Assembly (NCBI GenBank): GCA_002189035.1
Contig: NEEC01000025.1
Coordinates: 675,300 to 739,299, forward strand
Reading direction: 5' to 3'
DNA length: 64,000 nucleotides
Origin: Utricularia gibba
Taxonomy: Eukaryota; Streptophyta; Magnoliopsida; Lamiales; Lentibulariaceae
A program made the translations under genes and the position numbers. This document shows positions 1-64,000 of this stretch, piece by piece; positions within the stretch are counted from its first letter, which is position 1, and the number at the start of each line of letters is the position of its first letter. The notes below the pieces were generated by a model, which worked only from the letters and a program-made list of their open reading frames with translations, was not told the DNA's origin and made no database searches.

Positions 1-83
1 TTTACGCACTAAACTAGATATGCAAGCATATATGTCAGTCACGTTCAGAATTCCTTTCGAGTACTCTCACTCCACAAACATAC

Positions 84-1948
84 AGACAACATCACTGCGT
101 GTGAAGAAACTCAGAAGCCTCTGCCTTTCAGTTCCAAGCCTCGAGTTCCAGTACCTACCAACAGCAATGAGAAAATTAGAGCACTTCAACAAAAACAGTG
201 ACTAAAGTGAATTCTTGGCTGCCTAAAGGCGCACACTGCTTTTAGATCAACATTAAAACGCAATCCATTCTCCACCACAGTCGTCACCAAGGAATTGTTC
301 CCAGCCAAAACCTCAAGCTCCATTGTTCTGTATTCATTGTGAATTGCTTCCACTTTGTTGACAACTGTTTGTACTTTTGGTCTCGTCTTATCAAGAACTA
401 CCTGGTTACAGAGGAAAGATCCGAGAACAGGAAATGAAATCTTGTTTGATAGGATTAGTTAATGCCCCAAGCAGACCTTGGCAATTAGGCTTTTGTATTG
501 AAGAAGATCGTCTCTTAGATTCAGATGAGCGATATGGCCCACCATTTCAAATGCTGAAGGAATGGCCGTGCCATTAGGGAGTAAAGCAGTCAAGATCTGC
601 GCAAAGTGAACCTCTTGAAGGCCAACGGAAGCTGAATGAAAACATATGCCACAATTGCTTCCATCTGAGAAAAGTACCTCACTCAGCTGCCAGTAATCAT
701 AAAAAAGAGTTAATCTGCATCTGACAAGTGCACACCCTGACTTCATAGGCTGGCCATCATTATCATATTCCTTGAAAACCACCTGAGCAGGGTAATTCAA
801 ACACAAGTACCTTTCTTACATATTGTTTTCTGCCTTAGCCTTAATAGGACATCAAGAGGACACAAACTGTACATCCTGACTCACAATAACGCATATAGAG
901 TGCCCATCTGAAGACCCCAAAAGAAATTTCATGCTTCATCTACATAGGATAATCTTCTGAAGTATCATGTCACATGCGGTTTTAGGAATCATTCAGGCAG
1001 TTGATCGTTTGCAAATCATTCAAAAGAGCATAAACACCATAAGAAAACTGCATTCATGGAAAACTGAGATTAAAATCTTAAAGCAAGATGTCGATTGAAA
1101 AAAAAAAAAAAGAAAACCTTGATGGCTTCAGGCAATTCTCCAATGCTTGTATTTGCATACTGCTCACCCAAGAGCAGCAACCTGGTCGAACCTCTCCAGT
1201 TAGACGACCTAACTTCTTCCCCTAACAAACGCTTCATACCTACAGTATCATTCTCTTCATTCACGTCTTCAATAACCTCAATTTCAACTCCATTTCTCCT
1301 GTATCCTCTTGCCACACTGATTTCCCCATCACTACTACTTACCTTGTTCTTCTTCTTTTTCGGTCTAGAAATTTTTGCCAAGTTCCTAAAATGAGCATAC
1401 CCCAGACAATTAAAAGTTTTCGCCAGATCGTCCCTATACAAGATTGAATTCAGAGGCTCCCCGTCGCCCTCCGCTTTGCCATAAACTCTCCTGTTGAAAA
1501 CTGTTAGAGGGTCAGTATGTTCGCCAGTGGAATTAGGCAGGATACTCCTGAATTCTACATCAACGTCATCGCCGGGAACCCTGGCTATGTTCTTGATGCG
1601 AGGCCAGTTAAGTAGGTGGCCACGGAGTCGGTTCTCAATAGTGGAGCATATATCGGCGGGGACTCTAAGGGCGGACAGGTGAAACACTCTAGTGAACGCA
1701 TCTTCGTTGAGGGAAGTGAGAGTTTCGTTACCCAGAACCTGGGATGGTTCCATAGAGGTGGGAGCATGCCCTTTTTGTAAGGATGGACCGTAGTGAAGAG
1801 TGGAAGAGGTAAAAGCGGTGGCCGCCATTCTGCTGACAACGGGTTTAAAGGGGGGTTTCGCTGTGGGCCACGGTGGCGAGCGTAGTCGGCACAACGACGG
1901 AGTGTGAGGGCTGAAGAAGGCGACTTTCGGAAACATCTTGGTGCCCAT
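84..1948 (-). CDS. TRM5: tRNA (guanine37-N1)-methyltransferase, TRM5-like (3' part outside window)
   Basis: Methylates N1 of G37 next to the tRNA anticodon using S-adenosylmethionine. Five minus-strand exons join in frame: 1948-1118, 782-678, 596-477, 401-235 and 154-84. Exon 1 carries the plant TRM5 N-terminal domain ([20 protein letters not shown], then [19 protein letters not shown]). Later exons give [54 protein letters not shown] and [13 protein letters not shown]. The reading frame leaves the window after DVV(C), just before the SAM-binding motif, so the catalytic half is not visible. The start is uncertain: ATG 1948 gives a basic, Ser/Pro-rich leader that could be an organelle-targeting peptide; ATG 1936 and 1828 are alternatives. 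No frameshift is seen. The family assignment is firm; the cellular compartment is inferred. Confidence 0.93.
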
Positions 1949-2145
1949 AGTAAAATCGGCTATTTTAATCTGAGTTATATCACAAGCCCAGCCATCACTA
2001 CAACAGAACCCAGCGGAGTCGTTTTGAATTGTCATTGATTCTTTATATATAAATGAATGCAACTGGATTCCGCCATGGTTGTAGGAAGCTCATTCCGGTA
2101 AGATACAAACTACACAAGGCCACCGGTGGGCTTATTCCGTGACAC

Positions 2146-2428
2146 TATTATAGCATCTACAACGGTTTCACAGAAATCTACGTGTTACTTTCATTTTGTT
2201 TATTAGATTTTCGAAAATCATTGTAGGTATGTAGTTTTGTTTTCGGATTTACATTGAATGGAATTTTCATTTGATATATTAAATTTTCGAAAATGATTTA
2301 TGTTATGAAAATCATTGTAAATAACATGAAAATTTAGTAATTAGATTTCCAAAAATATAGTAAAATTGACATGACATTCCATATTTCAAGATATTTCAGG
2401 AAATTATTGGAGATGCTCTTATATAATA
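2146..2428. mobile_element. Candidate MITE (non-autonomous DNA element)
   Basis: AT-rich block of about 280 bp just upstream of TRM5. The left end reads tattatagcatctacaacg and the right end, on the opposite strand, reads tatataagagcatctccaat, giving imperfect terminal inverted repeats. The phrase gagcatctccaa is common at the ends of plant MITEs. The interior repeats the motif gaaaatcattgta. No coding capacity and no clear target-site duplication were found. Confidence 0.5.
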
Positions 2429-2533
2429 AATTCCTCCATCATACAGTGATTAAAAAATAAATGTGCTTCTTTGTGTGGTGGTTCCTGTATGTGTCGACTG
2501 GAAGTTTCAGCAAACAAGTAGTCAGTTTTCCCG

Positions 2534-3678
2534 CTAGTTGAATCCGCCCTGGTCCATTTCCAAGTGTTGGTTCAAGGAATGTTGGCGCTGAAGCCTCATC
2601 TCCTTGTTGAATTTTCTGATGAAGGCCTCCACTCGTCTGTTGAGTTCATCTTGGCTCAGTGATGGCTCCCTCCTCGGCCTCCCTGCAGGGCCAACCTTGA
2701 CGACATCACTGAGTGCATCGGGCTCGGTGATCTTCTTCTGTGGAACTGAGGAACGGCTGAGTTGCCCCCCTCCTGCTGTTCCCGTGTATCCAGTTTCTTT
2801 AGATGCCTAGTCAGTGGCATTGAGCGTCCCTCCATTATTGTTTTCCATGTCGCCTCCAGTGTGTCTTGCCTCTTTGGTTTCCAGACCCCCACCACCATTC
2901 TGCCCCCTGAGGAGAAGGGATACTTCAACTTCAGAAACTAAAAGCACCTCACAAGCCCACGAAACCTCAGGGAAAATTTTTATAACCAAAACAAAAAAAA
3001 GCATGTAAGATTTCTATGGCAAGTCCAAGCGTGTGGACTAAAACAGAGCATGCCACTAGTTGCGTTACCTTCCGGATTCGACATCAAGTTCTTCCGGCGG
3101 CCCAACCTGGAGGAAACCGACGGCTTCACATTTGTTGAGTAGACGTCGTCTAGCAGTTGTGTATTATTACTCCTCCATGTGGATTTAGAGACCCCGCCCT
3201 CGACCTTCTCCTTGCGGCTTGCGTCGTGTTCCACAGAAGCAAAATCTCCTTCACTAGAATTAATATGCAACGGCGCCGTTCCAATTTTCGACTCACCAAA
3301 GCATTCGATCTCCGGCCCGCTCTTGGAACTCCCGTCGTCGTAAGCCTTAGGATTATCCGAGTCCGAGACGGCGTCAGCATTTGCTCCCCGATAAGCACCA
3401 ACCTGTGCTGCAGCTACTATAAGGGCGTGTGCATCCGAGACTCCCAGTTGTTGCCGGGGACGCGATTCTTCATCCACTGGCGGCTGGAGTTTCGAGCATG
3501 CAAAGATGGTACCGATGAGGCAGTTGATTATGAGGTACAAATACAGTGGACTGAACCAGGAAGCAAATCTTGTGTACACCGAAGGCAGATCTGGAACAGG
3601 TGCCGACAGTTTCAGCACCACCGTGATCAATAAAATACTGGTGGATATCATCAGCACAAGGAACTTGAAGCGCACCAT
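2534..3678 (-). CDS. DUF4408/DUF761 membrane-anchored plant protein (one-base frameshift)
   Basis: Two exons, 3678-3069 and 2906-2534. The N-terminus holds two hydrophobic segments (about residues 6-25 and 42-60) as in DUF4408 proteins. A variable acidic/Ser-rich middle follows, then a conserved stretch ([20 protein letters not shown]) and the C-terminal DUF761 motif [20 protein letters not shown]. The exon 2 acceptor at 2906 has a good pyrimidine tract. The conserved stretch and the DUF761 tail lie in different frames. Summed exon length is 3n+2, and one extra base in the C6 run at 2765-2770 would restore a protein of about 327 residues. This is more likely an assembly error than a real break, but a pseudogene is possible. 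The molecular function of the family is unknown. Confidence 0.85.
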
Positions 3679-4763
3679 GGTGTGGGAGTCCGCGCGTTTT
3701 TTCTTTTCTTCTCCGTGGGGCTGTGCCTTGAATCGGGAGGCAGACAGAGGAGCTTCGAAGTGGCGATGAGGAGGCTACACATAACGAAGTGCAAAAGTAT
3801 ATGGTGTAGACGGCATCGCATCGGTGTTGTTGGTTGGTGGCAGATTTTAGGCTGCAAAGGGCGGCACGTGGCATGGCGTGAGCACATGAGACTCGGCTGA
3901 GTGAATGAATGGGTTATGGCGGAAAATATGAAAAAAAAAAAAAAGGAATGCGGAGTGGGTTTGATCGGTTGGCATTGAATGGATTCTTTTATGGGCGTAC
4001 AAACCGAAAGGCGCAGAAATTCTTAAACCATCACTGAAGTCTGTGTACAGTGTACCACCACAAAATTTAGCGGTTCGAGCTTCAAGGCAAGGGCGGCATT
4101 AGCCACTGCGGAAGAAAAAGATGAGGGGCCGGCAGGCGGCAACTTGCACCCTTGGCTGGGTCACATTTGGCACCGGCCAGCCAATGGGGAGAGGAAACGT
4201 ACGATCATTTTCATAGCACCAAAGATGGCGAAGATCGTTCCCTTTCATGGCCAAAGCGAGAAATAGATATTCTAGCGGAAGAAAAAGCAAAGGTAAAAGC
4301 ACCACATAACATGTAGAAAAGAAAAGGATCCCTACCAAGTACCAAGTGGAAAGCACACCATCCCCCACCGGAGAGCACAGGTAGTGGCTCATAAAAGAAT
4401 TGGAGAATTGCCTCAACCCATCAAGGTTAATCTTGTACCTTTTGAGACAACACGCGCATTTGGGAATTGGGATTCACTCAAAATGCTTACATCTCAGAGT
4501 AACATAACATTTCTCAAGCGTGTCACCACTAGATATTGCAGTGCCCAAAACCTGTATATGTACAGCCGATGGAATATGGAATGCACTATTGCTTTTTTGT
4601 TGCCGCATCACTCCGCATCCCTGATTTCAGCTTCAATGTCCACAACAGGAGCAGATGGATTCTTTCCTGTACAACCACATGGATTGCCACAATTTTTTAT
4701 GAGAAAAAAAAAAACACACACACACACACACAAAATGGAATCACACCATCCCTTGACAAGGTT
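3679..4763. other. Intergenic: promoter side of the DUF761 gene, 3' side of the zinc-ribbon gene
   Basis: No convincing coding exon. Holds the upstream region of the minus-strand DUF4408/DUF761 gene, an A-run at about 3930-3944, and an (AC)n microsatellite at about 4714-4732 preceded by an A-run. Short open frames across the microsatellite look accidental. Confidence 0.6.
4714..4732. repeat. (AC)n microsatellite
   Basis: About nine uninterrupted CA dinucleotides directly after a run of about eleven A residues. Simple sequence only. Confidence 0.95.
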
Positions 4764-5929
4764 TTATGAGAAGCAACCTTTATTCATCCGAGAGGAATAG
4801 CCGTCAAATGCCTGATCAAATCCCAAGTCCTTGATAAACTGATTGCCCTCAACTGACACAACCGGGGAGGGGGGAACCAATAGTTTTTAGTTCAAAGAAA
4901 ACGCCTTTTGGATACCAAGAAGGTGAGCAGTATCCAATTTCACAACAGAGCATTACGAAATGAAGAAGAGAATAAATTCCTCGGATTCTTAGGTGGTTGA
5001 TAGATGTTACGTTACCTGAGAAAGGCTGGCTACAAAACGGGCACAACTGGATATCTTCGTTCAGCATTGATCTGTAAGGTCATCGCCGGAAATTATTACC
5101 AACTGCCTCAAGTAGAGCTTCATAAAACGACTTAGCTGTTCGACTGAGACCTACTTGAACACTTGAAATTCATTTCCACAATTTGGGCACTGCAAAAATA
5201 AATATGTTACTTGATTAGAGGTTTGACAAATACAAAATGGAAGTTGGCATCATCTCTGCAGAGCAACAAAGCAACTTTACATTTCCACGCAGTATATCTC
5301 GGCCTGCCCACCAAAGAAAAGCTCCAATACCAACAATTGGCACTAGGACTGCAAGAAGCTGCAACCAAGGACAATACAGCATATCAAAGTGAGGATTAAA
5401 CTACACGATCATAGCATTGGTTTATTAAATGAACAACCATACCCATGCCAAAGACTCGCACCTAGTGCTAGACCATCTGCACATAAACAACCCCTAAGAT
5501 AACCAAGGAAGGAGGAAGGTGCAGTACCCATATGGAAACAATAGCATCAAGAAGCCATCCCAGTTGCCCTGACATTGAAAGATACGCCAGAAAAACTGCC
5601 AAAGCAAGATTACCCAGAACCCTGGAAGTTTCGCTGCTGATCTTCCCACCACCGCCGCCGCCACCGCCGCCACCGCCGCCACCGCCGCCGGCGTTTCTGA
5701 ATTTCACCACTACAGACCTTCCGTTCTTCATCTGACTCCAATTTCGACCTCTGCAGATTCCAGCGAACGAGAGTTGTCTTGGATAATGGATAAAAATCCT
5801 TCGCGGTGGCAAGCAAGGATCTTTATGCCGCGAAAACGAGCATTTAGGTGAGCGGCGCTTCTCGTTATAACCATAGTCGTTTCCGAAAAGGTATAACGGC
5901 GAGAAATTGACGGAAAGCAACGCTGGCAT
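4764..5929 (-). CDS. Plastid-type small membrane protein with C-terminal zinc ribbon
   Basis: Five exons (5929-5528, 5358-5281, 5189-5155, 5071-5016, 4852-4764) join to exactly 219 codons plus stop. The N-terminal ~65 residues are Ser/Arg/Pro-rich, as in a chloroplast transit peptide. An uninterrupted run of 15 glycines comes next, then two hydrophobic segments (LGNLALAVFLAYLSMSGQLG and LLAVLVPIVGIGAFLWWAG). The C-terminus has two CPxC knuckles, CPNCGNEFQVFK and CPFCSQPFS, spaced as in a zinc ribbon. I recognise this as a conserved plant protein type but cannot attach a symbol or a proven function. The exon phases all agree, so the gene is real; plastid location is inferred. Confidence 0.85.
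5646..5691. repeat. Trinucleotide (CCG/CCA)n tract coding poly-glycine
   Basis: Imperfect CCG/CCA repeat that encodes the run of 15 glycines on the minus strand inside exon 1 of the zinc-ribbon protein. It stays in frame and sits between the putative transit peptide and the membrane segments, so it probably acts as a flexible linker and may vary in length between individuals. Confidence 0.9.
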
Positions 5930-7451
5930 GACAAACCCTGCTCAAAAAAAAAAGAAAAAAAGACGAGGAAAATCAAAGCAGATAAGAAAGAGGTGTCTGG
6001 AATCCAGAGTCTCTGAACTATCTAGGACGGGGCAGCGCCACATAAAAAATACATAAATCGCCGAAAACAGAAGATGAGACCGGAGGAGACGAGCCGAGCC
6101 GCAGGGTAACAGAATTTTACAAGGATAAATCATAAAACAGGCTTTTTTTTATTTTCACTGGTAAAAAAAACAGAGATAATAGTAAGGATACAGATTTTTA
6201 GTTTGAATTGTAAGATTCGAGGAATGATCCAGATTGGGTCCAATGTGTGAGAGATTAGGAGGGAAGCCCAGGGGGCAGCCCATCCCCCTTGATGCACATG
6301 TTGTTGGGGGCACCGACATACTGTGACAGCTAATACGTATGTGTGACGTAGGGCCTGGCCAAGGGCCTTTGGTTTTGGAGGTGTAGTAGTACGTGGCAAG
6401 CCCACCCGTTTCGTGAAGATGACTTGATAACTACTGCAACACGAATGCCAAGTGATACTAAAACTGAGTTGGCCCACAGTAAAGTGATTAAGAAATGGGC
6501 GCATTAGTGGCCCCTAATAATGACCATCATTGTCTGTTTTCCAAGCTCCCAACCATGAAACGGAAACATCAAAATTAAAGTCGACAGGTACCCATTCCCA
6601 AAACTGGAAACAAATTAGCGGTATAACGTGAGCCCGGCTAAAGATAAGACTTTTGTGACGACATGGCCCAGATCCCCCAACCAACCAGCCACCAGGTACC
6701 GGACCAACTCGGTCACTCATCGTCTTAGAGAGCTCGGCCGGCACACACAGTCAGCAGGGAGATGGTCCATCAATAACACTCCAGCTTGTGGAAAAGAAGA
6801 GCTCTTTGGTTGACTCCTGGATGCTCTAACCGTTTCCAGCCAAATTCTGTTACATGTCGAATAATGCTGTTTTTTTAAGAAACATGTGCAGGAGTTGTGA
6901 ATTGTATAGATGGATTCCCTGTAATAAATAATTCAAAGAACCCAAGCAGATGATGCCATGGTATTTTTCCCGATAAATCAATTGTTAAAAGAGGGTTTGC
7001 AAGCTGTCATACACCTCGGGGATCGAAATGATTACATGGTTTTACTTCAGCTTGATGCAAATTTCTACGGGGGGCAATCAAATACAAAACAAATTATCGC
7101 TCAAACACAATACTTTATCTGCATCATTACATTACATGGTTTATGCATCATAAGATCCTGGAGGGAGCAGGAAAGAATCTGCTTGCTTCCTATACTTTTT
7201 ACTTTTGTTGTATATGCCTAAATATTTCTCTACACACTCACTCGCACTGTCAGACTGGTATTGTTCATATACAGTATCCGGGCAGAGAGATGAAAATGAT
7301 ACTGAACATATCACAGAATAAGGTGAAAAATGTGGCTCGCCTTACCACCTTACCTGGAATTGATGCTTCTCTTTGACTCAAAAATCTTCCTATCATCAAG
7401 CATAATTCCACCTTGGATGGGTATCGAAGGCTGGCAAATCGGTCTCCGAGA
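5930..7451. other. Intergenic region between zinc-ribbon gene and NAC gene
   Basis: About 1.5 kb without a supported gene. It should contain the promoter of the zinc-ribbon gene (right of 5930) and the 3' UTR of the NAM-type NAC gene (left of 7452). Only short frames without family features are present. Confidence 0.6.
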
Positions 7452-8683
7452 TTAAGAGTACCAATTCATGCTGGGATATGGTGGCGGCCGGAACACCCCA
7501 TTATCCTCTAGATTCCCCATTAAAGCCTGTTGTTGTTGTTGTTGTTGTTGTTGCTGCTGCTGCTGCATAGGATTAGTTTGGGGAAGCTGACTGAGAACCA
7601 TGGCTATGCTGTTGGTGGTGTCGTCCGTCCTCCCCAAACTGCTTCCCTCGCAGCAACTGTCCGATAAAAATCTCTTTGTGGGGGAGATTCCGTGGCAGCT
7701 GCAGCTGCTGCTGTTTCTTCGTTCCAATAAAAATTTGACAGCATCCTTTTTCCGTGAAGAAGAATATTAGGGTCTCCAACCCATGGGACCTTGGAGGCAT
7801 CCTCGATTCCTCCATGGTAAAAGTTGGGCTGATTTTCAAGCAACAAGGAGGAGTAGTTTTGTCCCTTTAGTGCCCCTCCTCCGCCCTTGTGTAACTGTAG
7901 TCCCACTCCCATGGTCGTCATGGGGATGGTGGGATGGACAGTACCCATGCCCATTACTTGATTTATGTCAGCATCTCTATCCTGATCGAGCGGCCTTTGA
8001 AGGCTGTTCTTCTTGTAAATTCGACACAAAACCCAATCGTCAAGCTGCAGCAGCACAGCGGACAAGAGTTATATGAGTGAGCGAGTATTTCATTACTATT
8101 TTTGTTGCTGTTACCCACCCTCAAGGAGCCCTTTTTGTTGGTAGCATCACAGCCTGGAGGCTTGGTGTTTGATTTGTTATCTGCAAGCCTGTATTCGTGC
8201 ATGATCCAGTTGGTTTTGATTCCTCTAGGTGGCTTCCCACCGTAGAAAACCAGGGCTTTCTTAACCCCAACTTTTTCGGTCCCCCTGCCGTCATCACCGG
8301 TTTGTCAGTCCCCGTGGCCTTCCAGTACCCAGAGGTGGCTGCCCGATTCGGCCTCGCCCCGTTGGGATATTTTCTGTCCCTAGGGCTGAAGAAATACCAC
8401 TCTTGCTCCCCGAATATAGCCTTTGCTGAAAGGAATAACCAGCCCATCATGGGGATGAACAAATAAGTGGAAAGCTGGAGGGGGGCGAAAAAAAGGTACC
8501 TGGAAGTTCCCAAGGATCGAATTTGTAAAGATCGACTTCGGCGATGATGGCCACAGGGAGAGGAGAGGAGGCAGCCTTCTTTTTGAGGTAGTGAACCACC
8601 AGCTCTTCGTCCGTAGGGTGGAATCGGAAGCCTGGGGGAAGCTGCGGCTGCGGGGTTTCGCCGGAGGAATCCGTGCTCTCCAT
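7452..8683 (-). CDS. NAC transcription factor, NAM/NAC018-025-056 clade (two one-base frameshifts)
   Basis: Three exons: 8683-8500, 8425-8119 and 8044-7452. The N-terminus [20 protein letters not shown] and the NAC subdomains ([75 protein letters not shown]) place it with NAM/NARS-type factors, as does the C-terminal NWYS. The activation domain holds a 13-residue poly-Q. Two one-base losses break the frame: in the T5 run at 8272-8276 (exon 2) and the G5 run at 7680-7684 (exon 3). Restoring one base at each gives about 361 residues. Known members act in seed coat, embryo and senescence control; here the role is inferred. All three introns' worth of splice sites are intact and subdomain residues are conserved, which argues against an old pseudogene. 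Confidence 0.88.
7528..7566. repeat. (CAA/CAG)n tract coding poly-glutamine
   Basis: Thirteen glutamine codons on the minus strand, written as GTT/GCT repeats on the plus strand, inside the C-terminal activation region of the NAM-type NAC gene. Poly-Q is common in plant activation domains and often varies in length. Confidence 0.92.
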
Positions 8684-11600
8684 ATCAGTCTCACAGTGGT
8701 TGTGTATTTATTTGGGCGAGAGGAGGAGAAGTTCTGGGACGGGGACTGGGACTGGGAGTGGGAGGGAGCAGAGAGCAATGAAAGGAGGCCGGGGAAGCCA
8801 GGGCTTTATGCGCACAATTTCAGTGACGCTGAGAGAGCCAGTTTAGAGCCAATCACGTGTGGAGGCTTGGTGCAGCCGCGAGTGAGGGGATAATTGCCCG
8901 GTAATGAAGCCCGTTGGGAGGTGGAACCTGAAAATTAGGCGAGTAACAGCGTGACGCGTGCCGGTGTATGGAAGCGTGGGCAGAAGGGACACGTGGCATG
9001 GAGATAAGAGGGGAGGGGACCACACCAACAGCCAGGCCCAAGGCAGGGGAGGCATGATTTGCAACAGAAAATAAAAAATGTCGGGGAGCGGAACGGAACG
9101 GAACGGAAGAAATGAATCTTTGTTTGGATGGTGGCTCCGCTTTCTGCATCTGCATGCAAAGCATCGGATCGCCTCCTCCTCCGCCGATCCTTTTTCTCTG
9201 GATGACGTAGGCATGGGCACCCAGCAGCATTTGTGTTGGGGTACTTGACACACGGCCCCACACGGCTTTCTCACGCAAATAATTGATTAATTAATTCATT
9301 CATTAATTGTATGCTATGTATCTGCTGCTGCTTCTGCTGGTGCCTGGTGCATGTCGATTTAGGGTTTGGGAGCCTCCTCATAATGCGTTCGCTCGCAGTG
9401 GCGGAATGGGAGGTGTTTATAAACAAGTCAAGGCCCCTTTTAATGAGAAATGGGAAGATACCGGACCTAACTTCCCCTTTAAGACCACTCTTTTTTTTTT
9501 TCTTCTTTTTTTATTTCTCTTGCAAAATACGCATGCATCTATTGAGCAAAACAGATATGAATGGAAATAGAAACTCGAGGAGACGTGTACTCAATTTTAT
9601 TTGAAACCCCAACATCCTTTTAATCAACCCCCCGCTCCGCCCCCATATTTGCTGTGTAGAACACCGAGAAGAAGGGGGAAAAAAAAGGGTTTGAGGGCTC
9701 CTCCTGGTATGATATGAGTTGCAGTCCCTGGCCCTGGGTGCATCTTGGAGTGAGGAGGCACAACAAAGAGTGCAATCCCCTCCCATAACTGACTCAGGCT
9801 ACATACATATCGCCTCGGTGCATAGTATACGTGTACGTTCCCTCTACTGCGGGGGTCGATGTCGCTGTTATTTTGCAAAAATGCGTGTTCAAGTAGAGAA
9901 GCAACGTGGAATTCCATTAAACTGGAGCGGTGCGGTTCCCTCGCATAGACAATGTGGGGACTGGGAGGCCATGTCTTCAATGCCCCTCCCCAGCTTCGAT
10001 TTTCTAGAATGAAGGCCTTCATTGGCATCCGTGATTAGGCCTAATAAAACCAACTTCTCCTGGTTATGGCAACCGATGGGGCCCCCTTTTGTATGCCCGA
10101 AACCGGAAAATGGACCGATTAGAGTTTCTTTTCTTTTTCTTTTGGTGAAATCAAAGCTTTGAAAAAGAGGGGGGAGGGCAACAAGGGTGTTGATTGTGTG
10201 TGAGCTGTGGAGTAATTACTGAGATGGGCTGGGGAGAGCATGATCCTTGGAGAGATCATGCTGCATATCCAAATGTGGAAGCATGTTACATCGCCACTCC
10301 GATGGCTAGGCCTGCGCTGCTTTGATCGCCACTGCCAGTCCCAACTGCCAAGACATGTTGGGGCATTCAATCTATCTGTATTATACCACCACCACCATGG
10401 AAATTTTTTCTATGTTATGGAGGAGCAAAGCAAAGCAAAGCGCCAATGGACATGGCACATACATCCACACACACACACTAGAAAACACGTCGTATTCATT
10501 ACCTTCACGCCCACAAAAACTCATCACTGGAGACGGAGTCATATCGAAAGAAAGGATGCATGGCTACTACATACCTACATTCCGCCCGCCCGATTCCCAA
10601 ATAAACCCTTGTTGATTTACAAAGAGCCACCCGCACTTTCCTCTTGTTTGTTAATAATGGGCATGCACGGGGCCCGTGTTGTTGGGCTGAGGCACTGCCA
10701 GATATGGATCACCCCTAGTCCCTCCCTCCCCAACGTGGTGAAATGGGCCAGAGTGCGGCCTCTTTCTTGGCAGATCGGGCAGGACGCATATCTTTCGAAA
10801 ACAGATATACATATATACCATACCCTTGTGGTGAGCCTAAAATACGTAACTGGATTTGGGGGCATCTGGAAGGCCCGGCCCAGCGTGTTGATAGTAGGAC
10901 CGGCCGGGCAGGCGTATTGTTGCGTTGAGAGGATAGGGGGTTTGAAAATTGAAAGTATCCCCTCTCCACTCCAGTCCACAATCATTAAAGAATCTTAGTA
11001 ACGCCATTTAATCACAATTAGTATTCCACATTCAAACCTCCTTAAAACCATCACTTAATATCCCAGGAAGATGAATAAGGGGCTTTCTAGTCTGTGCGAC
11101 TGGGAAAGCCTAAGAAGAGGATCATGGGGGTACCTACCTGCTTTTCTTTTTTCAAGTAAATATCAGTTGACTGCGTTTCATCGTAACCGTATAATGAATG
11201 AATCTCCAGGTAGCCGGCTCCAAAGCTTCCGCATTGAGAATGTGATAGGTCGTCGTCTCAGGCAGCAGTCAGTCAGAACACACAAAATAAAAAAAAAATA
11301 AAAATAAAAAGAAGCCCACACTTTGGCTCCTGCGTTCACGCCGTTTTCTCCATCGAATGAGTCGCTATGGTCCTTGTTACATGAATAAATCTTGAACGCC
11401 CTGAAATATGTCATGCTATTTGGCACGTTGAACTCAATTGGGTAGGCTGAAAAATGTTGTGTTGTTAATAAAAGTCAGCTTTTTATCACAAAAAAAGCAA
11501 ATGGCAAATGAAGGGGCGAGGAAGAAAGTCAGCCTATCCTCCCCCAATCATAACGTCAGCTTGCTTCTTGGTCACTTGTTTGTGCAAGTGTCAACGCCTT

Positions 11601-11890
11601 CACTTCTTCGTGCTTCGTGTTTACACTGCAAGTCAAGTCACTCAGTGAGTCGTCGCGTTTCCGTGATCGCAGGGGAAGATCAGTATGAGAATCGAGGCTA
11701 ATGAATTCATACTCCACCCCACTCCTCACTTAGACGTTGATGTGAAAGAATTAATTACCCACCCCACTGGGTGAGAATAAGGTGGAACAGGGGCTTATGA
11801 CCAAAGTGTACCTTCACCTAATTACTGCATGGAATATAAGTACTGAGCATCGTCCTTCGTCCAGAAACTGAAACACCCAGCAGGATCAAA
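8684..11890. other. Long intergenic region upstream of NAC and STIG1-like genes
   Basis: About 3.2 kb between two divergent genes. The left part is the presumed NAC promoter, the right part the STIG1-like promoter. Many open frames occur, including one of 252 codons at 10240-10998, but their translations are rich in His, Trp and Cys, lack any domain and have frames on both strands, so I do not call them genes. An A-rich tract lies at 11286-11312. Confidence 0.55.
11835..11840 (+). promoter_or_regulatory. TATA-like element of the STIG1-like gene
   Basis: The string gaatataag lies about 55 bp before the ATG, at a distance that fits a short leader. No other promoter element was assigned. Confidence 0.5.
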
Positions 11891-12331
11891 ATGGATGCAA
11901 GGAGGATCATGGCAATCGCAATTCTGTCCCTCCTCCTTCTCCTCTTCCTGCGGGTGGCTGAATCATATCAACGGGAAGATGGATATGCCCTTGATTCATT
12001 TTCTTCTCCCGATGTCACCATAAGGAGCAGCTTCTTGGCTTCCACGATCATCAATGGTTCCAAATGCAAACACGGGAAACAAAATATTTGCAACGGGGTT
12101 CCGGCAGACAACGGGAAGAGGCTTATGCTTTGCTGTAAGACTCATTGCCGGGATGTTCTCAGCGACCACCACAACTGTGGCCACTGCGGCCATAAATGCA
12201 AGTCCGGCTACACTTGTTGCGGAGGAGTTTGCAGAAATACCCACCGGGACTCAGGCCACTGTGGCGGATGCTTCTCCAAGTGCACCGACCGAACACAATG
12301 TCAAAACGGGCTTTGTGGATATGGCGAATAA
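11891..12331 (+). CDS. Stigma-specific STIG1-like secreted Cys-rich protein
   Basis: Intronless 146-residue protein. A hydrophobic signal peptide (residues 1 to about 25, with the core MAIAILSLLLLLFL) precedes a variable region and a C-terminal domain with 16 cysteines, including CCKTHC, NCGHCGHKC, YTCCGGVC and HCGGCFSKC, the pattern of the STIG1 family. Members are secreted to the apoplast, and founding members act in stigma exudate and pollen tube growth; other paralogues work in diverse tissues. Length and single-exon structure match the family. The start ATG is the first in frame and directly precedes the signal peptide. Tissue role here is unknown. Confidence 0.93.
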   Translation: MDARRIMAIAILSLLLLLFLRVAESYQREDGYALDSFSSPDVTIRSSFLASTIINGSKCKHGKQNICNGVPADNGKRLMLCCKTHCRDVLSDHHNCGHCGHKCKSGYTCCGGVCRNTHRDSGHCGGCFSKCTDRTQCQNGLCGYGE

Positions 12332-14506
12332 ACTCGTGTGAACCTCGCTGCTGTAACTTACAAATTCTTTTCTATTCATTTCAACACAAAAATACACCAG
12401 CGCAAGCTGTTTTGTTCACTCTGTCACATCCAAACTCCAAGTGCATATCAATACTTGTATTCTCGCACAAATTGACACGCCTAGTTTTTTCAAAGTAAGA
12501 CTCAAAAAAATGGGAAAAAGTGATGGTGAATGATGAAGTCCTGAAGAACTGTGAAAACAAGAGCTCCGAAGAAGGACGCAGCGCAGTGCCGAAGCATACT
12601 GAGGGCAGCGAATCTGATTCAAGCTCTGAAAGATGTCTCGTTGCTCTTGGGCCCGAATACTCAAGCCTGATGGGCCAAGACTCTGCCCAAGACCCTGGTC
12701 CACGAAAGCGGTTCAGGATATAGGGTATGCCGTACAAACCAGACAAAAAGAAGACTACCCTACGAGAAGATGGCAACGGTCGATTTCTAGCCCTGACAAG
12801 AACCAACGGGCGACATCCACTTTGTCTATAAATTCTCTCTAATACAGCAAGAAATATATGTTTTTGGCTCTCAACAACTTTCAATTCTTACAAATTCTCT
12901 CAACATTGAGCTCAACATCAAAAGATCTCCTCAACAATCAATATTCTTCAAAAACACTCACAAAAAGCAGATCTCGCTTGACCCAATTCACCCAATAACA
13001 TTTAAAAGCTCCTCTAAAACAGTTAACAAAGACGAAAGCTTCTCATTGCCGGCCATGGTGCGCGTAAGAGAATGCATTCCCGTGATACATTTAGGAGAAG
13101 GAAGTAATTGCCATGAATCCATGATTCTTCGGTGAGGTCCACTATTGTGCGATGATCATCACGAAATCAGACAAAGCTAAAGATACTGACCGTGAAAAAC
13201 ATTCATGAGTGCCAGCTGCGCTGGCAGCCCTAGCTTCTCGGCGGACATCAATGACGATAAAATCTCCAACGGGTTATCACCCAGCGTGACTATGTGATTT
13301 CTTTGTAGCTTCTTGTTGGTGAAACAGCAACAGAATGGTGGAAAGGGTGAACTGTGAAGCCAGCGTCAGCACCACCAGCACATGATGCCAGCATGGCCTT
13401 GAGACCTGAGGCAGGAACGTGGAAACATGGCCATGATCCATGACCACATCACCCTGGCATAAGCTGCTGCACCCACTCGTCTACCTACCTTTAGTAACGC
13501 GTTCGTTTGTTGGCAGTTGTTGCTAATAACCGTGTTGATTGAATTGTCCTTTTTTCCCGTCATTTTATGACCCTTGCGTAAAACATTCTACTTTGGAGTA
13601 CTCTTCTCAATATATCACCAAACATCTGGTTGTGACCAAGCACAGGAGGGGTCGTTAACTGGAAATATCACATCCAACTTTCTAATAGATTATTTCATGA
13701 TGATTCTTATAGATTTATAAGAGAAAAAAAATAATATTTTCGTATAATTACATTCATTTCACTGTATATGAACAGACAACTCCTCAATGTTATTGATGTT
13801 ACTTGTATGCAAAATTATGACCATATTCATATATTATATTGACTCTAATGAGACGACAATGTACCGTTTGAAGGATATTAAGAATTTTCAGTCGGGGTGA
13901 TGCAGAGTTGGAAACTAATCCATGATCACCGTGTCATTCATTCATTCACTCGAGTAGATAGATACATATTCATATCCATTTAACATAATCCGATGAATTT
14001 ACTAAGGTATGTACATGGGCCACTATCAGCCCATACTTTTCTTCTGGCTTTTGTGCTTCGGGGTGCATATTAATTAATACTCAACCCTCCTACTATTTGG
14101 ATGCAATGGATATGCATAAAACAAACAGTCCTCCTCTGACTTGCGCACTCACTCTCTTTTTGTCATTCTTGCACGCCAAACACAGATATCACACTTGCAA
14201 ACATTTTTGCTGCCAGACTGTGATTCTAGTGCTCTCTCAATGAATGTCCTTTGCATTATTAATTGATCGGAGTTGAGTCCCTGGCACAAGGACATCCTGT
14301 GTTGACATTTATCAATTATTTAGTCGATAGCAAGAACCAGAGGAGACGCGCGATATAGGAAATACACCCAGAACTCTGATCCCACGAGTCACTCAGAATA
14401 CTAAACGTATTACATACTACCAAATTAGCACAAATCACATTCATCGCGATGATAACAGTAGAAAATAAAGATGATTCCAGGTTTGGGGGAGAGGGGAATC
14501 CCTATT
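12332..14506. other. Intergenic region with a possible promoter/LTR-like fragment near 12.83 kb
   Basis: No supported gene in about 2.2 kb. A TATA-like ctataaattctc at about 12826 is followed by a CA/CT-rich, ATG-poor leader-like stretch to about 13010, of the kind seen in LTR U5 regions or gene leaders, but no coding sequence or partner LTR follows. The stretch around 13690-13830 is AT-rich. The right end is the 3' flank of the second NAC gene. Confidence 0.4.
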
Positions 14507-15651
14507 TCAGAAACCCCACAAGCAGTCAAGCTCAGGAACGCTGCCCCTCTTGAGATTCTCAGCGGGTATCATCCATTGTTGGCCTGGGGGAGTGCGGCTT
14601 GGGGCGGTGGTGGCATTTGTCAGCACCGTTTTAAGGTTAAAGTTGGTACGCTGAAGCGACAAGGAGGAGGCATCAAGTAGCATTGCATGATGAGCATTAA
14701 AAGACGATGGCGGCGGATGCTCAAAGAGTGAGAAGTGATTAAAGGCAGGGGTGGAGAAACAGGGCACGTGCTCATTGTTGTTGGAGTAGGCGATAGCAGC
14801 GTCTTCCATAGAGCAGTTGGAGGCGGCGGATAGTTCCAGTGCAGCTGCTGCTGGTGGTACCAGGGTGGAAACTGAACAGCCCGAAGTAATCTCAGAATTC
14901 GCGTCGGAGTTACTCCTCTTCTTACAGGTTCCACCTCCAGATGCAGGGGCAAGGGCCGGGGTAATCCTCCGCTCTTATGGAAAACACGGGAGATCACCCA
15001 CTCCCCCTGATGAGCAGTAATATAAAAATGTTTGCTTACTAACCCAGCTATCCGTTAACTAACAATCTAGACCTTTGATGTACCTTGGGGTTCCCTGGAA
15101 GATAGTGATAAGAAAATTTGCCTTCGAGGCGATATTCGTGCATGACCCAGTTGCTTTTCTCTCCCTTCGGGGCACGGCCTCTGTAGAAAACTAGGGTTTT
15201 TTTCATACCCACGAGAGAGCATGTCCTCGAGCAGCAGATTTCACGATCCTTCCCTGTTGCTTTCCAGTAGCCGGCTTCGGTTGCCCGATTAGTCCTCAAG
15301 CCAGTTGGGTATTTGCGGTCGCGCAGGCTGAAGAAGTACCACTCTTTCTCACCCGTCTTCGCCTTAACTGCAGATTCCATTTCGGTGCAAGACAACACAA
15401 ACATCACACTGAGGCAGCTGCTTCATTCATTGTAAGAAAGAAACAGAGAAATTACCTGGTAGATGCCAAGGCTCGCACTTGTTTATGTCAACTTCAGCAA
15501 TGGCTCTACAGGTGAAGTCCGAATTTAGAACCTTCTTGAGAAGATAGTGTGTTATGAGCTCTTCATCTGTTGGGTGGAACCTGAACCCCGGAGGCAAACC
15601 ACCACCAGCTTCGCAGCCATGATGATGATACTCATTATACTCCTCCATCAT
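14507..15651 (-). CDS. NAC transcription factor, miR164-regulated NAC100/ORE1/CUC-like group (one-base frameshift)
   Basis: Three exons: 15651-15456, 15367-15084, 15006-14507. NAC subdomains are clear: [90 protein letters not shown] and [13 protein letters not shown]. The C-terminus ends in LDCLWGF, like the NAC92/NAC100 group. A miR164 target site lies in exon 3. The NAC domain and the C-terminal part carrying the miR164 site are in different frames. The exon sum is 3n+2, and one extra base in the G4 run at 14958-14961 (or an adjacent short run) would give about 326 residues. Relatives control organ boundaries and senescence. The start could also be ATG 15648. Confidence 0.88.
14752..14772 (-). 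promoter_or_regulatory. miR164 target site in NAC mRNA
   Basis: The plus strand reads tggagaaacagggcacgtgc, nearly the mature miR164 sequence as I know it (one internal difference and one at the last base). The NAC mRNA, transcribed from the minus strand, is therefore complementary to miR164. The site codes for EHVPCFST, the usual location and reading phase in miR164-controlled NAC genes. Confidence 0.9.
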
Positions 15652-17693
15652 GTACAAGCCAAGTAGTTGTGCTCGCGGAATGATAAACAAACTAGAAAAA
15701 AAAAAATTGAACTCTAGGAAAGTCCAGAGTCAGTTGGGTTAACGATAACGACAACACAAGCAGCAAACATGCCAAGGGAGTGGCAAGCTGAGTAGTGGGG
15801 AAAAGCGGAGCAGAATAGCCCGTATTTATACACGCAAGGACGTCAGGTAGGCGAAGCCCTCTTGGGATTTGGCGAAGCAAGAATGGCACAATGCCAAGGC
15901 AGCAAGAAAGGAAAACACCCCCGACTGTATGTAATCTGACGGGTCTCATCTCTCAGTGGGCACTTACTACCATTTGAATCCATTTGATGGTTATGTATGT
16001 AAATTGTAAAGTATGTTTGTTTACATACCGTGGCATGGGTGGTTGTGTGTCTGGATGTGTGGGTGAGTTAAACAAGTATGCGTGTCCGGGAGGAAGTGTG
16101 CAGGCATTCTACAGTGTCAGTGGACAAGCTGAAAAGCGAAGGAAAAGAAACGGAACAGGGAGTCATTCAAAATTTAAGAAAATAGGAAAGGGAGGAAGGT
16201 AAAGCTGTTTAGATTTTGTTTTCTTTCCTCATTCACCATGGAATGGATGATATCAAGAACATGAGAGTAATTAACAAGTGTGGGTGTGTGGACAGAATTG
16301 CAAATCTCTTCATTGACATGGAGGCATTTGGTGTGGGTTCCCAGTTCCCACTCTTTCTGATGGGATGCCGACTCTCATTAACAACTGCTGCTTTCCCACG
16401 AGGGCTACCATTTCAATTCTCATGTATGATCATTAAAAACAACAGCCTCGGAGTTTGTAATTCCGCAGGTGAGGGGTGAGGTGAGGTAACCATCTGCAAA
16501 ACATGAGGTAATCACACGCACACACACACACACACTGCCGAGTATTGAAGATGGTGCCCCTTTTTCTTCTCAAATGGGTTGTAAGGAGCATGCAGCATGG
16601 TATCGTGTATCGTGCCGTCCCATCATCACCCCTTTACACAATGATGGGTTTTCTATTGATTCTTTTTGCTTGGAGACACGAGTGCCGAATTGGCGAGGTA
16701 GCTAGCTATTTGGATTTGGATTTAGCAGTGGGTAAGGACGTGGGAGGTGGCGTGTTGTTGCGAACGAAGAGAAACATGAAAGCGGAGAAGGGGCAGGTGG
16801 GGGGACTGGAGGCAGTACGAGTACGAGTGCCCTCATGTTGATGTTTGAATTATTTATTAATAATAAAAGTGGAGAGTGGAGTGCAGTTGTTCTTGTCTTT
16901 CATTTAATATGGAGGCACTGCAGGGCAAGCATTACATTACACAGTGTCTGCAGATCTCACCTCGAGCCCTTCAAAACATCCAGATCAGCTGGCTGGCTGG
17001 CTGCCTGGCTGCCTTCCCGTAGAGTGGATAGGCCCCGTCTCGTCTGCTCCGGTCGCTCAGAGGACTGAGAGACCCGAGCGCACAGAACCCTGCGCCGGCT
17101 TCAAATTTTCAACCACACACGTCTCCATTCACATGCGATGGATGGATGGATGTCAAACATCTCTACTCTCCCTCTCCGCCTCCGGCGAGCAAATTTGCCT
17201 CCAAAACCTCTTCTTTTTCTTCCAGTAGGGACTAGGGAGGGAGTAGAGTGTCCTACTCAATCCATGCCATGCATTATATGATAGATACGATACCCTATTT
17301 AAATACCATCTCGCTGAGTAGCATTCCCTTATGTAAAAAAAAATACCTGCCTAACCAAGCTTCCAAGGTCCAAGTCTTTCCTGCTACCAAGAGTTATTGG
17401 TGAAAAATCCCGGCCATTTTATTTTAATTTAAATGGCAGTACAACGCTTTTGAGCCGTCAGATTGGCCACAAGGGCCCATCCTATCAGCCGTCGGATCCG
17501 TGGGCTGGCACTGGGCATGCTCTCCACATTTCAGCCCATCTAAGATTAGTGGGCCTCATTTGTTCTCTTCTACTTGTTTTTCTTTTTCGAAAAAAGGGGC
17601 ATGATTGGAAGTTAGTTGCCCTACTCTGCTCGTGCTGTTGATTCCATTCTATTTCTTGCAGCCGAATTCTTAACTTGCGACTTCTTGCTTATC
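15652..17693. other. Divergent intergenic region between NAC and transaminase genes
   Basis: About 2 kb containing the presumed promoter of the NAC gene on the left and of the transaminase-like gene on the right. It has a (CA)n microsatellite at about 16519-16535 and a short GATG-type repeat near 17140. No coding exon is supported. Confidence 0.55.
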
Positions 17694-19013
17694 ATGGCAG
17701 TACATTCGGACGATGGAAGAGATTTCAAGGTCCGTGTATTTGGATCGTCTTCCGAGGTGCGTTTACTTTACTCCAGCTGGTCTTTCGTAACATGTTAAGT
17801 TACAGTGACTTAGTACGTTATCTTTGATTTCGGTTAGTTGCTATCCGAGCTTCGGGAGAGCTGGCAGGGAAAGCCTAAGCCCTATCCCGCAATGTATTCC
17901 AGTGTATTTGGTGGGATTACTCTTGATACGGAGATGATGGTTATTCCCATAGATGATCACATGGTTCATCGGGGCCACGGGGTTTTCGATACCGCAACTA
18001 TTTTTAACGGGTAAATTTGTTTCCACTTCATAGAAACACATCTTGAAACCAGAATTGCACTCTTTTATTCTTCTCTCACTCGAGGGATCTGTGATGCATG
18101 CTTTGTCTTAATTTATATGCCACAGATATCTTTACGGCATTGATGACCATCTAGCCCGTTTCTTGACATCAGCTGAAAAAGCGAAAATCAGACCCCCCTT
18201 TTCTCGGTCCGCACTGAGAAGCATTCTCATTCAACTCACTGCAGCTTCAAAATGCAGAAAGGGATCCCTGAGATATTGGTTGAGCGCTGGACCGGGGGAT
18301 TTCTTTCTCTCACCCTCTGGCTGCACAACATCCGCTTTCTATGCTGTAGTCATTGATGAAGATTTCAGCCAATGCAGAGATGGGGTGAGAGTGATAACAT
18401 CCACAATTCCCATGAAACCAACTCTTTTCGCCACAATGAAGAATGTAAACTACCTCCCAAATGTTCTCTCACTGATGGAAGCTGAAGAGAAAGGGGCGTT
18501 TGCTTCTATTTGGGTTGATGAAAATGGTTATATTGCTGAGGGTCCAAATATGAATGTTGCCTTCTTAACTCAAGATAAAGAGCTTATTTTTCCAGGATTT
18601 GATAACATTCTGAGCGGTTGCACTGCGCTTAGACTGATTCAGCTTGCTCGAAAACTGGTTGATCAAGGCTTTTTGAAGGCTGTGGATACGAGAAACATAA
18701 CTGTGGAGGAGGCAAAAAGGACTTCTGAGATGATGTTCCTAGGAAGCGCTCTTCCTATAATTCCCATCATCGATTGGGACGGGAAGCCCATTGGAAATGG
18801 TTGGTAGCGTCTCTGGATTCCATAGCAGACAATGCTTGTGTTGATCTGAACAAGTTGTTTCTATAATTTCAGTCCACTTTCATGTTTGGGGCTTTGTTGT
18901 TCATTGCAGGTGAAGTTGGAGAATTGACGATGTCCCTCTCTGATCTGCTTTGGGAAGACATGGTTGCTGGCCCAGAAACACAAAGGGTTCCAGTTCCTTA
19001 TTCAGATGTTTAA
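17694..19013 (+). CDS. Class IV PLP aminotransferase: D-amino-acid transaminase / aminodeoxychorismate lyase-like
   Basis: Four exons, 17694-17756, 17838-18010, 18126-18799 and 18910-19013, join to 337 codons plus stop. The fold-type IV family marks are present: YPAMYSSVFGG, IPIDDHMVHRGHGVFDTA, GSLRYWLSAGPGDF, the Schiff-base lysine in MKNVNYLPNVLSLMEAE, and WVDENGYIAEGPNMNVAF for PLP binding. Closest remembered relatives are the Arabidopsis DAT1/ADCL-type proteins, which transaminate D-amino acids (notably D-methionine) or cleave aminodeoxychorismate. The substrate cannot be read from sequence. The chosen ATG gives no evident transit peptide; an upstream exon adding one is possible. All exon phases agree, so the gene appears intact. 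Confidence 0.9.
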
Positions 19014-20426
19014 GCTCAACTGATAGTTCAGCTAACAGCTGATGTGGGAGGTTCCATAACTCAGAAGGACTCTCAATCTCTGTGTTGTGGCCTGTGGGTG
19101 GAGGAAGATTCTCTGGTTCTTTGTGTTGTTGCTGATTGTTTCAGCTGACTATTCGTCCGCTATCGAATTGGAATTGAGGTCCTTTGGCGCAGAAGCTCTT
19201 TCCATTACAAATTACATTAAATGGCATTCCCTCATTCTTTAAACTAGGTAATGGATAAGCACTTATTGGTAGTGAGTGAGTAGTCACTATTTGACTCTTG
19301 TGCTCTGGTGAAAAGCACCGCGGAGGTTGATGAGTTGTACCTGCCTGTAATGAATTTGCTTTACACATGTAGGGTAATTGGCATATTGCAAAACGCAAAT
19401 TTGTGAATATTACAGGTTACACGTAAGCACGTAGTTGATGTTATGTTCCATCCAAATGCATTTGTGGGGGACCAGGAGCTGGGATCGAAATAACCTGATT
19501 GATTCTGCAAAGGTAACAGCCGCTGAGATACCGGGGAGTCAGGGGATTCCAATGAACAGCTACCTCCACAGATTACCCCCAAACACCCAAATGTGCCCTG
19601 CCATGATACTAGTTCAGGCAGGCTTGCTGGTATCTATTTTCCTTCCGATTCGTCCTAGTTGTGGTATTTTGTTTTTGGGTAGCGCAATTCTAAGAGCATT
19701 ATGCTTGCGATATTGTTGATATTTAGGAAAAAGGAGCGAACGTGTGTGGCAACTTGAAAAGACTGCTGAAGTGGTAGAGCTTTTGGCAACCAGGAAAATA
19801 TGGCGAGGGACTTGACCGAGCCTGCCTGCCTGCCCCTCAAGCGTCGCACTTGCTGGCCCCACTAAACGGCTCTGGGTGTATTAGTCTTTGTCTAGTCGTC
19901 TAGTGCAGCATCTTGCTTAGTTATCTTACCTCATTCACACGCTCTAGCTTCTAGCGAGTCTACACTACAGGGTGGGCTAATCAAGTTGGTAGTAATCTAT
20001 TTTGGGTAGAATCAGAGAGGAATTTGGAACTGAAGTCGAGGGCAGGACCCCAGTTGAGAGAAGCTAAAATATTAAGTTTACCCGAACTTTTCATGGGAGT
20101 CGTTCCCTATAGGCTACTCCTACCGACGAATTGCCAAGAGAGTTGGCCTCGGCCACCACCATCTGTACATCAATTATCAATCCCTTTCAGAAGCTGATGA
20201 ATAAACTCAAACATCATGTTTTTCGTCAAACCCCACATTAATATTCTTCTGTACACGAGGTGGTGCTCCTACAGCCACCCCACGGATAATTTTAAAGTTA
20301 AACCTCCTATATATACTGCTACTCCCCACGCACAGGCCCCCAACCAATCCTTTTTTCCATTCTCCAACGGAGAGTAAAGGAAAAAAAAAAACAAACCAAA
20401 AAAAAAAAAAAAACAGAGGATTCATC
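19014..20426. other. Intergenic region, promoter of HD-Zip gene
   Basis: About 1.4 kb with the 3' flank of the transaminase-like gene and the upstream region of the HD-Zip gene. A TATA box lies near 20308 and two A-runs (20380-20413) fall in the likely leader. No coding exon is supported. Confidence 0.6.
20308..20317 (+). promoter_or_regulatory. TATA box of the HD-Zip gene
   Basis: Sequence ctatatatac about 110 bp before the HD-Zip ATG, a typical plant core promoter position. Confidence 0.65.
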
Positions 20427-20987
20427 ATGAGCCTTCAACACAGCCAGAAGAGCCACCACGCCTTGAAACTGCAGAAGAAGAGGCTGACTCAAGACCAAGT
20501 ACGAGTCCTGGAAGCCAGCTTCATCGCCGGTAAGAAGCTGGAACCTGAGCGGAAGTTCCAGTTAGCTCGGGAGCTGGGTGTACCACCGCGCCAAATTGCC
20601 ATCTGGTACCAGAACAAGAGAGCGAGGTGGAAGAACCAGAGCTTGGAGCTCGACTACGGGGCCCTGCAGCTGCGTCTGGAAGCCGCTCTTGCCGACAAAA
20701 GGCAACTAGAGAAACAAGTGGAGAGTCTGAGAGCAGAGCTTAAACGGGCTACTCAAGATACTACTGCTTTCAGGTCACAGTTTCAAAACCCCGTCTTTGG
20801 GTCCTCCCTGTCCAGCGGCGGCGACGAAACCACCACCACAGTCTGTTCGAGCTTAAACGACGATGTTGGCTACTCTGGGAACTGGGGAAATGGGGATTCT
20901 CTCAAGCTTGAAGAGCTTTACGCGTGTCTGATGCTTGGCATCCCCAAGGGATCAAATCATGCGCCATTTCCCGGCGGGGTCAAGTGA
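20427..20987 (+). CDS. HD-Zip class I transcription factor, ATHB52-like
   Basis: Single-exon 186-residue protein. A homeodomain (about residues 17-73: [16 protein letters not shown] to [13 protein letters not shown]) runs directly into a leucine zipper ([20 protein letters not shown] and following), the class I arrangement that dimerises and binds CAAT(A/T)ATTG sites. Short length and sequence resemble the ATHB52/54 branch. The recognition helix reads [11 protein letters not shown], with Tyr in place of the nearly invariant Phe of WFQN. The C-terminal tail is Ser/Thr/Asp-rich with a final ELYACLMLG. Known relatives act in light, ethylene and auxin-dependent growth; here this is inference. Confidence 0.92.
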
Positions 20988-22096
20988 CACCCGGGTTTTG
21001 TCTTGTACCGATATCAATTAGAATAAGAAAGAAAAATTAAAGCGGGACTACTTGTGGAGTTTCTATAGCGAGTGTTGCGTTGGATTGGTACCATCCTTCG
21101 CAGTATGACTTTGCTGCTAGAGCGTGACATCGATTTTCTTCGGCTTGCCCCTGTCGCACTGTGAATTCATCCCTCGCATTCTTTCTGTTTTCTTTTTTTG
21201 TTTCCCTGGACATCCAAAATGTATCAAAACCCGTTGTTTGTGAGTTCCAAGCGTTAGGACAACCAACCCAACCATGTGCTTCAGAGGATAGACAAGATGC
21301 TACCCGGGATGGGATGTGTGCAGTGCAGTGGTTCCCTGGTAGTAAATTTAGGTGCGTAGACCCAGGACACGGGACAGGTTTGCTGTCAATTTACGGGTTA
21401 CCGGCTAATCTGAAAGGCCAAATTGAGGGAGCCTCACACGTTGGCCTGTCTAGGAAGGATCTACATCCTTCAGGCCCCCCTCACCCCAAGTGGTGATTTC
21501 TCAAGTCATCCTTAATTGCTGATTAGCCCCTATGCTATCCTTTCCTTGCCAAGGATAGGGTAGCATAATTAATGGGGTTCATAAAAGCCCAGACTCTCTA
21601 TGTAACACATGTGCCCTCCTACCAGGGGACTGGTGCAACTTGAATTAAACGACATTAAATTGCAATGCAACCTCACGGTCAATCTGGTCTCATTGGGCTT
21701 CAGCTTCAGCCCCCCTTGGATAAAAGGAAGTAAAAACCAAAAAAAGGAAGAAATAGCGCTGGCCTACCCTCTATCTTTTGATTACACATGAATTAATGGC
21801 GATTAACTGCGTGTGGGGACTTTTCACAATCCTTCCTTTTCATGCTCCACTCTTCTTGCCTTCACTGGAATCCAAAAACCAAAATGTGTAGCAAAGGCCT
21901 TGGGTGTTGGCAATTCCTGCCGTGCCCTCGTCTTCACAACCATCTCTCACGGCAACACCCCGATCCTTCCTTCTACGGTTCTGCCCCATGAGACAACTTG
22001 CAAACTTCCTCCTGCCCCGCCCTGCCTTCCCTTTTCCCCGATTTTAACTTTTGTGAACAATGGGACGATCTGCCTTGCCCTAATTCCATTTCTCCT
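20988..22096. other. Intergenic region between HD-Zip and ERL1 genes
   Basis: About 1.1 kb holding the HD-Zip 3' flank and the presumed ERL1 promoter. Short plus-strand frames are present but none has splice partners or recognisable motifs. Confidence 0.6.
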
Positions 22097-23594
22097 ATGG
22101 CCGCGCTCCGGGAGATAAATTTGTTGCGCCGCCCAGTTTTGCTATCTTCTCCTCTCCTTCCCTTTCATTTATTCCCCTCTCCGTTATCGTTTCGGTCTCA
22201 ATCGCGAACATCATTCGTCACGTGTTCCTCTCATTCTTCGAAACCCAGCATAGGTTCGAAATGGAAGCCCACGTGTTTGTATTACACCCAAGGGAAGTGT
22301 ACGAAGGTGATCCCTATGTGAAATGCGTCTCATTTTCCGGAAATCTCTGAAGCCTTCTCACTGTGATGTGTTTTGCTGTTTTAACTCATGTAGAGTGAAG
22401 ATCCTCTGCACCTTGAGAAGTTCAGTCATAGCTGCTCTGTGCAATTAGGGGACAGCGTTTCCGGGTCACCAAATGTCCTGGGACAAGACTATGATTACTT
22501 TCTCGTGCTTGATTTAGAGGGAAAAGTCGAGGTTCTGGAATTTCCAGTGCTACTATTCGATACCAAGACTCTGGACGTAGTAGACGTTTTCCACAGGTCA
22601 GAAGCAATCCCTCATATTAAAAAGAAAACCTTCACTGAGGTTTACATAGATATGGGTGCGATTTGCACCACGCATTCCATCTGTTCTCTTCCTATGTGCC
22701 CAGGTTCGTAAGGCCTACTAAGATGAGCCAACAAAGGATAAACGAGTACATTGAGGGAAAGTATGGAATGCTTGGTTTGGATCGGTATGGATCTTTTTTT
22801 TTGCGTGCTTTTTAGTTTAGTTAGATGCTATTTACTCCCAACCAATCTGCTTGCGCTGAAAATGAAACCATCCCGGTTGGGTTCTATAATCCTGTGCAGT
22901 GTGTGGCATGACACTGCCATAAAGTTTGCAGATGTCATCGAACAGTTTGAAGGTTGGCTGAGAAAAGAGAGAGTCGGGGGTATTGCTCTAAGACAGGAGT
23001 CTGGAGATGGCATTCTGCATAGAGCAGCATTCGTGACTTGGTGAGAACCAGCCATCCAACTCACGAAGCTGCATTTTTGTACAAGCGTGAGTTGCATTTT
23101 CTTTAGAAATGAAATATGTTGGCTCACGAGATTCTTTTTACCTGCTTTTGCTATGCTATGACCACGAACCAGTGGGAACTGGGATCTCAAAACAAAAATC
23201 CCAGATCAATGCAAGGTTTCGGGTATTGAACTTCCTCCTTATTTTATGGAATGGATCAATATCAAGGACATTTTCCTCAACTTCTACAATACAAGGGTTA
23301 GCGCCAACATTCTGTATTTGAATTTTCACTGTCTGCTGGAGGGGGTCTTCATAGTGGGGTCTTGCTGCTGCTAAGCGGTTCTCTTGTCTGAAGCAGGCGC
23401 CTGGAATGCTCTCGATGATGCGACATCTCCACATCCCGTTGTTGGGCAGCCACCATGTTGGTATTGATGATTCCAAGAATATAGCGAGAGTCTTACGGCG
23501 CATGCTTGCTGATGGCGCTCACCTTCAAGTAACAGCAAAACGAGCTCGCACTTCGCCTCATTCTGTTACATTTCTCTTCCGTAACCGAATCTAA
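22097..23594 (+). CDS. ERL1: ERI1-like 3'-5' exoribonuclease, plastid type
   Basis: Six exons (22097-22306, 22394-22596, 22704-22784, 22900-23040, 23173-23296, 23397-23594) give 318 codons plus stop. A Ser/Leu/Arg-rich leader of about 45 residues fits a chloroplast transit peptide. WKPTCLYYTQGKC and a DEDDh exonuclease domain follow: FLVLDLEGKVEVLEFP (DxE), VWHDTAI, AAFVTCGNWDLKTKIP and the C-terminal GSHHVGIDDSKNIARVLRR (H...D). All catalytic acids and the histidine are present. The Arabidopsis counterpart (At3g15140) matures chloroplast 5S rRNA. The frame continues across 23215-23296 without an intron, as the conserved LPPYFMEWINIKDIFLNFY shows. The gene looks intact. Confidence 0.95.
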
Positions 23595-23720
23595 TGTAAA
23601 AGCTTCTCAGTAGAGAGTTGCATGCGAAACTCCTAACGCAATCAAGGTGCTAGTCGTCTCCCAGTTTTAAGGTTTCGCATGGATTGAATTGCTGAAATGA
23701 TGGATGATCAGGGAGGGATT

Positions 23721-23742
23721 CAGGATCAGGATCAGGATCAGG
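23721..23742. repeat. Short CAGGAT-type tandem repeat
   Basis: Hexamer caggat repeated about 3.5 times between the ERL1 stop codon and the DUF3082 gene. Simple sequence. Confidence 0.85.
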
Positions 23743-23892
23743 CGGTGGTTGTGGGCTGAAGCCTTTCGAGCCGGTCTGACGACAAGATCGCATCTTGCAG
23801 GCCCACAACTACAAACGTGAGCAGCTGATAATTTATTTAGAAAAAACATACATGGTTAACCTGATCGCTTCTCCAAAAAACCCCAGCGTCAA

Positions 23893-24989
23893 ATGTGGAT
23901 ACTATCATCTTCTCCACGGCAGTTCCTCCCTCTCCTGCCGGTCCATGTCCCTTTGCTATCTTCTTCTTCAAATCCGTGCCCCCTTTCTCTCACTGCTGTT
24001 TCCGTACCTGTCCTTCGTCTCTCCAGCCTCTCTTCTCGAAATGCGATTGCAGAGGTCGTATCCGAAAGGAGCGACGATAGTGTGACAGACTCCCAAGATG
24101 GTCCTATAGAGATATCTCCTTCGAGATCAACCATTTTCGCTACCTCGGATGAGCCCACGCCTCTCCAGTCTTTGACTAGTTTTCTCCTCACAGGCTCCAT
24201 CACCCTGCTACTCTTTCGCTCTCTCCGCCGCCGCGCCCAACGTGCCAGAGAAAATGTACGCTGCTTGCCGCCTTTTCCTTTTCCCAATTCTAAGCACCGG
24301 AGTTTTACTTGTTGGTTTTCTCTTGGGATTGTTCGATTATAGCTTTTTGCACATTGATCGGCTGTTCCCCATTTTACGAATCAGAAATTCAGATCATCCG
24401 GTGAAACCAAGTCTCTAACTGAAGAGGCCTTGGAGAGCCTGAAGTCTGTTACTCTGTCGCCAGCAGCCTCCAAATCTCAACCAAAACCTATTCAGGCGTT
24501 TCTCGGCGCATTGGCAGCCGGCTCCATTGCTTTGATTCTTTACAAGTTCACTACAACAATCGGATCTGCACTCGATCGCCAAACAATTTCAGATAATTAC
24601 TCGGTAAGGTTCTATTTTCATCATCCTGGATTCCTCCCCACCCTCACATCCAACCAACTCAACTGCACGCTCTTCTTTCATTGTTTCTAGGTGCGCCAGA
24701 TAACAATAACCATAAGGTAATGTAACCCGTGTCCCCCTTGCTTTTTGTTCAGTTAACAGCTGCGTTATTTCACAGGACAATAATCAATGGCTTGTGCTAT
24801 CTCGCCACATTTGTTTTTGGAGCCAATTCTCTTGGATTGTTCCTGTACTCTGCCCAGCTTGCCATCAACTCCTTGATGGGTAGTCCAGGCGGTTACACTG
24901 AAGAACCTACAAGTTCATCTGAGGTGAAATCCAGTGTTTCTGATATACCTAGCAGCAGCGAAGATCACAGCCCCGAAGAAAAACGATAA
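23893..24989 (+). CDS. DUF3082 membrane protein, plastid targeted
   Basis: Four exons, 23893-24255, 24385-24603, 24691-24716 (only 26 bp) and 24776-24989, give 273 codons plus stop. The N-terminus is Ser/Pro/Leu-rich like a plastid transit peptide. One hydrophobic segment lies near SLTSFLLTGSITLLLF, and the DUF3082 region carries two more: PIQAFLGALAAGSIALILYK and INGLCYLATFVFGANSLGLF. The C-terminus is Ser/Glu-rich. DUF3082 proteins occur in cyanobacteria and plastid-bearing plants and have no established function that I know. ERL1 lies only about 300 bp upstream on the same strand. Confidence 0.85.
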
Positions 24990-25944
24990 TGGGAACAATT
25001 CACTCTCGGACGTGGTTACCTTCGTCGCTACTACTTTGGATGGTCTTGACTCTTTGGGACACTGATTGTAAGTTTCAGGTTATTTCACACGACCAGAATT
25101 GCTAAAGAGTAAAAAACAGAAGCTTCAGCAATGCAGAAAACATTCGGGACCATGAATTCAAAGCAAACAACGGTGCTAATTGGTATTCATGTCATTGGCA
25201 TAGGAGAAAGAAAAGCGAAGCGATCTAAAGCAACCCTCTTTTCCTGGTGTTGAAACTGGATGAGCTGATCACGCTGTAGTTTGCTGGAAGTGTTTCTGAA
25301 AGAAGAGAAACGGGCTCAGGCTTGTTGAAATAGGTGAACAGAAGATACACACCATCCAATTAAGTGTTGCTCTCTCCAGCTTCGTTCTTCGAGATGCACC
25401 CCACAAGTCTCAGCAATGAACATCCATCAAAATCCATGCCAATGTTTGAAGCTTTATAATTCAGGGATGAGGCTCCTATGAGTGATTGCCAACAGTGAAT
25501 TCTTCATAATAACTAAGATTTTCGCCGGGTTTAAACGCTCATTCAGCAGGAACAACAAATCTGTCAATTGAATCACACAGAATGAGACAGTAGCGTCCTG
25601 ACAACTCTAAGCGTCCAGCAGGCTCTCGCTCTAACCCTTGGTCGAGTTCCATTTAGCTCTCTTCCGTTTCAAATACAGATGGAATGGAAGGGGAACACCC
25701 AACATGTAACATAGTCGAGGGAGTAGTAGCCAATTGAGGAATCAGCCATCTAGATTGTTGGCCGGAAGTAAAGGCGCAATTGAGAGAAACCGGTTCTTGC
25801 TTCTTCCCCACAAAAAGCAAAACTGCATAAAGTAATCAGATTTTTCATCCACCCAGTATTTAATCTTTCCGAAAAAAATAACTCGGTGAAGAAAAATTAC
25901 CGATTGTAAGAGAAATGGACAAAGAGCGAGTGCAGCTATCACCT
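24990..25944. other. Convergent 3' region between DUF3082 and TCP genes
   Basis: About 950 bp between two genes that point towards each other, so both 3' UTRs should lie here. No further gene or repeat is recognised. Confidence 0.6.
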
Positions 25945-27275
25945 TTAATGGGGTGTATCAGGGGAAGCAAAAGATGGCTTTTGAGAGTGGCCATCGTGCT
26001 CTCCTTCAATATCCTGAATTCTTTCGGGAATGTGAAACCTAGAACACCCACCAACTCCTGACGCAAACCCAATCCCTTGCACTGACGATTGATAGATGGG
26101 AAGAGCTGTTTCGGGAAGGTGGTGCTGTTGGCTGGGATCATCCGAGCCAGTGGTTACGTCTGATTGATCCATCCAAGCACGAGCTAGAGGTGGGTTATTG
26201 GACTGAAGGGGTCCCCTCTGTGGCAAAAACTGGGAATGGCCTAACAGTTGCGGCAAACTGAATAAGAAAGCTGCAGCGCCGGCCCCACTACCGGTGTCAC
26301 CACCACTGGAATTCCAGGTCAATGGCCTCTGGAGACGAGTTACTTCTGCAGCCTGTTGATGATACGCATCCCGTGTTGCGGTAACATCGAATCCCAGCGG
26401 AGTTCCACTCAGTATAATCTGAGTTTGGACATGTCCTTGCTGGCAAGCTTGTTCTGGGTGGTGAGTGGTGTTCAAATGCTGCTGAGGATGATGGTAGAAC
26501 AGCAGGGGATCTTGAAATGATTGGAGTGAAAGCCTCAAATCCTGGAAGTTACCTCTATTTCTTGAAAGTAAATCTGGAAATCGGAAGTTCTGAAATTTCG
26601 TAGAAGACGAACTAGCTTCAGCTGCAGAAGCACCCGCTGGAAAAAAAGGCTTGATTGTATCTGCAATGCCATCGATGTATACTGGAGGCAAAAAGCTCGT
26701 GCTCTGGGGGGTGGGATTAATGATGCTGCCATTGGCTCTCTGGTTGTGCAAATCTTGTTGCCCATGTTCCTCTTCAAGCATTACCGTGGGCGTTTTACTC
26801 GCAGGGGCAGAAATATTGATCATGAAATCTGAGTCATGCACACCAAGGAGCTGTTGGTGCTCCGAGTGATGCTCAGTCTCAAGCTTCATTTGAGGTTCTT
26901 CTTCATTAAACTTCATCCGAGCATCTTCTTCATTGAAACGAACATTTCGGGGAGAGCACGAAGTGGGATGCCAGGGGGAAGCTGTGCAAGCTCATCAATG
27001 GCGGCTTTGGCCTTCTTGATGAGCCAGTCGACGGCTTTGCTGGGTCGGTCATAGCCAAGGCGATCTTGAACATCATAAAATTGAATGGCTGTGTGTGCAG
27101 CCAAGCGGACGCGCCGATCTCTAGGGCCTTTGGCAGTGCAGACCTTGCTGTGGCGGTCCTTTGTTCCGGTTGCCCTCACGATGTGGCCACCTTGCACCTC
27201 CACAATCTCGCCACAGCTTGTTCTCAGACCAAACCGAGATCGTGGTGTTATCTGCTGATGGTTGTTTTCTCCCAT
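25945..27275 (-). CDS. TCP4: CIN-class TCP transcription factor, TCP4-like, miR319-regulated (one-base frameshift)
   Basis: Intronless. Starts [16 protein letters not shown] and has the TCP basic helix-loop-helix domain ([20 protein letters not shown], then [20 protein letters not shown]). The CIN-clade features continue with [13 protein letters not shown], the miR319 site and the C-terminus RFHIPERIQ and HDGHSQKPS, as in TCP3/4/10. The TCP domain and the rest are in different frames. The family's LPPWHPT motif appears only if one base is added to the G5 run at 26974-26978. Corrected length would be about 443 residues. These factors drive the shift from leaf cell division to differentiation. 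ATG 27275 is used because the frame's upstream extension begins with a non-ATG codon. Confidence 0.92.
26198..26218 (-). promoter_or_regulatory. miR319 (miR-JAW) target site in TCP mRNA
   Basis: The plus strand reads ttggactgaaggggtcccct, matching the 5' part of miR319 closely, so the TCP transcript is complementary to it. It codes for RGPLQSN, the same position as in other miR319-controlled CIN-TCP genes. It predicts cleavage of this mRNA. Confidence 0.9.
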
Positions 27276-28673
27276 GTTTTCCAAACTTGCATATTCGGTG
27301 ATGGCAAAGGAAATGCTTTGAGTGGCAGCCCTCCTGACTTATTTCAGCAGCTCAAGTCGGCGACCCCCTTTTTTCTTACCTACATTCCTCGGTGCAGCAG
27401 GAAGAAGGCGTTTTGTTGACTAAACTGCAGATTCCTCTGACCCAACACTCTTTACGACAACAATAACCCAGTCAATCATCAATGACCCGCAAGGTTGCTG
27501 CGCTGTCCAACCCAGAAATCTTCGCCATTTTGATCTGATCTACCTTCACACACATTAACCCATCTTTTTTCCTCGAGCTAGGCTCTTCACCTACAGGTGT
27601 TTGATGAAACTGTACTGCCGCAGTACAGTGAGGAATCCGGCTGAAATATGAGTTGACAAAAAAGGAAACTTGCCCCCTCTCCCTTAAGCGACGCACGAGT
27701 CAGGAAACTCGGAGCAGAATGCTCTCTCTCATCACATTCATTTCATCCTTTATCTGGACACACAGTGGGGAGGGGAGGATTTCGAAGTTAAATGAACGAG
27801 AAAAGGAGGAGAAGAATAAAGAAGAGAATTTGGGTTGAAAGCTCCTCAGCATTCTCCGTCGTTCTCAGTCCTCCAAAGAAAGAGAAAGGCTTTGATTCCA
27901 GTGATGTGATATCAGTGTTTGGGCAGAATGGTGATTAAAGAGCTCTCCAACACAGCGACCATCAAAACATAAACATGCACCACAATTAAAACGACGTCAT
28001 TTCCTTTCAGTCTTCATTTCACTCTCAATTGGGGGGTTCTGAATCAGATTCTCTCCCTATTTCCTGCAAGTCGTCGTCTTGGCGATTTATTATATGGATA
28101 TGATACATAACAAGCGATTTATGCGCCTGCCTGCCTCTGCGTGTGGGTGTGGGTGTGGTTGCGTCCCCCCCTTTTTTTTTAGAGCTTTGTCTGCTACCGC
28201 TGTAGTGCCGTTGTCTCCCCAAAGATAATGGACCTCACTCTGATTCCCTCCGAACCTTCATTCCCTGCAGACAGGGGAAAAAATCCATAGTAAAAATGGA
28301 AACTTTTTCCCCCTTGGTAACTCAGATTCGACAAAAAATGGGATCTTTTTTTGTAACAATGAATAGGCTCGGTACCCATATTCCATTCCATTGTGCCTTG
28401 TGGACTTGGGACAAGCTTTGATTCATTCGTTTCTGAACTCTCACGAACTCCATTTCTATCTCTTTTTTTACTGTTCTTTAGAGAAACCAGAAGCGATTGA
28501 AACCTTTCATTGTAACCATCAGAAGGCTCTCTTTTTTTCGAGTTTGCCGACCTTTGATTATCATACGATTGTTTCCTTTGTGTTTTTCCTTTTTTCGTGG
28601 ACAGGTAGGATCGGATTTTTATGGGGGGTTGAAAAGCTGATACTGTCCGGACGGATTACGCGACCTCCGTCCA
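27276..28673. other. Divergent promoter region between TCP4-like and SPD1-like genes
   Basis: About 1.4 kb between two head-to-head genes. Contains the TCP leader and promoter on the left and the SPD1-like promoter on the right, with C- and T-runs at 28165-28181. No coding exon is supported. Confidence 0.6.
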
Positions 28674-31600
28674 ATGCTTCGGTCTCATCTCCTCCTCAGC
28701 CTTAACCCTCTTCCACACCCATTTTCTACCCAAAAACTCTTCTCTGTCCGCCTCCAGTGCCGTGCCACTTCTTTCCTGTCGCTTCGCAGCCTTCGCTGTC
28801 CGCGGCGGTTTTCGTTTCGCGATGTGGAAGGCACTTCTGAGGATTTCGATGTGGAGCTGGGTCGGTTGCTTGAGCTTCTGCCAGAGAACATGCGGCGGAG
28901 GGTGAGCGAGCATCCGGAATGTCATGATTTGATTGAGGTCGTCATGGATTTGGGTCGACAGCCATTGGCCCGATTTCCGTCTGGCGACTTCATTTTGTCA
29001 GACCACTCGATTGCGGCAGAAGACATCCAACATGCTGCCGCCCAGGTACATTACTCTGTGTGCTGCTTCTCACGCCTGTTTTTGCTGTTTGTTCGCATTG
29101 GCCTTGCCGATTTTTTTTTTTTTTTTTTCTGGTCGGTGTTGCATACCCATGTATTCTGGTTTTTAGGCCCTCTAGATTTTGCCTCGGTAACATCCATATC
29201 GGGTGTGCTGGATGTTTTCTTTGCCACAGCGATGTTTCGCATTTAATTGAATATCTTGGTGCAGACAGGCGGTTTTGGGGTCGATAATCGTGCTGGAATC
29301 AGCAAGACCCTTCACCGCATTAGTGCTATTCGCAATCGCAAGGGTATAATTGTAGGTTTAACGTGCCGAGTTGGGCGTGCTGTTTCTGGAAGTGCAAATT
29401 TGCTGCGAGATTTGGTTAAAGATGGGGCTTCCTTGTTACTCATTGGGCCTCCAGGGGTGGGAAAGACAACAATTATCAGGTGAATTATCCTCTCATATTT
29501 GTCATCTCTTTCCCTGGTATCGTAACATCCATTTCTTTTTGTTCTTCTGCAGGGACATAGCTCGTATGCTCGCAGATGAGTATGAAAAAAGAGTGATGAT
29601 TGTTGACACTTCAAATGAGATCGGTGGTGATGGGGATGTTCCTCACCCAGGAATTGGAAATGCTAGGCGAATGCAAGTCCCGCATAATGATGTTCAACAT
29701 AAGGTATACAGAATATTCCTTAGCGAGGAGCCTTGATTATGAGATCGCCATGGTCTTCTCTTGAAAATGGAAAGATATTCATCTTTAATGTAGCATCATT
29801 TATAATGTGGAACCGCTGTTGTCTGCCTGTTCTTTTTCCTCTAATCCTCTAATCATTTCGATAATTTCCTTAGGTGCTGATAGAAGCTGTTGAAAATCAT
29901 ATGCCACAAGTGATTGTGATTGATGAAATTGGCACAAGACTTGAAGCTGCTGCTGCAACTACAATTGCACAGCGTGGAATTCAGCTAATTGCCACCGCTC
30001 ATGGATTGGCAATAGAAAATTTAGTGATGAATCCGGCCTTAGAGATGCTAGTTGGAGGTGTTCAGGTACACTGGATGAGTATAGTTGGTTTATTATTTGC
30101 TCTCGCCCTTCTACCACTGAATCTGCCAATGTACATAGGACATGAATTGATATACTAGTGCTCCTGCCCTACTTCAAATGATTTCAGTTTTTGCCTTTAA
30201 TTTGTAAGCTTCCAGTGTGTCACCTTGTGGTTACACAAGTAATATTGCTAATTTTATAACATTTTTGCAGAGTGTAACATTAGGAGATGAAGAGGCCAGT
30301 CGCAGGGGTGTTCAGAAAACGGTTTTGGAGAGAAAGGGACCGTCCACTTTTAGTTGTGGAGTGGAGATTATTACCAAGTTTGAATTACGTGTTCATCATA
30401 ATTTAGAAGCAACTGTGGATGCCATCCTCTCAGGTCATCGTATTTTTCATTATGGAAATTGTGTTGCCTACCTTTTCTTGTGTCCTTTGCCAAATTGTGA
30501 ATCCCTGATTTTTGAGCTCTTGCTTTTCGGTAGGCCGCAACCCAAGGTTTGAGCTACGTAAGCTAAACAAGGGACTTATGGATGGTTTTAACCCAAGATT
30601 TCGGCATGATTTATCTGATACGAATACGGGGATAGAGGATGTGGTTGGATTGGAAATGAATAATGAAAATGGTAGCCTCGTTTCAGTTAATCCACAAGAA
30701 GTTTCAGCAAGAAACTGCAAACTGGATGATGCTATTTCTGTGTTTCTATATGGTGTAAGTACAAAATGAAGTTTCCACTAACCTCACTGTGAATTCTTGG
30801 AACTTATTTGGGTAATTCAGATATCCGAGACGAGTGTAGTGCAAGGATTCAAACACATGAAGATTGAGGGTGTCGTTGCATTTACAGACAATATTAGTGA
30901 AGCAGATATACTATTGGCCTTGCTGCCAAAGCTGAAGAAGAACTCTCACCTTCAAGCAGCTGCAAGGACTCGTGGAATTCCTATTTATGTCAGCAAGGTT
31001 TGGTTTTAACTTGGTTGTATATTGTAAACCGCACTTTACCGATAGGCTGCAGTGGGTTCCTCGTTCTTGTTTTCATCAAATAATCTTTTTTCTTGTCTTA
31101 CATACTTCCTTCTGCAGACAAGCTCTTTTAGTCACTTGATTAAAGCAATACAAGCATTTTTGGCTGACCATGCTGATATCTTGGAAATATATGAATCTGA
31201 AGTGAAAGCAAATGAATCAGAGAAAGTGGACGCATTAGAGGTGATCGATCCCTATTTCCTATTTCTGGATGAAATTTTTGTATTCTATATGCCAGGTACT
31301 GTATCTGGGACAAGTACCTCTTTTTTTATTGTTTCTGCTTTCATAAGGGGAACAGCACCCCTAGTATGTCGTCTGTATATGCTTCTGCTCATTACTGCAC
31401 CATGCGTGAATGGGGCAAATTCCACTCATTTGTCCCTTGGTAATTTTCCTCTTTTTACTTAAGAATGTTGCCCTTGTTGCTTGAAGGAAGCGAGGATGGC
31501 AATTGAGCAGACAGTGATTCCAACAGGGGAACCTATTGATCTGCTTCCCCGCCCATCAAATATATTGTTGCTTCAAAAGGATCTAATTCGCAAATATAAT

Positions 31601-31798
31601 CTCAAATCAGAAAGGGTCGCCTCTGAATTCGGCACATGGCTCAGGGTCCTCCCTCTTAATAATTCTATGGATGAGGACAATTGTGAGACTGCAATTGAAG
31701 ACGTTGAGGATGCTTGCAAGCCACAAGAACTCGTTGGTTTAGAGGAAACAAATGGTTCTCCATTCCTTGTAAAAAGACTGCCTCTTCTTCCTGAATAG
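28674..31798 (+). CDS. ycf45 / SPD1-like P-loop ATPase, plastid type
   Basis: Nine exons (28674-29045, 29265-29479, 29553-29703, 29874-30065, 30271-30433, 30534-30754, 30821-30997, 31118-31240, 31487-31798) give 641 codons plus stop with all phases agreeing. The N-terminus looks like a transit peptide. The ATPase core has Walker [41 protein letters not shown], Walker [10 protein letters not shown] and [10 protein letters not shown], the signature of ycf45 proteins, which resemble bacterial SpoIIIAA. The C-terminal part ([20 protein letters not shown]) is also conserved in the plant family. One Arabidopsis member, SPD1, is needed for plastid development in seedlings. The exact paralogue is not resolved. 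Confidence 0.92.
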
Positions 31799-32487
31799 AG
31801 CAGGGTAATTATGACTTCATCCTACGAACCCATAGCCAGTGCTTTCAGCATGTTTATTGTTTGGGGCCACTAGTGAGGTGGAGAATGATTAATATTGCTG
31901 CTAACCATTCGCCACACTCCTCAGGTTGCCTTTGACGTTTGGTACATAGAATGACACAAGCTGGTCGACTCTATTGAAGCGCGTTGTATGCGAGTGTTTT
32001 TTTCTGCATGCAGCATTTTAGAAAGTGGAGAGAGGAAATGTCACATCTGGAGAAAATCAAGTCGCTTCAAGCTGAGCTTCGTCCCCTTCTAGAGCGACTG
32101 AGCCGCGCCGGAAACCAAAAAAAGCAGGGAGAAAAAACTGATAGGTACCACTGATAGCATTCTACAACTGGGGGATGTTCGCTCCAACTGTAAGCTCATG
32201 ATGGACAGACTTCAGAATTCAGCGTGGGAAGGCATCGTTTATGTTCCCATTTGGGACTATTTATTCTCTTGTATACAAGGCCATGAACTTGGTGGCTTTT
32301 TTTTCTGTTGTGTTTGCTCTGTTGTTGGGAGGCGCTGGTGCGGGTGTGCGCCGCAAGATTAGAGTGCGAATCATAGGGAGGCGGGGGTAAAAGTGAATGC
32401 AAAACACAGGATGTGCCTGAAATAAAGGATCTAGAAAAGAACCACGTCTTGTCCTACTGGCGCAAAAAGCACCATTTTACATTATTA
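31799..32487. other. Convergent 3' region between SPD1-like and IPT9 genes
   Basis: About 690 bp containing both 3' flanks. A 39-codon frame starts at ATG 32038 (MSHLEKIKSLQAELRPLLER and following) and looks coil-forming, but it has no supporting context and is not called a gene. Confidence 0.5.
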
Positions 32488-35078
32488 TCAGATGGAGACG
32501 GCGGTAGTTTCTCCCAGCGTCGCGCGCACCCACTCGATAACGGGATCACAATCTTCTTTTGATATAAAATACCTTCAGAATACAACAACCAACCTCAGTG
32601 GAGTCGGAGAACAAAAACAACAGCATAGAAGGTTGAATGACACCAAAGTGACAAAAATATAACCTGTTTTTAGGGCGGTAAGATTTTAGCTGACGGATTT
32701 CCCTCTGATCCGCCATATCCTTCTTCATCTCCAGCCGCTCGGGTACTCTAAGTCTCCCAGTTTCACCGCTATAGTTATACGCATCGCAAATGAAGCTGCT
32801 GATCATTTCCTGTGATCAATGAAAGTTTATGAAGCTCCAGCAGAAGCATCTGGAGCTTAATGATGTTGAGGTGTCAACACTTGAAAATGCCCCCCCTATT
32901 TTTGGTTATGGTCCTCGGGTCCAGTGACTTCACCAGAACAGAAATCCACAGGCTATCATAAAATCCAGCAGACAACATACCAAGGGTTTGGAGGCATCGA
33001 TCCATTGATAAGTTGGCTCGCTCCGGAACCACGTCAACTGCCTTTTGGCGAAGTTCCTGTCAAAAGCATTCAAGGGCATAGCGAACTGTTAAATCATTCA
33101 ACCGACCACGGGGATTCAAACTGAACACTTGGCGAGGACAAGGAAGTAGAATCAAATTACCTAGATGTTTTTTGAAAGTCTCTTAGAAAACTAAAGAACT
33201 CTCTGTACAAACTGCAGCATCCTTGTTCTTTTGACATAAGTAGGAAATCCATTGCCTACAAAAAATGAAGAAAGGGGCCATGGGCTCAACTTTTCCTTCA
33301 CTGGTCACAGTGCTCCATCTCAAAAGATAAGATTATGTTCTAAGCAAGCATGCAACCGATAACATACTTGTCTGTAACCGATAGCTCGTGTTGCGGAGTT
33401 TGAGTTTGGAGACAGACCCAAATCAAGCAGCCATTTTGCTTCGGACAGAAGTCCGGCATCTACAATTAGAAAACTCAAAGTTTAGCATTTACATCTTGAA
33501 GAATGGTGACTTGACAACATCAGACAAAAACAAAGGAACGGTACACCGACATAATTCGCATCACCTAAAAGCATGTCTTCACACCGCAAGTCAATTGATC
33601 TATAGAGCTCAAGCCTTTGAGTGGTGAGAAAAAAACAAACAAATTCATACTTTAAACTGCTAGACCGGCTTTCTTGATTCTCTCCAAATGCCAAGTTGGG
33701 GCAAATAGCATCTTCTTCCCCTGACTCAAGGTTCCCCTTGAAAGCATTGTAGGGTACCTTGAATGCTGACGGAGGCATACCACTAGACTGAATTGGTACA
33801 AATATTAATTTAACACATCATTGCGTTGGTATACGGAGCTACATAAAATAATACGGCACTGATCATGGAACAGAACTGTGAGGCACACAACCAAGTAATC
33901 TTGGGGAATACAAAATGTAGCCAAATAACTATAAAATTATTGTTGAACTCACACCTTGAGAATTTCAAGTCTGCGGCGCAGTCTGTACCAATCATTGACA
34001 GCCAATGATTGAACACCAGGATCACCAGCTTCAACAAGTAATTGCACAGCAGTGTCCCAGTCTCCAATTCTTTGTAAATCAGACAGCTCCGAGTTAACTT
34101 CCAGAATTGTCTCAGAACATGATTTCGGGACATCAGGCTTCCCGTAAATGAACCTTTCACGGCAGCGAAGATTGAAAGACTTCAGCTATTGTACTTTGCA
34201 ATTCCATATAAACTCATTTAACCAAGCAACTTCTAGTGTAATGAGACAAGCCGTGGCACAAGCAAGCATACCATCTCAGGTATAGCCCTGTTCCACCGGT
34301 GATAACTGGAACACGCCCTCTACCGAGTATTTCATCCGTTACCCGTCTTGCATCCACAAAGAAATCACCAGCAGAGTACTCTGAAAACCACATTTTTTTT
34401 ATGTTTCCGTCCACCCAATGAACCGCATTAGGAAGTGACAATAAAAAAGTAGAGAAAATAAATTCGAGCACGTTATCAACCGACATTTCATGGCGATCAC
34501 CTTCAGCAGGATGCCGTATATCAATCAAATGATGCGGTATTTCCTGAAAAAAAAAACGGTGGATAAGGAAAACAAAGAGCGTCGAGCGCTAAATTCCAAC
34601 TGCTGCATATCACTAGAATTCAATTCAGAAAATGCACATATAGAACCTTTCTTTCGCTTGAAGATGGTTTTGCTGACCCGACATCCAGACCTCTGTATAC
34701 CTGGAACACAACGGAATAGCCAAAAAGAAAACAAAATGAGTACCTGAACCAACGGCGTTCCACGATTTCTGAAGGTACAAAAACCTGAACGGAGTCAGCG
34801 CTAACAATTTCTCCGTTGAGTCTTTTTGCAATTTCCAACGCAAGCCTGCTCTTTCCTGCCCCTGTGGGTCCAGATATCACCACAACCTTCTGCCGCCCAT
34901 CTTGCAGGGCCGAATAGGAGGTGGGAAAGCCTCTGCACTCGCAGGTGTATCGGCGAACCGCGTGGAACGGGGTAACCGTACGAAGTGGCGCAAATCTTAG
35001 TCCACTTATCATCACTGCACGTCCACATTTCAAACAAAGCTGTAAACATAGAGTTGCACCAAACCTAATACAATTCAT
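32488..35078 (-). CDS. IPT9: tRNA dimethylallyltransferase (tRNA isopentenyltransferase 9 type)
   Basis: Eleven exons: 35078-34785, 34700-34647, 34543-34501, 34380-34272, 34153-33955, 33787-33565, 33459-33368, 33255-33161, 33056-32981, 32809-32664, 32572-32488. They sum to 471 codons plus stop; ATG 35012 would give 449. The P-loop VVVISGPTGAGKSRLALEIA, EIVSADSVQVYRGLDVGSAK, HHLIDIRHPAE, the DMAPP-site VPVITGGTGLYLRW, RAIGYRQAMDFL and KRQLTWFRSEP mark a MiaA-type enzyme that isopentenylates A37 of tRNA and is a source of cis-zeatin. The C-terminal DMADQREIRQLKSYRPKNR matches the IPT9 subgroup. All splice phases agree, so the gene is intact. The short N-terminus could target an organelle. Confidence 0.94.
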
Positions 35079-35967
35079 GGGAATTATAATGATGAAAAAC
35101 CAGCACTCAAGTGAAGATGAAAAAAAAAAAAAAAATACCAGGAGCAGAGGCGGGAACTGAAAGCAGGTAGCAGTGGAGCAACCTCATCCCTAAAGTGAAG
35201 AAGATGTGCTGGGCTGGGGGCGGGAGGGACGCAAGATTCCTGGTGAGGAAGAGAATGGGCTGGCTATCAAGGACGACTGGCTAGGCCTGGGCCCAAGCTA
35301 CAATTGCGGCTGCCCCCTGCTTATTGTACAATCCAAGGACGCGAGGGCATGTGAGCGGGTCGATTCGGCGTGCAAGCAAATTGCTCACACATTTCTTTCT
35401 TACGAAATGTTTCTCTGATTAATCGTATGGCATCGTGGGCTGGCGTGACCGACTTGACTCCCTGGGCGGGATTCTCCTTTTATTGTGCGCATAATTCATT
35501 ATTATGCACCGGCACAGCACCACCTTCATTTTCATTAGGAGAGCTATCATCTACGGCCAGCCCCCTCCGTCCGTCATTAATAATATGCGATGCTGCTAAA
35601 ACAAATTGGACAGCGCTCCTTCCCTTTCTTCGCCTTCTTTTGCCAGTGGACTTTGGCTCCAAATCAACACCTCCCAAGAGGTGGCTTAATTCATTTTTTG
35701 CATCTTTGACACCAGAGCCCAGTGGCGTGCCTGTTTAGAGGAAAACATGCAAAGCCGATGTGTAAACAACCCGAGGAAAAAGAACAGCAATAATTTGTGG
35801 AGAGAAGAAAGAAGAACAGCTCTGAAAGCTGCCTCGTGACGCAGTGACTTCTGCTTCTTTATTCTTCTTCTCACCGTTCTTTCCACATTGGTCCACTCGC
35901 ATTGCCAAACGGCGGAGTTCAGGCTGTGGACAGAGAAGAGAAGATTGAAGCCGTATAGCGTGTGAGA
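35079..35967. other. Divergent promoter region between IPT9 and TTL genes
   Basis: About 890 bp between two head-to-head genes. An A-run lies at 35121-35135. No coding exon is supported. Confidence 0.6.
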
Positions 35968-38743
35968 ATGGCGAGTAAACCCAACCCTCGGTTGGGTTCG
36001 GACTTGAACTCACTTTCAGATTCGTTGAGAAGCAAATTAGTGCGTCAGGAAGACCAGACCCAGAATAAGCGAGATTTTAGAGAAATCCATCTGGGCTCGC
36101 CTATTTCGCCGCTTCGGACAGGACTTGGTCGTGGGCTCACTAGCACCACCACTACAACGAGTAGCAGCTCTAGTTCCTCCGGATCCTTCCCAGACCGGGT
36201 TTCAACGGGTACCAATTTGGATCTGCCAAGAAAATCTGATTCAAATCCCAACAGCCATTCCGGCGAGCTTTCGGTCGAAAGTTCGCCTTCCCCGGCCCGA
36301 GTAATCAGGCACGTCCATAGCCGCTCGGAGTCTGCAGTGTTCCGCTCGCCTATCTCCTTCGGTTCTGGCTCCGTCACGTCCCCAGCCGTCAATGTGCTTC
36401 CCGCTGGAAACATTTGCCCCTCTGGCAGGATTTTGAAATCCGGCATCACGAACAGATCAAGCAGACCCGACGTCTTGGGTTCTGGTTCGTCAAACTACGG
36501 CAACGGCAGCGTATTGCGGGATGTGTTTCACCGAAACCCAGTAAGGAATGCCGACCCCTAAGTTACTCTAAAAGGCTATTGGTTGGTGCGGATCCGGTGA
36601 AGAAAACTGCGTGTAGCAGTAACAGTGATCCGGAGGAGTTTAGAAGAATGGGTAACGAGAATCATAAAAGGGGTAACTTTGCGGAAGCTTTGACCTTCTA
36701 TGACAAGGCCATTGCTATGTCGCCCAGTAACCCTGCATATCGGTTCAACCGTTCCGCTGCTCTAATAGGTTTGAAGCGTCTTTCTGAGGCGGCGGTAGAG
36801 TGTCAAATGGCTGTTAAGTTGGATCCTGGATACGCGAGGGCCCGCCATCGTCTTGGATCTCTATTTCTTAGGTAAGCTTTGCCGGTTGGTTCGCATTTTA
36901 CAATAAAAAGGCCGAATCTTTAGTGATGTAATTATCCTTTGTTTGTTAGCTCCCTACGGCGGTAAGCTTTCGCGTGTTCTAACGTTTCGTGCTTTAGAAT
37001 ATAGTGATTCTGATCTGCTTGTTGGTTTCTCATTATCGTTGCCCCAGGCGCTTGGGGTTATAGGCAATCGTGAATTATTGGAATTCCTTTTTCTGCATTG
37101 ATATTCTCTGTTTATATACTTGCGTAGTAATTTCAAGAATTGCAGCCTGGGGCAGATTGAAAATGCCAGGAAGCACATTTTTTTTCCTGGAATACAACAG
37201 GATTCAACGCTCTTGCATAAACTTCAATCTGTGGAAAAGCATCTTAGCATGTGCGGTGATGCTCGTGGAGCTGGCGATTGGAGAAGCGCCTTGAAAGAGA
37301 TAGATGCTGCCATTGCATGCGGAGTTGAAGTCTCGCCTCAGGTCTCCAGGAGTTTATAGCGAAATTTTTTCGCCTGATGCAGTTCGTTTCTCATGATACG
37401 ACTTGTTGCTAGTGCAGTTTTGGGCATGTAGAGTTGAGGCCTTGCTGAAGCTCCATCAATTGGATGATGCTGTTTCGGCTTTTTCTAATGTGGATGTCAG
37501 TGGAACCTCTGGAAGCATGCAGTCGACAATATTTGGGATGCTTTCAGAGGCTTATATTTTCTTCGTTAAAAGCGAGATTGAGCTAGCTAGAGGAAGGTGA
37601 GTAAGAAAATAAAAGCAGTTCCTCGAGCGGGGGAGTTTTTGAAGCCTACCCATTGAATGATGAACATTTGCAGGTTTGATGATGCACTTATGGACATTGA
37701 GAAGGCTGGAAAAAGGGACCCTAATAATTCTGAAATCTCAACGATGCTCAACAATGTGAAGATAGTGACTCGAGCGCGTACTCATGGCAACGACTTATTC
37801 AAGTCAGGCAGGTTCACAGAGGCTTGTTCAGCCTATACTGAAGGTCTCCGGATGGATCCCACGAATTCGGTTCTCTACTGCAACAGAGCAGCCTGCTGGT
37901 TTATGCTTGGGCAATGGGAACGATGTGTAGATGATTGCAACCAGGCACTTCGTGTTCGACCCCATTACACCAAGGCCTTAATGCGCAGGGCAGCTGCATA
38001 TTCTAAGGTAGGTTGGTTGATGCCTTGTTTAAAATTTTGTAATGCCCAACTTCTAATCAGAACTTGGTGATTGTGGATAGCTGGAGCGATGGAAGGAGGC
38101 TGTTAGGGACTATGAGGCATTGAGAAAAGAAATGCCAAATGACAATGATATTGCCGAATCCCTGTTTCATGTGCAAGTAGCGTTGAAGAAATCCCTCGGT
38201 GAAGATGTATCAAACCTGAAATTTGGCGGGGAAGTGGAATCTGTTTCGAGTGTTGAGCAATTCCAAGCTGCTATATCATCCCCATGTAAGTATTTGTTTC
38301 ACCTCATCGTCTACCGGAGATAGTTTGGTGGGGTGGTATGGATAGACAGCTTGGTATTCGTGGTGAGTGTGTGTGCACATCTTAACTTTCGTGCAGGTGC
38401 TTCGGTGGTCCATTTCACAACAAGTTGCAATTTCGAATCCAAGCAGATGTCGCCGTTCCTGGACAAATTATGCACCAAATACCCATATGTTAACTTTCTC
38501 AAGGTAGAGGAGAACAGAGGGGTGTGTGTGTGTGTGTGTGTGCTATGTAGCCTCACCTTATTGTGGTTTTTGCTGTTATTGTTGAAGGTGGATATTGAGG
38601 AGGCGTTTGCGATTGCCCAAGCAGAGAACGTGAGGGTAGTACCAACCTTCAAGATATACAGAAAAGGGAACCGGGTGAAAGAAATGGTTTGCCCGAACCG
38701 AGAGGTGCTGGAGACGTCGGTGAGACATTATAGCAACACGTAA
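35968..38743 (+). CDS. TPR-thioredoxin-like (TTL) protein (one-base frameshift in exon 1)
   Basis: Seven exons: 35968-36871, 37146-37341, 37418-37596, 37674-38007, 38081-38285, 38397-38503, 38588-38743. A long disordered Ser-rich N-terminus precedes TPR units ([20 protein letters not shown] with [40 protein letters not shown] with [20 protein letters not shown]) and a C-terminal thioredoxin-like domain ([33 protein letters not shown]). The thioredoxin active site lacks the second cysteine, as is usual for TTLs, which act as scaffolds in brassinosteroid signalling and osmotic stress. Frames differ before and after about 36550; the sum is 3n+2 and one extra base in the C4 run at 36555-36558 fits, giving about 693 residues. 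The exact site of the shift is less certain here than in the other genes. Confidence 0.9.
38521..38542. repeat. (GT)n microsatellite in TTL intron 6
   Basis: About ten GT dinucleotides inside the last intron of the TTL gene. Confidence 0.95.
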
Positions 38744-39356
38744 AAAGTCGGTCTACTGGGATCCATCTAATATCCGAGTGAGTGGAGGCTGCTCGATGGA
38801 CGTCGTCAGTGACAGACATGCCGCGGGGGAGAAAGTGAGTCAATAACAGCAACAAAGTCATCCACTGGGTAGGTAGGAAGGAGCCAGACTTCACAAGACC
38901 ATTGGAACACCAGCTTGCTCCTATCATCATAGTTCATTCATTCATTCATTTATTAAACACCCCGACACGTTGTTGTCTCTTTTTTGTGTTATTGGTTCCG
39001 TTGGACCGTGATCATCCAAGGATGCCTCCAGTCTTGTTCCATCATTCCGGCTTGCTCACAATGAAGAACTCACAAGGATGACGCTCTTTTACGTGTCTCG
39101 AGTAATTCGGTAGTATCATGTGGTTGAACGGGCTGCGGGGGTCAAGAGTTAAGAGGCGTCGGTTCTCCTTCCTGTCCATGGCCCATCATCCCAAGTAGCT
39201 TAATCTCGCCATTAGCATCAGCAGTAATAGGAGATGTAGAAAAGCGAGTTGTCGGTGGGAGTTTTATAAAGTGTCTGGATTCCATTCCACATCTTCTGCT
39301 TATCAGGAAACCCAATAAAATATAAATTCTTTAATTCTCCTAAAGTTGTTTAGCTT

Positions 39357-39375
39357 ATATATATATATATATATT
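39357..39375. repeat. (AT)n microsatellite
   Basis: About nine AT dinucleotides in an AT-rich stretch between genes. Confidence 0.95.
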
Positions 39376-40531
39376 AAAAAAACGCTTAGCTTATCTTACA
39401 GAGACATTGGGTGGCCAAAAGACATGCCCTCGGTGGCAAGTACACATTTATGAGAGGGAGGAGCAGTTTAGAAGTAAAAATAAACTCCCAAGGTTGGTTT
39501 GTAGTTTGTACTGAGGCCAAGGCTGGGATTGATAAATGGTGGCTGAGGACAAGGACCACAGATGTTTGCTCTGTGGAAGAGAAGAAAATTAAAAAAAAGT
39601 GGAAATGATTGATATAAGCAGGCAGATCCAAGGGACCAAAGGGCTGGCTTTTAATCCCTCACCAAGCACCTCCATTCTTGCTGGTCTGGCCCCAAAGGGG
39701 GAAGCCTGGTCCCTTCACCTGCGAAACCAACGTTCGGTTGGCCGTCAGAGGCGCGGGCAATGCAATGCAATAAATGGTCACCAAGACCCTCAAATACCGG
39801 CAAGGTATGGCAATGGCGTCATCAATCCCTTCTTGCCCATTAAAAAAGACGATAACATTCGTTTAAAATGCTATAACACCTGAAGAAATGGCTCAGATAA
39901 TAAATTTTATCAGCAAAAAAAAAAAAAAAAAAATCCCCTTCAGGAGATCTCTTCTCCCCCCTGCACAAACACCTAAGAAACATCTCCTGCCCCTTGGACA
40001 TTGACAAACTTAGAAGCACAGCTGACCAGGCATGCAAAAAGATACCATAAGCGCTTGCTTTTCTTGATGGGGTTCCTTGCTCACAAGAAAGAGAGAAGGA
40101 AAGAAAAGGTGGCATACATTTCAGGGATAAATAGGAAATTACATGACAGGGCTTCTCTTCCTCGTCTCTCACGCGCAGCAGAGGGGATGGGTCAATGGAG
40201 ATGAAGTAGTTAGAGTAGTTAGTTAAACAGACGATCACCTAAGGTATTTGTTAGACTCTTAACAGTGGTGCAGTGACACAAGTTATGTACCAAGCAATTC
40301 ACACACGGCATGGCTATCAGTTCAAAGTTAACCATCGTAGATATGATCCAGGTTGTATCCATAAAATCCGAGGGAGATAGGCCGGCCAGTTCTGTTTCCC
40401 GTCCAGTCCATACCTTCGGCCGCTTCTAGAGTCTGCTTGCATACCCACCCCAAAAGACAGCATCTTTCTGCTTATCTAGAAACGAGTGCATTCCAAATGA
40501 AAGGAAAAGAAAAATAAAAAATCACCGTACT

Positions 40532-40550
40532 TCTCTCTCTCTCTCTCTCC
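40532..40550. repeat. (CT)n microsatellite
   Basis: About nine CT dinucleotides downstream of the small membrane protein gene. Confidence 0.95.
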
Positions 40551-40830
40551 AAGTGGTGAATACATTCAGAGATGATGGTTTCAACAACTGCAGTGAAACT
40601 CAAATGGTCCCTATAAGTTTTGCAGGAAAAAAATGCAGGATGATGGAGAAACTGCGACAGGTGCAGCCCTCCTGGTAAATCAAACTTCAATCTTCGAATT
40701 GAAATTAACAATCACCATCGCAGTTAACCATATAATCATAGAACAGTGTCAACCTTCAAGAAAAAAATTGATTAATGAAACTCGGAGGAAGCAGGTTGTC
40801 CGAATCTGGGGATCCATGAGAGATAGCAGT

Positions 40831-41076
40831 TCATTCTAGGGGACCTGATGGGCTCTGCTTCTCCTTCTCAGCCATCGCTTTCTTCCCTAATTCCTTCCAC
40901 TTGTTGATCCCCGCGGTGCACAAAACTGAATGCAAATGCCGCAGAACAAGAGCTAAGAAAATTCCTATCTCGATTAAATATTTCATTTCCGAACTATTAC
41001 CTCCCGCACCGACAAACCAGAGGAGGCGTATGAGCTTCGGGCCAACCTCTTCACCAGCTGGCACTGGCACTTGCAT
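40831..41076 (-). CDS. Small single-span membrane protein of 56 residues (two exons)
   Basis: Exon 1, 41076-41001, and exon 2, 40925-40831, join in phase and code for MQVPVPAGEEVGPKLIRLLW, one hydrophobic segment (LLWFVGAGVLCTAGI) and a charged tail with NKWKELGKKAMAEKEKQ. The composition and layout resemble small accessory subunits of organelle membrane complexes, and I have a faint recollection of conserved plant proteins starting this way, but I cannot name it. A read-through frame covers the 75-bp intron, so an intron-retained form would also be open. The splice sites (GGAG/GTAATAG and TTCAG/TTTTG) look normal. Its small size makes it easy to miss in automated annotation. Confidence 0.6.
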   Translation of the reverse strand: MQVPVPAGEEVGPKLIRLLWFVGAGGNSSEMKYLIEIGIFLALVLRHLHSVLCTAGINKWKELGKKAMAEKEKQSPSGPLE

Positions 41077-41527
41077 CTTACGTATCGAAGTGAATTCTTT
41101 GGACCCCAAAACATGTGTTATCTGTAGGGTTGGGCCCAACTCACCCCCTCAACATGGGCCATCGCTTTTTCATTTTTAATAAAACTTGCTTATTTATGAT
41201 GATCACCCGGTGGGCCGGTGCTGATGGATATCGGATACACGCATGCAATATTGGCCCAGAAAAAACTCAGGGGGTCCGTCTCTTAGTTGTTCATTGTTGG
41301 GAAGACTTGGTTGGTGGTGTAATCAGTGACGCAATCCCAATCCCAGAACTAACACTGCATTTGATTCGATGGAGAAACCGGGGGACAGGAACCCCGGTCG
41401 CTAGTCTATTGTAGCATCCTCAGGCACTTGGATTTAAACGAGGAAGTTAGTTTTGGACCATCGAACTCACTATTGTAAGCTGCATGCACTTGCACAGGAA
41501 ACTTTTAAGCAGTTTGATTCTCATGCG
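41077..41527. other. Intergenic flank left of the Copia element
   Basis: Presumed promoter side of the small membrane protein gene, interrupted at 41528 by the retrotransposon. The five bases before the insertion (atgcg) nearly match the five after it (atgct). Confidence 0.55.
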
Positions 41528-41834
41528 TGTTAGATTATGCTGCATCAGCGTTACGTCCTGAAGAACTCAGCACACCGGCGTCTATCTGTAATGGTGCGAT
41601 TCTGGAGGAGAGCGAAACCTGGGTTGATTAGAGAATGAGGCCCGGCATCAACCTAGAAAAGCCCAAAGGTCCAAATCATCATCTGAAGCCCACTAACTAC
41701 TGCAACGGTCGACTCTTTCATAGGAAGTGTTTAAATACTTCCAAGTATTACCTGTTGTTAAGTATGTTCTCTATTTGAAACTTACTTCTCAAGCTCAAGC
41801 ACCAACGTTGCTCCAAACCCACAACATATCATCA
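41528..41834 (+). repeat. 5' LTR of Copia element
   Basis: Starts TGTTAG and ends ATCA, 307 bp. It is identical to the 3' LTR except at five positions, all in the last 40% (near 41703, 41711, 41733, 41764 and 41773). Confidence 0.97.
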
Positions 41835-41847
41835 TGGTATCAGAGCC
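41835..41847 (+). other. Primer-binding site, tRNA-iMet
   Basis: TGGTATCAGAGCC directly after the 5' LTR is the usual plant Copia primer-binding site, complementary to the 3' end of initiator methionine tRNA. Confidence 0.95.
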
Positions 41848-41937
41848 CTGTTTCGAACAATGAAGCAGGTATAACACATCACACAACCACACACATCGTT
41901 ACTTTCATTTTTATATCACTAACAACGCAGGAACAAC

Positions 41938-44900
41938 ATGAGCAACAAAACAAACAATTTCAACCGGCTACAACCACCCCAGTTCGATGGAAAGAACTAT
42001 CTTATCTGGGCAGCTAAAATGAAATGCTACATGCAAGCTCTTGGTCTATGGGTCATAGTAATCAAAGATCCACCCACAGACAAAGAAGGAAAAACAAGAG
42101 AACTCACCAAAGAAGAGACAATGGTTAACTCGCAGGCGCTGGTTGCAATTCATGGCTCACTTACTGATGAAATGTTTCTGATGATTGTTAACTGCGAAAC
42201 TGCAAGGGAAGCTTGGAAAATACTAGAAGTGGAATTTTCAGGAACCGAAAATTCAAGACAATCAGAAAGACTAAACCTTTGGAGGGAATTTGACCTGGTG
42301 AGAATGTCAAACTCAGACTCCATTCAGTCATTTGCAAACAAACTCAACAAGCCTATTAGCAAAATCAAGCTACTAGGAGGAACAGTCGAAGACGAGAGAG
42401 TTATTAACAAAATATGCACAAGTATGCCTTCCAAGTTCAGCCCAGTAGTGAGTTCTCATTGCTACAAGGAGTCTCACAAATTTGACACCATCTGAATTAC
42501 TGAACACTCTACGGGGTGAAGAACAAAGGATCAATATGCTAGAAGAACAAGAGAAGCCCCAAGAAAAAATCCTACAAGCAGCCTACATGAACTATAGATC
42601 AAGTCAAAATGAAGGGACGAAAAGGGAGAAAAGAGGACCTCACCCACCTTGCCAATTCTGCAAAGGAAAAAATCACCTCAACAAAGACTGCTTCTGGAAT
42701 CCATCTAACAAGTGTACCTATTGCTCTGCCACAGGACATATTGAGCAGGTATGTCCTGAAAAAAGAAAGGCAAAAGAATTATTAGCAGTAGCTGGTATCT
42801 CCGAAACCTCCCAGGCTATGAGTGATATGATTCTTACTATTACTGAAACTCACACCAGTCTATCTGCAAACGACGAATCATGCACAAAAGACAAGCAATG
42901 GTACCTAGACAGTGGCTGCAGCAACCACCTGACTTATGATATTTCTTGCTTTCAAACCTTGAACTCTCTATCATAAATAAAAATTTTACAAGCTGCTGGA
43001 CAGGAAAAACTTATCCCCGCTGGAATTGACAATATCTCCATATCTGGAAAAATTATCAAAGACGTGTACTATGTGCCAAGAGCTCATCACAACCTCATCA
43101 GTTATGGCCAACTGCAGGATCAGAATATCAACTACACACACGACAGTACTTCCATCACAACTAAAGACTCCACAGGAAAAGTACTCTTTAAGGCAGAGCG
43201 ACATCACAGAGTTTATCCTATCAATTTTTCTCCCAGTGACAGGACTGACCTATGTCTAAGCAGCCTAATGACAGAAACTTGGCATCAACGATTTGGGCAC
43301 ATATGTCAACAAACCTTACTTCACATGCAGCGCCACAAGCTGGTTGATGGGATCTCAGAACTGAAACACCACACAGCTATATGCTCTATATGTCAGCAAG
43401 GAAAGATGAGCAAATTTCCGTTTGAATCTCGAACCTGGAAAAGCTCTCGAAAATTGGAACTTGTGCACTCCGATGTGTGTGGCCCCATGAGCTGTGCAAC
43501 TCCAAGTGGCAACCGGTACTTCCTGCTGTTCATTGACGATTTTACCAAATATGCCTGGATCTTCCTCTTGAAGCATCGATCTCAAGTCCTCTACTATTTC
43601 CAGCTCTTCAAATCTGCAGTTGAAAATGAAACCAAAGAACGGATTGTTAAACTCAGAACTGATAACGGTGGAGAATACTCACCCACCGAGCTGATTACTC
43701 TATGTGAGTCTCAAGGGATCAAGCATGAGTTAACTGCTCCGTACACTCCGCAGCAGAACGGTACCTCAGAACGCAAGAACAGGACCATCATGAACATGAG
43801 CCGGTGTCTCCTGTTTCAAAAAAACCTTGCCAAGCTATTTTTGGGGCGAAGCAATAAATACGTCAATCTATCTTCTAAATCGGTGTACTACTTCCTCTTT
43901 ACCTAACAAAACACCATATGAAGCTTGGTATGGGACACCTCCTCAAGTGAAACATCTGCGCGTTTTTGGAAGTCTCTGTTACATTTATGTGCCTCCAGAA
44001 AAACGCCATGGCAAACTGGATAAACGGGCAGATACCGGAATTTTCTTAGGGTACAGCGACGTCTCCAAGGCATATCGAGTACTGCATCTAATGACACAAA
44101 AAATCGTAATCAGTCGGGATGTCTTAGTAGATGAACAAAAATCCTGGGATTGGACTCCAGAAAATATACCTACTTCCTATGCATGGAACGACCTGTTTAA
44201 AGAGCCGTTTCCTGATACGGATGATGATCTAAGGGATAATTCTCCTACTCCCGCCACCAGCTCAACGTCTCTAATAGATACACCACTCACTCAGCAGCCT
44301 ACCAACACTGATTCCTATATTGACGATGGAGAAGTTCCTGTGCAAGGTTACAGAGACATCAACCAAATATATGCTCGCTGCCTAGTTGCTCAAGAACCTC
44401 CGGACTGGAGTTCTGCCTACCAGGATCCGGCCTGGAAAGCTGCCATGGATTCTGAAATTCAATCAATTGAAAAAAACGAGACATGGGAATTAGTATCCAA
44501 GCCCCCCAACCGTAGAATAATAGGTGTGAAATGGATATTCCGCACAAAGCTAAATGCAAATGGGACTGTGAACAAACTGAAAGCTCGTCTGGTAGCTCAG
44601 GGGTATTCTCAAATACCTGGGATTGATTTCAGTGAGACCTTTGCCCCTGTTGCTCACCTTGATACCATCAAATTACTGATAGCATTGGCTGCCTGCAATC
44701 ACTGGGACATCTTTCACCTGGATGCCAAGAGAGCCTTCTTAAATGGGGCCCTACAAGAGGAAGTATATGTTCAACAGCCTCCTGGATTTGTCAAACAAGG
44801 AGCAGAAAACAAAGTCCTGCTACTCCATAAGGCCCTATACGGTTTAAAGCAAGCACCACGGGCCTGGTATACCAGAATTGACTCCCATTTTCATTCAAGG

Positions 44901-46049
44901 GGTTTTCAAAGGAGCAAAAACGACACCACACTCTATACGTTGAAGAACGAAAAGAAGTACCTCATTCTGTCTCTCTACGTCGACGACATTCTTCTTACTG
45001 GCAATGACAATCATCTACTGAATCAAGAAAAACAGCAACTCATGACTACATTTGAGATGAGCGATCTAGGAACAATGAGCTACTTCTTGGGGCTAGAGAT
45101 CAAGCATACTCCTGATTGCATCTACCTAAGCCAACACAAATATACTGCTGATCTCATAAAAAAATACCACATGAGTAATGCAAAGACTGCTAGTGTACCT
45201 GCCATGAAGCCTGATCAAATCAACGAAGAAGCTTCTGCCAATGATAAAATCTTCAGTAGCTTGATTGGCTCGCTTATATACCTATCTGCTACCAGACCTG
45301 ACATTTGTTTTTATGTCAGCTATCTCTCTCGCTACCTACGGAATCCTCACAAACATCATATGGACGCAGCCAAGCAGATCATCAAATACTTGAACTCAAC
45401 GATGGCCTATGGTCTAGCATTCAAAAAAGGCACAGGTATGAATTCATCTGGATTCACTGACTCTGACTATGCAGGTAGCTTTGAGGATTCAAGGAGCACA
45501 AGCGGTTACCTCTTCACATTCGGATCAGGAGTCTTCAGTTGGGCATCCAGGAAGCAAGACATCATTGCACTATCGACCACTGAAGCGGAATACATTGCAG
45601 CAGTGGAAGCTGCTAAACATGCCATATGGCTCAGGAAAATTCTGGAAGACATAGACCTACCAACTCACGGGGCTACCACCCTTTGGATCGATAATAAGTC
45701 AGCAATTGCTCTAGGGGAAAATCCAACGCAATTCGGGAGGAGCAAACATATCAGAGTTCGATATCATGCTCTTAGAGAGTTTGTATCAAATGGAGAAATC
45801 GCGCTCAAGTATATTCAAACTGAAGAGCAGGCTGCTGACCTACTTACAAAATTCCTGCCGCCCAAACGATTTGCTTACCTAAGAGACAAGGTAGGTATGA
45901 AGGAATGTCCCACAAAAAACTCAGAAGCTTCGCAGCAAGGAGGAGTGTTAGATTATGCTGCATCAGCGTTACGTCCTGAAGAACTCAGCACACCGGCGTC
46001 TATCTGTAATGGTGCGATTCTGGAGGAGAGCGAAACCTGGGTTGATTAG
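41938..46049 (+). pseudogene. Copia gag-pol polyprotein, interrupted
   Basis: Opens at ATG 41938 with a UBN2-type gag (FDGKNYLIWAAKMKCYMQAL). Two CCHC knuckles follow at about 42650-42770 (CQFCKGKNHLNKDC, CTYCSATGHIEQVC), then protease (WYLDSGCSNHLT, about 42902), integrase (zinc-binding HQRFGHICQQ and CSICQQGKM; RTDNGGEYSP), reverse transcriptase (YVDDILLTGND at about 44972) and RNase H (TDSDYAGSFEDSRSTSGYLF, TEAEYIAAVEA). Breaks: a frame change near 42476, an in-frame TAA at 42974-42976, and a frame change near 43817 beside an A7 run. From about 43827 to 46049 RT and RNase H are open and look uncorrupted. The frame ends inside the 3' LTR. Confidence 0.95.
45934..45945 (+). other. Polypurine tract of Copia element
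   Basis: AGCAAGGAGGAG lies immediately before the 3' LTR, at the expected position for the plus-strand primer. Confidence 0.85.
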
Positions 46050-46252
46050 AGAATGAGGCCCGGCATCAACCTAGAAAAGCCCAAAGGTCCAAATCATCAT
46101 CTGAAGCCCACTAACTACTGTAACGGTCTACTCTTTCATAGGAAGTGTTTGAATACTTCCAAGTATTACCTGTTGTTAAGTCTGTTCTCTGTTTGAAACT
46201 TACTTCTCAAGCTCAAGCACCAACGTTGCTCCAAACCCACAACATATCATCA
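45946..46252 (+). repeat. 3' LTR of Copia element
   Basis: 307 bp from TGTTAG to ATCA, 98.4% identical to the 5' LTR by direct comparison. It also codes the last residues of the pol frame. Confidence 0.97.
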
Positions 46253-47180
46253 ATGCTGATAGATAGCTATGTGTATTGTTGCTGATGCCTTGCACTTGCT
46301 TTTCGAGGAATTTGTTGGCCCAATTGTTTTGGTCAAGTTTCCTGGTCCAACGGGTCCTGTTGATTTTTCTATAGCAACATGCATTCAACGCCATGCGCAC
46401 TTGGTCAGTTTTGGAGGGCTGGAGAATCGAACGAAAATCTGGTGCCGCTGGCTGGTAAAGTAACGACCAACCACTATTTGGCTGCACCAAACCGCGCTTC
46501 TTTCCCGGTAGCTTCCATGGAGAAGGAAAGTTTCTTGAAACGCTAGAGAGAGCAAAAACTAGTAGGAGACTAAGAAGGAATCTTGTAGAAAAGTAAGGAA
46601 GAATCGAGAAGATTGAAAGGGTAAAGTTGTGCAATTTTTTTTTTTTTTTTTGGAGTACTGGATGCTTTATGTTCCATCATCCACTAATGTCTGCTACTAG
46701 ATTAATGGCTAATATGCTAGCCAGTCAGACTTGTAAAATATACTCAGAACGAGTTTTATTACTTTCCTCCCATGTCTTCTGCATGCAGTTGCAATTCCGC
46801 GATATGATGGTGTTTAGAGGGTTGAGAAAGCCAGTCTGGTTCGTTTAAAAAAAGAGTGATTCTTGTCTACGAGGGTTACACCATATGATCTCCTTTTTAA
46901 CAGTGGCTTAACTCTTAAACCCAAGCCATGAATCTAGGTGAAGGCTTCTTTAGACGAAGAAACTTCCAAGAAAGATACAGTCTCGGATGTGGGTGGCGGC
47001 TAACCTCATAGTTTTCACACCTGTCCAATACATGCACGAGGTTCAACAGCATAGGCATCACATTCCCTTCCGAATTTGAACGTCTTCATCATAGCCTCCA
47101 TCTATATATATAAACACTTTTGTTTTCGGATTAGGCCATCCTCCCCAACACCTGTTCCGTCTCTGCCCTGCATCGCTAAT
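46253..47180. other. Intergenic flank right of Copia, promoter of the peptide gene
   Basis: About 930 bp. Contains a T-run at 46635-46651 and the core promoter of the PIP/CEP-like gene. Short frames only. Confidence 0.55.
47102..47113 (+). promoter_or_regulatory. TATA box of the peptide precursor gene
   Basis: ctatatatataa about 75 bp before the ATG of the small secreted peptide, an ideal plant TATA position. Confidence 0.7.
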
Positions 47181-47444
47181 ATGGCTGCTTTTCGTGCTGT
47201 TTTCACTGTTCTGCTTGTCGTATTGATATGCTTATGCCCTCTAAAACATGCAAGAAATCTTCACGGAATGAAAAATGACAATGCTTTTTACTCCACAGCA
47301 AACTTCTTGCAGGGGTCAATGACAAAAGGCCTTGAGCCACCTTCTTCTCCTACTCATGGTGGTGATGCTGAGACGAGTACAAACACGACGAACTTCGAAT
47401 ATGCTAGCGCAGACTCTACTCCAAGTCCAGGTGCAGGCCATTGA
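47181..47444 (+). CDS. Secreted signalling peptide precursor, PIP/PIPL or CEP-like
   Basis: Intronless 87-residue precursor. The signal peptide (AFRAVFTVLLVVLICLCPLK) covers about residues 3-24, followed by a low-conservation Ser/Thr/Asn-rich pro-region and a C-terminus ending STPSPGAGH. The SxPSPGxGH ending matches the conserved tail of PAMP-induced secreted peptides and PIP-like precursors; CEP peptides also end SPGxGH, so the two families cannot be separated from one tail. Such peptides are processed in the secretory pathway, proline-hydroxylated and perceived by leucine-rich-repeat receptor kinases in immunity or root growth. The ATG chosen directly precedes the signal peptide; an upstream in-frame ATG at 47076 would spoil it. 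Confidence 0.75.
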   Translation: MAAFRAVFTVLLVVLICLCPLKHARNLHGMKNDNAFYSTANFLQGSMTKGLEPPSSPTHGGDAETSTNTTNFEYASADSTPSPGAGH

Positions 47445-47778
47445 TTAAGCAGGTCAATTTCTGGCATAGATAAAGAAGGGATTTCCTCACATTCTTTAAG
47501 AGTGAAAGGCTTGTGTATTTGATTCATTCACATATGTTTGTTGCCTTCCCTGTATCATCCACAAGGGTGCCTCGAAAAGTGATGTTTTACGTAGAGTAAA
47601 AGAATACAAATTTGTTTCAGAAACAAGGAGGCACATTAAATACAAGACAAGCTTAAATATATACAAAGTGCTCGTCCCCCAGGTACCTGAAAAATTGGGG
47701 AAAGTCGATCTCCAACTTGCCATGAACTTCCACAAAGCTCATGGTCACTGATCCCGAAGTGCAAACAAAGCTCTGATT
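47445..47778. other. Convergent 3' region between peptide and GIL1-like genes
   Basis: About 330 bp with both 3' flanks; nothing else is recognised. Confidence 0.6.
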
Positions 47779-49140
47779 CTAGTTGAGGTACACGTGACAT
47801 TGAAGAACAGTTCCACAAACTCTGAATCCTGGAACAACCGTGAAAGCCACCCTTGGCTCTGTTGCTGCAGTGGTTTTGTGTGAAAAAAAGGCTTCACCAT
47901 TCAAACTCTCCATCCAAACTTCAGAAAAGCGGCTGCCTCTACCAAACTGAAAAACTGTGACATGTGGATGGAAAGAGAAGGCGAGACAGTGGAGGAGCCA
48001 TATGTGCTTGGCCATTTCAGCGAATTCTGTGAAAAATGGCGTGTGCGGGTAGTCACCAGAATTCACCAAATGCCATTGCTCCAAATTACCAAAGAGAGAT
48101 GACTCCATTTTTGGATGCACAAGCTGCAGATACTTCTTTTGGCAGTATGAGGCAAACCGGGACTTGGGCATCAGGGCAAGATAATCTGATGCCTTGATGG
48201 ACTTCAGCTCCAAAAATTCATCAAAAGACAGAGATCGTCTGTTTTCCTGATCAGAGAACAACTTGTCTTTGGAAACAAAGTCAGGGTAATTGAAACCATC
48301 AAGCATTTCTCTGCATACAAAAGATTCGAATACATAGCGACAGTCAGCTGGCTTTAAGAAAGTAATCCCAGGTTCAATTGCATCGGCCGCAGCAGCGATA
48401 TCCCAGCCAGAAGATTCCATCACACTGATCAGCATCCGCACAAAGCCTTGAATGCATTTTACAGCTCGCTGATAGCCTGTGGTGAAATGAGTTGACTTTA
48501 AGTTTGATAGTGAAACATTACTTCGCACGCCTAACTCTAGCTCTCCAGCTGAGTGCATACTCTTTTCAAGCAACTTCCTGTCCTTGAGGACTCCAGCTAA
48601 CTTCTCTCTCAAAAATTTCAACTCAGAATCCTTGCTCTTTATTTGTAAATCCAGCTTGTTACTTGTGATTTCATATGTCCGAAGCATACTCTTAAGCTCC
48701 TGAATTTCGTAAGAGAAAATAGTAGTCACCAACGATGTCTCCTGCAACTGTTTTTTCAGAAAACAATGCTTCAGTTTTGACAAATTCTTTAGCTCAGCCA
48801 CTATATTTTCATCTGCGGAACGAATCTGTTCAGAATCATAAGGGCACTGAGCCATTTGTAACAGTGCATACGCAGCCTTGATGGTTGATACACTGGAAAA
48901 TACTCCTGCGAAAAAAGCTTCTCTAGCTAGGTTGGCCCTCTGATCTTCATTCTCATCTCGAAAACTAGAAACTGAGGAGAATATGGATTGATCATTTTTC
49001 ATCTGCTCCTGAAACTTTATTTTTGTGGTCCCATCACCTGAACCTGCTCCTGATCCCGAATGAACATGCAAAATCTTTACCATTGCACGTAGCAAGCTGC
49101 TCTTATCTTGAGTAGCCTCTGATCCCTTAACTGAATCCAT
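47779..49140 (-). CDS. GIL1: GIL1-like DUF641 protein (gravitropic in the light)
   Basis: Single coding exon of 453 codons plus stop from ATG 49140. DUF641 is recognisable near the N-terminus (NLAREAFFAGVFSSVSTIKA, YALLQMAQCPYDSEQIRSAD, VAELKNLSKLKHCFLKKQ). A coiled-coil stretch (IQELKSMLRTYEITSNKLDL) and the GIL1-type C-terminal half (GWDIAAAADAIEPGITFLKP, RYVFESFVCREMLDGF, FAEMAKHIWLLHCLAFSF) follow. Length and order match Arabidopsis GIL1, which acts downstream of phytochrome to disturb hypocotyl gravitropism in light. The ATG sits directly behind a splice acceptor at 49142-49141, so a 5' UTR intron (49944-49141) and a leader exon ending at 49945 are likely. The paralogue could also be IRKI-like, but the C-terminal half favours GIL1. 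Confidence 0.9.
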   Translation of the reverse strand: MDSVKGSEATQDKSSLLRAMVKILHVHSGSGAGSGDGTTKIKFQEQMKNDQSIFSSVSSFRDENEDQRANLAREAFFAGVFSSVSTIKAAYALLQMAQCPYDSEQIRSADENIVAELKNLSKLKHCFLKKQLQETSLVTTIFSYEIQELKSMLRTYEITSNKLDLQIKSKDSELKFLREKLAGVLKDRKLLEKSMHSAGELELGVRSNVSLSNLKSTHFTTGYQRAVKCIQGFVRMLISVMESSGWDIAAAADAIEPGITFLKPADCRYVFESFVCREMLDGFNYPDFVSKDKLFSDQENRRSLSFDEFLELKSIKASDYLALMPKSRFASYCQKKYLQLVHPKMESSLFGNLEQWHLVNSGDYPHTPFFTEFAEMAKHIWLLHCLAFSFHPHVTVFQFGRGSRFSEVWMESLNGEAFFSHKTTAATEPRVAFTVVPGFRVCGTVLQCHVYLN

Positions 49141-49944
49141 CTGAATCAAGAAACAACTAAAATCAACCACCGGGAACAAGCTTTAACTTAGGATATGAAA
49201 TGAGGTGAAAAATACGTATGAGATTATCATCTAACTGAGACAAAGTTCGATGCCCCATTTTGCGAATAACTACATAAAAGTTTGCAGTTGGGGGTACAAT
49301 TTGATACCATAAACATTCAACCACACGAGTAACAACTGGTAGCATCAAAGTACTGGTCACCCATTGGCCCCACAGTTCACACACAAACTATCCGATCCCG
49401 TATGCAAAAAAAAGTAGAGAATTGTGACGCAATGAGATGTAAAAGAATGGGTTACCGTCTACATGCATGAACTAGAAGGAGGGTACTGCACGTCTCCACA
49501 TGGATGCTCATGAGGCGAAATTTAAGTGAGCCGGGAAAATTGGTAGATGAACACACATGACAAGTGTAACTGATATCGACAAGCAGACAAATTCCCAATC
49601 CCTCAGGGACCACCCCTTCCATTCACCCAACAACTAAATCAAAGATGAATAAAGGTGCAATCTTTCACTAACATGGAAAGCTCCCCTTCGGGAAAGATAT
49701 TCACCAACCAGAAGAACGAACAAAAAAGGTAGAGCATCAAAATTTTATTACATTCTCATTCGGAGGGGAGGAGAAAGAAAACCATTAACTCGATTATGAG
49801 ACACGGGCCCATTCACCACAAGCGCGTGGATGTAATTCAAGTGACCCCAACTTTGTAATATGAAACGGGACAACAAGGAGGGTCGAGAATAAATAGTCCC
49901 TGCTGAATAATGTCTTTGACCATCGCGTAAAAAACTATCGTTAC

Positions 49945-50090
49945 CTTGCAGAGATGGCCCCGATGGTCAAGAGACGCTGCGGATTGACGCTCCTACAACT
50001 GGGGAAAACCCCGACAATGAAATACGCCAGCCACTCTCTTCTCGGTTACTTCCTCCTCAGCTCCTGAAGGCAAGTGCAGAGGCATGCTCA
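49945..50090 (-). repeat. GIL1 5' leader exon segment, copy A of an inverted duplication
   Basis: On the minus strand this segment runs from ATGCCTCTGC to the splice donor CTCTGCAAG/GTAAC. It matches 60136-60275 on the plus strand, including a 26-bp perfect block at 49999-50024 (copy B: 60196-60221) and a 21-bp perfect block around GGAGCGTCAATCCGCAGCGT. This copy has no insertion at the ATGCCTC end. Confidence 0.9.
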
Positions 50091-51424
50091 TTGTGAGAGC
50101 AGAAAGGCTAGATCTTTGGAAAGAAAAAAAGAAGGATGTAGTGGAAAGGGAAGCACTTTCTCGGGATAAAATCCCGTTAGGAGAAAAAAAGCCTTGACAC
50201 AACAAAGAAAAAGTTCCTGGAGAGGGGCTATGCACTTCAAGACAAAAACCAAACTGAACTACTCACCAGAGGAGCTTGAAGTTACACAGTCACGCCTGAG
50301 ATAAGAGAAAAAAGAAAAATACGGGCTTGATTCTGAGAAAAAGATCTTGTCAGATTAGGGTAGAGGGGAGGAGGAATGCACCAACAACTGCGCTGGAGGC
50401 GGAGGAGGAGAAGCTAAATTGAATTAGAAAAGGAGAAAATGGAGTAGAAAGAAATACGGGCAGAGAAATCAGCAGAACTAATGACAAACGGACGGTGGAA
50501 TTAAAAACGTGGGGACGGATTCCATCCGGACATTTTTGACCCTTGTTGTATGAACAGCCTCCCTCCGGAAGCAAGTTGAACCGCCGCTTTGAGGGCACGA
50601 GGGTCTTTTAAATCCCTGCATTAATCACGTAGCGGGGTGTGTATGAAAGAAACGGACAAGTAACAAAAGCAGAATGTTCTCTCTCTACCCACACACTCAC
50701 TCATAAATAGTATAATTTCATTCCAGACTCCCTCGTCTCCTTCATCAGAGATGCACATTATACAATTGTTCATCATTCGACTTTTCAGCGCATTGCTTCC
50801 CAGTCAGTGGTATCAGAAAAGGAATAGCTAGCTAGCTAGCTAGCAATATTTATCTGTATAGATGGGCATGGCCAGAAGCTCATAGAGATGTTTATTTATC
50901 TCAAGTAAAGCGATTGGTGTTTGGGGTGGGAGAAGGCGTACTCAAACATGACTATGACCCATCGAATACGGAGTCTGATGATGGGAATGGGTGCTACTGC
51001 TGCTAATGGAGAGAAAAGCCTGCAACAGGATAAGATTTCCATGTACCGCAGTGCAGCTTAACTCCACAAGTTCAGCACAAGCTTGTTTCGCTTCTTCTAA
51101 TCCACACACACGCATACATGCTGGCTGGCTGGGCTCGAGCCTACCTACCTAGCCCCTCTGCCATCTCCACACTTCTCCCATCTCATTTGGGATTTGAACC
51201 TCCATTTCATTTTCAGGTGCTACATGTCTGTCTTGGCGTTGCGCCAAGGCCCAAAATAGATGAATCAAATATCATGCAACCCACAGCCCAACAAGTACTT
51301 AATTCCATCGGCGTACCACTATTCCATGATCCAATCAATAATTTCTACCTACGCCTTGCCTTGAATAATCTATCCACGGAGGCGCCGTCTACATACAATC
51401 AATCAATTGATCCCCAATCCGGTA
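50091..51424. other. Divergent promoter region between GIL1-like and TBL genes
   Basis: About 1.3 kb. The left part is the GIL1 leader and promoter (A-runs at 50121-50130). A (GCTA)n microsatellite lies at 50826-50844. The right part is the TBL promoter. No extra exon is supported. Confidence 0.55.
50826..50844. repeat. (GCTA)n microsatellite
   Basis: About 4.5 copies of the tetranucleotide gcta between genes. Confidence 0.95.
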
Positions 51425-52817
51425 ATGGGGGCGTCGGTGGCGTTGCTTGTGCAGCTGCTGCTGATCTCCAGCCTGAAAATCTCGAGTAAGAAACTGGAGC
51501 ATGAGACGAAGGCCCCTTGCAGTAATATTTTTGAAGGGAGTTGGGTACGCGACGCCGCATTGTTGCCTCCCTACACCCCCTCATCCTGTCCCTTCATCCA
51601 GTCGGAATTCAATTGCCTAAAAAATGGCCGCCCCGACCAACTCTACCTCCAGTACCATTGGCAGCCCTCCTCGGCCTGCGCCTTTTCCAGGTACATTCAA
51701 GCCAATGCTTCTTCTTCCCTTAAGTTGCATATCCATGATCCAATTCCGTAAATTAACACCCGCATGATCTTGGTAGTCTAGATTCGATGGGGCTGATTTC
51801 TTGCGAAGACTCCACGGAAAACGGATAATGTTTGTCGGTGATTCCTTGAGTCGGAACCAGTGGCAGTCACTGATGTGCATGCTTTACGCCTCCTCGCCGC
51901 CTGGCACCGCTGTTGATTCCACAACATCCGGCGAGATTTCCACTTTCACCTTCACGGTAAGATAGACCCCAAAAGGATCCGCTAGATTTGTTTTCCGAGT
52001 ACGAAAAGTGTCTTCCTCATATCCAGGATTATGGAGTTGAAGTGATGCTCCACCACACGTTGTTTCTTGTGGATGTTGTTCGGGAGGATAAAGGCCGGAT
52101 CTTGAAATTGGATTCCATAGAAAATGGAAAATTTTGGAAGGAGATCGACGTCCTCGTTTTCAACACATGGCATTGGTGGAACCGCCGTGGTCCATCACAG
52201 CCGTACGTTCGGATTTCACTAGCAGACCTTTAAAACGCGCGAGCTTACTGAATTTCCTCTTAGTTTTTGGTTGCAGATGGGATTACATAGAAGTAGAAGG
52301 CCAACTCTATGAAGACATGGACAGAGTTGTTGCCTTCGAGAAAGCTGTTACAACATGGGGCAAATGGGTGGATAACAACGTCGATCCTGCCAGCACAAAG
52401 GTTTTCTTCCAAGGAATATCTCCATCTCACTACAAGTAAGTTGTGCAGCCTCATCGCTCCCCGCAACACACAACTAATTTCACCGTCGCATCCTTGGTGT
52501 GGTGCGGCGTGTGTTTTTTTTACTTGCAGTGGCACTTTATGGAACGAGCCGAAAGCGAGGTCTTGCATCGGACAGAAAGAACCGGTGGCTGGATCAACTT
52601 ACCCTGGAGGAGTTCCTCCGGCTTTGCCGCAATTGAAGAGAGTGCTGAGCACAGTACGCAAACCTGTTCAGTTGCTGGATATAACGAATCTCTCTCTCCT
52701 GAGAAAAGACGGGCATCCTTCTATCTACGGCCTACCAGTTACCACCGACTGCAGCCATTGGTGCCTCCCGGGGTCCCCGATACCTGGAACCAAATACTTT
52801 ACAATCTGATTCTTTAG
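51425..52817 (+). CDS. Trichome birefringence-like (TBL) polysaccharide O-acetyltransferase (one-base frameshift in last exon)
   Basis: Five exons: 51425-51690, 51782-51956, 52027-52202, 52277-52435, 52530-52817. A signal/anchor segment ([13 protein letters not shown]) is followed by the TBL domain ([34 protein letters not shown]) and the DUF231/PC-esterase part with GDS motif [45 protein letters not shown] and the C-terminal DCSHWCLPG, which carries the D..H pair. Such proteins O-acetylate cell wall polysaccharides in the Golgi. After CLPG the frame moves: the expected [11 protein letters not shown] is in another frame, and one extra base in the G4 run at 52770-52773 would join them to about 354 residues. 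It resembles the PMR5/TBL44-45 branch, but I cannot fix the member. Confidence 0.92.
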
Positions 52818-53040
52818 CAACAACCCCACAGGGAATCGCATCACAATACTCTTCATTTTGTGTCTCACACACTTGGAACCAGTTGTTGACGCACATGCAC
52901 ACATCATTGGTTGATTATTGGTAAATGCAGCTATTGCTGTTGTAAGGATGAAACAAAACTAAGAGCAATCAGAACTTGATTAGGTAGCCCCACTGGCCTT
53001 TGAGATCGCTCCTGGCCAACGGAACCCACACAACGTTCCA

Positions 53041-54528
53041 TCAAAGATTCTTTCTCCTCTTAGACGGGGGAAAATAAGGCCTATTACGGTGGTCCTTGAA
53101 GTCCTGCATAAGCGAAGAGCATATATCGGGCACGAAGAATGATGTGTTGTAGACACTTCGAGGATTCTTAGGGCACCAAAGACCAGAGATTGTTGGGGGA
53201 GAAGGCATCTGCGGCACGGTACAGTGTGAATCCGGAACCTGTCCAATGCAATCATCGCATTCTAACTCAGCATCTGCCACTCGCTGGGAGCCACTATCCG
53301 AATCCCCAAGCTTCCCACTGTCAGCCTGACAGGCAAAGAAAGCCATGCAGTTGAAAGCCTTCGTCAAACCATCAACTTAGTTGTCTAATGTAAAGAACTA
53401 CAACAAATCCAGAAATACGGTAAAATCCATGGACTATACCTTGGACGATCCATTGTCCATGAAGTAAAAATTCTGGCTATGATCACCATGCGCAAGGAGC
53501 TCATCCAGCGACCACGGGGGCACACCGCCATATGCAGAACCTCCAGAAAAAGCTAGCCTTGATGCTGAAAGCTCTTCTCTTGCACCCGCTTGGTAACGAC
53601 TTTCCTGTGGGATTGGGGTTATTCTCTTTGGAGCAGCATGGAATTCTTTTCCGGAGCCCTTGCCATCGGAACGAGAACTGGCTATCCCAAAGGAAGATGA
53701 TGACCCTGGCTCAGCAACTTCAATTTCAGTTTTCACTCCTGTAAGTAGAAATCTCTGGTGTGCAGAGACCAGAGTGTTCACGGAATGCACATCTAAATCA
53801 CACTTCCGGCAAAGCAGCGCTCGATCCTCGAGGCAAAAAAAGTAACCTACGGTTTCCTGAGAGATGTTTGAAAACAACATAAAAAAAAAAATACTTCAAG
53901 ACGACATAGAAGAAACAGAAAGTCTTACTAGGCGCATAGGGAAGGCAATTGCACCGTATCAAATGATGAAGGCATTCACATTCCGAAACAGAAATCATTT
54001 ACCAATGAATTCCAAAACAAGAATAAGAACGAACTTCACAAATCTGATAAAATAGGAGAACATAAGCAGTTCCAGATCGATGGCCATTAGAAATCTCTAT
54101 TAATCCTTCTGGAATATCTACCAGTTAAGAAGTCGTAAAGGAATAGGAGATGCACATCTGGTAACTGGGGTCACCGAACTCTAAGAAAACCATACGCCAC
54201 AAATTCTAACCAGGAATTAGTAGCATCCACACTTTCGAGGTATTTCTGAAAATCAGTAGTAGCCAAAAGGGCAAGGACCTTCTACTCAAGCAATTAACTA
54301 CTGGTCTAGATTCAGAACTCCGGTTGGTGTAAATTTTATACCAACCTGGCAAATATCACATTTGGGCATCGGAGAAGATGAGCTACAGAGTGGAACCCTC
54401 TGGTGTTTGCTAGCGAGCCTGTTTGCTGCGTGCACTTTCTGGTCGCATATCAAGCAAAGTGCCGCCTCGTCGGCGCAGCAAATGACGGCCGCTTCTGCCG
54501 CCTCGCAAACGTTGCACTGGATCTTCAT
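53041..54528 (-). CDS. Double B-box zinc finger protein, BBX22/LZF1-like
   Basis: Three exons, 54528-54346, 53856-53440 and 53325-53041, give 294 codons plus stop. B-box 1 is [20 protein letters not shown] to [13 protein letters not shown], and B-box 2 is CDICQ (exon 1 end) joined to [20 protein letters not shown] and [13 protein letters not shown]. There is no CCT domain. The middle contains SLDELL, and the C-terminal region has [17 protein letters not shown], a hallmark of the BBX20-23 group. These factors work with HY5 in light-dependent seedling development and anthocyanin accumulation. All phases agree; the gene appears intact. Confidence 0.92.
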
Positions 54529-55786
54529 TCCGACTGTGCACTGCAACTTGGTTGAAGCCCAGTAGCTAAAGATTTGATGCGGTAGCCCTGACCAGAAAAT
54601 TTAGAACAAATTCGCGTCGCTCGCCCGGAGTGGTACAGGAGGGTGATGGAGACGATATTTATTCCCTCCTAGAGGGAAGAGGAAGATGTTGATAAATGGG
54701 CTGTCTTGCCATGCCTCATCTGGGCCCACTTAAATATCCAATCCATCCATTCTACACGGACTACTTGCGAAAATCCAACACGCGTTGAAAAGGCCCAAGC
54801 CTTTTTAAATAGGCGTTGGAGCCCAGCCCATACTTTCTTTCACGGGTGATTTACGCAAGTCGCGCGTCCGGCAATAATACCCCCCTACTCATGGTCAAAG
54901 GAGCCGTTGCGCGCCTACTCTTCTTCTAGTCAGCAATGGTAACGATCCCTTCTTTCCCAGTTTTAAGTTGCAATTCTTTTTTATCGGCTCTCTTTTGCTC
55001 CAAAGACCGCGTAATCTGTGAACCAAAGGCCTACCCACTGGCTGATGCGCAACTTACTGCAACCATTCTTGACTTGGTTCAACAAGCTGCGAACTACACA
55101 CAGCTCAAGAATGGTGCCAGTGAAGGTTTGAAGCATTCCTCAAGGAGCATGAAGCTATTTTTGCTGGAAAAACTTCACATAACTGAGGGTACAGTTTTCG
55201 GACTGGCTCGACTACCTTGTTGAAAGTAGTGTCCAGCTCGCTTCCTCTCCCAAGGCCACTTGGCAAGGAGATAATGGAGATAGGTAGTATTGTTTATGGG
55301 CCCGATCTGCCTAGCACCGAGACCTACTGTGGACATATCATTCATGCCTAATCTGAAATCCCACTCCACGCCATAACTCAATAAATAGAAAAGAAAAATA
55401 GTGGAATGGATTTTATTTTCATCATCAGCCAAAAAAACTGAAGCCACAGAATGAAGCGCCTTCCATCATGAAACAAGCGTGTGCGATCTTCCTTACTGGC
55501 CGAGAAGAAGGAATCGGCGTTTTCGCACAAGATATACCTGAGAAACGCTGGGCGCGGGTTCCATTTCCTTCCTTGTTAGCGTTGCAGGTAACCTTATCCA
55601 GCATATGCATAACCACACCTCCGTCTCCACCTGCTTTGCCTAGTTGGACATAGATTTCTTTAAATCAATCGGCGCGATGATATCGAAAGCTCTTTCTTAT
55701 TTTTCGCGTTCGTAGTCACTTGTATTCTCTGGCCGTCAATTGACTAGCACATCGTTCAGATAATTTGCAGTTTCATATATTTGGAG
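54529..55786. other. Divergent region between B-box and HNH genes, with a SNU13-like fragment
   Basis: Promoter side of the minus-strand B-box gene on the left and of the HNH gene on the right. Apart from the SNU13-like fragment described separately, no exon is supported. A frame at 55468-55590 ending at a GTAACC donor could be a leader exon of the HNH gene, but I cannot connect it in frame. Confidence 0.45.
55012..55130 (+). pseudogene. SNU13/NHP2L1 (15.5K, L7Ae family) N-terminal fragment
   Basis: Reads KAYPLADAQLTATILDLVQQ followed by AANYTQLKNGASEGLK, an almost exact match to the start of the U4/U6.U5 snRNP and box C/D protein SNU13. Similarity then fades: the RNA-binding NEATKTLNRG region and everything after it are missing or unrecognisable. 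The upstream join is also off by one base. I take it as a truncated duplicate. It lies in the upstream region of the HNH gene, where it may be transcribed, but no full L7Ae domain can be made from it. Confidence 0.75.
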
Positions 55787-58103
55787 ATGGCTCAATTTAC
55801 AGCTGGGGGAGGGGGTCGCCCAAAGTCACTCTTTAGTATGGATGGATGGCCCGTTGGTTTCGATTCGCAATATCACCGCCTTGGGGTTACAACTTTGGGC
55901 GGCTGCCGAGGGAGGTACTCGAGATACAATTACTCGTTTTCAGTTCCTCGTGGAGAACCAAGGATCAAGCTCTGGATTGTTCGAGCTCTCATGGCAGATG
56001 CCTCAGGATCATCATTAACTTCCGCGGGAAATATATGGAGTGACACCTTTGATGAGATTCCGAACGATGATATGGACTTCGAATTTGATGAACTGGCTGG
56101 TTTCAGAGGGTTGGTTCTGGATATTTCCTACAGGTTAGCTTCTCGTTTTGCTTCTACCAACAATATAATGATCTTGAAATTCCATTGTGTCATTATTTTC
56201 CTGGTTACGGAACCCGCATTGCGTTGTCGGAAGTAGCTTGCCTGGCTATAATACGTACCATGTTATACATAAAATGTGCAGTTCATTGGCATATGAGAGA
56301 CTTGGAAAAATAGGGATTATCTGTTAATTAGGTTCTGCATTCCCCACCCTTATTTCCTACTTCTGAGGAGTGTGATATCAAATATCTGTACAGGCCTTAC
56401 TGATGTTTCTTTATTCGCCATAAAGCATGATTTGTGCGCTCAGCTTGTTTTTTTTTTTCATATATTCCCGCTTTTGTTTTGTTTATTCTTCTATCATTGC
56501 TCATTTTAGTATATGCTGTTGCATTCTATTATAGATGTATTTATGCACAATAAATGATATGTAGGTGATAATATAGCAGCGTTGCTATTATAATTTTTGC
56601 AGACTATTTTATGAAACGATGCTAATGGGTTTGCCCTTTATCATAGGCCTGTTAATGTTGTATGCTGGAAACGTGCCATATGCCTTGAGTTTATGGATAA
56701 GGTTAGTTTTTGCAACCAACACAACCATTAATCTCCGAAGACCTCGAGAACTTATTGCGCCAATTATGTCTTCCATGTATCAATGACTACATAGCTGTTT
56801 TTTTTTTTTTTTTTTTTTCTAAATAACACAAACATCTAAATATCAATGGAGCCTTTACGTAACATGCAGGATTTGAAGTTTGAGCTAACGATGGTCTTTG
56901 GTGATATCTGGTTTCATACAGTTGCAGTTGTTGTTGTTTCCACGGAACCTTAATATTATTATTTCGTGTGGTTCTCCTTTATTGCAGGCTGATGTCCTCG
57001 AATACTACGACCAAACTATAAGCTCTCCAAGTGGTTCATTCTATATTCCCGCTGTTTTAAGGGTATGCCTACTTTTCATTTTAATAATATTGTTTTCTCG
57101 TCGCATGATTCCTAATTTCAGTGGTTGATTTCCGGTGTGAAATTTAGTTATTACCTCATTCTTTTGGTCGAAAAGCTTCCATGTTCATTGTCTATAAAGA
57201 CTTCTCTTTTTCCGACTCTGTCAACCGTCGTAGCTATTTTTATTCATTTGAAATGCGTCAACCGTGACAGGTTCCACAATTACTACAAGTCAGGAGAAGG
57301 AAAGTGAAGAGAAACCTTAGTCGTAAAAATGTCTTCCATCGGGACAACTTCATGTGCCAGTGAGTTATTTTCCTTAATATTGTGCTTCACCTCGCAATCC
57401 AAGGCATAGGCGTCCGTCTTCACCAATGAAACCACTTGATTACTCTAACGGTGTTTTCTTGTTAGGTACTGTTCATCGCATGACAGCTTGACCATTGACC
57501 ATGTTTTGCCAATTGCTCGAGGGGACAGTGGACATGGGAAAATTTGGTAAGATGATAGTTGTAGATTGAAGTCTTGCGTGCTTTGTAAACCTTGGTGAAA
57601 GAGTATGCTGATATCATGCCACTGAGTTTGGACCTAAACTCCAAGCTACCAAAGTGGCTTCTAAAAATATTTTGTGGTAAAAGAAACTTGTTCGCCTGTT
57701 TTTTTCCTATAATAATTGTTTCAAAAATCAACACCAATTTATTCATGAATTAGGTCGCAGCTTGTGCCAAATGCAACTCAAAAAAGGGCCAGAAAACCTT
57801 GGAGGAGGCGAATATGAAATTGATGAAGACACCTAAGGTACATGCTCGAGGTCTTCGTGATAACTGAATGAAGTGATAAAATCACCTGAACAATCAAGAT
57901 TTGTTGAACATGGAACTGAAATTCCGATGCGATCAATTCTGAGTTGGATATATAAAGATCTTTTTTACATTTTATAGGCTCCCAAGGACTTTGATATACT
58001 TGCTATTCCGCTGACAAACTATACTAGGCGTATGCTGAGAATGCGGAAGGGTATGCCAAAGGAGTGGCAAGAGTATCTCTCAAGTCCACACGCAGCGCCA
58101 TGA
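55787..58103 (+). CDS. HNH endonuclease-domain protein, plant type (one-base frameshift)
   Basis: Seven exons: 55787-56133, 56647-56701, 56988-57062, 57271-57359, 57466-57546, 57754-57837, 57978-58103. Conserved parts: RPVNVVCWKRAICLEF, ADVLEYYDQTISSPSGSFYI, RKNVFHRDNFMCQYC, the HNH core LTIDHVLPIARG, then CAKCNSKKGQKTLEEAN and a C-terminal RKGMPKEWQEYL. The paired CxxC motifs and DH...N fit a zinc-stabilised ββα-metal nuclease shared by cyanobacteria and plants; plastid location is likely but not shown. Frame changes in exon 5: one extra base in the G4 run at 57531-57534 restores the family's GGxWxWENL motif and about 285 residues. The start ATG 55787 is the least certain part, because upstream exons may exist. 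Confidence 0.85.
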
Positions 58104-59173
58104 TGTCCATTGCATGTAGGACTCCGCGCATCAATTCCTGTACATCACGCAACACTAAAGAAGATACTGTAAGGGTGCAGATTATATGTAAATAGTGAAT
58201 TCCATCATTCAGGTCGATTTGAGATTTATTAGTTAGTTTGATAAGAATAATGATTTTTAGGGTTAAGTTTGTTATAGTTAAGGATATTGGTGAATCAACT
58301 ATTCAATCTCACTGGCCGACCCTGACCCCTGTTATTTTGAGGTCATATCTAGTATTCAGAGTTTGCCTCGATTCGCCACGTACTTCGAGGTTCTTTAAGA
58401 GCAAATGAATCAACTAATGGGCCAAAGGCAGCCTTCATGAAAGCGATACCTGACCAAGGAGAACTAATCAATATAAATCTTCATGTACCGGCGGGGCTGT
58501 CAATCTAGCTCAACCAGGCGTATAATCTAAATTAAAATCGATTTTTTTTTAAAAAAAAAATTTAAATTGATAGTGGATACAAATATGAAAATTGCAAAAT
58601 TGATTATAAATAATCAGGATCCATATTTAAACTCTTAAATAATAATTGATTATAACTTCAAAATATATATCTGATTTTCTTTTATGAGAATTGATTTTTA
58701 AAAATCAATTCAATTCTCAAAGAAGTTTGGATGTATAACTTGTCATATAGGATTGTTTTTTTCAAAATTGATTTTAAAAAATAAATTTAATATTATATTC
58801 TTTTATTAATATATAATTATAGATAATACAATTTTTTAAAATAAATACTAATTTATATATTTTTAAAAAAATTATTCTGCTTACATGGGGTAGGATTTTA
58901 CAAATTTTCACTCAATAACACAAGAATTATTGATTTAAAAATTTTTAAAAATTTGATTAATATTGATGTTATATAATATATTTCATTTAAATAAATTTAT
59001 AAAATATGATTATTAGTAAATATGGATAAATTTTATAGTAATCGTTATCAAAAAATACTTCCAAACATGTATAAATTCTCATTCTAATAAAATTTTTGTT
59101 TTTGTTAAAATCAATTATGAAATAATTTTTCCCAAGGTTGACCTAATCTGTCTGCTCATACGTGCTCATAATA
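58104..59173. other. AT-rich intergenic block downstream of the HNH gene
   Basis: HNH 3' flank to about 58520, then about 630 bp of very AT-rich sequence (58530-59130) with many TTTAAA/AATT runs and no frames of note. It may be a degenerate transposon or simply AT-rich spacer; no ends could be defined. Confidence 0.45.
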
Positions 59174-59183
59174 TGTATGCCTC
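59174..59183. repeat. Left target-site duplication of the Mutator-like element
   Basis: TGTATGCCTC, repeated exactly at 60136-60145 on the other side of the AT-rich element. Confidence 0.75.
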
Positions 59184-59411
59184 GGGTGATTTTGTTAAAT
59201 ACCCTTGTCATAACATATTTATTGTTCATTTACCATTTACACTTTAATGCATTTGTTTTTTACCTTTTTTAACATTTTTTATTGTCATTTTACCTTAGTT
59301 ATTCTTTTTATTTGTGTTTTACCTCTTTTTAATGCATTTGTTCTTTACCTGATATTATAAACTTAAACTAACTAAATCATAATAATAAAACTTATTTACC
59401 TTTATTTTAAT

Positions 59412-59533
59412 CTCTAAAATTTCGAAAACCTTAATATTATATTATAACTAAAATATAAATACTTAATTTAAATCTTCAATTGAAACTATAAAGTCTGAAA
59501 ATAAACTATATTTTTAATAATATTAATATATGA
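59412..59533. repeat. Internal direct repeat unit 1 of the AT-rich element
   Basis: Resembles 59700-59822 over about 120 bp: shared strings include atttcgaaaa, tataaatact, aaaccttcaattgaaa-like text and tttttaataatattaatata at the end. I estimate about 80% identity by eye. Confidence 0.75.
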
Positions 59534-59699
59534 ACCATAATCCACTGCTTAAATCATCTAAGGGGGAATTCGATTTCTTATCTTTGCTATTTATGAATTC
59601 ACCGTCTAATCGGTGGAAATCAAGCTAGGCGGCTCCGACGTGGGTTTAAACAATTCCTATCCAATATACTACAAAAATTTGTTTCATGAAAATTATAAA

Positions 59700-59822
59700 A
59701 TATAATCATGAATTTCGAAAAACTAATATTATACTATTACTAAAGTATAAATACTGAATTTAAACCTTCAATTGAAATCTTAAATTATGAAAATAAAGTG
59801 TATTTTTAATAATATTAATATA
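59700..59822. repeat. Internal direct repeat unit 2 of the AT-rich element
   Basis: Second copy of the unit at 59412-59533, same orientation. Confidence 0.75.
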
Positions 59823-60135
59823 TCAAAAAAATGTATCCAATAAATTTATTAAAACTAAAAAATATAAAAAATCATAAAGATAAGATAAAATGAAAAAATA
59901 ACTCTATTTTTGTTAATATTACAAAGTTTTTATAAAGTTAATATAAATAAAAAAGTAAATGAAAAAAGTTGAGGTATTTACCCATTTAATCTTTTAAGGT
60001 AATATAAAAGTAATGACAAAAGATAAGGTATGTTACTAATTATATTTAAAAACTCAGGTAAAATAATAATAAATTTAAAAAGTAGGGTAATATGAAAATG
60101 TTTTTAAAAATGTAGAGTATTTCACTCATTTACTC

Positions 60136-60275
60136 TGTATGCCTCTGCTCTTGCTTCGAGAGCTGAGGGAGTACCCGAGGAGACAGTGACTGGCTTATTT
60201 CATTGTCGGGGTTTTCCCCAGATATGGGAGCGTCAATCCGCAGCGTCAATTGACTATCGGGGCTGTCTCTGCAAG
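60136..60275 (+). repeat. GIL1-type leader exon, copy B, apparent 5' UTR exon of mtKAS
   Basis: Matches the reverse complement of 49945-50090. It ends in the same donor context, TCTCTGCAAG/GTAAT, at 60276. An acceptor at 60434-60435 just before the mtKAS ATG (60447) completes a probable 5' UTR intron, the same architecture as the GIL1-like gene. The first ten bases double as the right target-site duplication of the Mutator-like insertion. Confidence 0.85.
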
Positions 60276-60446
60276 GTAATAAGCAGTGATTTCAGTAGGA
60301 TTTTGAGGTGACAAAACTGACGGAAACTAGATTGAACATAATGCTAGGGAACCTATTATGCTGCTAATTCTTCAATTCGGTCACCAATATGTTCCAGCTT
60401 TGACAAGAACTTCCATTTTCTGCTTTGATCCTTAGAGAGAATTACA

Positions 60447-63436
60447 ATGGCGAAACACCATATTGGTAGATCCCTCGCTTCAGTCATACAATCCAACCGC
60501 CTATCATCGTCTTGTGCTGTTGATCTGCCATCTATCTCATCTTCTTTGCGTAGGGTAGTTGTAACAGGTATGCCATTGTGTTATTTCCACTCCAATTCTG
60601 TTCCTTGCTCTGTCGTGGCTTTGGTTTTGATTTCCTCAAGTTGTAGGTTTAGGAATGGTAACTCCATTGGGCTGTGGTGTGGAAGTCACGTGGAAGCGTT
60701 TGGTTGAAGGAGAATGCGGAATCAGGGCAATCAATATAGACGATCTCAAGATGACTGGTTTCGATGTAGAGACTCAGATGCATACCTTTGATCAACTAAC
60801 TTCTAAAGTTGCTGGTGTCATACCCTGTGGATGCAACCCGTATGAATTTAATGAAGAGCTGTGGCTCAAACTAAAGGTATAGCTTTTTCCCCCTCATTTT
60901 TTTTCCATAATTCATTAGTGGGGCCCTTCTTGTACCGTTATTTGTCATGCTCGTGGATGGTTAATTGAGTTGGCAATATTTTGGATTTGGAAGATTTTTT
61001 TGGGTAGCAGTTAACACATCCTGATTATTATTTTAAGTTTGTTAAGTTTCTATTTGTGAATCACTCCAGGAACACAGGTCGACGTCCAGGTTCATAGGCT
61101 ATGCATTGTGTGCTGCAGACGAGGCTCTAAGGGATGCAAATTATTTACCCCAAAGTCAACAGGAGAAGGAAAAAACGGTAGTCTTTTTGTGGAGTGTGGC
61201 TGATGTCACATTTTCTTTTGCTGCAAACATCTGAGTTCTACAGTAAGTATGAACAGGGGGTTTCGATTGGTGCTGGAACTGGCAGCATGAGTGATATATT
61301 GGATGCTTCAAGAATGATTATTGAGAAGGTGGATTGCTTTTTCCTGCTACCAAGTATTTGCTGTTCTTCCATTATGTCTGATGGTTGAGAACTTCTGTTC
61401 TATTTTTATTTAAATCTAGAAACTACGCAAGCTAAGTCCATTTTTCGTTCCAAGGATGTTAGTTAACATGGCGTCTGGTCATGTGAGCATGAAGTATGGT
61501 TTCCAGGTATTTGCATATAACTCCTCAACTTTATGGACGCGATACTGATATCTTTTCACTGACAATGCTTTTATTTTTTGTTCATGAAATTAATCTTGTT
61601 TTCTATTTAAAGCCAATTGCAGTCCTAAAGCTGGTGACGCCTTTTCATTTTTTGTCCATGTCTGTTCCTATTTCTCAATATATATGTTGTTTACATTTCT
61701 GATGTATCACATCTTTTATTTGGTAGATAGTGTTTACATTGTAGTCTTGGTTTTGAATGTAGGGCCCAAATCATGCTGCAGTAACAGCATGTGCAACTGG
61801 TGCACATTGTATTGGAGATGCTGCTAGGATGATTCTATTTGGGGATGCTGATGTTATGGTGGCTGGTGGTACTGAGGCATGCATTGATGCTCTATCAATA
61901 GGAGGCTTCTGCAGGTAATAATTATATATTCAATTGCTGTGTAAATAATTCTTGTTCGGATCTCTGCTTGATAGTCTCTATGGTCTTCTCTTTTGGGCTA
62001 GCCTTTCAATCAGGTAGCCACCCAGTTGTTTATTCATGAATCTCTCTCGAATTTCCAGGTTCCAAATACAATTTCTTTAACTAATTCTTGTTTTGTGAAC
62101 AGGTCCAGGGCGTTGTCAACCAAATACAACACAGTTCCCAGAGAATCCTCAAGACCTTTTGATTCAAACCGCGATGGTTTTGTGTGAGTAATCTGATCTG
62201 TGTAATTATGTGTTCTTGAAGAATGTTATTTAATGCACTTCTTAAACACAGAATAGGTGAAGGTTCTGGAGTTATTGTTTTGGAGGTGTGTTTTCTTCAG
62301 TATTATATTTTATTTCTGGTTTGAATGTAATGGCAATTAAATTCGCTCATGGAGTATAATGTCTGTAGCCTGAATGACATTGTTCTTCGAGATCACTATG
62401 CTCTTCGTTTTTAGGAATTAGAGCATGCAAAAAAGCGAGGAGCCGAAATATATGCAGAGTTCCGTGGTTATGGAATGTCTGGTAGTTTTCGTAGTCACGA
62501 ATTCTGTTATTTTAAAACCATGTAGCTCATGAGATTGCTTGCTGCTTCCTTAAGGTGACGCCTACCACATAACTCAACCTCACAATGACGGGAGGGGAGC
62601 TATTTTAGCCATGTCCCGTGCTCTCAAGCAGGTATTTTACTTCACACCCATTTTAGCATGGATGATTATCATTTCCTGTATTTCATGATGCAAATTTGAG
62701 TTATATTGCAGTGCAACCAGAATTAGTAGACACCAGTTTTCTTAACTTCAACAACAGACTTAAGGCACTAGAGGAGTGGAATTTTTTCTAATATTTCTTC
62801 TGTGCTGTGCTTGCAGTCCAGGCTGGGACCTGAGCAGGTGGATTACATCAATGCCCATGCAACTTCAACTCCTCTCGGTAATTTTGATTGCATTGCAGTG
62901 GGACTCCAGAGTAAGAGTAGTGGCTGTGGGATGGAAAGCCTGCTATGGTTGGACCAACATGGGTTTACACATTTGTAGGTGATCTAGTGGAAGCTAAGGC
63001 TATCCGTTCGTTTTTTGGGGATCATGCAACATGCGGTGCACTGGGCTTGTCCTCCACCAAGGTTTTTACTTTCCACCTTTATCAATAACATTCCAAGCTC
63101 TCCCTTATTAGCATTGCTTCGTGTTTTATGTGTCAAGGGTGCAACTGGGCATCTTCTTGGTGCAGCAGGTGCCGTTGAAGCAATTTTCTCCATACTAGCA
63201 GTAAAACACGTAAGCTCTTTATTTTTGCTGATATGAGCGAGGATGAATGCATCATAATATAATTGCAGGGCATAGCACCATTGACACTCAACCTAAAAGA
63301 ACCGGACCCTCTTGTATTCGGTGGGAAGTTCATGCCCCTGATGTCCTCCGAGACGAGGAGCATCAGGGTAGCGCTCTCCAACTCCTTCGGCTTTGGGGGA
63401 ACAAATTCATCCTTATTGTTTTCCTCGTTGGCTTGA
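60447..63436 (+). CDS. KAS (mtKAS): Mitochondrial 3-oxoacyl-[ACP] synthase (mtKAS)
   Basis: Fourteen exons: 60447-60567, 60647-60876, 61070-61177, 61257-61328, 61420-61506, 61763-61914, 62103-62183, 62252-62285, 62415-62481, 62555-62631, 62817-62877, 62979-63061, 63138-63209, 63269-63436. They sum to exactly 470 codons plus stop. A basic/Ser-rich presequence ([20 protein letters not shown]) precedes [20 protein letters not shown]. The Cys-His-His triad is complete: [16 protein letters not shown] (Cys), [13 protein letters not shown] (His), [15 protein letters not shown] (His). The C-terminus [15 protein letters not shown] is typical. mtKAS condenses malonyl-ACP with acyl-ACP in mitochondria and supplies octanoate for lipoic acid. 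The high exon number matches plant mtKAS rather than plastid KAS I/II. Confidence 0.95.
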
Positions 63437-63908
63437 CATCATAAACCATGCTTGAATATGTCATGATGAGCTTCTTTTATTTTGTCACAACCGAACTGAA
63501 GAGGCTGGAATCCCATGGGCAACATTTGATCCATCAGGTATCTCTCGCTAGTTTTGTGTTTTGTGGGGATAAAAACAGGGTTTTCATGGTTGCCTTTTTT
63601 GGCACGCCAATGTACCAGTTACTGCTCTTAGGGCTGTTCTTGGCGTCGCTAGCTGCGTTTTACATTTTCTTTAAGAACTCGAGTTGTTTTGGGGTCTCCC
63701 CATGCTAAGGGCTGACCCCAAAATGGAAGCTGATATGGGTACTGATCAAAATATGCGGGAGGCACGTAACTTGATGTAATACTTCGACCAACCCATTAGA
63801 TATTTATGTATTTTAAATGTTTTGAGCATTATCTCTGCTATAAACTAGTATAGAATGCTAAAGCTGAGTTACTCGCATCAGGGTTTGGGGTTGTTTTAAG
63901 GCCTCCCC
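63437..63908. other. mtKAS 3' flank and subtelomere-like spacer
   Basis: Holds the mtKAS 3' UTR. A short motif, ctccccatgctaaggg at about 63696, recurs as ctccccatgttaggg at about 63903, next to the telomeric repeats. A frame at 63448-63708 has no recognisable features and is not called. Confidence 0.5.
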
Positions 63909-63910
63909 AT

Positions 63911-64000
63911 GTTAGGGATTAGGGTTTATTAGGGTTTAGGGTTTAGGGTTTAGGGTTTATTAGGGTTTAGGGTTTATTAGGGTTTAGGGTTTAGGGTTTA
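63911..64000 (+). repeat. Telomere-type (TTTAGGG)n array with TTTATTAGGG variants
   Basis: From 63912 to the last base the sequence consists only of plant telomere units: six canonical TTTAGGG and three 10-mer TTTATTAGGG variants, after two degenerate units, and a partial unit at the edge. The G-rich strand runs 5'->3' towards the window end, the orientation of a true right-hand chromosome end. Confidence 0.9.

Follow-up and report, generated by a model that had tools for sequence, protein, structure and literature searches.

The GIL1-like and mtKAS genes and the segment they share

The window (the whole 64-kb stretch of DNA that was analysed) carries a GIL1-like gene on the reverse strand and mtKAS on the forward strand, both of which are intact as coding genes. 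The GIL1-like coding sequence (47779-49140, minus strand) is a single exon of 453 aa containing DUF641 (132.9 bits) and the GIL1/IRKI C-terminal domain GIL1_IRKI_C (71 bits), both over their cut-offs. The protein has about 20 matches in the genome, relatives and fragments together, the closest of which is 58% identical. Directly before its ATG lies a candidate 5' UTR intron of 804 nt (49141-49944, minus strand), ending in TTGATTCAG. The mtKAS coding region (60447-63436, plus strand) has 14 exons, and the protein has an N-terminal extension ahead of complete ketoacyl synthase N (188.5 bits) and C (125.7 bits) domains. It is single-copy in the genome, the remaining matches being synthases at 43-47% identity. 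The name mtKAS comes from a first-pass annotation of this DNA, and the gene structure and domains are consistent with it. In full-text literature searches, no paper on mtKAS leaders came up, and those on GIL1 were incidental.

Telomere-like repeats of the TTTAGGG type (63900-64000) close both the window and the contig to which it belongs (C480, 739,299 bases). They lie about 450 bp beyond the mtKAS stop codon, therefore no other gene appears to separate mtKAS from a chromosome end. Elsewhere in the window there is a 308-bp direct repeat (41527-41834 and 45945-46252, 98.4% identical). The two copies recur with their order unchanged on contig C486 (100% and 97% identity), which may therefore be an alternative haplotype of this contig-end region or a recent duplicate of it. 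C304 and C402 carry more diverged relatives (83-87%).

When 58001-61000 was compared with the window by BLAST, 60139-60279 on the plus strand paired with 50085-49941 on the minus strand over 145 columns at 85.5% identity, with 17 mismatches, 2 gap openings and an E value of about 4e-41 within the window. This confirmed the first-pass annotation, which had matched a segment near 60136-60275 to the inverted sequence of 49945-50090. The perfect blocks of 26 and 21 bp that it described were verified, as was the splice-donor context common to both copies, each of which finishes CTGCAAG/GTAA. On the mtKAS side (60139-60279, plus strand) the candidate 5' UTR exon would end at 60275, with the donor GTAA at 60276-60279, and on the GIL1 side (49941-50085, minus strand) it would end at 49945, with the donor GTAA at 49944-49941. 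The copies differ by 10 transitions, 7 transversions and indels of 1 and 3 bp. Only 3 repeat pairs emerged when the whole window was compared with itself (E <= 1e-6), and this one alone was inverted.

The possibility that the segment recurs at many loci had been raised with the first-pass annotation. With either copy as the query, the host genome (about 100 Mb, 516 contigs) yielded 2 places only, apart from matches of 36 bp on other contigs to the bases that precede the segment on its 5' side (60100-60135). This DNA search passes over very common words, and pattern searches with the 24-bp and 21-bp cores of the segment, allowing <=3 mismatches, concurred on the same 2 genomic places. The segment was therefore rejected as a dispersed repeat. 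As the copies are 14% diverged, an assembly duplicate was also ruled out. The two copies are most simply explained by a local inverted duplication.

A MULE-like insertion at the edge of the mtKAS-side copy

A dispersed, non-coding transposon of 952 bp (59184-60135), missed by the first-pass annotation, ends 3 bp from the segment homology. It is AT-rich, has putative degenerate terminal inverted repeats, and is flanked by a perfect 10-bp pair of target-site duplications, TGTATGCCTC, at 59174-59183 and 60136-60145 (both plus strand); this length falls within the 8-11 bp of MULE-like elements. The genome contains more than ten near-full-length members of its family, the nearest full-length one to 59184-60135 (G000:C2:3398075-3399041) being 97% identical, and three more members have target-site duplications of about 10 bp, GGAGCATTTC (L038), TGTGATTTAC (L042) and CCTAAAGGCC (L034). 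The 9-10-bp target-site duplications and the AT-rich non-coding body suggest that 59184-60135 is a non-autonomous MULE-like element. The two termini of the transposon, GGGTGATTTTGTTAAATAC and GAGTAAATGAGTGAAATAC, show a loose likeness, in a local alignment that is offset and barely above shuffles. It resembles known MULE-like insertions near the 5' ends of genes in its 10-bp target-site duplication, its multiple copies and its position immediately 5' of a gene. The candidate degenerate terminal inverted repeats would be a further likeness, but they are only weakly alike here, and no transposase-bearing parent was identified.

A 117-bp direct repeat (87%) is located inside the element (59418-59534 and 59711-59826), and several further family members contain it too. 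Upstream of the element is a second dispersed AT-rich repeat (about 58644-59150), which belongs to a strongly AT-rich family with dozens of copies at 68-84% identity.

The right copy of the target-site duplication overlaps the GIL1 homology, which begins with the final 7 bases of that copy, ATGCCTC (60139-60145). It is therefore likely that the duplication came first and the transposon later. The segment copies are 14% diverged and the nearest transposon copies 3%, which fits this order. When the empty site was rebuilt in silico by joining the flanks, the homology grew by about 12 bp (CTCATAATATGT versus CTCACAATGAGC, 8/12), an extension that was equalled by 4% of shuffles and agrees weakly with the same order.

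The first-pass annotation had read the match as an inverted duplication that carried the GIL1 leader, perhaps with its promoter, upstream of mtKAS. The inverted and otherwise unique copies upstream of two intact genes bear out the inverted duplication; the carriage of a promoter is not supported. The homology covers only about 145 bp, joining the flanks lengthens it by no more than about 12 bp, and 58101-59176 was unrelated to the region upstream of GIL1 (no better than shuffles), therefore there is no detectable GIL1 promoter homology at mtKAS. At the other end, an extension anchored past GTAA scored zero, so that the homology halts at donor +4, and the candidate introns of the two genes resembled each other no more than shuffled sequence. 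What the two loci have in common seems confined to the terminal part of the candidate GIL1 leader exon and its donor. The 952-bp transposon also stands between the mtKAS-side copy and all DNA further upstream, and promoter sharing by GIL1 and mtKAS is contradicted by this anatomy. The duplication itself is real, a fairly ordinary local inverted duplication plus a transposon insertion.

The segment as a candidate leader exon of mtKAS

If the mtKAS-side copy were used as a first exon, it would be followed by a candidate 5' UTR intron of 160 nt (60276-60435, plus strand; GTAATA ... CCTTAG), unrelated to the GIL1 intron, with its acceptor at 60435, 11 nt ahead of the ATG (60447). The splice sites were scored with a matrix made from the 13 coding introns of mtKAS, a small sample from which the scores are weak evidence either way. 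By this matrix, the donor at 60276 (AAG/GTAATA) was the top donor in 60130-60450 at 7.2 bits, while the GIL1 donor was outside the best-scoring donors. The acceptor ending at 60435 scored 1.9 bits, compared with 4.1-13.1 bits in all 13 coding introns, and a rival AG ending at 60347 scored 5.4 bits. Splicing out 60276-60435 would delete three upstream ATGs (60341, 60358 and 60389); two others, at 60139 and 60224 within the segment on the mtKAS side, would remain and open frames of 16 and 9 codons. Read by hand, the mtKAS frame runs into a stop in the leader if 60435 is the acceptor, therefore the leader would be untranslated.

The insertion point of the transposon is consistent, by analogy, with a transcription start near 60136, because the occupancy of Pack-MULEs in maize and rice is highest just upstream of transcription starts (PMC7337890). 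Taken from the DNA alone, the odds that the segment is a leader exon of mtKAS are about even.

The strongest competing explanation, which is a serious though somewhat less probable one, is that the mtKAS-side copy is a non-transcribed fragment and that transcription starts within 60280-60446, giving a short unspliced 5' UTR. The weak acceptor at 60435 points this way, as do the transposon lying 3 bp from the segment and the differences between the copies, which are spread without detectable clustering, as under neutral drift (the longest identical run is 26; P 0.24 under random placement). However, the donor context has been kept in both copies, the candidate acceptor lies only 11 nt ahead of the mtKAS ATG, and a start within this 160-nt stretch has to contend with the three upstream ATGs that splicing would delete.

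Direction of copying, selection and the proposed history

The first-pass annotation assumed that copying ran from GIL1 to mtKAS, a direction which we infer to be only mildly favoured. The reverse, in which mtKAS was the original owner of the segment and GIL1 received the copy, is unlikely, at roughly one chance in four. There is no outgroup to polarise the event, and nothing like the segment could be traced in the upstream sequence of the closest GIL1 paralog (58% identity); both points leave room for an mtKAS origin. More widely, the segment sought upstream of eight GIL1-family loci scored no better than shuffles, and an alignment of the GIL1-paralog intron ends near the ATG was not significant (P 0.13). 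Against an mtKAS origin, the GIL1-side segment sits in uninterrupted unique sequence, and the 5' flank on the mtKAS side consists of repeats, so that a comparison of flanks cannot decide.

Another explanation is that the duplication is old and that the leader exon has been under purifying selection for RNA-level regulation in both genes, while the introns and promoters diverged to saturation, so that the exon and its donor alone can still be recognised. The homology halts exactly at donor +4 although the introns are unrelated, and GTAA is retained in both copies. Such an exact end at a splice donor would be a coincidence under a simple duplication, and selection on the exon would explain it better; it is the one hint of selection, and could be due to chance or constraint. 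Nevertheless, old selection on the exon is improbable, as the longest identical run is no longer than random placement gives and the GIL1 paralogs do not carry the segment upstream. A conserved upstream ORF was rejected because the frames differ between the copies, no stable or common RNA fold was found (z -1.48 and 0.06), and Rfam gave no match to the segment at gathering or relaxed thresholds. It is less probable still, and indeed very doubtful, that the leader is a retained and selected RNA or DNA element through which mtKAS, a mitochondrial lipoate/fatty-acid gene, and GIL1, a light-gravitropism gene, are jointly controlled by their 5' UTRs, and that the end of the transposon now serves mtKAS as its promoter.

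The least probable of the explanations, that the segment represents part of a coding exon on the opposite strand, can be set aside almost entirely: the antisense strand is open in both copies (58 and 53 codons between stops), but Pfam gave no match to peptides of several frames on both strands, a protein search of the genome gave no third relative, and the copies differ by the 1- and 3-bp indels. The exact segment core, sought in viral and prokaryote collections on the slim chance that these include stray plant contigs, was absent from them.

The account that we favour, with a probability of roughly 0.6, is an inverted duplication followed by a MULE-like insertion, with mtKAS probably using the copy as its first exon. 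About 145-155 bp, running from within the GIL1-like 5' UTR exon to the donor at its 3' end, would have been copied in inverted orientation to a site ~10 kb away, probably by a short local inverted duplication such as a templated insertion during double-strand-break repair. A non-autonomous MULE-like transposon would then have entered the 5' edge of the copy, leaving the 10-bp target-site duplication and cutting the mtKAS-side copy off from its earlier upstream DNA. At about even odds, mtKAS could now use the copy as a non-coding first exon, with 60275 spliced to about 60436, and its transcription may be driven from the segment or from the adjoining transposon end.

The duplication resembles templated insertions and short local segmental duplications in that about 150 bp of unique sequence is found inverted, 10 kb away and with sharp ends; here, the ends of the insertion are obscured (by the transposon on the 5' side and with no outgroup), and the mechanism is a presumed one. 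It also resembles 5' exon shuffling, or 5' UTR capture, as a duplicated leader-like segment with a donor lies upstream of an unrelated gene. It differs from promoter or 5' UTR capture in that there is no promoter homology, and the copy is known as sequence, its transcription being putative.

What is new about this locus is the transposon that inserted beside the mtKAS-side copy, at its edge, and the duplication alone does not demonstrate co-regulation of GIL1 and mtKAS. If the leader is transcribed, this would be a compact and datable case of a gene gaining a 5' UTR exon from an unrelated neighbour, in which the gain of the exon was followed, within a compact plant genome, by a transposon that took the place of the upstream sequence. 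It would then provide a modest but clean case for the study of 5' exon acquisition.
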